Shown here one piece after another: positions 1 through 37,404 of a stretch of DNA of 37,404 bases; within the stretch, counting starts at the first letter, position 1, and each line of letters begins with the position of its first letter. The DNA lies in assembly GCA_023248295.1 (NCBI GenBank), contig JAHFEU010000004.1, positions 1 to 37,404 on the forward strand, in the 5' to 3' direction. The position numbers were made by a program, and so were the translations under genes. This stretch comes from Nitrospirota bacterium. Its GTDB lineage: Bacteria; Nitrospirota; Nitrospiria; Nitrospirales; Nitrospiraceae. Under the pieces are notes generated by a model. The model ran no database searches and was not told where the DNA came from. It worked only from the letters and a program-made list of their open reading frames with translations.

Positions 1-195
1 GATATTGGGGGCATCAGTGGATTGACCGACGCAGCCCATGATCACTTCATCAACGAGAGCCGGATCCAGTTTGGTCCGGGCCAGCACCTCGCGCACCACC
101 AGCTCTCCGAGCTTCTGCGCCGAGAGATCCTTGAGTGCGCCCCCGAAGTTTCCGATCGGGGTCCGCGCCCCTGCCACGATCACCACATCCTTCAT
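1..195 (-). CDS. Acetyl-CoA acetyltransferase (thiolase), N-terminal 65 residues, cut by window edge
   Basis: Partial gene running off base 1. The 65 codons read as the N-terminus of a biosynthetic/degradative thiolase: the opening KDVVIVAGARTPIGNFGG stretch and the later VIMGCVGQ stretch are hallmarks of the family. Thiolases cleave acetoacetyl-CoA (or 3-ketoacyl-CoA) with CoA to acetyl-CoA. The catalytic Cys and His lie beyond the window and cannot be checked. The start is fixed by the family N-terminus and a GGAGT ribosome site about 6 nt upstream. The gene starts 34 nt after the stop of the acyl-CoA ligase on the same strand, so the two are probably one transcript serving fatty-acid or acetoacetyl-CoA breakdown. 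Confidence 0.9.
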   Translation of the reverse strand, partial: MKDVVIVAGARTPIGNFGGALKDLSAQKLGELVVREVLARTKLDPALVDEVIMGCVGQSTDAPNI

Positions 196-229
196 CGCTC
201 AACTCCTTATTGTCATCGTAACATGCCGA

Positions 230-1912
230 TCAGCCGACACCGACCTTCGGTGCGGCTTCTTCCCGCAGCACACGCCGCAACGCCTTCCCGACGAAGGTGC
301 GGGGCAGTTCCTGCCGAAATTCCACCGCGGTGGGAACCTTGAACTTCGCCAGGCCCTGCCGACAATACCCGATCAGCTCTTGCTCACTGAGACGGTGGCC
401 CTCCGCGAGCACCACGTAGGCCTTCACCGCCTCACCGAGCAGAGGATCCGGCACACCGACCACCACGGCATCCTGCACCGCAGGGTGGCCACAGAGCACA
501 TCCTCCACTTCCCGAGGATAGATCGTCTCTCCCCGCGACTTGATCATGTCTTTCTTCCGGTCGACCAGGTAAAAAAACCCCCTGGCGTCCTCCCGGGCGA
601 TGTCGCCGGTGTAGAGCCACCCGTCGCGCAACACCGAGCGGGTCTCCACAGGCTTGTTCCAGTAGCCCTGCATCACTTGGGGTCCTCGGACGACCAGCTC
701 GCCCAGCTCTCCGGCCGGCACCGCCCGTTCGCCGGAGTCCAGATCCACGAGGCGGGCCTCGGTGTCCGGGAAGGGGACTCCGATCGACCCCTCAGGGTGT
801 TCCCCGAAGACCGGGTTGCAATGGGTCACCGGGCTGGCCTCCGTGAGACCATACCCTTCCGAAATCTCTACGCCGGTCAGGCGCCGGAACCGGTTCTGCA
901 CCTCGGCCCGCAGCGGGCTGGCTCCGCTCAGGCAGACCCGCAGCGACCGGAGGTCATATTGCCCCGCCTGCGGAAACTCACTGACCTTCATGAACATGGC
1001 CGGGATGCCGGAGAAGATCGTCACCCGGTACTTTTGAATCGCCTCCAGGACCTCGGCAACCTGAAACCTGGGGAGCAGGATCAACGGACATCCGGCCAGC
1101 ACCGCCAGGTGCTGGCAAGTGCTGAGGCCATACGCATGGAAAAATGGGATGACTCCAAGAAAGACCTCGTGACCTTCCCGGAAATCCGGCACCCAGTATC
1201 GGCACTGGAAGGCATTGGCCACGAGGTTCCGGTGAGTAAGCATCACGCCCTTGGCTGTTCCGGTGGTGCCACCGGAGTACTGGAGCAACGCCAGGTCATC
1301 CGGCTTCGGCGACGGAAGCGGGGATGTGTCTCCATCGGCGCAGCCGTTCAGCAGGCCGAGAAAGTCATACATCGACGGGTGCTTCTCGATTCGAGGCCAG
1401 TGGCCGCTCATTCTGGCCTTGATGGGATAGAGCAGGCGCCGCAGAGGGGGAAGAAAGTCTTGCACGCCGGTCAGGATGACCCGCTTCAAGGCTGTGCGCT
1501 CTCTGACCGGCTCGATGCGTGACTGGAATAGATCCAGCGCCACAATCGTTTCACTCCCGGAGTTGGTGAGCTGGGCCTCGATTTCCCGAGCCACGTACAG
1601 CGGATTGATCTGCACGACGACTGCTCCGGCCCGCAGGGCCCCGTAATAGGCGATCAACGCCTGCGGGAGATTGGGCAACATGATCGCCACACGATCCTGC
1701 GGACGGACCCCAAGGGAACGAAGTGAGATCGCAAAGCGGTTGGCTAAGTTGTCCAGGTCGTGGTAGGTCAGGCAGGCGCCGTAATACCGGAGCGCGGGGG
1801 CATTGGGAAATCGGATCACCGACCGGCGTAGCATGTCCGGCAGAGTCCAGTCCGGATGCGCCAGACTGAATGGGACGCCGGGATCGTACCGGCCATGCCA
1901 GGAACGGTGCAT
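230..1912 (-). CDS. fadD: Long-chain-fatty-acid--CoA ligase (AMP-forming)
   Basis: 560-residue member of the ANL adenylating superfamily; activates a fatty acid with ATP and CoA through an acyl-AMP. Visible motifs: phosphate-binding loop YSGGTTGTAKG at residues 212-222, the A5 motif EGYGLTEASP around 352, the YTGD motif, the hinge DRKKDMIKSRGE and the C-terminal GKALRR with the adenylation Lys. Length is typical of FadD. N-terminal residues LAHPDWTLPDMLRRSV resemble FadD proteins, supporting the ATG at 1912, which has a GAGAGG ribosome site. It sits 16 nt downstream of the HDO-fold oxidase gene and 34 nt upstream of a thiolase, so the operon handles a fatty acid or its CoA ester. Chain-length preference cannot be read from sequence. 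Confidence 0.93.
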   Translation of the reverse strand: MHRSWHGRYDPGVPFSLAHPDWTLPDMLRRSVIRFPNAPALRYYGACLTYHDLDNLANRFAISLRSLGVRPQDRVAIMLPNLPQALIAYYGALRAGAVVVQINPLYVAREIEAQLTNSGSETIVALDLFQSRIEPVRERTALKRVILTGVQDFLPPLRRLLYPIKARMSGHWPRIEKHPSMYDFLGLLNGCADGDTSPLPSPKPDDLALLQYSGGTTGTAKGVMLTHRNLVANAFQCRYWVPDFREGHEVFLGVIPFFHAYGLSTCQHLAVLAGCPLILLPRFQVAEVLEAIQKYRVTIFSGIPAMFMKVSEFPQAGQYDLRSLRVCLSGASPLRAEVQNRFRRLTGVEISEGYGLTEASPVTHCNPVFGEHPEGSIGVPFPDTEARLVDLDSGERAVPAGELGELVVRGPQVMQGYWNKPVETRSVLRDGWLYTGDIAREDARGFFYLVDRKKDMIKSRGETIYPREVEDVLCGHPAVQDAVVVGVPDPLLGEAVKAYVVLAEGHRLSEQELIGYCRQGLAKFKVPTAVEFRQELPRTFVGKALRRVLREEAAPKVGVG

Positions 1913-1928
1913 CTAGCCTCTCGCTCGG

Positions 1929-2681
1929 TCATCCGCCACGCGATCGTGACACCCTTGAGGTGCGGGGCGCCGTCGCGATTGCGGCCTGCGACGAGCTGGC
2001 TCCTCTTTTGTCCAGGCCCATCCAGAATCCTTCCAGGTAATCCAAGACGGCCTTGACCCCGCGGCGGAAATCTTCCCGTTCAGCCGCAGACATCCCCTTG
2101 ACCCCATCCACCGCGGTGACGGCGTGCTCCATCGCCTCTTCATGCGTGGCTTCCAGCTCCCGATGGAAGGTGAAATAGGTGATGTCCAGGCCGGGATAGC
2201 GATGCGTCCGCAACTGCATGAGCCCCGGGATGAGATGATCCCACATCGTGATGGCCATGTTCTCGAGACCGAACGAGGCGCCGAGGGCCATCGCGTGATT
2301 TCCGCTGCTGTAAAGTTGTTCCATGCCATTGATGTAGGCCCGCGTGGAGGGCAGCATGGGCCGCGTCATGGCCTCGTGGACGTCGATTCCGACCGATCGC
2401 AGGAAGTCACGGTAGAGCAACTCATGGCGATTCTTGGTGCGCCCGTCGCCCAGCTCCGAGTAGAGCACCTTGGTGAGTTCGTCGGCCACGGCCTCGTCTT
2501 CCGTGTTGACGAGTTGCGCGACGAGGATCCTCGGGAAAAAGCGGGCAAAATTATAGAATTCGACGGCGAACTTGCGAAACTCCGCGTCAGTCAGCGCCCC
2601 GGTTTGAAAGCGATCGAGGTAAGGGTTGTTGATGGCCCCGTGCCGGAGGACAGAGTCACGCATCTCCTGATAAAACGACAT
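1929..2681 (-). CDS. Iron-dependent oxidase of the heme-oxygenase-like (HDO/CADD/TenA) fold
   Basis: 250-residue all-helical protein of the iron-containing redox enzyme family. The likely metal ligands can all be placed: E76, H86, E140, H173, E177 and H180, with the last three in FHRELEATHEEA spaced as in Chlamydia CADD. Relatives include UndA (fatty acid to terminal alkene), CADD (self-sacrificing p-aminobenzoate synthase) and TenA/PqqC. Compared with CADD as I remember it, the sacrificial Tyr and the catalytic Lys align with L22 and L150, so CADD chemistry is unlikely. The start is set by the GGAGG ribosome site at 2688-2692; the reading frame is open upstream to 2807 but that stretch is non-homologous. 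First gene of an operon with fadD and a thiolase, which points to a lipid-related substrate. Specific reaction unknown. Confidence 0.8.
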   Translation of the reverse strand: MSFYQEMRDSVLRHGAINNPYLDRFQTGALTDAEFRKFAVEFYNFARFFPRILVAQLVNTEDEAVADELTKVLYSELGDGRTKNRHELLYRDFLRSVGIDVHEAMTRPMLPSTRAYINGMEQLYSSGNHAMALGASFGLENMAITMWDHLIPGLMQLRTHRYPGLDITYFTFHRELEATHEEAMEHAVTAVDGVKGMSAAEREDFRRGVKAVLDYLEGFWMGLDKRGASSSQAAIATAPRTSRVSRSRGG

Positions 2682-2739
2682 CGCGCACCTCCTCGTCCCC
2701 CTGATAGACAGGATGGCTTCACGCTTGATGCCACCTGTC

Positions 2740-2935
2740 CCACGAATATGGTCAAATGATATAACTTTCTTATCAAATGTGCAAGAGATGATGGGTGTCG
2801 CAGCCACAAATACACGGTTTGTGGAATCAAATGTAGCTACAACATATCATTAATGATTAAGATCTTTACTTTTTCTTTATAATATTAATGTTCTATTGTT
2901 TAATGCATTCAGTCTGTTATACTGATGACATATTC
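2740..2935. other. AT-rich divergent intergenic control region
   Basis: This stretch is much richer in A+T than the rest of the window and separates the minus-strand HDO operon from the plus-strand homogentisate cluster. It holds three direct copies of TCAAATG (2752-2758, 2773-2779, 2827-2833), a 10-bp palindrome TGTAGCTACA (2832-2841) and a 12-bp perfect palindrome ATCATTAATGAT (2846-2857). These are candidate operators for a shared regulator. The functional reading is inference; the repeats and palindromes are directly visible. Confidence 0.6.
2896..2923 (+). promoter_or_regulatory. Candidate sigma-70 promoter (extended -10) for the homogentisate cluster
   Basis: An extended -10 box TGTTATACT ends at 2923 (TATACT at 2918-2923, TG at 2915-2916). 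A weak -35 TTGTTT lies at 2896-2901 with a 16-bp spacer. Transcription would begin near 2930 and leave a leader of about 75 nt before the ATG at 3008. Confidence 0.5.
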
Positions 2936-3007
2936 GAGACCTGAAAGCCGGACTGTCGAACGGGTCGGACCGGGTGCCGCGAGACGGTACATGGAGGAGG
3001 AGACATC

Positions 3008-3589
3008 ATGAAAGGCTCGATGGGGATCGATCACATCACGCTGTGCGTCGAAAATCTCGAGGCGGCGGAATACCTGTTCACCAAGATCCTCGGGTTCGAG
3101 GTCATCTGGTCAGCCCGGGGCGTGGGGAGCGCCAAGTCGAGCATGGACACCATCGTGGTCCAGCGCGGCAATGCGAAGGTGGCCCTGATGCAAGGCAAGG
3201 ACAAGGCTGTGAAATCCCAGATCACCGAGTTCATCGAGAAGTACGGGCAGGGAGTCCAGCACGTGGCCATCGAAGTGGACGACATCGAGGCCGTTTCGCG
3301 CGAGTGGGAGGAGCGCGGCGTGAGGTTCAGTGGACCTCTTAAGGAGGGCCGGGACGGCTTCGGACCGCTTAAACAGCGCTTTACCTACCCGTTGTTCCCC
3401 GGGAGCGGCGTCTTTCTGGAACTCACGCAACGTCAGCATGGCAAAGAGAAGTCCAAGACGTTCGTGCGAGGGATCGTCGAGTCGCTCTACAAGGATATCG
3501 AGCGTGACCAGCTCGAAGGGGTGGAGCAGACGATCATCGACTTCGATGCAATGCCGGTGGAAGGTATACGGGGCAAGCGCTCTTCGTAA
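3008..3589 (+). CDS. VOC-family dioxygenase related to 4-hydroxyphenylpyruvate dioxygenase
   Basis: 193-residue glyoxalase/VOC-fold protein. The metal triad can be placed at H9 (GIDHITL), H85 (GVQHVAIEV) and E138 (FLELTQR); the H9-H85 spacing of 76 is close to that of the HPPD C-terminal domain. HPPD turns 4-hydroxyphenylpyruvate into homogentisate, and the next gene is a homogentisate dioxygenase, so an HPPD-like role fits the context. The length is oddly short: HPPD is normally about 350 residues with two VOC domains, and only one is present here. It could therefore be another ring- or hydroxy-acid-acting VOC enzyme. Start supported by a strong GGAGGAGG ribosome site about 6 nt upstream; first gene after the AT-rich control region. 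Confidence 0.72.
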   Translation: MKGSMGIDHITLCVENLEAAEYLFTKILGFEVIWSARGVGSAKSSMDTIVVQRGNAKVALMQGKDKAVKSQITEFIEKYGQGVQHVAIEVDDIEAVSREWEERGVRFSGPLKEGRDGFGPLKQRFTYPLFPGSGVFLELTQRQHGKEKSKTFVRGIVESLYKDIERDQLEGVEQTIIDFDAMPVEGIRGKRSS

Positions 3590-3636
3590 CACGATGGGGA
3601 ACGCGGGCCGATGAGTGATGACTAGTTCTTTTTCAG

Positions 3637-3664
3637 TTGCCAGTGCTGCAGGTTGAGTTAAAAT
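3637..3664 (+). promoter_or_regulatory. Candidate sigma-70 promoter upstream of homogentisate dioxygenase
   Basis: TTGCCA at 3637-3642 and TAAAAT at 3659-3664 are separated by 16 bp, in the 149-nt gap between the VOC gene and the dioxygenase gene. This would let the dioxygenase-hydrolase-PRTase unit be transcribed separately from the VOC gene. Confidence 0.4.
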
Positions 3665-3738
3665 GAACAACTCGAGCATGCAATTATCTGTACGGATTCG
3701 TCTGCTTTCTGCCTGTCGGACGAATGGGGAGGCCCGCG

Positions 3739-4848
3739 ATGTATCTGATGAAGAAAGGGACTGCTCCGAACCAGGCGCACGTCGGCATACCCGAAGGCCT
3801 GTACGAAGAAGAGCACGGCCGGCACGGGTTTAGCGGACCAGCCTCGCATCTGTACCGGCGTCATCCTCCGACCGGGTGGGTGCGCATCGACGGGCCGCTC
3901 CGGCCCCGTGCCTTTGCCTGCGCGGCCCTCCCCACCCCTGACCAGCGCTCGGCCGACGCCCGGCCTGTTGAGATTCTGCGCAGCCCGGATGTGCGGGTAT
4001 TCCTCTCTCGCCGGGCTGAAACCATGCCGCATTTCGTCCGGAATGCTGACGGCGACGAAGTGCAGTTCGTCCACGCCGGCCGAGGCCGGTTCGAGACGGA
4101 CTACGGGGTGCTGGCGTATGAGCCCGGCGACTATGTCGTGATCCCAAAGGGCACCACCTACCGGATCCTCGTGGACACGGGTCCGTCGCTGTTCCTGATC
4201 GTTGAAACGCCCACACCGGTTGAACTGCCGGATCGGGGTCTCTTGGGCCAGCATGCACTGTTTGACAAAGGCATCCTGACGGCGCCAGAGCCAGCGCCGG
4301 TCAGCGCAGAGCGGGACGAGCGGCGTGAATGGGAGGTTCGGATCAAGCGGGAGGGAGCCTACACACGGGTGTTTTATCCCTTCTACCCGATCGACGTGGC
4401 TGGCTGGAAGGGAGACCTGTGGGTCGCCAAGCTCAACGTGCGGGACTTCCGACCGGTGACCAGCGCTCGATATCACCTCCCTCCCAGCGTGCACGTGACG
4501 TTCCAGGCAGGGGGGGTCCTGATCTCCACCTTCGCTCCAAGACCGTTGGAGAGTGATCCTCAGTCGCTCCGGGTGCCGTTCTACCACCGGAACATGGACT
4601 ATGACGAAGTCCTCTTTTACCACGTGGGGGACTTCTTCAGCCGGGCTGGGATCCAGCCGGGCATGCTGACGCTGCATCCGCAGGGGATCCACCATGGCCC
4701 GCAGCCACAGGCCGTCGAGGCCAGCCGGTCCAAGACCCACACGGATGAAGTGGCGATCATGATCGAGTCGCGGCGGCCGCTCACAGTTCTGCCGGAACTG
4801 GAAACCGTCGAGGTCAAGGAATACGCCATGAGCTGGAGCAAACCATGA
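3739..4848 (+). CDS. hmgA: Homogentisate 1,2-dioxygenase family protein
   Basis: 369-residue bicupin dioxygenase; opens the ring of homogentisate to maleylacetoacetate. The N-terminal cupin includes HFVRNADGDEVQFVHAG and the GDYVVIPKGT turn. In the C-terminal cupin the iron ligands can be placed as H283 (FYHRN), E290 (DEVLFY) and a His in LHPQGIHHGP, matching the YHRN...E...HGP layout of known enzymes with one extra residue between the first His and Glu. I chose the ATG at 3739 because GGGGAGG lies 7 nt upstream; an in-frame ATG at 3724 would put the ribosome site inside the gene. The stop overlaps the start of the next gene by 4 nt (ATGA). Bacterial homogentisate dioxygenases are often somewhat longer (about 380-430), so substrate assignment rests partly on context. 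Confidence 0.85.
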   Translation: MYLMKKGTAPNQAHVGIPEGLYEEEHGRHGFSGPASHLYRRHPPTGWVRIDGPLRPRAFACAALPTPDQRSADARPVEILRSPDVRVFLSRRAETMPHFVRNADGDEVQFVHAGRGRFETDYGVLAYEPGDYVVIPKGTTYRILVDTGPSLFLIVETPTPVELPDRGLLGQHALFDKGILTAPEPAPVSAERDERREWEVRIKREGAYTRVFYPFYPIDVAGWKGDLWVAKLNVRDFRPVTSARYHLPPSVHVTFQAGGVLISTFAPRPLESDPQSLRVPFYHRNMDYDEVLFYHVGDFFSRAGIQPGMLTLHPQGIHHGPQPQAVEASRSKTHTDEVAIMIESRRPLTVLPELETVEVKEYAMSWSKP

Positions 4849-5855
4849 AACTGGTCAGTTTTCGCGTTCAGACCCCTGTGGGGACTTTTGTCCGGGTAGG
4901 GGCTCTCCATGGGCAGACCATGATCGACCTCAATATGGCCTATGCGTGCCTGCTCGCTGAGCAGCGGGAGGCACAGCCCTACCGATTAGCGAACGCGGCC
5001 GTTCCGGCTGCCATGCTTGAGCTCTTGGAGGGTGGAACTTCAGGCATGGCCGCAGCTCGCCAGGCCTTCGACTATGCGGTCAAGCTAGGCAAGTCCGTGC
5101 GTGGGCCGGAAGGCGAGACTGTTGTGTATCCCTACGATTTCGCCCGGCCTCCTGAGGGCATCCGGGTGATCGCCCCGCTGCCGAACCCACCCTCGCTGCG
5201 CGACTTCCTCGCGTTCGAGGCCCACGTCGCCGCCACGTCGAAGAAGCGCGGACAGCCCATTCCGCCCGAGTGGTACAAAGCGCCGGTCTATTACAAAGGC
5301 AACCACCGCACGATCATCGGACCGGATGAGGCCTTGCCGTGGCCACTGGAGACCAAGAAGCTGGACTATGAGCTCGAGCTGGCCTGCGTCATCGGCCGCA
5401 AAGGTCAGGACATCTCCGAGCGCGATGCCCCGGACTATATCGCCGGCTATACGATCATGAATGACTTCAGCGCCAGGGATATCCAGTTCCAGGAAATGGC
5501 TTGCCGGCTCGGGCCTGCTAAGGGCAAGGATTTTGCCACGGCCATCGGCCCATGCCTTGTCACTCCGGATGAGATTCCCGATCTGAACGCCCTCACCATG
5601 ATTGCCAGGGTCAACGGCAAGGCCTGGTCCAAGGGGAGTTTTGGCACGATCCACTGGTCCTTCCCCCAGATGATTGCGCACGTGTCACGGGGCGAAGCCA
5701 TCTATCCCGGCGACCTGTTCGGCTCCGGGACGGTCGGCGGGGGGTGTGGGCTTGAGCTGGACCGGTACCTGAATCCAGGGGACGTGGTCGAGCTGGAGAT
5801 TCAGCCGATCGGGGTGTTGAGGAACCGCGTGGTCAACCAGGAGCCGAAGCCATGA
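4845..5855 (+). CDS. Fumarylacetoacetate hydrolase family protein
   Basis: 336 residues, FAH fold. Hydrolyses fumarylacetoacetate (or a related acylpyruvate) to fumarate and acetoacetate, the last step of homogentisate breakdown. Metal and catalytic residues seen: D120 and H127 (seven apart, as in mammalian FAH), E177 and E179 in DYELELACVIG, and D207 in NDFSARD. The start overlaps the dioxygenase stop and its own stop overlaps the next start, both as ATGA, showing tight translational coupling. No maleylacetoacetate isomerase gene is adjacent, so that step must be supplied elsewhere or occur non-enzymatically. Length is shorter than eukaryotic FAH (about 420) and typical of bacterial homologues. 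Confidence 0.88.
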   Translation: MKLVSFRVQTPVGTFVRVGALHGQTMIDLNMAYACLLAEQREAQPYRLANAAVPAAMLELLEGGTSGMAAARQAFDYAVKLGKSVRGPEGETVVYPYDFARPPEGIRVIAPLPNPPSLRDFLAFEAHVAATSKKRGQPIPPEWYKAPVYYKGNHRTIIGPDEALPWPLETKKLDYELELACVIGRKGQDISERDAPDYIAGYTIMNDFSARDIQFQEMACRLGPAKGKDFATAIGPCLVTPDEIPDLNALTMIARVNGKAWSKGSFGTIHWSFPQMIAHVSRGEAIYPGDLFGSGTVGGGCGLELDRYLNPGDVVELEIQPIGVLRNRVVNQEPKP

Positions 5856-6616
5856 GTGTGAACGTGAAGGTCGAGCGGGCAGAGCGCCTCGTGACGGATC
5901 TGCTAGAACGGCATCGCAGGCTCTACGACGGCCCCGACGTCGAATCGGAGCTGAAGAGCATCATCCGCGATTCCCCTCAATCGAAGCTGTCGGACTGGGA
6001 TGTCCACCGGATTCTCCGGACCTCCCGCTCGGTCTTCTTCGAGACCCACGTCGAGCTCGTGTCCGGTCACCACACCGCGACCTATCTCCGGTTCGAATCG
6101 ATCGCGCAGATCCCCCAGCTCATCAGGCTGATCGCGCGCGACATGGCCGATTGGATCCGCCAGACCTATCAGAAGGACCCCATCGTCGGCATCGTGGCCA
6201 CCGCTTCGGAGGCTCATCACCTGGCAGAAGGCGTCGCGGACCTGCTCCGTGACAATATGCGGCTGCGCGTGGTCTTGACCTCGTTCAATCGGGAGACCGG
6301 AAAGATCGGCACCGAGGTGGCCACCGGAGTCATCAGGTCCGGTGAACGGTTCGTCGTTCTGAACGATGTCACCACACGTGGGAACTGTGTCAGCAAACTG
6401 GGCCGGGTCGTCACCGACCACGGTGGCTTTCTGGCCGGCATGATGGTGTTTGCCCGCCGCGACAGCGGGCAATTTCCCTTGATGGACGAACTCACCGCAA
6501 AGTTTCCCTTCTATTACACGGCCGATCTCAACATGCCCCAGTGGGAGACCCAGAGCTGCCCGCTGTGCCGGGTGAAGAAGCCGTTGCTTTCGTGGAGGGA
6601 GTTGCCTGACTTTTAG
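5852..6616 (+). CDS. Phosphoribosyltransferase-like protein (orotate PRTase-like) in the homogentisate operon
   Basis: 254 residues. The type I PRTase PRPP-binding motif is clear at about residues 167-179 (RFVVLNDVTTRGN), preceded by the IVGIVATASEAHHLAE segment that fits the pyrophosphate loop. A C-terminal CPLC pair at 236-239 suggests a metal-binding knuckle not normal for orotate PRTase (about 210 residues). The N-terminal 100 residues have a SDWDVHRILRTS segment I do not recognise. It is the last gene of the unit, coupled by a 4-nt overlap to the hydrolase. A pyrimidine role in a tyrosine-degradation operon is unexpected; a regulatory or nucleotide-salvage role is equally possible. Function not assigned. 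Confidence 0.7.
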   Translation: MSVNVKVERAERLVTDLLERHRRLYDGPDVESELKSIIRDSPQSKLSDWDVHRILRTSRSVFFETHVELVSGHHTATYLRFESIAQIPQLIRLIARDMADWIRQTYQKDPIVGIVATASEAHHLAEGVADLLRDNMRLRVVLTSFNRETGKIGTEVATGVIRSGERFVVLNDVTTRGNCVSKLGRVVTDHGGFLAGMMVFARRDSGQFPLMDELTAKFPFYYTADLNMPQWETQSCPLCRVKKPLLSWRELPDF

Positions 6617-6662
6617 CGAGCGGCAAGCAGCGTCGTTGCGTCGGTTGTGTCGTTGCGTCCGT

Positions 6663-6735
6663 CGCGACCCTTCGATCCAACTCAGGGTCGCCCTGAGCCG
6701 ACTCGGCCGAGCTCGTCGCGGGCTGTCGAAGGGCG
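6663..6735. repeat. Cruciform REP-like element
   Basis: An outer perfect 8-bp stem CCCTTCGA / TCGAAGGG (6668-6675 with 6726-6733) encloses a 7-bp hairpin CTCAGGG-TCG-CCCTGAG (6681-6697) and a 10-bp palindrome CTCGGCCGAG (6702-6711). The layout and the CCTTCGA...CTCAGGG words match a REP type common in bacterial spacers. It lies between the PRTase gene and the E1alpha gene and may end transcription or stabilise the upstream mRNA. The preceding spacer also has an 11-bp direct repeat GTCGTTGCGTC (6632-6642, 6649-6659). Confidence 0.7.
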
Positions 6736-6805
6736 ATAGACCCGCACACGCGATAGACGCTAATGACGCATTTGCTGCCAGCTGCTCGCTTCCCAGGAGG
6801 TCTCG

Positions 6806-7807
6806 ATGGAAGCTGCGGAAACGGTGAAAGACATTAAACGAGCCGACCTGCTGCAGATGTACTACTACCTCCGTCTCACTCGGGCCCTGGAGGACCGTGT
6901 GACAGCCCTGTACCGGCAGGGACGGATCATGGGCGGGGTCTATACCAGCAACGGAATGGAAGCGATCGCCGTGGGGTACGCCTCCGCCGTGGGTCGGAAC
7001 GATATCATTGCTCCGTACCACCGAGATATGGGCGCGTTCCTGATTCGCGGGATTACGCCCGGTGAGGTGATCGCCCAGTACCTCGGGAAACGCACCGGCC
7101 CGACCAAAGGGAAGGACGGCAACGTCCATATGGGTGACCTCAAGCGCGGCGTCATCGGGTTTGTCAGCCACCTGGCCGACAACTTACCGGTCGCCACCGG
7201 GGTAGCCCTGGCGTTCAAGATCCGTCGGGAGTCCCGGGTGGTGGTGACCAACACGGGCGACGGCGGAACCAGCCGTGGCGACTTTCACGAAGCGATGAAC
7301 TTCGCCGCGGTCCGCAAACTCCCCGTGGTGTTCTTCTGCAACAACAACCAGTACGCCTACTCGACTCCCCTCCACCTGCAGATGGCCATCCGCGACGTGG
7401 TGGACCGGGCCAAGGCCTATGGCATGCCGGGTGAGATCGTGGATGGCAACGATGTCGCGGCCGTGTACGTGGCCGCCCAGCGCGCGATCCGGCGGGCCCG
7501 GGCCGGGGACGGACCTACGTTCATTGAATGTAAGACGATGCGGATGCATGGCCACTCCGAACACGATTCGGCCAAGTACGTCCCCCGTGAGCTGCTGGAG
7601 GAGTGGAAAAAGAAGGATCCCATTCTCAAGGCGGAACAGATGCTGATCCAGTTGGGCTATGCCGACGCCGGCGTCTTTCATGAAGTCGAGGAACGCGTCA
7701 GGAAGGAGATCGAGGCCGGCGTGGAGTTCGCCGAGCAGAGTCCCATGCCCGAGGGGCCTGAAGCCTTGGAGGGCGTGTTTGCCAACGATGACGAGGTCAA
7801 GCCATGA
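6806..7807 (+). CDS. 2-oxoacid dehydrogenase E1 component, alpha subunit (branched-chain or pyruvate type)
   Basis: 333 residues. Thiamine-diphosphate enzyme subunit that decarboxylates a 2-oxoacid. The TPP-binding motif runs from GDGGTSRGDF at 151 to NNN at 179-181. The HGHSEHDSAKY segment near residue 254 matches the ordered loop that contacts TPP and, in mitochondrial enzymes, is phosphorylated. Start has AGGAGG 8 nt upstream. It overlaps the beta subunit by 4 nt (ATGA). Whether the substrate is pyruvate or branched-chain 2-oxoacids cannot be settled from sequence. The downstream acyl-CoA mutase genes favour the branched-chain reading. Confidence 0.92.
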   Translation: MEAAETVKDIKRADLLQMYYYLRLTRALEDRVTALYRQGRIMGGVYTSNGMEAIAVGYASAVGRNDIIAPYHRDMGAFLIRGITPGEVIAQYLGKRTGPTKGKDGNVHMGDLKRGVIGFVSHLADNLPVATGVALAFKIRRESRVVVTNTGDGGTSRGDFHEAMNFAAVRKLPVVFFCNNNQYAYSTPLHLQMAIRDVVDRAKAYGMPGEIVDGNDVAAVYVAAQRAIRRARAGDGPTFIECKTMRMHGHSEHDSAKYVPRELLEEWKKKDPILKAEQMLIQLGYADAGVFHEVEERVRKEIEAGVEFAEQSPMPEGPEALEGVFANDDEVKP

Positions 7808-8796
7808 CGACGGCCGCGCCTCCGCACGAAGTCACCTACCTCGAAGCGATATCGCAAGCCCTGGACGAGGAAATGAGCCGCGACGACTCCGTCTTCCTCA
7901 TGGGCGAGGATATCGGACCATACGGCGGAGCCTTCAGGATTACGGAGGGCTTTCAAAAGAAGTACGGCGAGTGGCGGGTGTTGGACACCCCGCTCGCTGA
8001 GTCAGGGATCGTCGGAGCCGCCATCGGGGCGGCCATGATGGGGATGCGGCCGGTCGTGGAGATGCAATTTGCCGATTTCATCTCGTGCGCGTTCGATCAG
8101 ATCACCGAAGTGGCAGCCAAGAACCATTACCGCTGGGGCGCGGCGGTGCCGATGGTGATTCGGGCTCCGTTCGGGGGTGGGGTCCACGGGGGACCGTTTC
8201 ATTCGGAGTGCCCGGAGGGCTGGTTCTTTCACTCGCCCGGGCTCAAGCTGGTCGCACCGTCGACCCCCTATGATGCGAAGGGTCTGCTGAAGGCTGCGAT
8301 CCGGGACAACAACCCGGTCATCTATTTCGAACACAAATTCCTGTACCGTCGGTTGAAGGCCGTCTTGCCGGCCGAGGACTACATCGTTCCGATTGGAAAG
8401 GCCGAGGTCAAACGCATCGGCAGAGACATCTCCGTCATCACCTATGGAGCCATGGTCCACCTCGCCCTGGAGGCGGCCGACTTGCTGGCCAAGGAAGGCA
8501 TAGAGCTGGAGGTGGTGGATCTTCGGACGCTGATCCCGCTGGACAAGCAGACCATCTTTGCGTCCGTGCGGAAGACCAGCAAGGCGATCATGCTGCATGA
8601 GGATAACAAGACCGGGGGGATTGGAGCCGAGATCGCGGCGCTCGTGGCCGAAGAATGTTTCGACTGCCTCGACGGGCCCATCCTCCGGATTGCGGCTCCC
8701 GACACGCCGGTCCCGTTCAGCACCACGCTGGAGGAGTTCTTCCTTCCCAAGGTGGGTGACGTGGTCGCTGCGGCCCGGAAATTGGCCGCCTACTAA
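7804..8796 (+). CDS. 2-oxoacid dehydrogenase E1 component, beta subunit
   Basis: 330 residues, the transketolase-like beta partner of the preceding gene. Conserved features are GEDIGPYGGAF at 35-44, the LAESGIVG motif whose E66 is the Glu that activates the TPP aminopyrimidine, the RAPFGGGVHGGPFHSE loop near 120-135, and a C-terminal transketolase domain with LHEDNKTGG. Length is typical (about 325). Start codon overlaps the alpha-subunit stop, giving near 1:1 synthesis for the alpha2beta2 enzyme. Confidence 0.93.
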   Translation: MTTAAPPHEVTYLEAISQALDEEMSRDDSVFLMGEDIGPYGGAFRITEGFQKKYGEWRVLDTPLAESGIVGAAIGAAMMGMRPVVEMQFADFISCAFDQITEVAAKNHYRWGAAVPMVIRAPFGGGVHGGPFHSECPEGWFFHSPGLKLVAPSTPYDAKGLLKAAIRDNNPVIYFEHKFLYRRLKAVLPAEDYIVPIGKAEVKRIGRDISVITYGAMVHLALEAADLLAKEGIELEVVDLRTLIPLDKQTIFASVRKTSKAIMLHEDNKTGGIGAEIAALVAEECFDCLDGPILRIAAPDTPVPFSTTLEEFFLPKVGDVVAAARKLAAY

Positions 8797-8803
8797 TGCA
8801 GAC

Positions 8804-8831
8804 GTGACCCGTGACGCGTCACGCGTAACGC
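8804..8831. repeat. Heptad-phased repeat array A
   Basis: Four consecutive 7-base units of consensus GTSACSC (GTGACCC, GTGACGC, GTCACGC, GTAACGC) fill the E1beta-E2 spacer and end 6 nt before the E2 ATG. Same family as the arrays at 13785, 36129, 36348 and 37173. Confidence 0.8.
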
Positions 8832-8837
8832 AGTCTT

Positions 8838-9998
8838 ATGCCGACCGACATCATCATGCCGCAGCTCGGTGAGAGCATCGCCGAGGGCACCATCGTCAAG
8901 TGGCTCATTCCGCCCGAGGGGCGCGTCGAGAAGGATCAAGCGCTGTTGGAGGTGGAAACTGACAAGGTGGCGCTGGAGATTCCCTCTCCTGCCGCCGGGT
9001 TCCTGACAGAGGTCCTGATTCAGGAAGGACAAACGGTGCCGGTCGGAACGGTTCTCGCGAGGCTGGATACGCAGAAGCCGGCCACCGGAGTCGTGAATCG
9101 AGTGGGCGGTGTCGTGGTCCGCCCGATGAGTCCTTCCGGGGAAGGTGGTGATCACTACTCCCCGGCCGTCCGGCAGCTCGCCAAGGAACACGGCGTGGAC
9201 CTGGCTCAGGTCGCCGGGACCGGCGCCGGCGGGCGCGTGACCAAGAAGGATGTCTTGGATAGCATCGCCAAGAGCGGACCCTCCCAGAAGGCGACTCCGG
9301 CAACTCAGCGATCAGTGGAGGCCGCGCCGCTGGCGGGCGAACAGGTCGTGCCGTTCACCGCCATGCGGAAGACCATCGCCGAGCGGATGGTCAGGAGCAG
9401 GCAGATCTCGGCCCATGTCGTCACCTTTTTCGAGGTCGACTTTTCCGGAGTCGGCAAGGTTCGTGAGGGGCGCGGGCTGACGTACCTCCCGTTCGTGATC
9501 AACGCCGTCACCCGCGCCATGAAGGACTTCCCCATCCTCAACTCATCTTGGGGCGAACAGGGAATCCTCCTCAAGCGGGAGATCCATATGGGGATCGCGG
9601 TGGCGCTGGAGGACGGTCTGCTGGTGCCGGTGGTCCGCCACGCCGATCGGAAGGGCGTGATGCAGTTGGCGAAGGAAGCCGCCGACTTGGCGGAGCGCGC
9701 CCGGACCAAACGGCTGAACCCTGAGGAGGTCCAGGGCGGGACCTTTACGATCACCAACCACGGCGGAACAGGCAGCCTGTTCAGCACTCCCATCATCCAC
9801 CAGCCCCAGATCGCCATTTTGGGAGTCGGGGCGGTCCAGAAGCGGGCCATCGTCCTCAACGACGCCATTGCCATCCGCCCGATGGGCTATCTGAGTCTCT
9901 CGTTCGACCACCGCGTGATTGACGGCGCAACGGCGGATCGGTTCATGTCCAAGGTGAAAGAATATTTAGAAACCAGTAAATGGGACAACTATGTGTGA
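8838..9998 (+). CDS. 2-oxoacid dehydrogenase E2, dihydrolipoamide acyltransferase
   Basis: 386 residues with the standard E2 layout. A lipoyl domain covers 1-78 with lipoylated K43 in VETDKVALEIPS. A peripheral subunit-binding domain lies around 110-145 (SPAVRQLAKEHGVDL...GTGAGGRVTKKD), followed by an acyltransferase domain whose catalytic motif FDHRVIDGA has H358 and D362. It moves the acyl group from E1 to CoA in the multienzyme core. One lipoyl domain and the short length fit branched-chain or acetoin-type E2 proteins. There is no clear Shine-Dalgarno site; the upstream bases are a heptad repeat array. The E3 gene is not in the window. Confidence 0.93.
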   Translation: MPTDIIMPQLGESIAEGTIVKWLIPPEGRVEKDQALLEVETDKVALEIPSPAAGFLTEVLIQEGQTVPVGTVLARLDTQKPATGVVNRVGGVVVRPMSPSGEGGDHYSPAVRQLAKEHGVDLAQVAGTGAGGRVTKKDVLDSIAKSGPSQKATPATQRSVEAAPLAGEQVVPFTAMRKTIAERMVRSRQISAHVVTFFEVDFSGVGKVREGRGLTYLPFVINAVTRAMKDFPILNSSWGEQGILLKREIHMGIAVALEDGLLVPVVRHADRKGVMQLAKEAADLAERARTKRLNPEEVQGGTFTITNHGGTGSLFSTPIIHQPQIAILGVGAVQKRAIVLNDAIAIRPMGYLSLSFDHRVIDGATADRFMSKVKEYLETSKWDNYV

Positions 9999-10022
9999 GC
10001 GGTTCACGGCTTTCGGGGTTGC

Positions 10023-10907
10023 ATGAGGATTGATGACATCAAGCGCATTGGGGTCGTCGGCGCCGGCCAGATGGGCTCCGGGATCGCCCAGGTGGCGGCC
10101 GCGAGTGGGTGGGAGGTGCTCCTCCTCGACGTCAGTGACGCCGTCCTCCAGACCGCGATGAAGAAAATCCGAGAGGGGCTCGCGCGCGCAGTCGCAAAGG
10201 GCGCCCTCGGGCCGGACCAGACCACCCCTGCGCTGGCCCGTCTTCGGACGACCGGCCGCCTCCAAGACCTGGCGGAGGTCCAGCTCGTCATCGAGGCGGC
10301 TTCAGAGAACTCCGCCCTTAAACTGGATCTCTTCCGGCAGATGGGCTGTCTCTGCAAACCGGAGACGATCCTGGCCAGCAACACGTCTTCGATCTCGATC
10401 ACGAAACTCGGGGCGGCCTCGGGGCGGCCGGACCGGGTGGTCGGGATCCATTTCATGAATCCGGCGCCGGTGATGAAGCTGGTCGAGGTGGTGCGGGGCG
10501 TGGAGACCTCTGAAAACACGATGGCCCTGGCGCGGGGCCTGGTCACGCGAATGGGCAAGACTCCGGTCACGTGCAACGATGCCCCGGGGTTTATCGTCAA
10601 CCGGATCCTGATCCCCATGATCAACGAAGCAGCCTACGTCTTACAGGAGGGGCAGGGGGGATCGGGTGGCGGCGTGACACCGGACGTCATCGATCTGGCG
10701 ATGACCGCGGGCGCCAACCACCCGGTTGGACCGCTGGCGCTGGCCGACCGGATCGGGCTCGATACCGTCCTCGCGATCTGCGAGGTCTTGCATCAGGATC
10801 TGGGCGATCCAAAGTTTCGCCCCTGCCCGCTCCTGCGCAAATACGTGGAGGCTGGCTGGCTGGGACGCAAGACCGGCCGGGGATTCTATACGTACCGCGA
10901 GGCGTGA
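10023..10907 (+). CDS. hbd: 3-hydroxybutyryl-CoA dehydrogenase
   Basis: 294 residues. NAD(P)-dependent oxidation of 3-hydroxybutyryl-CoA to acetoacetyl-CoA. An N-terminal Rossmann domain carries GAGQMGSG at 13-20. The catalytic set known from the human short-chain enzyme can be placed: S122, H143 (HFMNP), E155 and N193, with the same spacings as S137, H158, E170, N208. The C-terminal domain has [16 protein letters not shown], the family signature. Typical length is about 285. Its position between the oxoacid dehydrogenase and the acyl-CoA mutase large subunit suggests it serves the same chain of reactions. Confidence 0.93.
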
Positions 10908-10941
10908 GCGGCAATCCCTTTACACCTGACGGAGGCTGAGG

Positions 10942-12537
10942 ATGGACCAACGCAAGGCACGGTTTACCTCCCTGTCCGGCTTGGAGATCGGGCGCGTCTA
11001 TTCAGCGGACGATCTCAAGGGGTGGAACGCTCATTCCGATCTCGGCGCTCCCGGCGAGTTCCCCTACACTCGCGGGGTCTATTCCACCATGTACCGCGGC
11101 AGGCTCTGGACGATGCGCCAGTTCGCCGGCTTTGGCACGGCGGAGGACACCAATCGGCGATTCAAGTATCTCCTCCAGCATGGCCAGACCGGTCTGAGCG
11201 TGGCCTTCGACATGCCGACGCTGATGGGACTGGATTCCGATGACCCCCTGGCCCGCGGGGAGGTCGGCCACTGCGGAGTGGCGGTCTCGTCGCTGGCCGA
11301 TATGGAGCGTCTGTTCGAAGGCATCCCGCTGGACCAGGTCACCACCTCGATGACCATCAACGGCCCGGCCGCGATCCTCTTCGCGATGTACCTGGCGGTC
11401 GCAGAACGGCGTGGGATTCCGGTCGCGCGCCTCGGCGGCACGCTCCAGAACGATATCCTGAAAGAATACATTGCGCAGAAGGAGTGGCTGTTCCCGCCTG
11501 AGCCTCATCTCCGACTGATCATCGATACCGTGGCTTACTGCGCACGCTCCATGCCGAAATGGCACCCGATCAGCATCAGCGGCTACCACATCCGCGAGGC
11601 CGGCTCCACCGCGGTGCAGGAATTGGCGTTCACCCTCTACGATGGGCTGACCTACGTGGACGCCGCGGTCAAGTCCGGACTAAACGTGGACGCCTTCGCG
11701 CCTCAGCTCTCATTCTTCTTCAACGTGCACAACGACCTGTTTGAGGAGATCGCGAAATTCCGGGCCGCCCGGCGGCTGTGGGCACGCGAAATGGAGCAAC
11801 GCTACCATCCCAAGGACCCGCGGTCGCTTCAGCTCCGGTGCCACGCCCAGACCGCCGGTTGCTCGCTCACGGCGCAGCAGCCCCTGAACAACGTGGTCCG
11901 CACGACCCTCCAGGCCCTCGCAGCCGTGCTGGGCGGAGCGCAGTCGCTGCACACCAATTCGATGGATGAGACGCTGGCGCTGCCCACCGAGGATGCGGTC
12001 AAGCTGGCGCTGCGGACCCAGCAGATCATCGCCCATGAGAGCGAAGTCACCAATACCGTGGATCCGCTGGGTGGGGCCTATTACGTCGAGTCGCTGACGA
12101 ACCGCTTGGAAGAAGGGGCGCGCGAGTACTTCCGGAGACTGGATCAGATGGGCGGGATGGTCCGGGCGATCGAGCAGGGATTCCCGCAGCGGGAAATCCT
12201 GGACGCCTCGCTTCGGTACCAGAGCGAGGTGGAGCGGAAAGAGCGGGCCATCGTTGGCGTCAACGAATACGTCGAGCGCAGCGAACCGCCCATTCCGACC
12301 CTGAAGATCGGTCCGGAAGTGGAACAGTCCCAGGCGAAACGTCTGGCCGACCTGCGGTCCCATCGCGATTCCTTCAGAATGGCCGGGACCCTGCAGGCCC
12401 TGCAGGAGGCTGCTGCGGGAGACGAGAATCTGATGCCCTATTTGATCGACGCGGTGAAGGCCCAGGCCACCTTGGGCGAGATCTGCGCGGCGCTGAAAGA
12501 AGTGTTCGGGACGTATCGGGAGCCCGTGGTGTTGTGA
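10942..12537 (+). CDS. icmA: B12-dependent acyl-CoA mutase large subunit, isobutyryl-CoA mutase type
   Basis: 531 residues; the TIM-barrel (substrate) half of the methylmalonyl-CoA mutase superfamily without a fused B12 domain. Family marks: [48 protein letters not shown] (catalytic H216), FAPQLSFFF and [14 protein letters not shown]. The two residues that set substrate choice differ from methylmalonyl-CoA mutase: F61 replaces the Tyr of RQYAGF, and Q179 replaces the Arg of the VRNTY segment (Q179 to H216 is 37 residues, as Arg207 to His244). Phe plus Gln is the pair described for isobutyryl-CoA mutase, which interconverts isobutyryl- and n-butyryl-CoA. 2-Hydroxyisobutyryl-CoA mutase also has the Gln but Ile at the first site. 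The small subunit is 2.1 kb downstream. Good ribosome site (GGAGGCTGAGG). Confidence 0.88.
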
Positions 12538-12538
12538 T

Positions 12539-12718
12539 GTGGTGTGCCAGGACTCTTCGCTTCCGCACCTCTCGGAGCGACCCTTCCGGGCTTTGCCGGG
12601 CGGAAGCCTTCGGAAATTCCTTCGCGGACTCAGTCAGTTTCCGCTTTCCTTCCCGGCAAAGCCTCGGTGGAGTACCCCGCTCCTCCGGTGAAGTCAGCTC
12701 AGAATCCTGGCACACCAC
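12539..12718. repeat. 180-nt full-length imperfect hairpin element (MITE-like)
   Basis: The ends are 18-bp inverted repeats with one mismatch (12539-12556 with 12701-12718, GTGGTGTGCCAGGA at the outer edge). Inside, GGCTTTGCCGGG (12589-12600) pairs with CCCGGCAAAGCC (12652-12663), and CGGAAA (12611-12616) with TTTCCG (12638-12643). All pairs share one centre near 12627, so the whole element folds on itself. It begins just after the mutase stop codon. No obvious target duplication and no coding content. Confidence 0.75.
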
Positions 12719-12762
12719 TTTTCAAGAAGGAGTCGGCGGTCTGACCTCGCCGCGTTGGTTCT

Positions 12763-12800
12763 CCCTCTCCCTGGAGGGAGAGGGTTAGGGTGAGGGTAAG
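12763..12800. repeat. G/C-tract hairpin repeat (REP-like), copy 1
   Basis: CCCTCTCCCT (12763-12772) and AGGGAGAGGG (12775-12784) form a 10-bp perfect stem with a 2-nt loop, followed by TTAGGGTGAGGG. Related copies are at 16369-16414 and 25054-25115. This word is a common intergenic repeat in many bacteria and could act as a transcription attenuator. Confidence 0.7.
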
Positions 12801-12817
12801 GACGGACTGACCCAACC

Positions 12818-12967
12818 ATGAAGCTCGGAGCGTTTGAGATTGACCCCGTGACGGACGGCCGGTTTCGGCTGGACGGGGGCGCGATGTTCGGCGTGGTGGC
12901 GAATCCTGAACGGCAGTGCGTCACGATAGCAGTGATGGGCCATTGGCGGGACCTGAATGGCGGTTGA
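12818..12967 (+). pseudogene. N-terminal remnant of a second MBL-fold hydrolase gene
   Basis: The first 27 codons match the start of the intact MBL gene at 13830: residues [14 protein letters not shown] are identical, with 66 of 81 bases the same and most changes at third positions. After codon 27 the similarity stops abruptly and the frame runs through unrelated sequence to a stop at 12965-12967, overlapping the start of the next gene. This looks like a diverged paralogue whose body was lost where the toxin-antitoxin-like cassette now sits. No metal-binding motif remains, so it cannot be an active hydrolase. Confidence 0.8.
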
Positions 12968-13223
12968 GTGGCCGGAGTGGTGGGAATGGGAGCTTGAGAT
13001 CATTCCTCATCTGGAGAAGCGAATGGGCGATCGGGGCTTCACCGACATTGACCTCAGGGCTATGCTGGCGCATGCATCAGGGTACGCGCCTCATGAACTG
13101 TTCGAAGGACGTTGGGTGATCAATACGAAACATCGGCGAGCGCCTTGGAAGGTGATCGTCGAGCCGGACAGGGACCGGCGTCTTCTGGTTGTCGTGACGG
13201 CGTATCCTGTCAGAGGGGACTGA
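12957..13223 (+). CDS. DUF4258-like small protein, probable toxin component
   Basis: 88 residues. The pattern HLEKRMGDRGFTDIDLRAML, then a GRWVI strand, then VIVEPDRDRRLLVVVTAYPV at the C-terminus is that of DUF4258/RelE-like small proteins, often found beside antitoxins. A compact alpha-beta fold with basic residues suits an RNase-type toxin, but no activity can be claimed. It starts inside the end of the MBL remnant and lies 1 nt before the DUF2283 gene, so the two are co-transcribed. Smaller and less GC-biased in its third positions than the metabolic genes around it, in keeping with an acquired cassette. Confidence 0.68.
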   Translation: MAVEWPEWWEWELEIIPHLEKRMGDRGFTDIDLRAMLAHASGYAPHELFEGRWVINTKHRRAPWKVIVEPDRDRRLLVVVTAYPVRGD

Positions 13224-13224
13224 A

Positions 13225-13494
13225 ATGAAAGAACGGTATCTTGAGGTGACATTTCGAGACGGCAAGCCGTTCACCGCCTACCTCTACTTGCCGCGTGGCG
13301 CTGATGAGCGAAGCGTCAGAACCGAGGAGGTCGGTCATGGCATGCTTATTGATTACGGACCAGCCGGACGCCCGATCGGAATCGAACTCACGGCTCCGGC
13401 TCACGTCACGCTTGAGCGGCTCAACGCCGTGCTGAAGCGGTTCAATATGCCTCCACTTGAAGAGAAGGAACTGGCCCCCCTAGCGGCGGCCTAG
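13225..13494 (+). CDS. DUF2283-family protein, probable antitoxin component
   Basis: 89 residues. The segment HGMLIDYGPAGRPIGIELTAPAHVTLERLN is the D.d..G...GIEil core of DUF2283, a family commonly paired with DUF4258 genes. The C-terminal LNAVLKRFNMPPLEEKEL is helical and could wrap the partner. Starts 1 nt after the upstream stop. Antitoxin function is inferred from the pairing only. Confidence 0.68.
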   Translation: MKERYLEVTFRDGKPFTAYLYLPRGADERSVRTEEVGHGMLIDYGPAGRPIGIELTAPAHVTLERLNAVLKRFNMPPLEEKELAPLAAA

Positions 13495-13508
13495 GTTCCA
13501 GCCGAAAT

Positions 13509-13763
13509 ATGTATGACTATGGCAAATGCCAGGTCTGCGGGGGCAAGATGGAGGCAAAGGTGATTCGGCAGGATTTTTGGATCAAAGGTAAGCTCATCGT
13601 GGTGGAGAAGGTTCCGGCGGGAGTGTGCGCTCAGTGCGGCGAGAAAATAGTCAGGGCTGAGGTAGGGCGCAAGCTCGCACAGGTTGTTACAAATAGGAGA
13701 GGATTTAAGAAGTCTCGAAGGATGAATGTACCTATCATAGGATTTGCAGAGGAAGTCGCTTAG
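13509..13763 (+). CDS. YgiT-type zinc finger protein
   Basis: 84 residues with two CxxC pairs, CQVCGG near 8-13 and CAQCGE near 38-43, the zinc site of the YgiT/MqsA N-terminal domain, followed by a basic helix. In MqsA the zinc domain binds the toxin. Here the C-terminal DNA-binding domain of MqsA is absent, as is usual for this short family. It is 14 nt downstream of the DUF2283 gene, so the cassette has three genes: toxin-like, DUF2283 and zinc finger. The stop codon lies inside a terminator-like hairpin. Confidence 0.8.
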   Translation: MYDYGKCQVCGGKMEAKVIRQDFWIKGKLIVVEKVPAGVCAQCGEKIVRAEVGRKLAQVVTNRRGFKKSRRMNVPIIGFAEEVA

Positions 13764-13777
13764 GACAGCGACTTCTT
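13752..13777 (+). terminator. Hairpin at the end of the toxin-antitoxin-like cassette
   Basis: GAAGTCGCT (13752-13760) and AGCGACTTC (13767-13775) form a 9-bp perfect stem with a 6-nt loop that includes the stop codon of the zinc-finger gene. Only two T residues follow, so it would be a weak intrinsic terminator. Confidence 0.5.
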
Positions 13778-13784
13778 AGGATTC

Positions 13785-13826
13785 GCATCTCACGAATAAC
13801 GAATGACCAATGACGAGTGACGCCTG
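13785..13826. repeat. Heptad-phased repeat array B
   Basis: Six successive 7-base units (GCATCTC, ACGAATA, ACGAATG, ACCAATG, ACGAGTG, ACGCCTG) end 3 nt before the ATG of the MBL gene. No Shine-Dalgarno site is left in front of that gene. Confidence 0.75.
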
Positions 13827-13829
13827 TTT

Positions 13830-14675
13830 ATGAGGCTCGGTTCATTTGAAATCTATCCTGTCGCGGACGGCCGGTTTCGGCTGGACGGCGGGGCCATGTT
13901 TGGCGTGGTGCCGAAGGTGCTGTGGGAACGGTGCTGCCCCGCGGACGAGCAGAACCGAATCAATTTGGCGCTGACCTGCCTGCTGATCCGGGCACACGGG
14001 AAGAACATCCTGGTGGACACCGGCCTCGGCGGGAAAGGAGACGCCAAGTTTCACCAGATGTACGCCGTGGACCGCACCCCGCCACTGCTGGAATCCTTGA
14101 AGGAACTGGGGCTGGCGCCCGAAGATGTGCACATGGTCATCAACACGCACCTGCACTTTGATCATGCCGGTGGCAATACCGTCTCCGAGGACGGCGGACT
14201 GCTCCCTGCGTTTCCGAAGGCTAAATTTTTCGTTCAGCGCGGCGAGTATGATCAGGCGGTGGCGCCGAACGAACGAACCCAAGCCAGCTACCGCCACGAG
14301 AACATCACACCGTTTGAGTTGGTGAAACAGTGGGAGTTTCTTGAAGGGGACACCGAGCTCTGCCCCGGGGTGTCGGTGATGGTGACCCCCGGACACACGC
14401 GACATCATCAGTCCGTGAAGATCGAATCCGAGGGCCAGGTGGCCGTCTTCCTCGGAGACCTGATCCCCACCGTCTCCCACCTCCCGCTGCCCTACGTGAT
14501 GGGGTACGACCTGTACCCGATGCAGTCGATCGAGACGAAGCGCTGGCTCCTGCACCGCGCCTTGGAGGAAGAGTGGCTCCTCGTGTTCGAACACGATCCC
14601 AAGGTCCAGATGGGCCACGTGCGGAAGGATATCGAGGGCAAGTATTTTCTTAAACCACTCGGGGGGGAGCGGTGA
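13830..14675 (+). CDS. MBL-fold metallo-hydrolase
   Basis: 281 residues of the metallo-beta-lactamase fold. The dinuclear zinc site is intact: HLHFDH at 107-112, H189 in the TPGHTRHH segment, D210 in FLGDLIP and a final His in FEHDP. The family includes lactonases and thioesterase-like hydrolases. The closest flavour is the quorum-quenching lactonase group, though substrate cannot be read. It sits between the mutase large and small subunit genes and its stop overlaps the GTG start of the small subunit, so it is translated with them. A role in removing a dead-end CoA or lactone product is possible. A diverged 5-prime remnant of a sister gene lies upstream of the toxin cassette. Confidence 0.85.
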
Positions 14676-15085
14676 GAGCCGCCACGCGAACGAAACCGCT
14701 TCGGATCCTCATCGGCAAGGTCGGGCTCGATGGCCACGATCGGGGGGTCAAGCTGGTGGCCCGGGCGCTCCGGGATGCCGGAATCGAAGTCGTCTATACC
14801 GGCCTCCACCAGACCCCCGAGCAGGTGGTGACCACGGCCATTCAAGAGGACGTGCAGGCCATCGGCCTGAGCGTGCTCTCCGGCGCGCACAATTACCTAT
14901 TCCCGCGCGTGATGGAGCTGCTGAAGGAACAAGGGGCGGATGAGATCGTCGTGTTCGGGGGCGGGATCATTCCCGGCGAGGACCTCCCGCGGCTGAAGGC
15001 GGCCGGTGTACGGGCGGTGTTCCCGCCTGGTTCCTCCATGCACGAGATCGTCGCCTTTGCGAAGGGGCTCTGGCCTGGACCATGA
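14672..15085 (+). CDS. icmB: Cobalamin-binding small subunit of acyl-CoA mutase
   Basis: 137 residues, a stand-alone B12-binding domain. The lower-axial His motif DGHDRG (DxHxxG) is near residue 19, followed by the SVLSGAH loop and the GGGIIPGED glycine turn that cradle the nucleotide tail of adenosylcobalamin. The length equals that of known isobutyryl-CoA mutase small subunits (about 136). GTG start at 14672 overlaps the MBL stop by 4 nt (GTGA), with a G-rich ribosome site. Its own stop overlaps the thiolase start by 4 nt. Works with the large subunit at 10942; the two are separated by the inserted cassette and the MBL gene. Confidence 0.92.
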
Positions 15086-16365
15086 GACCGGTGTACATGA
15101 TCAGCGGCGGGATTACCAAATTCGCCAAGGTCCATCCCGACAAAGACTTCCGGGTGATGGTCAAGGAAGCGTACGACTACGCCCTCCGCGACGTGCCCCG
15201 TTTTTCCAACACCATGATTGATGGCGCAGTCGGTTCGTATTTCTCCGATCACTTCACCCGGCAACTGAAAGCGGCCAGTATGGTGCAGGACTACCTGGGC
15301 CTCTGTCCCAAGCCGTCGAAGCGAATTGAAGGCGGGGGAGCCACCGGCGGCCTCTGCTTCCAGTCCGCCTGGGAGGCTGTCGCTTCCGGGCGGATGAACT
15401 GCTGCGTCGCCTTCGGCTTTGAGACCATGTCGCGAGTCAATACCTGGAAGGGGAACGAGTTCATCGCGCTGGCCTCGGATACCAACTTCGACTTTCCGGT
15501 GGGCGGGTTCTACAGCGGCTACTATGCGATGATGGTCCAGCGCCACATGCACGAGTTCGGCACGACGGTCGAGCAGATGGCCATGGTGTCGGTCAAGAAC
15601 CACGCCAACGCGCTCTATAATCCTTACGCTCAGAAGGCCAAGCGGCTGACGATCAAGCAGGTGAGGGAGTCCCCGATGGTGGCCACCCCGCTCACGATGG
15701 AGGATATCTGCACGATGTCGGATGGCGCGGCGGTGTGCGTGCTGGCCTCCGAGGAGGTGGCCCGAAAGGTCTGCGACCGCCCCGTGAAGATCACCGGCGT
15801 GGGCTCCGGCTCGGACGCCATGCGCATGGCCGATCGGCCGCACGGCAAGGTGATTCTTCTGCCGCACGAACAGGAACGCGATTATGCCCATCTCAGGTAT
15901 CCCGGCGTGCACTCCTTCCGGGGAGGCCGCATGGCGGCGAAGCTCGCCTACCAGATGGCCGGCATCCGAAAGCCCGGGGAAGAACTCAGCTTTGTGGAGC
16001 TGCACGATGCCTACACCTCCTCCGAGATCCAGACGTACGAGGACCTGGGGCTCTGTCGATACGGGGAAGGCGGGGGGTTCGTGGAAAGCGGCATTCCGTT
16101 CATGCCGGGCGTGGACTATGGTCTGGAGCTGCCCAAGCAGGGACGCCTGCCGGTGAATCCCTCCGGCGGCTTGCTGGCCTGCGGGCATCCGGTCGGCGCC
16201 ACAGGCTTGATGCAAGCCGTCTTCGCGTTCTGGCAGTTGCAAGGAACCATCGGCAAACATCTGGGGAACGACACCCTTCAGGTGAAGAACGCCAAGCGCG
16301 GCCTGATCCACAGTCACGCCGGCACCGGGACGTATATTACGGTATCAATCCTTGAGGCGATGTAA
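15082..16365 (+). CDS. SCP2-type thiolase family protein (acetyl-CoA acetyltransferase-like)
   Basis: 427 residues with the thiolase fold of the SCP-x / nonspecific lipid-transfer group. Seen: [13 protein letters not shown] with a candidate nucleophile Cys, [18 protein letters not shown], and [14 protein letters not shown], the second catalytic region. These proteins typically pair with DUF35 zinc-ribbon partners, and one follows 65 nt downstream. They carry out thiolysis or retro-Claisen/aldol cleavage of acyl-CoA. In this operon it could cleave a 3-ketoacyl-CoA formed after mutase action. Overlaps the B12 subunit by 4 nt. Exact substrate unknown. Confidence 0.87.
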
Positions 16366-16368
16366 CCC

Positions 16369-16414
16369 CCACCCTGACCCTCCCCCTTGAATGGGGAGGG
16401 AAGGGTGAGGGTGG
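16369..16414. repeat. G/C-tract hairpin repeat (REP-like), copy 2
   Basis: A left arm CCACCCTGACCCTCCCCC (16369-16386) pairs imperfectly with the right arm 16393-16414 across TTGAAT. It lies in the thiolase-DUF35 gap within a likely operon and could attenuate or stabilise the mRNA. Confidence 0.65.
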
Positions 16415-16430
16415 AGAGCGAGGACTCACG

Positions 16431-16946
16431 ATGGAACCAAAGGGCACAGTGGTGCTGAGCGTGGACCCGCTGATTATTCACGACCATTACGAAATCGACT
16501 ACCGTCATAGCTATGCGGAAGATTCGCCATTCTTCATCGGGCTGAGCAAAGGAAGACTGCTGGGGTCCCGCTGCACGGCCTGCCGCTACACCTTCGCCAC
16601 CCCTCGGTCCCATTGCATGGAGTGCGGCGCGCCGACCGCATGGCACGAACTGCCATTGACCGGCCGAGTGCATACCTACACCACCTGCCATTACGGCGGC
16701 GAAGCGTTCCTCAAGGAGACGCCCTTTACCCTGATCCTGGTGGAGTTCGATGGTGCCGACACCTTGTTTCTGTCCCGTCTGAAGGGTGTGGAGCCAGGGG
16801 GGCTGCGGATCGGTCTCCCGGTGGTGGCCCGTTTCGCCAAGACCCCTTCCTTCAAAGTGACCGATGTCTGGTTCGAGCCTGCGGACCCCCACCATCCCAC
16901 CACCCGTTGCACCCAAGCAAGCAACGGGTACCCGCCCAGAGCATGA
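16431..16946 (+). CDS. DUF35 zinc-ribbon/OB-fold protein, thiolase partner
   Basis: 171 residues. A rubredoxin-like zinc ribbon uses C48, C51, C62 and C65, followed by an OB fold (LTGRVHTYTTCHYGG...FTLILVEFD). Such proteins form complexes with SCP2-type thiolases and help channel acyl-CoA. Start has GGAGAGCGAGGA upstream. The last 15 or so residues (PTTRCTQASNGYPPRA) are low in conservation, and the stop overlaps the MeaB start by 4 nt (ATGA). Confidence 0.88.
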   Translation: MEPKGTVVLSVDPLIIHDHYEIDYRHSYAEDSPFFIGLSKGRLLGSRCTACRYTFATPRSHCMECGAPTAWHELPLTGRVHTYTTCHYGGEAFLKETPFTLILVEFDGADTLFLSRLKGVEPGGLRIGLPVVARFAKTPSFKVTDVWFEPADPHHPTTRCTQASNGYPPRA

Positions 16947-17698
16947 CCAAGCGCCAGGGCCGAGAGGATCCCGCTTCTCTGGCCAACCGGGTCGAGGCCG
17001 GTGATGTCCGGGCCGTCTCCCGTCTGATCACGCTGCTGGAGAACCGTGAGCCGGACGGGATCACGGCGCTGAAGAAGCTGCGGCCGCCCACCCGGCGTTC
17101 GCCCGTGATCGGGATCACGGGCTATCCGGGAGCCGGCAAAAGCACCCTGATCGACCAACTGGTGAGAGCCTACCGGCGGCAAGGCAACAAGGTCGGGATC
17201 GTGGCGGTGGATACCTCCAGTCCACTGACGGGAGGAGCGATCCTTGGCGACAGGATCCGGATGCAGGATCATTCATCCGATGCGGGGGTCTTCATCCGCA
17301 GCATGGCCACGCGTGGGCAGCACGGAGGGCTGGCGCGCTCCACCTTCGAGGCCGTGCAGGCCTTGGAGGCGGCTGGCTACGACCTTATTCTGGTCGAGAC
17401 CGTTGGCGTGGGACAAGCCGAGGTGGACATCGCCCGTGTCGCCCAGACCGTCGTGGTGGTCGTCGTGCCGGGTCTGGGAGACGAGGTGCAAGCGATGAAG
17501 GCGGGCCTCCTCGAGGTGGCCCACATCGTGGCGGTCAACAAGGCCGATCATCCAGGAGCAGACGCCACGATCCGGGATTTCCAGGAATGCGTGCCCCGGG
17601 TGATCCGCACGGTTGCCGTGAAGGGCGAAGGCATTGAGGAGCTCGTCGAGGCCATCGCCCAGCACCGACGGAGCGTTGACCTCAAAGGCAAGGCCTAA
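16943..17698 (+). CDS. meaB: Compact MeaB/ArgK-type GTPase, acyl-CoA mutase chaperone
   Basis: 251 residues of the G3E P-loop GTPase family that loads and protects adenosylcobalamin on acyl-CoA mutases. Walker A GYPGAGKST is at 60-68; the DTSSPLTGGAILGDRIRM switch follows, then LILVETVGVGQAEVDI and NKAD at 199-202. The usual length is about 310-330. Here the segment after NKAD is shortened and the chain ends right after the G domain (IAQHRRSVDL), so the C-terminal dimerisation arm of MeaB is absent. No open continuation is visible past the stop. ATG at 16943 overlaps the DUF35 stop; the frame is open further upstream, but that part lies inside DUF35. Context ties it to the mutase genes. Confidence 0.9.
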   Translation: MTKRQGREDPASLANRVEAGDVRAVSRLITLLENREPDGITALKKLRPPTRRSPVIGITGYPGAGKSTLIDQLVRAYRRQGNKVGIVAVDTSSPLTGGAILGDRIRMQDHSSDAGVFIRSMATRGQHGGLARSTFEAVQALEAAGYDLILVETVGVGQAEVDIARVAQTVVVVVVPGLGDEVQAMKAGLLEVAHIVAVNKADHPGADATIRDFQECVPRVIRTVAVKGEGIEELVEAIAQHRRSVDLKGKA

Positions 17699-18286
17699 CT
17701 CCCCGCCTTCAACTTCCTTCATCAATTCACTTATGGCTCTTCCGGAAATCGTGGCGGGTCAGTTCCGGTCCGTCAGGGCGAGGCATTCCGCTCCGTGCCG
17801 GCTCGCCGCGCTGCTGTAGCGAGCGGCGGCCCGGCTCCGGCTCCCCCCATCCCCCAGCGGGGGTTCGCCGATCCGCTCCGGTCTGGTGCGACAGCCCGAA
17901 GCGGTCGGGCCTCGCTCGGGTCGCCGCTGCGCACACCAGCGGGGCTCCCCCGCAAGGTCGCGTCACCCTCGCCCCGACGGCCTCGATCGTGCTTCCTGGC
18001 TCAGGCCAAGGCTGCAAGGGCTGGGCGCGGAGGGTCGTCGTCCTCGCGGGACTCATGACAGGGGTGGCCTGGCTGATCCCCTATTGCGCGCGTCCAGCGA
18101 GCACCTTCTTAGGTGCGCGATGCGCGAGCACGGGGGATTAGCCTGGCCGCCCCGCTTCTTTGCCCTTTGTCAGCCGAGGTGGCTTTTTCCTGAAGTCTCT
18201 ACCTACGCGAAAGCCGGAGGAGCCTCAATTATACCCATCCTGGCGGAACGGAAGATGTCGAGCGACCGGGCCGGGAGCCCCGCGAG
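17699..18286. other. 588-nt non-coding, palindrome-rich spacer
   Basis: The gap separates the convergent meaB and GGDEF-ATPase genes. I find no credible gene: the short open frames here give arginine/proline-rich, non-homologous peptides. It is very GC-rich in 17780-18000 and holds small hairpins such as CCCCC-AGC-GGGGG (17851-17863), then a 93-nt hairpin (18061-18153). A weak AGCC...GGCT stem with a run of T follows at 18172-18188 and may act as a terminator for either gene. Confidence 0.65.
18061..18153. repeat. 93-nt imperfect hairpin
   Basis: The 22-nt outer arms (18061-18082 and 18132-18153) pair except for one U-U mismatch and three G-U wobbles. The apex is a 6-bp stem GCACCT / AGGTGC (18101-18106, 18111-18116) with a TCTT loop, and CG-rich words GCGCGCG / GCGCGATGCGCG in between. 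The structure is too long and self-complementary to be chance. It could be a dispersed palindromic repeat or a structured RNA. Confidence 0.7.
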
Positions 18287-21200
18287 CTAGCCTTTCACGT
18301 AGGTTCGGGCGATCTGCCTGATCCGCGGGTCGGGGTCGTCGGCAAGGGGCGCCAACACGTCGGCCACCCGAGCGTGAGGGATTTGCTTGAGCGCAAGGAC
18401 GGCGGCGGCGCGGACCTCACCGTTCCATTTAGGGCGACGGGAAAAGAAACGCTTTGGCGCTAAGATTCTGGCGAGCGGTGCGAAGCTGCCCAGATCCGCG
18501 ATCTGACCAAGAGCTTGGCAAAAGGCGACGGCCCGGTCCGTGTCGTTGGTGGGTTTCAACAAGGAGGCGAGCCGTTCGGCCGCCCCCGGCGGCTTGAGCT
18601 TCCCTAAGCCTTTAATCGCACCGATCGCCAATCCGGTGTCCGAGTGACCGGCATACTCCAGAAGCAGTTCCACCACCTCTTTGTCGTTGAGTCGCTCGGC
18701 CAGACGAAAGGCGGCCTTGCGCACCTGAGCGTCCTTGTCACGCAGGGCAAAAACCAACTCGGTCTTCAAGGCACGAGTCACGGAATCGATGACCTCCAGA
18801 ATCCTCACGCGTTCCTCGGCGCTGATCTCCAGAACCAGCTCTCGCTTCAAGGTCTTGGCAGCCATTGGTCCCTGCTCCGCAAGAAGGCCGGCGGCGATGT
18901 GCCGCACCCTGAATTCCTCCGCTTGCTTGATGAGATCGATCAGGACGGGCATGGTCGTCAGGCCCAGGCTACCGAGCGCTTGGGTTGCATTCTGTTGCCT
19001 GGTTGGGTCGCCGGATTTCAGGTCCTCCACGAGCAGCTTCTGCACCGCCGGCTCCAACTTTTTTTCCAAAATTCTGGCCAACGTCTGGGCACGCGAGTCA
19101 TTGGCCTCCTCGAGTTTTCGGTGGCGACTATGGAGCTGCGAGAGCAGGCGACACGCAAGCTGGTAGTCCGAGAACTGGATCAGGTTGGCGGCCATGCGGT
19201 ACACCATGGCAGCCAGCTCCTCAAGCATCTTTGGGTCCCTCTCGTCTGCAAAAGCGAGCAGGAGCGGCTCCGCCATCACCTTGGTGAGGTCCCCCTGGAA
19301 CCCAGAGGGGACGCTCTTGAGAACGTTCCTCCAGGCAGCAAGAACTTTTTCACGGAGGAGGGGATCGCGCCCCTGGAAACCCTTGAACAGCCGTTCGAGC
19401 ATCGGCTCAATCAGCTTCGGGCGCCCCTGTAGCAGAAACTCGTTCACCCGTCCTGGCATCGTCTCCAGCAACAGATCAAAGGGCTCCTTGGCAGCCTGTT
19501 CGGCCCACTGCGCTTCGGAGAGTCCTCCCTGGCTCCCATCGGAACTGTCGAGGGTCGCTGTGTTCACGCCCTCTTCCCCGCCTTCCCACTTGCCGGATTC
19601 TTTCATCGTCCCGGCCACACCGACTTCGTAGAGGCGCTCGTCGAAGAGAATGCCGGAGAGTCCCTGCTCTTTGGCAAAGCGTTTCCAGAACTCCCGACCC
19701 AACCCTGACGCGGGGAGTTGGCGGAGTGCCCCGATAAAGGTCTCAAGCTCAAAGTACGACGTGTGCTCCAGAAATGTCAGGCTATGGAGCTCGATGGAGT
19801 CAAGAAATTCCAGGAACCCTTCGGCCAAGGCCTTGAAATCCGATGGGTCCACTCGTTCGCCATCCACCAGCAGCGCCTTACTCGCCCGGGCCATCGTGAG
19901 GACCGGCCGCCGGGACAGGAGCTTGCGCAACGCTTCCAGGAGCTGTTCAACCGACGTCGAGGTGGTTTTGCTGTTGATGGGGTAGAGCTTGATGTTCTTG
20001 ACGGCGCTGAGGAGGCACCGGATGATGTCTTGAATCTGGGCGAGGTCCCCGCGTTCCACCTTCTGCTCGACCGCCTGCAACTGGTGGGAGATTCCCCTGC
20101 GCCTGGTCCGTTCGGTGTACCGCACCTGCTTCAAATTCACGTGTACCAGGCCGCGTTCGGAGGAGAAGCGTGCCCAGTAGCGCTGGTCGATGGTTTCAGG
20201 CCTGGCGTACCCGAAGGCCTCGATCAGCGCCTTTAACTCGTGTTCGGTCACGCCCCGATGAAACGCAATGCCCTGCAACTCGAGTCGGCTCAGGGAGTCA
20301 AGAAACGCATCGGCGACGAACCGAAACTCGCTGGCATCGATCTTCTGGCCGTTCACCAGCAAGGCCCGTTTCGCCTGAGTGAAGGTCAGCCGTTCGTTCT
20401 GGCTGAGCACCTGAGCGATGGCCCTCGTCGCCTGGAGAATCGCGCTGGCAACGGCCTTGCTTTCCGGGGGATAGAGCCTGACGTTGCGGACCGCGGTTTG
20501 CAGGGAGCGGATGACTCCGGGAATCTGCGGAAGACTGGCTTGCTCGAGCGGGATGTCCTCGGGATGAACCTCAAACTGTTCACCGGAATAGGAACTGGCT
20601 TCTTGAACGTTAAAGACCTTCTTGTTGGAGACCGCCTGCAGTTCCTCGTAGGTTCTGGCTTTCTCCTGATTGGCCGAGCGCTTGAAGTGATAGGCCAAAT
20701 GGGAGGCCGAAGGCAACACGCCTTGCTGATAGAGGGTCTCCTCGTAGGTGCCAATGCCCTCGTGCAGGGCCTGCTTTTGATCCTGCTGGAGGCCGCCGTA
20801 GGTGATGTCGAGAACGCGCTTGCTGAGAAACCTGATCGTCTCGTCATTGAGTTGAAAGTCCGATCGGAGCAGCCCCAGCGCCGCAGCCTGATCCACAAAC
20901 TCCAGGACCTTGGCCTCCATTTTCTTGGAGCTTCCGGTGAGCAGGCTCAGGGAGACATCCTCACCGAACGTCGAAGCCCGGGCAAGCAACTGACGACCCT
21001 CTTCATCAAGGGTGGCGATCTGCTGGCTGACGATCTCTTCCAGGGATCGCGGCAGATCGCCCTCCCGCAGAGGCTGGATCACCCATTGCCGGCCCACCAG
21101 GGAAATTTTCTGATCCATGACGAGCTTGCGCAGGATTTCACTGAGAAACAGCGGGTTGCCCTGGGTGATGTGCGCGAGGTGTCTCTCGAAATCCGGTGGC

Positions 21201-22507
21201 AGATCCACCTGCGGGAACAGCCCGTGAAGATGGCTGGCGATGTCGGCGGGAGTCAGTGGCTTCAACGTGATCTTTTTGATGCTCAGTTCGTCCTGCTGGA
21301 CTGCGAGGAATCGTTCCAGCGGCAGCATCTGGTCCTTTGCTCTGGCCGGCACCGTGCCGGGAGAAGCGCCGCAGATGAAGACAGGGATCTCCCGACGCAG
21401 GATCAGCACCCGGAGCAACATCAGCGTGGCCTCATCCGCGAAGTGGAGATCGTCAAGGAGCAGAATCAGGGGACGGAACCCGATCAGTTTGGGAATGAAA
21501 AACACCAGCGTGTTGAAAAGGCCCTCCCGCTGGGCCGCATCATCCTCGTCGAGCCGAACGTCCTGCAGTTCTTCCAGTTGAGGCAGGATATGGCTCAGAT
21601 ACGCGATCTGTGTCGAACTCAGGCTCTCGAAGACCGCGGCTCCCTTGTCCGCTCGACGGCTCAGGAGCGCAACCAGAATGTTGGCCGCCAGGTAATACGG
21701 GCGAAACGCCTCCTGTTGCACCCCGTTGACCTCGACCACCTCGACCTCGCCGCGGACAAGAGTGCCGCGAATGGCCTCTAAGAAGGTGGTCTTGCCCATC
21801 CCGTCGGCGCCTTCGACGATCAAAAATTGACTCTGGCGTTGGCCGAATTTCTTGAGCGATTCGGCTACCTGGACAAGTTCCAGCCCTCGCCCGACGCTGT
21901 GGACCTCTTCAAGCAGGTGGAGGGCCGCTTTGTCGGACACCACCTCGAGTTCCGCGGCGTTAGCCAGCCGGTCACGCCCTGATTTCTTGGCGTGGTAGAG
22001 CGCGGTGTCAGCCTTCTGGATCAAGGCCTTGCCGGTTTGGGCGTCCTCGGGTGCCGATGCCACGCCGATGCTGAGGGTCAGGTGGATGACGGCTTTTCCG
22101 TCGTCCAGGCTGAGGGATTCCTCGTGGATGCGCTGGTGGAGACGCGTTGCCAGTTGCATGGCCGCGGTTCGAGACGTGCGTGGCATGAGGATCATGAACT
22201 CATCACCGGCGAAGCGGATGGGCAGGCCCTCTTCCCCAGCCACCTCTGTCAGCAGGCGAGCAACCAGCACCAGCGCCTGGTCACCGCACTGATGGCCATG
22301 GGTGTCGTTAATCGCCTTGAAGTAGTCCACATCGATCATGAGCAGCGACAGGGAGTGGCCGTTCAAGGCATCCCAGGAAACTTTGTTCTCGAAGTAGCTG
22401 AGGAGGAAGCGGCGGTTGGCGATACCCGTCAGCTCGTCTTCAAAGACCAGGCGGGAGGGATCCTTGCCGACCTGTTTCAGAGAGGTGATAAGCTCTTCGT
22501 ACTGCAT
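18287..22507 (-). CDS. GGDEF - STAND-type ATPase - tandem repeat domain - HEAT repeat signalling protein
   Basis: 1406 residues, no signal peptide or membrane segment. In order: a GGDEF diguanylate cyclase domain at about 20-185 (DELTGIANRRF, active-site AGDEF at 100-104, no RxxD inhibitory site before it); a P-loop ATPase with Walker A GADGMGKTT at 233-241 and Walker B LILLLDD at 347-353, then a winged-helix/helical region to about 620 as in AcyC/MalT-type STAND proteins; two copies of a ~135-residue module at about 664-798 and 826-962, each with LYPxxSK, LLVxGxxxDxSxF and a ...L..L.F........EL..FI pattern; and HEAT-like helices from about 1010 to the end. It probably makes cyclic di-GMP under control of ATP-dependent oligomerisation sensed by the repeats. 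Ligand and partners unknown. Transcribed alone; ATG at 22507 has a weak G-rich ribosome site. Confidence 0.85.
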   Translation of the reverse strand: MQYEELITSLKQVGKDPSRLVFEDELTGIANRRFLLSYFENKVSWDALNGHSLSLLMIDVDYFKAINDTHGHQCGDQALVLVARLLTEVAGEEGLPIRFAGDEFMILMPRTSRTAAMQLATRLHQRIHEESLSLDDGKAVIHLTLSIGVASAPEDAQTGKALIQKADTALYHAKKSGRDRLANAAELEVVSDKAALHLLEEVHSVGRGLELVQVAESLKKFGQRQSQFLIVEGADGMGKTTFLEAIRGTLVRGEVEVVEVNGVQQEAFRPYYLAANILVALLSRRADKGAAVFESLSSTQIAYLSHILPQLEELQDVRLDEDDAAQREGLFNTLVFFIPKLIGFRPLILLLDDLHFADEATLMLLRVLILRREIPVFICGASPGTVPARAKDQMLPLERFLAVQQDELSIKKITLKPLTPADIASHLHGLFPQVDLPPDFERHLAHITQGNPLFLSEILRKLVMDQKISLVGRQWVIQPLREGDLPRSLEEIVSQQIATLDEEGRQLLARASTFGEDVSLSLLTGSSKKMEAKVLEFVDQAAALGLLRSDFQLNDETIRFLSKRVLDITYGGLQQDQKQALHEGIGTYEETLYQQGVLPSASHLAYHFKRSANQEKARTYEELQAVSNKKVFNVQEASSYSGEQFEVHPEDIPLEQASLPQIPGVIRSLQTAVRNVRLYPPESKAVASAILQATRAIAQVLSQNERLTFTQAKRALLVNGQKIDASEFRFVADAFLDSLSRLELQGIAFHRGVTEHELKALIEAFGYARPETIDQRYWARFSSERGLVHVNLKQVRYTERTRRRGISHQLQAVEQKVERGDLAQIQDIIRCLLSAVKNIKLYPINSKTTSTSVEQLLEALRKLLSRRPVLTMARASKALLVDGERVDPSDFKALAEGFLEFLDSIELHSLTFLEHTSYFELETFIGALRQLPASGLGREFWKRFAKEQGLSGILFDERLYEVGVAGTMKESGKWEGGEEGVNTATLDSSDGSQGGLSEAQWAEQAAKEPFDLLLETMPGRVNEFLLQGRPKLIEPMLERLFKGFQGRDPLLREKVLAAWRNVLKSVPSGFQGDLTKVMAEPLLLAFADERDPKMLEELAAMVYRMAANLIQFSDYQLACRLLSQLHSRHRKLEEANDSRAQTLARILEKKLEPAVQKLLVEDLKSGDPTRQQNATQALGSLGLTTMPVLIDLIKQAEEFRVRHIAAGLLAEQGPMAAKTLKRELVLEISAEERVRILEVIDSVTRALKTELVFALRDKDAQVRKAAFRLAERLNDKEVVELLLEYAGHSDTGLAIGAIKGLGKLKPPGAAERLASLLKPTNDTDRAVAFCQALGQIADLGSFAPLARILAPKRFFSRRPKWNGEVRAAAVLALKQIPHARVADVLAPLADDPDPRIRQIARTYVKG

Positions 22508-22686
22508 CCCGCCTACCCGGCAGCTCCGACCGCCTCAACCTGGCAAGGTTCTCGACCTGCTTCAAGATGGCTCAGAGTCAGGAGAACCCGCGATGGCGCG
22601 TGGCGGTGACAGTCTGCGCAGTTCCAGTCGAACTACTGGGTTTACTGTAGTACTCAAGGCGGGATTTGCCAAATTTTATTTGATTT

Positions 22687-23466
22687 TTAGCGACTTGTGA
22701 ATTTGGGAGGCCGTTTTTCCATGAACGCGGTGATCCCCTCCTTCTTGTCAGCAGTCTCGCAGAGTTCCCCGAACAGCTCCGCTTCGCGCGCCATCCCCTC
22801 AGCGAAGGGACTGTCGAGGCCGGTCCGGATCGCCCGCAGCGCGGCCTGGGTGGCCTGGCGCCCCTTCGTCGTCACCATTCGGGCCAGGGTCATCGCTTGC
22901 GGCAGCACCTGGTCGGCAGGAGCGAGTCGGTTGAGCAATCCGAGCGCCAGGGCCTCCTCCGAGGTGATACTCTCCCCTGTCAGGATCAACTCGGCGGCCT
23001 GCGACGGCCCGATGATTCGTTGGAGCCGTTGGGTCCCGCCGAACCCCGGGATGAGACCCAGTTTGATCTCTGGCAGGCCGAGAGCAATCCCCGTGGCCGC
23101 CACCCGCATGTGACAGGCCATCGCCAATTCAAGCCCCCCGCCCAGGCAGGTGCCATTGATGGCGGCGATCACAGGCTTGTCAGAGCGTTCGATCCGGTTG
23201 AGCAGGGCCTGACCCCGACCGGACAGCTCCGATCCCTGGTACGCGGTAGCAAGGAGCGCCAGCTCTTTCAGATCGGCACCGGGACAGAAAAAGCGGCCGC
23301 TGGCCGTCAGCACCACCACCCGGATATCGTCACTGGCTTCCAGCTCGCCGAAGATTTGATCCAGCTCTGTGAGAACCGACGTGGTGAGCAGATTCGACGG
23401 GGGGTTGTTCAGGGTGACCGTCGCAATGCGTTCACCGGCGGAGACGTTGACGAAGCGGTATGGCAT
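22687..23466 (-). CDS. Enoyl-CoA hydratase/isomerase (crotonase) family protein
   Basis: 259 residues. Adds water across the double bond of enoyl-CoA. The oxyanion-hole region GADLKEL is at 63-69 and the GGGLELAMACH segment gives catalytic E113. E133 in GLPEIKLGLIPGFGGTQRL is the second Glu, 20 residues on, as in rat crotonase (144/164). Both catalytic Glu residues are present, so hydratase activity is expected. The start at 23466 is chosen for its GGAG ribosome site and the family N-terminus; the frame is open to 23523 but without homology. Divergent from prpD. A natural partner for 3-hydroxybutyryl-CoA dehydrogenase at 10023. Confidence 0.9.
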   Translation of the reverse strand: MPYRFVNVSAGERIATVTLNNPPSNLLTTSVLTELDQIFGELEASDDIRVVVLTASGRFFCPGADLKELALLATAYQGSELSGRGQALLNRIERSDKPVIAAINGTCLGGGLELAMACHMRVAATGIALGLPEIKLGLIPGFGGTQRLQRIIGPSQAAELILTGESITSEEALALGLLNRLAPADQVLPQAMTLARMVTTKGRQATQAALRAIRTGLDSPFAEGMAREAELFGELCETADKKEGITAFMEKRPPKFTSR

Positions 23467-23654
23467 GATGGGCTCCTTCGACTGTCGGCCTGCGGCTCTC
23501 CGTCGTCGAAGCGGCAGGAGCATGACGGAGACCGTTCAGAAGATCTCACCTGACCGGAAGAGTCGCGTGGGTCTGCGACCGCTTTCATGCTAACAAAGTC
23601 GGGGTCCGCATGTCATTACTGTGCTAAACTTCTTGCGATGGAGGTGGCAGTTCC

Positions 23655-25049
23655 GTGATTGCCGATCGCCTCGCCGAGTACGGTCGGTCGCTTTCCTATC
23701 CGCATCTTCCCGCTGCCGCGGTGCATGAGGTCAAACGCCGGATCCTGGATAGCCTCGGGTGTGCCTTCGGCGCCTGGTCCGCCGAGCCCTGCCGGATCGC
23801 CCGCCGCACGGCACCATCCGTGAAGAGTGCCAACGGCGCGACGCTGTGGGGGACAGGGCATACAACCCTTCCGGATCTGGCCGCCTTCGCCAACGGCGCG
23901 CTGGTCCGCTACCTGGACTTCAACGACACCTACCTGTCGCAGGAGCCCGCGCATCCGTCGGACAATATCGCAGCGGTCCTGGCCGTTGCGGAGGCGACCC
24001 ATGCGTCCGGCAAGCAAGCCATCGAAGCGATCGTCCTCGCCTACGAGGTCCAGTGCCGGTTGTGCGACGCCGCGGCGCTGCGGCCGCGGGGGTGGGACCA
24101 TGTGACGTATGGTCCCTTTTCGTCCGCGCTGGCGGCGGCCAAGGTGCTCAAGCTGTCGCAGGCCCAGACGGTCCAGGCGGTCAATCTCGCCGGCGTGGCC
24201 AACGTGGCGCTGCGGCAGACGCGGGTGGGAGACCTCTCCATGTGGAAGGCCTGCGCCTTTTCGAATGCCACACGGAACGGGGTGTTCGCCGCCACCCTCG
24301 CCCAACAGGGCATGACCGGACCATCCCCGATCTTCGAGGGCGAGAAGGGCTTCATGAAGCTGGTGTCGGGGCCGCTCGATTTGCCGGCATTCGCCGGCGA
24401 GGGCCGGGCTCGGCGAGATGAGAATTCGTTCAAGATCCTCGAGACATACATCAAACACTACCCGGTGGAATACCACGCGCAGACAGCGGTCGAGGCGGCG
24501 CTCCTCGTCCGGGAGCAGGTGCTGAATGCGGAAGGACCTCGGTCCCTCGCTGAAATCACCGAGGTGGAGATCGGCAGCTACGGCGTGGCGATCGAGATTA
24601 TCGGGCGGGATGAGGCCAAGTGGCGTCCACGCACGAGGGAGACCGCCGACCACAGCTTCCCATTTTGCGTCGCCGTCGCTTTGCTGGACGGGACGGTGAC
24701 GGTGCGGTCATTTGGAACGAAGCGGCTCGAGGATCCGGTTCTGCATGCCCTGATGCAAAAGATCCGCGTCGTCGAACAACCGGAATTCATGGACTGGTAC
24801 CCTCAGGCCATGCCCACGCGGGTCACGGTCCGAACGGCGGCGGGCAAGGAGTATGTGCGGCAGGTTGACTTCCCCCTGGGGCATCCTCGGAATCCCATGT
24901 CCGATCGCGAGGTGGAGGAAAAGTTCCGCAGCCTCGCGCAAGGGAAACTGGACCGCGCAAGAGCGGGCCGGGTGATTGACCTGGTGTGGCGGCTGGATGC
25001 CCTGAAGAACGTCGGTGATCTGATGCCGCTGCTCAAGGTGGCTCGCTAA
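23655..25049 (+). CDS. prpD: MmgE/PrpD family 2-methylcitrate dehydratase
   Basis: 464 residues. PrpD dehydrates 2-methylcitrate to 2-methyl-cis-aconitate in propionyl-CoA oxidation. Family features: YLDFNDTYLSQEPAHPSDNIAAVLA, GWDHVTYGPFSSALAAAKVL, MWKACAFSNATRNGVFAA and EYHAQTAVEAAL. GTG start at 23655 with GGAGGTGG upstream. First gene of the plus-strand methylcitrate operon; prpB follows 96 nt later after a G/C-tract hairpin. A possible extended -10 (TGCTAAACT, ending at 23630) lies just ahead. AcnD and PrpF are not nearby, so hydration to methylisocitrate relies on an aconitase elsewhere. Confidence 0.9.
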   Translation: MIADRLAEYGRSLSYPHLPAAAVHEVKRRILDSLGCAFGAWSAEPCRIARRTAPSVKSANGATLWGTGHTTLPDLAAFANGALVRYLDFNDTYLSQEPAHPSDNIAAVLAVAEATHASGKQAIEAIVLAYEVQCRLCDAAALRPRGWDHVTYGPFSSALAAAKVLKLSQAQTVQAVNLAGVANVALRQTRVGDLSMWKACAFSNATRNGVFAATLAQQGMTGPSPIFEGEKGFMKLVSGPLDLPAFAGEGRARRDENSFKILETYIKHYPVEYHAQTAVEAALLVREQVLNAEGPRSLAEITEVEIGSYGVAIEIIGRDEAKWRPRTRETADHSFPFCVAVALLDGTVTVRSFGTKRLEDPVLHALMQKIRVVEQPEFMDWYPQAMPTRVTVRTAAGKEYVRQVDFPLGHPRNPMSDREVEEKFRSLAQGKLDRARAGRVIDLVWRLDALKNVGDLMPLLKVAR

Positions 25050-25053
25050 AGGA

Positions 25054-25115
25054 CTCCCTCCCCACGACGAGCGGGGGCTGGGGTGGTCTTTCCTCCCCCT
25101 CCAGGGGGGAGGGGA
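25054..25115. repeat. G/C-tract hairpin repeat (REP-like), copy 3
   Basis: Runs of C (CTCCCTCCCC at 25054-25063, TCCTCCCCCT at 25091-25100) face runs of G (25071-25077, 25104-25114). The second pair forms a tight hairpin in the prpD-prpB gap. Confidence 0.6.
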
Positions 25116-25145
25116 AAAGAGGCTCCCAGGGCAGAGAAGGGAACC

Positions 25146-26057
25146 ATGGAGAAACCCAGTCAGTCTAAAGCACGACGCCTGCGGGAACTCATCGCTCGGC
25201 ATCTCGTGATGATGCCGGGGGCGTTCAATGCGCTGACGGCGATCCAGATCGAAGGCGCGGGGTTCGAAGCGGTCTATGTCTCAGGCGCCGCGCTGACGGC
25301 GGCTCGGGGGCTTCCCGACATCGGGCTCCTGTCAATGACGGAGGTCGCGGCCGATGCCGGGACCATTGCGAACGCGGTCTCCATCCCGGCGCTCGTCGAT
25401 GCGGACACCGGCTATGGTCCGCCCCTCGTCGTCATACGGGCGGTCAGGGAGTTCGAGCAACAGGGGCTGGCCGGGATCCAATTGGAGGATCAGGAGAACC
25501 CCAAGAAGTGCGGGCATCTTCCGGGAAAGCGCTTGGTACCCGCCTCCGAGATGGCCCAGAAGATCGGGGCCGCAGTAGAGGCGCGCCGGGACCCGGATTT
25601 TGTCATTGTGGCCCGCACCGACGCGCGGGCCGTGGAAGGCCTGGACGCTTCCGTCCGGCGGGCGCGGGAGTATGTGCGCGCGGGCGCCGACGCGGTGTTC
25701 CCGGAGGCCCTCGAGTCGGCCGAAGAGTTCCGGGCCTTCGCGCAGGGGCTCTCGAAGGAAGGCGTCACGGTGCCGCTCGTGGCCAACATGACCGAATTCG
25801 GCAAGACCCCCTACCTGACCGCGAGAGAGTTCGAGGACCTGGGGTATCGCATCGTCCTGTTCCCGGTCACGGCACTACGTGTCGCGACCAAGGCGATCGA
25901 GACCATGCTCGCTGAGTTGAAGGCCGTCGGGACTCAGCAGGGATTGTTGAGCACGATGCACACCAGGCAGCAGCTCTACGACCTGCTGGGATACTCGGAG
26001 TACGAGAAACGGGACAAGGACCTGCATGAGCGATATGGTCGGAAAAAACAAGAGTGA
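25146..26057 (+). CDS. prpB: 2-methylisocitrate lyase
   Basis: 303 residues of the isocitrate lyase/PEP mutase family. Splits 2-methylisocitrate into pyruvate and succinate. The catalytic loop KKCGHLPGK has nucleophile C122 (E. coli PrpB C123), and the metal-binding DADTGYG is at 85-91. Length matches PrpB (about 296). I chose the ATG at 25146 because the family begins there; the frame is open back to 25083 through repeat sequence. The gene overlaps prpC by 32 nt, an unusually long overlap. Confidence 0.93.
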   Translation: MEKPSQSKARRLRELIARHLVMMPGAFNALTAIQIEGAGFEAVYVSGAALTAARGLPDIGLLSMTEVAADAGTIANAVSIPALVDADTGYGPPLVVIRAVREFEQQGLAGIQLEDQENPKKCGHLPGKRLVPASEMAQKIGAAVEARRDPDFVIVARTDARAVEGLDASVRRAREYVRAGADAVFPEALESAEEFRAFAQGLSKEGVTVPLVANMTEFGKTPYLTAREFEDLGYRIVLFPVTALRVATKAIETMLAELKAVGTQQGLLSTMHTRQQLYDLLGYSEYEKRDKDLHERYGRKKQE

Positions 26058-27273
26058 ACGAGCCACAGGCACCCGCGGGCAGGGTGAGGGAGAGGGAGTC
26101 GCCTACAGCCCGGGGCTGGAGGGAGTGATCGCGGGGGAGACCGCTCTCTGCCAGATTGACGAGGGCGAGTCCGGCTTGCGGTATCGAGGCTACGCCATCG
26201 GCGACCTGGCCGAACGGGCGACGTTTGAAGAAGTCTCCTATCTCCTGCTGCTCGGCAAGCTCCCGACGCGCAAGGAACTGGAGGACTTTTCCGGGCAATT
26301 GCGCACGCAATGGGTCTTACCCGGGCCGGTTGAAGCCTTTCTCGGCGTGGTGCCACCCGATGCCCACCCCATGGACATTCTGCGGACCGGGGTGTCGCTG
26401 CTGGGCATGACCGATCCCGACGCCACGGGCGAGGGGCGCGTCTCGGCGGGCCCGGGGCGGGAGGGTGCCATCATCGGGTCGCAGGCGGCCAATGTGCGCA
26501 AGGCCATCCGTCTGCTGGCCCAGATCCCCGTCATGATCGCGACTTCGTACCGCCTTGCCCATGCCAAGCGGCAGGTCCAACCGAGCGCGACGCTCAGCTT
26601 CGCCGAAAACCTGCTGTATCTGCTCACAGACCGACATGGAGATGAGACTGCCAGGGCCATGGCCCGCGTGCTGGACGTTTCGCTGATCCTCTACGCCGAG
26701 CACGAGTTCAACGCGTCGACCTTTGCCGCACGGGTCGCCGCTTCGACGCTCACCGACCTCCATGCCGCGATCACGGCCGCCATCGCCGCGCTCAAGGGCC
26801 CGCTCCATGGAGGGGCCAATGAAGCGGTGGCGGCCATGCTGCTGGAGATCAAAAGCCGAGACCGGGCCGAACAGTGGGTGCGGGAGGCGCTGGCGTCGAA
26901 ACGCCGGGTGATGGGGTTCGGGCACCGGGTGCTCAGGAAAGGGGATGCCCGCTCCCAGATCATTCAGCGCCATGCGGAGGTCCTGAGCCGTACTTGCAGG
27001 GACACCCGCTGGTACGAGATTGCGACCATCGTGGATCGGGTGATGCAGCAGGAGAAAGGCCTGTATCCCAACCTGGACTTCTACACAGCCGTCGCCTATC
27101 TCCTGATGGGCATTCCCCAAGACCTCTACACGCCCCTGTTCGTCTGCGCGCGTATCACGGGCTGGTGCGCCCATGTGATCGAGCAGCAGGACCACAACCG
27201 GCTGATCCGCCCCCGTTCGCTGTACACCGGGCTCCCGCCGCAAGCCTATGTCCCCATCGACCAACGGACCTGA
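26026..27273 (+). CDS. prpC: 2-methylcitrate synthase / citrate synthase
   Basis: 415 residues. Condenses propionyl-CoA (or acetyl-CoA) with oxaloacetate. Catalytic residues: H261 (GPLHGGANEA), H300 (GFGHRVLRKGD) and D351 (NLDFYTA); H226 in EHEFNAS is also conserved. It is longer than most methylcitrate synthases (about 370-390). There is an N-terminal low-complexity lead (residues 6-24) and a Gly/Arg-rich insert of about 15-20 residues at 132-152 (DATGEGRVSAGPGREG). The start lies within the end of prpB, and the end overlaps the ligase gene by 26 nt. Neighbours prpD and prpB favour the methylcitrate role. Confidence 0.9.
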   Translation: MSDMVGKNKSERATGTRGQGEGEGVAYSPGLEGVIAGETALCQIDEGESGLRYRGYAIGDLAERATFEEVSYLLLLGKLPTRKELEDFSGQLRTQWVLPGPVEAFLGVVPPDAHPMDILRTGVSLLGMTDPDATGEGRVSAGPGREGAIIGSQAANVRKAIRLLAQIPVMIATSYRLAHAKRQVQPSATLSFAENLLYLLTDRHGDETARAMARVLDVSLILYAEHEFNASTFAARVAASTLTDLHAAITAAIAALKGPLHGGANEAVAAMLLEIKSRDRAEQWVREALASKRRVMGFGHRVLRKGDARSQIIQRHAEVLSRTCRDTRWYEIATIVDRVMQQEKGLYPNLDFYTAVAYLLMGIPQDLYTPLFVCARITGWCAHVIEQQDHNRLIRPRSLYTGLPPQAYVPIDQRT

Positions 27274-29224
27274 GATTCTCTGGCATCCCACGCCGGACTA
27301 TGTGCAGCGGAGCCGGCTTCATCGCTTCATGCAGCGGCATCGGATCGCCGACTATCCCGCGCTCTACGACCGCTCGATCACGGACCTCGAATGGTTCTGG
27401 AAGGCGGCGCTCGACGAGATAGGGATTGAGTGGGCTTCCCCGTATACGCGGGGGCTGGACCTGAGCAAAGGGATTCAGTGGCCTCAATGGTTCGTGGGTG
27501 GTCGTCTGAATCTGGTGCACAACTGCGTCGACAAGTACCGCAATGGCCCGCAGGCTGCTCGCCTGGCGATCCGCTGGGAAGGCGAAGACGGCGCCCAGCG
27601 GTCGCTCACCTACCGGCAACTGGATACCGAGGTCTGCCACGCCGCGGCCATCCTCCGGCAATTGGGGGTGCGGCGGGGAGACCGAGTGGCAGTCTTTCTC
27701 CCCATGCTCCCCGAGGTCGCCTTCATCACGCTGGCCTGCTCCAAGCTCGGAGCGATCTACACGCCGATTTTCTCGGGCTTTGGGGCGGAGGCAGTGGCCA
27801 CGCGGGTGCAGGACAGTGAGGCGACGCTGTTGGTGACAGCCGACGGCTTCACCCGACGCGGCGGGTTGGTGAAGATGAAGCAGGTCGCGGATGAGGCGGC
27901 GGCGCGTTGCCCGACGGTGAAACATCTGCTGGTGGTGCGGCGGGCTGGCTGCCCCGTCTCCTGGCAAGCCGGCCGCGATGTGTGGTGGCATGACGTGAGG
28001 CCGGGTGCTTCGACCGGGCTCAGCACAGGCGAGGGTGAGGAGCCCGCGACGGAGGTGATGGCCGCCGGGGAGCCCTTCATGATCATCTACACGTCAGGCA
28101 CCACTGGGCGTCCCAAGGGGACCGTGCACGTGCACAGCGGCTTTCCCATCAAGGCTGCGCAAGACCTGGCGTTTCATTTCGATCTTCAGCCCGATGACAC
28201 GCTCTTCTGGTTTACCGATATGGGTTGGATGATGGGGCCGTGGGAGATCATGGGAGCCTTCACGTTGGGAGCGACGTGCCTGCTCTACGAGGGCGTGCCG
28301 GATTGGCCGCACCCGGGACGGCTCTGGGAGGTTGTGGCACGCCACCGCGTGACCATCCTGGGACTGTCCCCGACCGCGATCCGAGCCCTCATGCGGTATG
28401 GCGACGCACCGGTGCATCAGCATGATCTCAGCTCCCTGCGCGTGCTCGGCTCAACCGGTGAACCTTGGACACCGGATGCGTATCTCTGGTACTTCCAGCA
28501 TGTGGGCCAGAGGCGTTGCCCGATTATCAATTACTCCGGAGGCACCGAGGTTTCGGGTGGGATTGTGGGGGGCACGGTCCTGCACCCCTGTAAGCCCTGT
28601 GCGTTTACCGGCCCCTGCCTGGGGATGGCCGCGGAGATCTTTGATGCCGACGGGCGACCGGTGCGTGGGAAAGTAGGGGAGCTCGTGGTCACGAAACCCT
28701 GGCCGGGGATGACGCACGGATTCTGGCGGGACCCGCAACGCTATCTGGAGACCTACTGGTCCCGGTGGCCACAGGTCTGGGTCCATGGCGACTGGGCTTC
28801 GACGGATGCAGAGGGATTCTGGTACATCCTGGGTCGGTCAGACGACACGATTAAGGTGGCGGGCAAGCGCCTCGGACCGGCCGAAGTCGAAGCGATCCTG
28901 ACGGGCCATCCGGCGGTGAGCGAGGCAGCCGCGATCGGCGTGCCTCATCCAATGAAAGGGGAGGCGCTCGTCTGCTTCGTGGTCCTTCGCCACGGGTGGG
29001 CGACGAGTGAGGCGCTGTCCAGCGAGCTGGCGGCCCTGGTGGTGGAGCAGCTCGGGAAGCCACTCCGTCCCGCGGCGCTGCATGTGGTGCCGGAGCTCCC
29101 CAAGACCCGCAACGCCAAGATTCTTCGGCGGGTGATCCGGGCCGTGTTCCTTGGTCAGGACCCCGGCGATCTCTCCAGTCTCGAGAACCCGCAGGCCGTC
29201 GCAGCCATCCAGCAGCTCCGCTAA
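27248..29224 (+). CDS. AMP-forming acetyl/propionyl-CoA synthetase
   Basis: 658 residues of the acetyl-CoA synthetase branch of the ANL superfamily. ATP-binding loop YTSGTTGRPKGT is at 281-292. Other motifs are FTDMGWMMGPWEIM, the NYSGGTEVSGG region, HGDWASTDAEGFWYILGRSDD and C-terminal PKTRNAKILRR with adenylation K624. The GWMMGPW segment differs from the GWVTGHSY of classical acetate enzymes, so propionate or another short acid is plausible. As last gene of the prpDBC operon it would feed propionate into the cycle (PrpE role). Start overlaps prpC by 26 nt. Confidence 0.88.
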   Translation: MSPSTNGPEILWHPTPDYVQRSRLHRFMQRHRIADYPALYDRSITDLEWFWKAALDEIGIEWASPYTRGLDLSKGIQWPQWFVGGRLNLVHNCVDKYRNGPQAARLAIRWEGEDGAQRSLTYRQLDTEVCHAAAILRQLGVRRGDRVAVFLPMLPEVAFITLACSKLGAIYTPIFSGFGAEAVATRVQDSEATLLVTADGFTRRGGLVKMKQVADEAAARCPTVKHLLVVRRAGCPVSWQAGRDVWWHDVRPGASTGLSTGEGEEPATEVMAAGEPFMIIYTSGTTGRPKGTVHVHSGFPIKAAQDLAFHFDLQPDDTLFWFTDMGWMMGPWEIMGAFTLGATCLLYEGVPDWPHPGRLWEVVARHRVTILGLSPTAIRALMRYGDAPVHQHDLSSLRVLGSTGEPWTPDAYLWYFQHVGQRRCPIINYSGGTEVSGGIVGGTVLHPCKPCAFTGPCLGMAAEIFDADGRPVRGKVGELVVTKPWPGMTHGFWRDPQRYLETYWSRWPQVWVHGDWASTDAEGFWYILGRSDDTIKVAGKRLGPAEVEAILTGHPAVSEAAAIGVPHPMKGEALVCFVVLRHGWATSEALSSELAALVVEQLGKPLRPAALHVVPELPKTRNAKILRRVIRAVFLGQDPGDLSSLENPQAVAAIQQLR

Positions 29225-29347
29225 TCCGGGCCGGGACTCGCTCATGGTTGACAAGCAGGATGAGGAGGTGAGAGTCTAGCAACTCGCGGCGAAATAAGAG
29301 GGCGCTAAGAGAGCGGGACCGGCATTGAAGTTCTTCCCTCCGCAGTC

Positions 29348-29884
29348 ATGAAGATTGGTCTGCTCAGACCATGCCCACTCGTCGCTCTCTGGGCGCTCGC
29401 ACTGTGTCTCAGCACCGTTTCCTGTGAGGCCCAGCGGGCGGACAGGGCCTACCTCCGCGGCGACTACGCGAAGGCGGCCAGGGAATTACAGTACTTAGCC
29501 GAGCAGGGCGATGCCAAAGCCCAGTTTGACCTCGGCTTGCTGTATGACACAGGTCGGGGTGTGCCGCAGAGCAACGAAGAGGCGCTGAAGTGGTATCAGA
29601 TGGCTGCGGATCAAGGAGAGCCCAGAGCCCAGTACAACCTCGGGCTGATGTATGCCAATGGTCAAGGTGTGCGGCAGGACTACGCCCAAGCGTATTTCTG
29701 GAGCAGCCTCTCTGCCGCACAGGGGAACGGGCACGCGATGGATGCCAGAGATTTCCTCTACGAGAAGATGACGCCAGAGCAGGTGGCCAGAGCCAAGCAA
29801 CTTGTCCGCGAGTATGAGAAGGCGAGGAAACTGGACACCTCCTGCCAGCTGTGTCCACTGCTCAAGGGGAAGTCGGCGCCCTGA
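29348..29884 (+). CDS. Secreted Sel1-repeat protein
   Basis: 178 residues. An N-terminal signal (residues 1-26, hydrophobic LVALWALALCLSTVS then Cys) may be a lipoprotein signal, but the TVSC box is weak for one. Two Sel1-like repeats follow at about 54-89 and 90-125, with AQFDLGLLYDTGRGVPQ and AQYNLGLMYANGQGV. Such solenoids mediate protein contacts in the periplasm or at the outer membrane. The C-terminal SCQLCPLLKG carries a CxxC. No clear ribosome site. Stands alone after the methylcitrate operon. Confidence 0.82.
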   Translation: MKIGLLRPCPLVALWALALCLSTVSCEAQRADRAYLRGDYAKAARELQYLAEQGDAKAQFDLGLLYDTGRGVPQSNEEALKWYQMAADQGEPRAQYNLGLMYANGQGVRQDYAQAYFWSSLSAAQGNGHAMDARDFLYEKMTPEQVARAKQLVREYEKARKLDTSCQLCPLLKGKSAP

Positions 29885-29962
29885 ACAGACTCGGTCTCGG
29901 GCTCCCCTCGCGGCTGCCGGTTAGGCTCCCATCCCGCGCTGCTACCGCCTGCATCGACCCCC

Positions 29963-29992
29963 TTGTCTATTGCGACCCAAGTGGGGTATTGT
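29963..29992 (+). promoter_or_regulatory. Candidate sigma-70 promoter for the CBS gene
   Basis: TTGTCT at 29963-29968 and TATTGT at 29987-29992, 18-bp spacer, about 30 nt ahead of the ATG at 30023. Tentative. Confidence 0.3.
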
Positions 29993-30022
29993 TCTTTCCC
30001 CACCTCTAGCACAGGGAGCCCC

Positions 30023-30829
30023 ATGCGGAACCGATCTACTACGCGCCTGACCCGAGGACTGTTCTTGAATCGTGACATCGAGCGGCTGAGGCAGCAGCTC
30101 GTCCATTTTCAGCCGTTTCTCTCCAGGCGGAATACTGCGCTCTCCCTCGAGGAGTTTGATGCGGCCACGGAACGGTTGATCGGCCGGGTTTTCGGAGAAA
30201 CGTCCGAATTGTTGGAGGCGTATGAGTATGCGAAGCTCGGCGAGGCGGCGAGCCTGGTGAATCTACCGGAAGAAGCCCAGGAGAGCGGGGCGCGGAACAT
30301 TGACCGCGAGAGCCTGCACCAGCGCAAGAGCATCCTGGAGAGCTGCATTTCCAAACTCGAAGCCCTCCAGAATTCCAGAAGCCCGACCAACGCACGCGTG
30401 GCCGATTACATGTCGGACGATATCCGGAGCGTCCATCTGGGCGCTTCGCTGAAAGAGGCGGGCCGGCTGCTGCAGAAATGGAAGGTCGGCTCCCTGCTAG
30501 TGGATGACGGCCTCCGTTATCTCGGGATCATCACCGATACGGATCTGAGCCGGAAAGGCGTCGCACGAGGGCTCGATCCGACCGCCACGACGGTCAAGGC
30601 CTGCATGAACAAGCCGGTCATCAGCATCGAAGACAGCGAGCCGCTTCCGGCGGCCGTCTCACTGATGAAGGAAAAGGCCATCCGCCACCTGGCGGTCACT
30701 CAAGACGGGACCATCATCGGCGTCCTGTCGGTCGCGGACATCTTGCGATACTATTCCGAGCTCATTCCGACTTTGCGCGACCTGGCCGGACTGCCCGCGG
30801 AAGGGGGAGAGGCGGGGGGCGGCGAGTAG
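30023..30829 (+). CDS. CBS-domain protein with N-terminal helical domain
   Basis: 268 residues. The N-terminal 120 residues are helical and charged (FLNRDIERLRQQLVHF, then RKSILESCISKLEAL), unlike known enzymes. Two CBS motifs follow: VADYMSDDIRSVHLGASLKEA...LGIITDTDLSRKG and VKACMNKPVISIEDSEPLPAA...GVLSVADILRYYSE. A CBS pair binds adenine nucleotides and acts as an energy sensor. ATG at 30023 has GGGAG upstream; an in-frame TTG at 29963 would extend it without a ribosome site. Target of regulation unknown. Confidence 0.85.
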   Translation: MRNRSTTRLTRGLFLNRDIERLRQQLVHFQPFLSRRNTALSLEEFDAATERLIGRVFGETSELLEAYEYAKLGEAASLVNLPEEAQESGARNIDRESLHQRKSILESCISKLEALQNSRSPTNARVADYMSDDIRSVHLGASLKEAGRLLQKWKVGSLLVDDGLRYLGIITDTDLSRKGVARGLDPTATTVKACMNKPVISIEDSEPLPAAVSLMKEKAIRHLAVTQDGTIIGVLSVADILRYYSELIPTLRDLAGLPAEGGEAGGGE

Positions 30830-30853
30830 TCGACCCCGGCCGGGAAGCCGATC

Positions 30854-30871
30854 CAACGGCAGAGGCCGTTG
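30854..30871 (+). terminator. Short hairpin after the CBS gene
   Basis: CAACGGC-AGAG-GCCGTTG, a perfect 7-bp stem with a 4-nt loop, 25 nt after the CBS stop. No T-tract follows, so its terminator role is tentative. Confidence 0.4.
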
Positions 30872-30960
30872 AAGAACAGACGCGTCGTCATCGTGTTGCT
30901 GATGGGAAAGCCAAGGAATCCGATTCATGATGCCTCGGAGGGAGGACCCGGAGGTGCGCA

Positions 30961-31320
30961 ATGGGGCCGACCAAAGTGATCGTGAAAGGCGGTGCCGTCC
31001 ATGACGCGAAGACCGGCAACTTGATCAAGGGAGGGTTCACCACTCGGCAGGAGCTGGAACGGTACGCGGCGCACCATTATATCGTCTTACCCGAGATTGA
31101 TAAGGCCGGCAGGCCATGGGAACTCGATGGAAAGCCGATCTACTGCCTCCGTGGCGCGAGGTACGAGTCCCTGGACGATGATCCTCTGCACTTGGCCCGT
31201 TGCCCGGACTGTGGGGGGATGGGCATCCGGGTTGATGAGCTGACCGTGGAATCTGATTGTATCCGTTGCACTCAGTGCAACCACGAGTTTGATGCCAGGC
31301 TGGAGATGATGGAGACGTAG
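30961..31320 (+). CDS. Small zinc-ribbon protein of unknown function
   Basis: 119 residues. The N-terminal part (VIVKGGAVHDAKTGNLIKGGFTT) is not recognised. The C-terminal 40 residues form a zinc ribbon with CPDC at 81-84 and C100, C103, C106 in CIRCTQC, one Cys more than needed for one zinc. Start has GGAGG 5 nt upstream. Convergent with the HesB-like gene. No function assigned. Confidence 0.75.
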   Translation: MGPTKVIVKGGAVHDAKTGNLIKGGFTTRQELERYAAHHYIVLPEIDKAGRPWELDGKPIYCLRGARYESLDDDPLHLARCPDCGGMGIRVDELTVESDCIRCTQCNHEFDARLEMMET

Positions 31321-31360
31321 CCCGTGCGCGACCATTCGCCCATGCCGCCGGTCTGCTGAT

Positions 31361-31672
31361 TCAGTTCAAGCTGATGTGCCGAAGCAGGTCCTCGCCCGCA
31401 TCCGTCGGATGCAGAAACTTGAACCCCTCCGGCTCCCGATAATCCAGCGTGATCCCGTCCATACGAGCCGCGCTGCGGGCCTCGATCGCGACGGTTAGCC
31501 CATCGCAGTCCTGGATCTCATCATCAGGCTGAGCCGTCGCTTCCAGGGTGATCCCAAGACCAAGACGTGTTTCATCCAGATCGTGGAGCGTCAGGCGCAC
31601 GATAGGATCGTCAGGATGCTCCGCTACCAATTTCCTCAACTGCCGGATGGCGGCCGGCGTGACGGCAATCAT
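31361..31672 (-). CDS. Cysteine-less HesB/IscA-like protein
   Basis: 103 residues. The frame matches A-type iron-sulfur carriers: ITPAAIRQLRKLVAEH at the start, VRLTLHDLDETRLGLGITLE, then DGLTVAIEARSAARMDGITLDYREPEGFKFLHP. The three carrier Cys residues are missing: the GGGCSG loop is replaced by LDETRLG, and the C-terminal CGCG by DAGEDLLR. It therefore cannot hold a cluster in the usual way and may be a structural or regulatory paralogue. ATG at 31672 has GGGGGAG upstream and overlaps the previous gene by 4 nt; a longer open frame exists upstream but lies inside that gene. Confidence 0.7.
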   Translation of the reverse strand: MIAVTPAAIRQLRKLVAEHPDDPIVRLTLHDLDETRLGLGITLEATAQPDDEIQDCDGLTVAIEARSAARMDGITLDYREPEGFKFLHPTDAGEDLLRHISLN

Positions 31673-32058
31673 GCTCCCCCTCCAGAGGTCCTGGCGTCGA
31701 GGTGCGCGATGATGCTCCTGGCATCGGCGATCGGATCGGTCGAGAACGGAGCGGTGTCCCGCTGGGTGACCTTGGTCATCAGCCGTTCGGCCGCCCGGCG
31801 AATGTCTGGTGGAAAGGACTCCTCCGCGCAGATCCGGCGGAGGTGGTTCAGCGCATCGCCATGCCACTTCTTCCCAGGGAAGCGTTCCAGCCACGCCTCG
31901 GCTGCCATCCCCACCGCCCGTCGCGCGCAGACCCTCACCATCCCGTCGTTCCCTTCTCGCTGCGCGGCCTCCGCCCTGGCCAATTCTCGTTCGATCTGCG
32001 CGAGGCGAGTCATCCGAAGTGTCGAGTCCGAGCTTTTCATGACGCGCGCCTCAGTCAT
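31669..32058 (-). CDS. Helical protein of unknown function, HEPN-like flavour
   Basis: 129 residues, predicted helical. The central segment CARRAVGMAAEAWLERFPGKKWHGDALNHLRRIC recalls small HEPN-type nucleotidyltransferase partners, but a clean RxxxxxH motif is not evident, so the family is uncertain. Downstream of the ATPase gene by 75 nt and overlapping the HesB-like gene by 4 nt. In-frame alternative starts exist at 32040 and 32013; 32040 has a GAGG upstream. Confidence 0.6.
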   Translation of the reverse strand: MTEARVMKSSDSTLRMTRLAQIERELARAEAAQREGNDGMVRVCARRAVGMAAEAWLERFPGKKWHGDALNHLRRICAEESFPPDIRRAAERLMTKVTQRDTAPFSTDPIADARSIIAHLDARTSGGGA

Positions 32059-32133
32059 CTCTATTTCAGATGAGCTCTTGTGTACCCCTTGGCCGCTGGA
32101 GAGTCAACAGCGAACGAAGCCAGGCAATCGGAC

Positions 32134-33060
32134 TTATTTTGGTTGGCCCGCGCGTGCGCCGTACCAGTCGTTAAAGAGGCGGCAGCTTGCGTGCAGCATG
32201 GCCCCCTCGTTCAGGTTCCACCGGCTGATCAATCCCAAGTAGCACAGCGTGTCGGCAGCGGGCTTGACCGTGGGAAGGCCCAGCGCCTGCGCGGCCTTCC
32301 GGGGGTTGATGGGCCCTCGGTACCGGATGAGATAGTCCAGCAATGTCCGCTCGATCGGCTCTCGGACCGCCTCAAGGCAGGCCAGGAAAAACGGGGCAAG
32401 CCGATCCTGAACAGCGCCACTTAGGTGCGCGGGGTCAGCCGTTGGATCGGCGATCATGCGGGCCCGCAGCAGCTTCAGCACATAGGGATGTGTACCGCCA
32501 GAGGACAGGATGGCATCAACCTGGTCCGTTGTCAGTTCGGGCTTGACCAGCGAGCGCGCTTCCCCATTCAACAGAATCGCGAGCGGAACCGGTGCAAGCT
32601 TGAGACCGGAGCGCCCGTTGCGAATAAACTCCCGCCAGGCGCGTTCCCCGGCCCAGACTATCGTCTGGCTGGGGCCTCCGTTTCCCTTGCCCCGAACCAA
32701 CGGTTTTCCCCTAGCCAACCCGTGCGGAAGCAGATGGTCGCAGTTGTCCAGCAAAAGGATGGAAGACCGCTGCAGGTCTCCGGCGAGGAAGCGCTCGCGG
32801 ACCTCGGCTTCCACGAGGTCTTCATACTGCACCGGTAGTCCGTCAGAAGAGGGGAGGCGCTCCTGCTCGAGGAGCCATTTCACGTGCAGCAGCAGAGAGG
32901 TCTTGCCCAGCTTCGGGCCCCCGTAGAGCAGCACGGACTCGCGGCGGTGCAGCCGGGTCACGAGATTCCGAACCAGCCCCGCCCTCCCGACAAATCTCCC
33001 TGTCCCGAAAACGGGCGACTCAGGATCGTGGAAGTCGAATGAGTGGTGGGGTGAAGACAC
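32134..33060 (-). CDS. STAND-like P-loop ATPase
   Basis: 308 residues. Opens with FVGRAGLVRNL, the sensor box typical of NACHT/STAND and archaeal-type ATPases, then Walker A GGPKLGKTS at 47-55 and Walker B SILLLDNCDHL at 100-110. A C-terminal winged-helix-like region follows (FLACLEAVREPIERTLLDYLIRYRGPINPRKAAQALGL). No effector domain is visible. GTG start at 33060, 18 nt after the EVE gene stop, so they are probably co-transcribed. Such small ATPases often switch signalling or defence genes, but the role here is unknown. Confidence 0.78.
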   Translation of the reverse strand: MSSPHHSFDFHDPESPVFGTGRFVGRAGLVRNLVTRLHRRESVLLYGGPKLGKTSLLLHVKWLLEQERLPSSDGLPVQYEDLVEAEVRERFLAGDLQRSSILLLDNCDHLLPHGLARGKPLVRGKGNGGPSQTIVWAGERAWREFIRNGRSGLKLAPVPLAILLNGEARSLVKPELTTDQVDAILSSGGTHPYVLKLLRARMIADPTADPAHLSGAVQDRLAPFFLACLEAVREPIERTLLDYLIRYRGPINPRKAAQALGLPTVKPAADTLCYLGLISRWNLNEGAMLHASCRLFNDWYGARAGQPK

Positions 33061-33078
33061 GGGGCCCGTTACGTCACA

Positions 33079-33552
33079 TTATTTCTGCGCTAGCTTCAGG
33101 ACGATCTTCCATTCATCCGGCCGCACGGGCTGCACCGACAGGCGCGATCCCCGGCGCAGGAGTTCCATCCGCGTCAAGCCGGGCGCCCGTTTCAACAGAT
33201 CCAAGGGAATCGGATGGGCAAACTTGCGCACCAGACGGATCTCCACCATGTCCCACGTCGGCTTGGCCGGATTGCTCTTGGGATCGAAGTGTTTATCCTT
33301 GCGATCAAAGGCCGTCGGGTCCGGATAGGCCTCTCGCACCACTTCCGCGACTCCCACCACGGCAGGCGGATCGGCGTGGCTGTGATGGAGCAGGACTTGG
33401 TCGCCCCGTCTCATCGCGCGCATGTAATTGCGCGCCTGGTAATTGCGCACCCCGTCCCAACAGGTGGTCCGGGCTGGAGCGCATTGCAAATCGTCAATCG
33501 AAAAGGCGCTCGGTTCCGACTTCATCAGCCAGTACTGTGGCGCACGGGACAT
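33079..33552 (-). CDS. EVE-domain protein
   Basis: 157 residues, a PUA-like EVE domain from end to end. Family marks: YWLMKSEPSAFSIDDL, WDGVRNYQARNYMRAMRRGDQVLLHHS, VGVAEVV and DMVEIRLV. EVE domains bind modified cytosines or modified RNA bases in related proteins, and they are found both as housekeeping proteins and near defence genes. First gene of a minus-strand group with the STAND-like ATPase. ATG at 33552 with AGAGG upstream. Confidence 0.9.
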   Translation of the reverse strand: MSRAPQYWLMKSEPSAFSIDDLQCAPARTTCWDGVRNYQARNYMRAMRRGDQVLLHHSHADPPAVVGVAEVVREAYPDPTAFDRKDKHFDPKSNPAKPTWDMVEIRLVRKFAHPIPLDLLKRAPGLTRMELLRRGSRLSVQPVRPDEWKIVLKLAQK

Positions 33553-33602
33553 CGGTGACCTCTTTCGTCGATATCAGAGCGAGCGTTCACCTTGGTCTTC
33601 AC

Positions 33603-33632
33603 TTGTTCCACCCACAAGGCGGATGCTATCCT
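33603..33632 (+). promoter_or_regulatory. Candidate sigma-70 promoter for the YdcF gene
   Basis: TTGTTC at 33603-33608 and TATCCT at 33627-33632 with an 18-bp spacer, in the divergent gap between the EVE and YdcF genes. Confidence 0.35.
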
Positions 33633-33704
33633 CCTCCACGGCGACGGGCTAGTGCAACAGTCACGAATACATCCTCCGTCTCATCTAACGTCAGAGGAGT
33701 CACG

Positions 33705-34514
33705 ATGGAACCGTCCCCCTTCTTGTTTGGCCTGTACAAGCTTGCCAAGTTCGCGGTGTACCCCTTTACCTGGATGTTCGCACTGCTGGCGCTCGTGGCC
33801 ATTCTGGCGGCCCTGCCGGGCTCGCCGCGACGGTCTTGGTGGTTGCGATATCTATCCGCCTCGACGTTGCTCCTCGTGTTTGTCTTCGGAAACCCGCTCA
33901 TCGCACGCACGTTGCTGGGGCTTCTTGAGGGGCAGTATCCTCCTTTCAGCGGATCCGCGACCGACCGGTTCGACGCCATCGTGGTGCTGAGCGGTGGCGC
34001 AGCCAGCAAGGGCACCCTTCGACCGTCGGATCAACTGTCAGGCCTCAGTCTGGAACGGACGATCTGTGGGGCTGACCTGTTTGCTCAAGGCCTTGCGCCG
34101 CGACTGATCCTCACTGGAGGGGACGCGATGATCTTCGGCCAAGGCCCGAAAGAAGCCGTTGAGATGACGCGATTGGCGCTGAGGCTCGGCGTGCCGGAAG
34201 ACGCGATCGTCCTCGAAGACCGGTCCCGCACCACGTATGAGAACGCCGTCGGAGTGAAAAGGATCCTGGGCCACGCCTCGATCCTGTTGGTCACGTCAGC
34301 CAGCCACGTGCCTCGAGCCGTGGGCCTGTTTCGCAAGCAAGGGCTGGAGACGACCGCTTTCCCCTGCGGCTATTTGGTAAAGGACCGTCCTTGGAGCGGC
34401 TGGGGCGTCAACCCGTTCGATCTCATTCCGGAAGTCGACGCCCTGAGCAGAACCACCGGCGCGATCGCGGAGATCGTGGGGACCATCGTGTATTGGGCGA
34501 TCGGGAAGCTGTGA
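33705..34514 (+). CDS. YdcF/ElyC-family (DUF218) membrane protein
   Basis: 269 residues. Two N-terminal membrane segments at about 17-36 and 47-62, then a periplasmic or cytosolic DUF218 domain from about 90: AIVVLSGG, LILTGGDAMIFGQGPKEA, DRSRTTYENAVGVK and LLVTSASHVPRAVGLF. E. coli ElyC acts in envelope polysaccharide/peptidoglycan lipid-carrier homeostasis; YdcF binds SAM. ATG at 33705 has AGGAG 5 nt upstream; the frame is open far upstream through the antisense of the EVE gene, which is not coding. Convergent with the sugar dehydrogenase gene. Confidence 0.88.
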   Translation: MEPSPFLFGLYKLAKFAVYPFTWMFALLALVAILAALPGSPRRSWWLRYLSASTLLLVFVFGNPLIARTLLGLLEGQYPPFSGSATDRFDAIVVLSGGAASKGTLRPSDQLSGLSLERTICGADLFAQGLAPRLILTGGDAMIFGQGPKEAVEMTRLALRLGVPEDAIVLEDRSRTTYENAVGVKRILGHASILLVTSASHVPRAVGLFRKQGLETTAFPCGYLVKDRPWSGWGVNPFDLIPEVDALSRTTGAIAEIVGTIVYWAIGKL

Positions 34515-34532
34515 CAAGCGATAGCCCATCAC

Positions 34533-35711
34533 CTATTGCCCATAGCCTTCCGCTTTGACGATTCGATGCACCGTCCCCGCGTGCCCGACGACGTAGAGCT
34601 CCCCGTCCTGATCCTCACCAAAAGACGAGATTTTCAAACCGGTTGAGAGCAGCACCTGAGGCCTGTTCAACACCCCCTGGGCGCTCTGTACCGTGCTGCT
34701 GAGACCTAAAACTTCGCCGCTGCAATAGTCGCCGTACACGTAGGTGCCCACAAGGCCCGGAATGCGGGTTCCCCGGTAGACGTACCCGCCCGTGATCGAG
34801 CAACGCGGTCGTTGATTCCGATACTCGGCGACGGGCGGCGCGAGTCCGCTCATGAGGCAGCCGGCAGACGGGGAAAAACAGTGGTTGCCCTCCATGATCC
34901 GCCACCCGTAGTTCGCGCCCTGACGCACCACGTCGATTTCCTCCCAGTCATCCTGCCCGACATCGGCTGCCCAGAGCTCACCGGTCTTCCGATCAAAGGA
35001 AAAGCGCCAGGGGTTCCGCAACCCGTAGGCGAAGATCTCCGGCCTCCCGCCGCCGGTGGCGAACGGATTGTCCGCCGGGATGGCATAGGGGGCGCCGCGG
35101 TCCACGTCGATCCGGAGGATCTTCCCGAGCAGTTCCTGACGGTTCTGGGCTCGATTCCCCGGATCGCCGCCCGCTCCGCCGTCGCCCCGCGCGATGTACA
35201 GAAAGCCGTCCGGGCCAAACGCCACCATGCCTCCGTTGTGGTTGGCGTACGGCTGCGGAACAACCATGAGCAGCGTTTCGTCCTGCCTGGCAAGGTTCGG
35301 GTTGTCGGACACGCGGTACTCGGCCAGCACGGTGGCGCCATCAGTGTCGCGGTTGTAGTTGATGATAAAGCGGCCATTCCGCCGATAGTCCGGGTGGAAG
35401 GCCAGGCCGAGGAGCCCACGCTCGCCTCCGGAGCGCACCCGGCTTGAGATATCCAAAAAGGGTGCCTCACGCAGCCGCCCATTCTCCACGATACGGATCC
35501 GGCCGGGCTGCTCCACCACAAAGAGGCGGCCGCTCCCGTCCCCGGCATGGGTGACGTACAAGGGATCACGAAGACCATCGGTCACGATCGGGGTCAACTC
35601 GATGGCCAGCGCCTGCTCAACCGCCGGCGGCCTGGGCTCCACTCCCTGAGACTCAACGCAGTCCGCCAGGCCCAAGCCGAGGCTCACGATGAAAAGAATG
35701 TGCTTCATCAT
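34533..35711 (-). CDS. PQQ-dependent sugar dehydrogenase family (YliI/Asd-type) secreted protein
   Basis: 392 residues. A short N-terminal signal MMKHILFIVSLGLGLADC looks like a lipoprotein signal with an unusual Asp before Cys. The rest is a six-bladed propeller: GLRDPLYVTHAGDGSGRLFVVEQPGRI, GGERGLLGLAFHPDY, PYANHNGGMVAFGPDGFLYIARGDGG, NPFATGGGRPEIFAYGLRNPWRF and a C-terminal GEDQDGELYVVGHAGTVHRI. The family oxidises aldoses using PQQ in the periplasm. HNGG, RGDGG and GLRNPWR are the signature loops. Start by the signal peptide; the frame continues upstream to 35882 without homology. No PQQ biosynthesis genes here. Confidence 0.87.
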   Translation of the reverse strand: MMKHILFIVSLGLGLADCVESQGVEPRPPAVEQALAIELTPIVTDGLRDPLYVTHAGDGSGRLFVVEQPGRIRIVENGRLREAPFLDISSRVRSGGERGLLGLAFHPDYRRNGRFIINYNRDTDGATVLAEYRVSDNPNLARQDETLLMVVPQPYANHNGGMVAFGPDGFLYIARGDGGAGGDPGNRAQNRQELLGKILRIDVDRGAPYAIPADNPFATGGGRPEIFAYGLRNPWRFSFDRKTGELWAADVGQDDWEEIDVVRQGANYGWRIMEGNHCFSPSAGCLMSGLAPPVAEYRNQRPRCSITGGYVYRGTRIPGLVGTYVYGDYCSGEVLGLSSTVQSAQGVLNRPQVLLSTGLKISSFGEDQDGELYVVGHAGTVHRIVKAEGYGQ

Positions 35712-35734
35712 CGATCGACCCAACACTGTTTTTC

Positions 35735-36100
35735 TCAATAGGCCTGCTCCTCGATGTACTCGATCAGGGCCTGGTAGGCGAGCTCGCGGGTCCTTGCCTT
35801 CGACAGGGCCGGGCCGGCCACGTTCGTCTCGAGCCAGACCCGGTCCTTGATGGGGGCTTGGGCCTCGTTGCAGAGCGTCCACATGTGATGTAGGAAGCCA
35901 TCGGGGAGGCCCACCTGAACGCCTTCTGACTCGCTCCGGTCGTCCAGGATCGCCATCAGGTCCGAGATGGCCTGATCGGGCCGGTACGGAGTCGGAGTGA
36001 ACCCAAAGGACCGCTGCGCCTGCGCCTCTTGGCGGGCCTGCTCGACCAGATCACGCATGTATTCCTTCAGCAAGCCGATCACGTGGCCAGTGAGTTTCAT
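35735..36100 (-). CDS. Hypothetical protein, 121 residues
   Basis: Not recognised. Mostly helical, with EYMRDLVEQARQEAQAQRSFGFTPTPYRPDQAISDLMAIL and a C-terminal TRELAYQALIEYIEEQAY. The frame stays open to 36184, but residues before the ATG at 36100 would be encoded by a heptad repeat array (MKRISSETSRDTR...), so I start at 36100. No good ribosome site at either. It ends 23 nt before the sugar dehydrogenase start on the same strand, so they may share a transcript. Confidence 0.6.
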   Translation of the reverse strand: MKLTGHVIGLLKEYMRDLVEQARQEAQAQRSFGFTPTPYRPDQAISDLMAILDDRSESEGVQVGLPDGFLHHMWTLCNEAQAPIKDRVWLETNVAGPALSKARTRELAYQALIEYIEEQAY

Positions 36101-36128
36101 AAAAAGCCGCGAAGCGGCCCGGAAAAAC

Positions 36129-36205
36129 GTCGCTCGCATCTCGCATCTCGTATCTCGTGAAGTCTCTGACGAGATACGCTTCACGAACGACGAGATACGA
36201 TTCCC
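36129..36205. repeat. Heptad-phased repeat array C (inverted)
   Basis: Exactly 11 consecutive 7-base units with no phase slip. The left half is built from G[CT]ATCTC (36136-36156), the right half from its complement GAGATAC (36171-36177, 36192-36198), so the array is a heptad-phased imperfect palindrome centred near 36164. Lies in the divergent gap between the 121-residue gene and the YkgJ gene. Confidence 0.85.
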
Positions 36206-36281
36206 GCGCCTTGCGGGGCGGATGGCGCCATTATCCTCGACGGCCGCGCTGGTGGCAAGACCGGGAAGGCAGCGGGTTGGC

Positions 36282-36311
36282 TTGACCCATTCGCCGGGCC
36301 TCCTCTAAGAT
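36282..36311 (+). promoter_or_regulatory. Candidate sigma-70 promoter for the YkgJ-family gene
   Basis: TTGACC at 36282-36287, 18-bp spacer, TAAGAT at 36306-36311: the best -35/-10 pair in the window. Transcripts would begin near 36318 and carry heptad array D in their leader. Confidence 0.55.
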
Positions 36312-36347
36312 GAGGCAGCCAAGGGTGAAACATGAGGCTCGGCGTCC

Positions 36348-36403
36348 GTATCTCGTCGCTCGTATCTCGCGAGAGACGCTTCACGCTTCACGAGAGACGA
36401 TTC
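36348..36403. repeat. Heptad-phased repeat array D (inverted)
   Basis: Eight consecutive 7-base units without slip: GTATCTC, GTCGCTC, GTATCTC, GCGAGAG, then ACGCTTC twice, ACGAGAG, ACGATTC. Ends 4 nt before the ATG at 36408, so it forms the 5-prime leader of the YkgJ gene. Shares words with array C. Confidence 0.85.
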
Positions 36404-36407
36404 TCCC

Positions 36408-37190
36408 ATGACTGAGCAGTCAGTTGAGCGGCTCGAGGTGTCCGTCAAGACACCGGCGGGCTTGCTCACCACGCCGGTCGAGGTACCGACCGGCTTCGTC
36501 CCGGTGACCGCAATCGTCCCGCTCATGCGCCGGATAGGCGAGCAAGCTCAGGCGCTGGAGGAACGGAAGGCAATCGCCGCCGGGGAGGCGATCTCCTGCA
36601 AGAAGGGCTGCGCCGCCTGTTGCCGCATGCTGGTACCGGTGTCGGCCCCAGAGGCGTTCGCGCTCAGGGACATGCTCGCGAAGATGCCCGCAGGACGCCG
36701 GCAGGCAACGGTCATGAACGTGGCGGCGGCACGGGCACGTCTGGAACAAGCCGGTCTGCTCGCGCGCCTTACCGAGATTGCCGAGACGGGCCGGCAACTC
36801 TCGGACGAGGAGATGGAGCCGATCAACCGCGACTACTACGCGCTCCGGATGCCCTGCCCGTTTCTGGAAAACGAGGTCTGCTCGATCTACGAGGATCGGC
36901 CCGCCGCCTGTCGCGAGCTGCTGGTCACCTCGCCGGCGGAATTCTGTCAGGACATGGTCAGCAACCCCGTGCGACCGCTTCCGGTCCCCGTCAGGATAAG
37001 CACCGTGCTGGGGCTGCTGTGGTCGGAACTGTCGGGCGGACCGGCCCGACTGATTCCGCTTCCGGTCGCGCTGGAATGGGCTGAGCGCCATGCCCCCGAA
37101 GGCGCGGGGACCTGGAAGGGCGCGTCTCTGTTCGAGAACGCGCTGGACAAGGTCTGGCGGTTGTTAAATGCCGTGACGCGTGACAAGTGA
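36408..37190 (+). CDS. YkgJ-family cysteine-cluster protein
   Basis: 260 residues. The zinc/iron-chelating cluster uses C64, C68, C71, C72 (CKKGCAACC) and C150, C158, C168 (CPFLENEVCSIYEDRPAACRE). The family binds Fe-S or zinc; biological role is poorly known. The last residues VTRDK and the stop codon fall within heptad array E, so the repeat seems to have replaced or extended the original C-terminus. No conventional Shine-Dalgarno; array D abuts the start. Confidence 0.87.
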   Translation: MTEQSVERLEVSVKTPAGLLTTPVEVPTGFVPVTAIVPLMRRIGEQAQALEERKAIAAGEAISCKKGCAACCRMLVPVSAPEAFALRDMLAKMPAGRRQATVMNVAAARARLEQAGLLARLTEIAETGRQLSDEEMEPINRDYYALRMPCPFLENEVCSIYEDRPAACRELLVTSPAEFCQDMVSNPVRPLPVPVRISTVLGLLWSELSGGPARLIPLPVALEWAERHAPEGAGTWKGASLFENALDKVWRLLNAVTRDK

Positions 37191-37255
37191 CGCGTGATGA
37201 GACAGGACGGCGCGTTTTCCCTAACCTGTCACGCGTGACGCGTCACCCGTCACTG
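37173..37255. repeat. Heptad-phased repeat array E (two inverted blocks)
   Basis: Block 1 (37173-37200) is four units GTGACGC, GTGACAA, GTGACGC, GTGATGA; block 2 (37228-37255) is GTCACGC, GTGACGC, GTCACCC, GTCACTG. The blocks are inverted copies and can fold into one long imperfect hairpin with CCTGTCAC facing the left block. It spans the end of the YkgJ gene and the gap before thrH, and may act as its terminator. Confidence 0.8.
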
Positions 37256-37275
37256 TTTCCTGAAAGGACAGAATC

Positions 37276-37404
37276 ATGACCCGTCCCGTCATCGCGTGCC
37301 TGGATATGGAAGGGGTGCTGGTCCCGGAGATCTGGGTCAACGTGGCCAAGAAAACCGGCATCCGCGAGCTGAGCCTGACCACCCGGGATGTGCCGGACTA
37401 TGAC
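37276..37404 (+). CDS. thrH: Phosphoserine phosphatase/homoserine phosphotransferase ThrH, N-terminal part
   Basis: 43 codons before the window ends. IACLDMEGVLVPEIW with the HAD nucleophile motif D-x-E-G and TTRDVPDYD matches ThrH, which dephosphorylates phosphoserine and can move the phosphate to homoserine. AAGGA ribosome site 7 nt upstream. Catalytic Asp visible; the remaining HAD motifs lie beyond the edge. Confidence 0.9.
   Translation, partial: MTRPVIACLDMEGVLVPEIWVNVAKKTGIRELSLTTRDVPDYD

Follow-up and report, generated by a model that had tools for sequence, protein, structure and literature searches.

Two arrays of 7-nt units stand on either side of a promoter-like motif in a Nitrospirota genome. 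The question they raise is whether such arrays are a peculiarity of one locus or copies of something more widely distributed. The window (the whole stretch of DNA analysed, 37,404 nucleotides) is contig C86 of a 2.5-Mb genome in 220 contigs, labelled G000. A preliminary description correctly recognised the mixed tandem and inverted heptad architecture; rather than being a local oddity, arrays C and D each represent one copy of a repeat that is dispersed and occurs across phyla. The element is very small (about 40–100 bp), non-coding and quasi-palindromic, and both of its arms consist of degenerate heptads, i.e., CG plus a 5-nt word. On balance, we consider it probable, by a modest measure, that the arrays represent a tolerated, non-autonomous, horizontally spread quasi-palindromic repeat, which gains and loses heptads in register.

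Arrays C and D and their locus

The motif TTGACC-N18-TAAGAT is flanked by arrays C and D, one on each side and without being interrupted, array D being the downstream one (Table 1). The small gene is divergent from the gene for the CxxCxxCC (YkgJ-type) protein, an arrangement that is repeated in several relatives. Array D ends 4 nt upstream of the ATG of the CxxCxxCC gene and, as previously described, probably sits in its 5′ leader. A third heptad hairpin, written in another lexicon, is located between this gene and the one that follows. Comparison with the Rfam covariance models gave nothing above the gathering score, the only sub-threshold matches being to MIR1883 over 37169–37257.

Table 1. 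Positions of the features discussed (positions are those of the window unless a locus label precedes them)
Feature	Position	Strand	Remarks
Array C, dyad heptad element	36128..36206 (CG-anchored)	.	The genome has similar copies at other loci (window 36124-36192)
Centre (loop) of array C	36156..36169	.	CGTGAAGTCTCTGA; between left and right arms
Promoter-like TTGACC-N18-TAAGAT	36282..36311	+	Putative promoter ahead of the CxxCxxCC gene; also conserved in related genera
Array D, dyad heptad element	36347..36403	.	Sequence and word reading in the text
CxxCxxCC (YkgJ-type cysteine cluster) gene, 260 aa	36408..37190	+	PF03692, E 1.4e-7
Small divergent gene	35735..36100	-	Start 28 nt from array C; no match in Pfam
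Third heptad hairpin, other lexicon (GTGACGC / GTCACGC)	37170..37255	.	Between the CxxCxxCC gene and the next gene
Longer multi-copy intergenic repeats	L112 10923-11268; L118 1993-2309; L114 3991-4140; L039 7665-7832; L063 12540-12688		
Other dispersed intergenic repeats	L055 near 9055; window 12549-12699, 17731-18158		

The left arm of array C reads CGTCGCT CGCATCT CGCATCT CGTATCT and the right arm CGAGATA CGCTTCA CGAACGA CGAGATA CGATTCC, which gives four left words (TCGCT, CATCT, CATCT, TATCT), the centre TGAAGTCTCTGA, then four right words (AGATA, CTTCA, AACGA, AGATA). The reverse complement of the centre, TCAGAGACTTCA, resembles TC[TA]GA[GT]TCTTCA, the family centre common to many copies, and the orientation of array C is “minus” relative to the G000 consensus. 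Its left flank is an A-tract, GGAAAAA. Array D reads CGTATCT CGTCGCT CGTATCT, then CG, then CGAGAGA CGCTTCA CGCTTCA CGAGAGA CGATTC, with the words TATCT, TCGCT, TATCT on the left and AGAGA, CTTCA, CTTCA, AGAGA on the right.

The preliminary description had counted 11 heptads in array C, all in phase, and the CG-anchored reading agrees: a single heptad phase is kept throughout, even over the 14-nt centre. It had also stated that the units never slip phase, which does not apply to array D, where the 2-nt centre CG shifts the phase by 2 nt. Its further claim, that left units are complemented on the right, stands for word class and falls for word order: TATCT/AGATA, the innermost pair, is the sole exact complementary pair at mirrored positions in array C, and array D, the arms of which are class-complementary, has no such pair. 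Strict phase and one-to-one complementarity were overstated, above all for array D.

Abundance, polarity and word order

Heptad periodicity was assessed in 450 intergenic regions (143 kb) of G000, counting a window when 22 or more of 35 positions matched at lag 7, with dinucleotide shuffles as the null. This comparison with shuffled spacers, proposed in the preliminary description, was passed decisively: there were 59 clusters at lag 7 compared with 0.6 in the shuffles, with echoes at lag 14 (28) and lag 21 (13), and no more than 10 at any of the remaining lags from 4 to 24. The counts for G000 cover 860 kb of its 2.5 Mb, and since the contigs sampled were enriched for the motif ACGAGATACG, element densities are not genome averages. 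Genome-wide, this motif was counted 143 times, compared with 8 for the reversed control; in the 860 kb, clusters of at least two lexicon words numbered 63, compared with 0 in the control. An assembly artefact, which had been suggested as a possible explanation, can be set aside, because the arrays, in many contigs, each stand among unique genes, and their words are found again in independently assembled genomes, one of which entered the databases as one 1.1-Mb chromosome record (L094). A resemblance of CGTATCTCGT to an Illumina adapter was discounted on similar grounds, since the arrays are embedded within contigs, each among unique genes, and are seen again in genomes assembled separately.

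The T-class words TATCT, TGAAG, TCGCT, TCGTT and TCTCT are located to the left of the centre and their complements (the A class) to the right. This polarity is observed in 357 ordered pairs in G000, with 0 exceptions, and equally without exception elsewhere: 43:0 in G017, 67:0 in a deltaproteobacterium (G276), 43:0 in a member of the Omnitrophota (G270) and 30:0 in a member of the Latescibacterota (G271), or 283:0 in a larger sample of the latter. Within arms, successive words of the same class are 7 nt apart in 159 of 205 cases, and many of the others are at larger multiples of 7. The phase is often broken at the centre of the element, where offsets of 21, 23 and 26 nt are all common.

In G000, a centre of the TCTGAGTCTTCA type, or a relative of it, is common to copies at many loci, which points to copying; thus, the element disperses. 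Some copies are embedded in larger multi-copy repeats. Intergenic multi-copy repeats of 150–350 bp contain the heptad element with the centre CAACCAATCCTAACATA or its reverse complement. The lag-7 arrays within G000 divide into several lexicons, and 52% of them have an inverted repeat (IR) score of at least 11, the corresponding figures being 2% for shuffles and 13% for the remaining intergenic DNA.

The order of the words within the arms is not random. The innermost word in the elements of G000 is usually TATCT/AGATA, and the second-word pairs are complementary in 2 of 32 elements compared with 7.8 expected, i.e., the arms are not mirror images. In Latescibacterota, there are two unlike arms, one rich in AGATA and the other rich in CTTCA, and the innermost pairs are complementary in 3 of 28 compared with 12.2 expected; these comparisons treat the copies as independent, although they are related. 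Identical neighbouring words are rarer than expected in G000 (18 compared with 47.6; for distinct arms, 16 compared with 25.6, P=0.012), and an excess of identical neighbouring words was not seen in the other genomes. According to the explanation we favour, an array, once placed, would gain and lose 7-nt units through replication slippage, and the heptad register would be kept because the fold-back arms align on CGT/ACG anchors. Against this, slippage predicts an excess of identical neighbours, whereas G000 shows a deficit. The rarity of identical neighbours in G000 and a word order that is non-random beyond class both fit poorly with plain slippage, and are compatible with a protein that recognises the words.

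Folding, gene context and turnover

In RNA folding, array C was more stable than its shuffles (z −2.6), as was the hairpin at 37170–37255 (z −2.7 to −4.2), whereas array D showed no gain over its shuffles (z between about −0.4 and −0.7). Permuting the word order within arms gave −26.2 kcal/mol, compared with −24.6 kcal/mol for the real order (p=0.003, related copies again being treated as independent), so the real order is the less stable; flipping the word class gave −14.7 kcal/mol, a loss of about 10 kcal/mol. As permutation stabilises slightly and the class flip destabilises, the dyad is real at the level of class but is not tuned as a hairpin. Selection for a perfect hairpin is ruled out for this lexicon by the permutation of word order. 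Perfect complementarity may have been avoided, or may have been lost again, and a plausible reason is the instability of long perfect palindromes in DNA. An a-b-a′-b′ pseudoknot, suggested by the word order, was set aside, since its connecting loops would not be long enough to bridge the stem.

These results bear on the idea of a function in RNA, in which the arrays would form hairpins in leaders and trailers and act in attenuation, mRNA stability or control of translation, with the hairpin being selected and its sequence free. The folding of array C and of the 37170–37255 array is in keeping with this, as is the recurrence of independent palindromic arrays, with differing periods, beside the same promoter in related genera; in Nostoc, heptads of two unrelated classes take each other's place within the single P6b stem (PMC4476775). 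However, it is the leader array, D, that folds no better than shuffles, the real word order is less stable than the permuted, many related genera lack an array at these sites, and gene orientation is unbiased. We consider this idea quite improbable. According to the explanation we favour, array D would be a tolerated insertion between the transcription start and the start codon, and not a dedicated riboregulator.

The gene context was analysed for 56 elements of G000 with at least three words, with genes from a simple ORF caller. The elements are intergenic: none of the 56 was inside a predicted gene. Where genes were called on both sides, 39 of 48 elements were between tandem genes, as in the background, and the whole of a short gap was often filled. 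The orientation of the neighbouring genes showed no bias compared with the background, and there was no concentration between convergent genes. In some copies, the hairpin is preceded by an A-tract or followed by a T-tract (in array C, GGAAAAACG), as in bidirectional intrinsic terminators. Such tracts are few: at least four T were found in the right flank in 3/56 and at least four A in the left flank in 4/56, where the background is about 2% each per 12 nt, and terminator-oriented tracts in tandem pairs were not enriched (1 compared with 2). A general terminator function is not supported by the counts of tracts and gene orientations, and we consider bidirectional termination a most improbable explanation of the arrays.

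The turnover of the arrays can be seen at orthologous sites. G017 and G000 have about 74–86% nucleotide identity in aligned stretches. In one orthologous gap, the core and centre are the same, the outer heptads differ, and CTTCA is repeated (an expansion) in G000; the adjacent gap has this lexicon in G000 and a GTGACGC-type array in G017. The remaining gaps that could be compared hold different repeats in G000, or no recognisable feature. Of the comparable G017 sites, about four in number, only one retains the element in G000. Other dispersed intergenic repeats, e.g., TAGCCCGGATTATTCA...TGAATAATCCG (Table 1), fill gaps which hold heptad arrays in relatives.

Across related genera, the flanks of the CxxCxxCC promoter are occupied by unrelated palindromic arrays of 7, 8 or 9 nt, or by none. 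Other heptad lexicons are present in the leader in G012, G003 and G006 and upstream in G024 and G009. Palindromic 9-nt arrays flank the promoter in G031 and are present in the leader in G005; thus, a 7-nt period is not a requirement of the architecture. The final 20 nt or so before the ATG in G031 match the window, and the remainder of its leader array differs. An array was not detectable in the promoter flanks of G004, G019, G020, G030 and others. The leader arrays with a 9-nt period (L132 in G005 and L125 in G031) are of the TCTGGTTTR and GCGTCNNNN types. Beyond the 3′ end of the CxxCxxCC gene, heptad arrays of other lexicons occur in loci from G028, G006 and G009, and an 8-nt array in one G017 locus.

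Distribution across phyla and known heptad repeats

The exact dyad CGTATCTCG-N12-CGAGATACG was found in only 3 of the 270 genomes searched in the class; when the search was extended to about 85,000 species genomes, matches came from Omnitrophota, Latescibacterota, Planctomycetota, Auribacterota, a deltaproteobacterium and Nitrospirota. Most of these matches have further words of the lexicon, in phase, on both sides (Omnitrophota 36 compared with 0 at six shifts; Latescibacterota 12 compared with 0). The matches in Prevotellaceae, Myxococcales and one planctomycete are few, are without in-phase words, and look like chance. The motif CGAGATACG-N5-CG outnumbers its control by 266:4 in Latescibacterota G271 and by 73:0 in Omnitrophota G270, and five core words make up 26–67% of the array words in six of the seven genomes sampled, about 1% being expected by chance. 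The centres differ between phyla. Because the loops of Nitrospirota are unlike those of other phyla, and a weak resemblance (P=0.005) is limited to Latescibacterota and Omnitrophota, the loops argue weakly, and for that one pair only, for transfer of whole elements.

It has been considered whether the arrays arose by neutral local evolution only, i.e., by lineage-specific slippage and fold-back template switching without a mobile element, in which case the shared words would be convergent. Many unrelated lexicons share one architecture, both within G000 and in its relatives, as this would predict, and work cited in PMC4679880 and PMC4692102 reports that heptads are over-represented among the longer simple repeats of many bacteria, an excess ascribed to polymerase slippage. 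Convergence is difficult to reconcile with centre sequences common to copies at many loci, and with one lexicon dominating the arrays in several phyla, and we regard purely local evolution as very unlikely.

The sharing of words also bears on the word-reading protein. The arrays could be polar clusters of binding sites, arranged head-to-head round the centre, for a putative protein that binds DNA or RNA and recognises CG-anchored words, and the conservation of words across phyla would then reflect the specificity of that protein. This would account for the perfect class polarity, for exact words being kept across phyla despite different centres, for the non-random word order (the innermost pair in G000, the unlike arms of Latescibacterota and the two deficits of complementary pairs), and for the real order being less stable than the permuted. 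However, there is no candidate protein, the exact dyad occurs in so few of the related genomes, equivalent sites in relatives hold unrelated lexicons, and the word grammar could also be obtained from common ancestry of the copies; such clusters are therefore, in our view, rather unlikely. A broader proposal combines reading with spread: a single horizontally shared “heptad code” element, with AGATA-rich and CTTCA-rich arms, in at least four phyla, which would be written, moved or read by a putative protein specific for CG-anchored words. We put this forward tentatively, as a doubtful possibility.

According to the explanation we favour, copies would have been moved by a trans-acting or recombinational process and would have passed between phyla. 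A search of plasmids for lexicon arrays gave no match, and one of 2.9 million IMG/VR contigs had an intergenic array of this lexicon. The contig, IMGVR_UViG_3300027917_002994, is classed as viral, and the array is at L242 4122-4151. The analogous dispersed repeats known as REPINs (palindromic, non-autonomous and intergenic) depend on the RAYT transposase (PMC3116915). A Y1 (RAYT-type) transposase was considered as the mobiliser and was rejected, there being no association in the 10 genomes searched: Y1 transposases are few, few lexicon words are near Y1 genes, no Y1 matches were found in the lexicon carriers G009 and G270, and the one match in G000 is without lexicon words nearby. Dispersed palindromic intergenic copies are shared with REPINs, whereas linkage to RAYT is not, and the heptad arms are multi-word. 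The orthologous-gap comparisons with G017, in which a MITE would be marked by a target-site duplication, yielded neither such a duplication nor a clean empty site, and no mobilising enzyme was found for the heptad element. The single Y1 transposase gene of G000 (L216, contig C42) has its own ends of the GAAAAGGTGTCAGGAACCTTTTTC type, unrelated to the heptads.

Cyanobacteria have short intergenic heptad or palindromic repeats, known as STRRs and small dispersed repeats (SDRs). These are from other taxa and appear to have another lexicon. The closest known counterparts are the STRRs, the inverted GGGAATC arrays of Xanthomonas and P6b of the tRNA-Leu(UAA) intron of Nostoc and Calothrix, the last of which contains base-pairing degenerate heptads of class I (TDNGATT) and class II (NNTGAGT) (PMC3488679, PMC4476775). 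As in the present element, the two sides pair as a hairpin, the copy number is variable, and unrelated heptad classes replace one another at one site. The 7-nt period and the complementary classes on opposite arms were found here, whereas the P6b consensus motifs were not: in 860 kb of G000, there were 0 doublets of TDNGATT, and 17 of NNTGAGT compared with 17 in the reversed control. Moreover, P6b is one structured intron locus, whereas the present element is a dispersed intergenic repeat with a different lexicon.

Xanthomonas has 70–75 inverted pairs of GGGAATC arrays per genome, and the GGGAATC and GGGGA(C/T)T arrays of Xanthomonas and Nostoc are intergenic and vary in length and sequence between related species (PMC4692102). 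These have a single G-rich unit (a G-quadruplex), in contrast to the multi-word lexicon with class polarity described here; doubled GGGAATC was absent from the 860 kb of G000. Together with the pairing stems of P6b, these inverted arrays contradict the earlier assertion that known heptad repeats are direct only. In Beggiatoaceae, TAACTGA repeats fill short gaps just upstream of start codons and are patchily distributed in distant groups, for which horizontal transfer has been suggested (PMC4679880). They are direct repeats of one unit, for which a hairpin is not predicted, whereas the present arrays are inverted and multi-word, and 860 kb of G000 contained 0 doublets of TAACTGA.

Thus, inverted heptad arrays are already known in other bacteria, and it is the word set, the strict polarity and the spread that appear to be undescribed: no earlier report of this lexicon, or of heptads in Nitrospira, was found in the open-licence literature. 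Among degenerate heptad palindromes, the element is distinguished by a lexicon of several words, by the strict polarity of its word classes, by arms that are unlike and by words shared across phyla. Reports of heptad repeats have repeatedly concerned single taxa, with polymerase slippage as the usual explanation. Zero violations of polarity, one lexicon in distant phyla, unlike arms, and flanks of the same promoter recurrently filled by unrelated arrays go beyond slippage alone. The reports on Nostoc P6b, STRRs, Xanthomonas and Beggiatoaceae can, therefore, be joined by the questions of what makes and moves dyad heptad arrays, and of their effect on genes with array-filled leaders. G000 also has, at L119 8941 and L034 12445, palindromic heptad arrays of GCTGAGT/ACTCAGC, which match the Nostoc class II consensus NNTGAGT.
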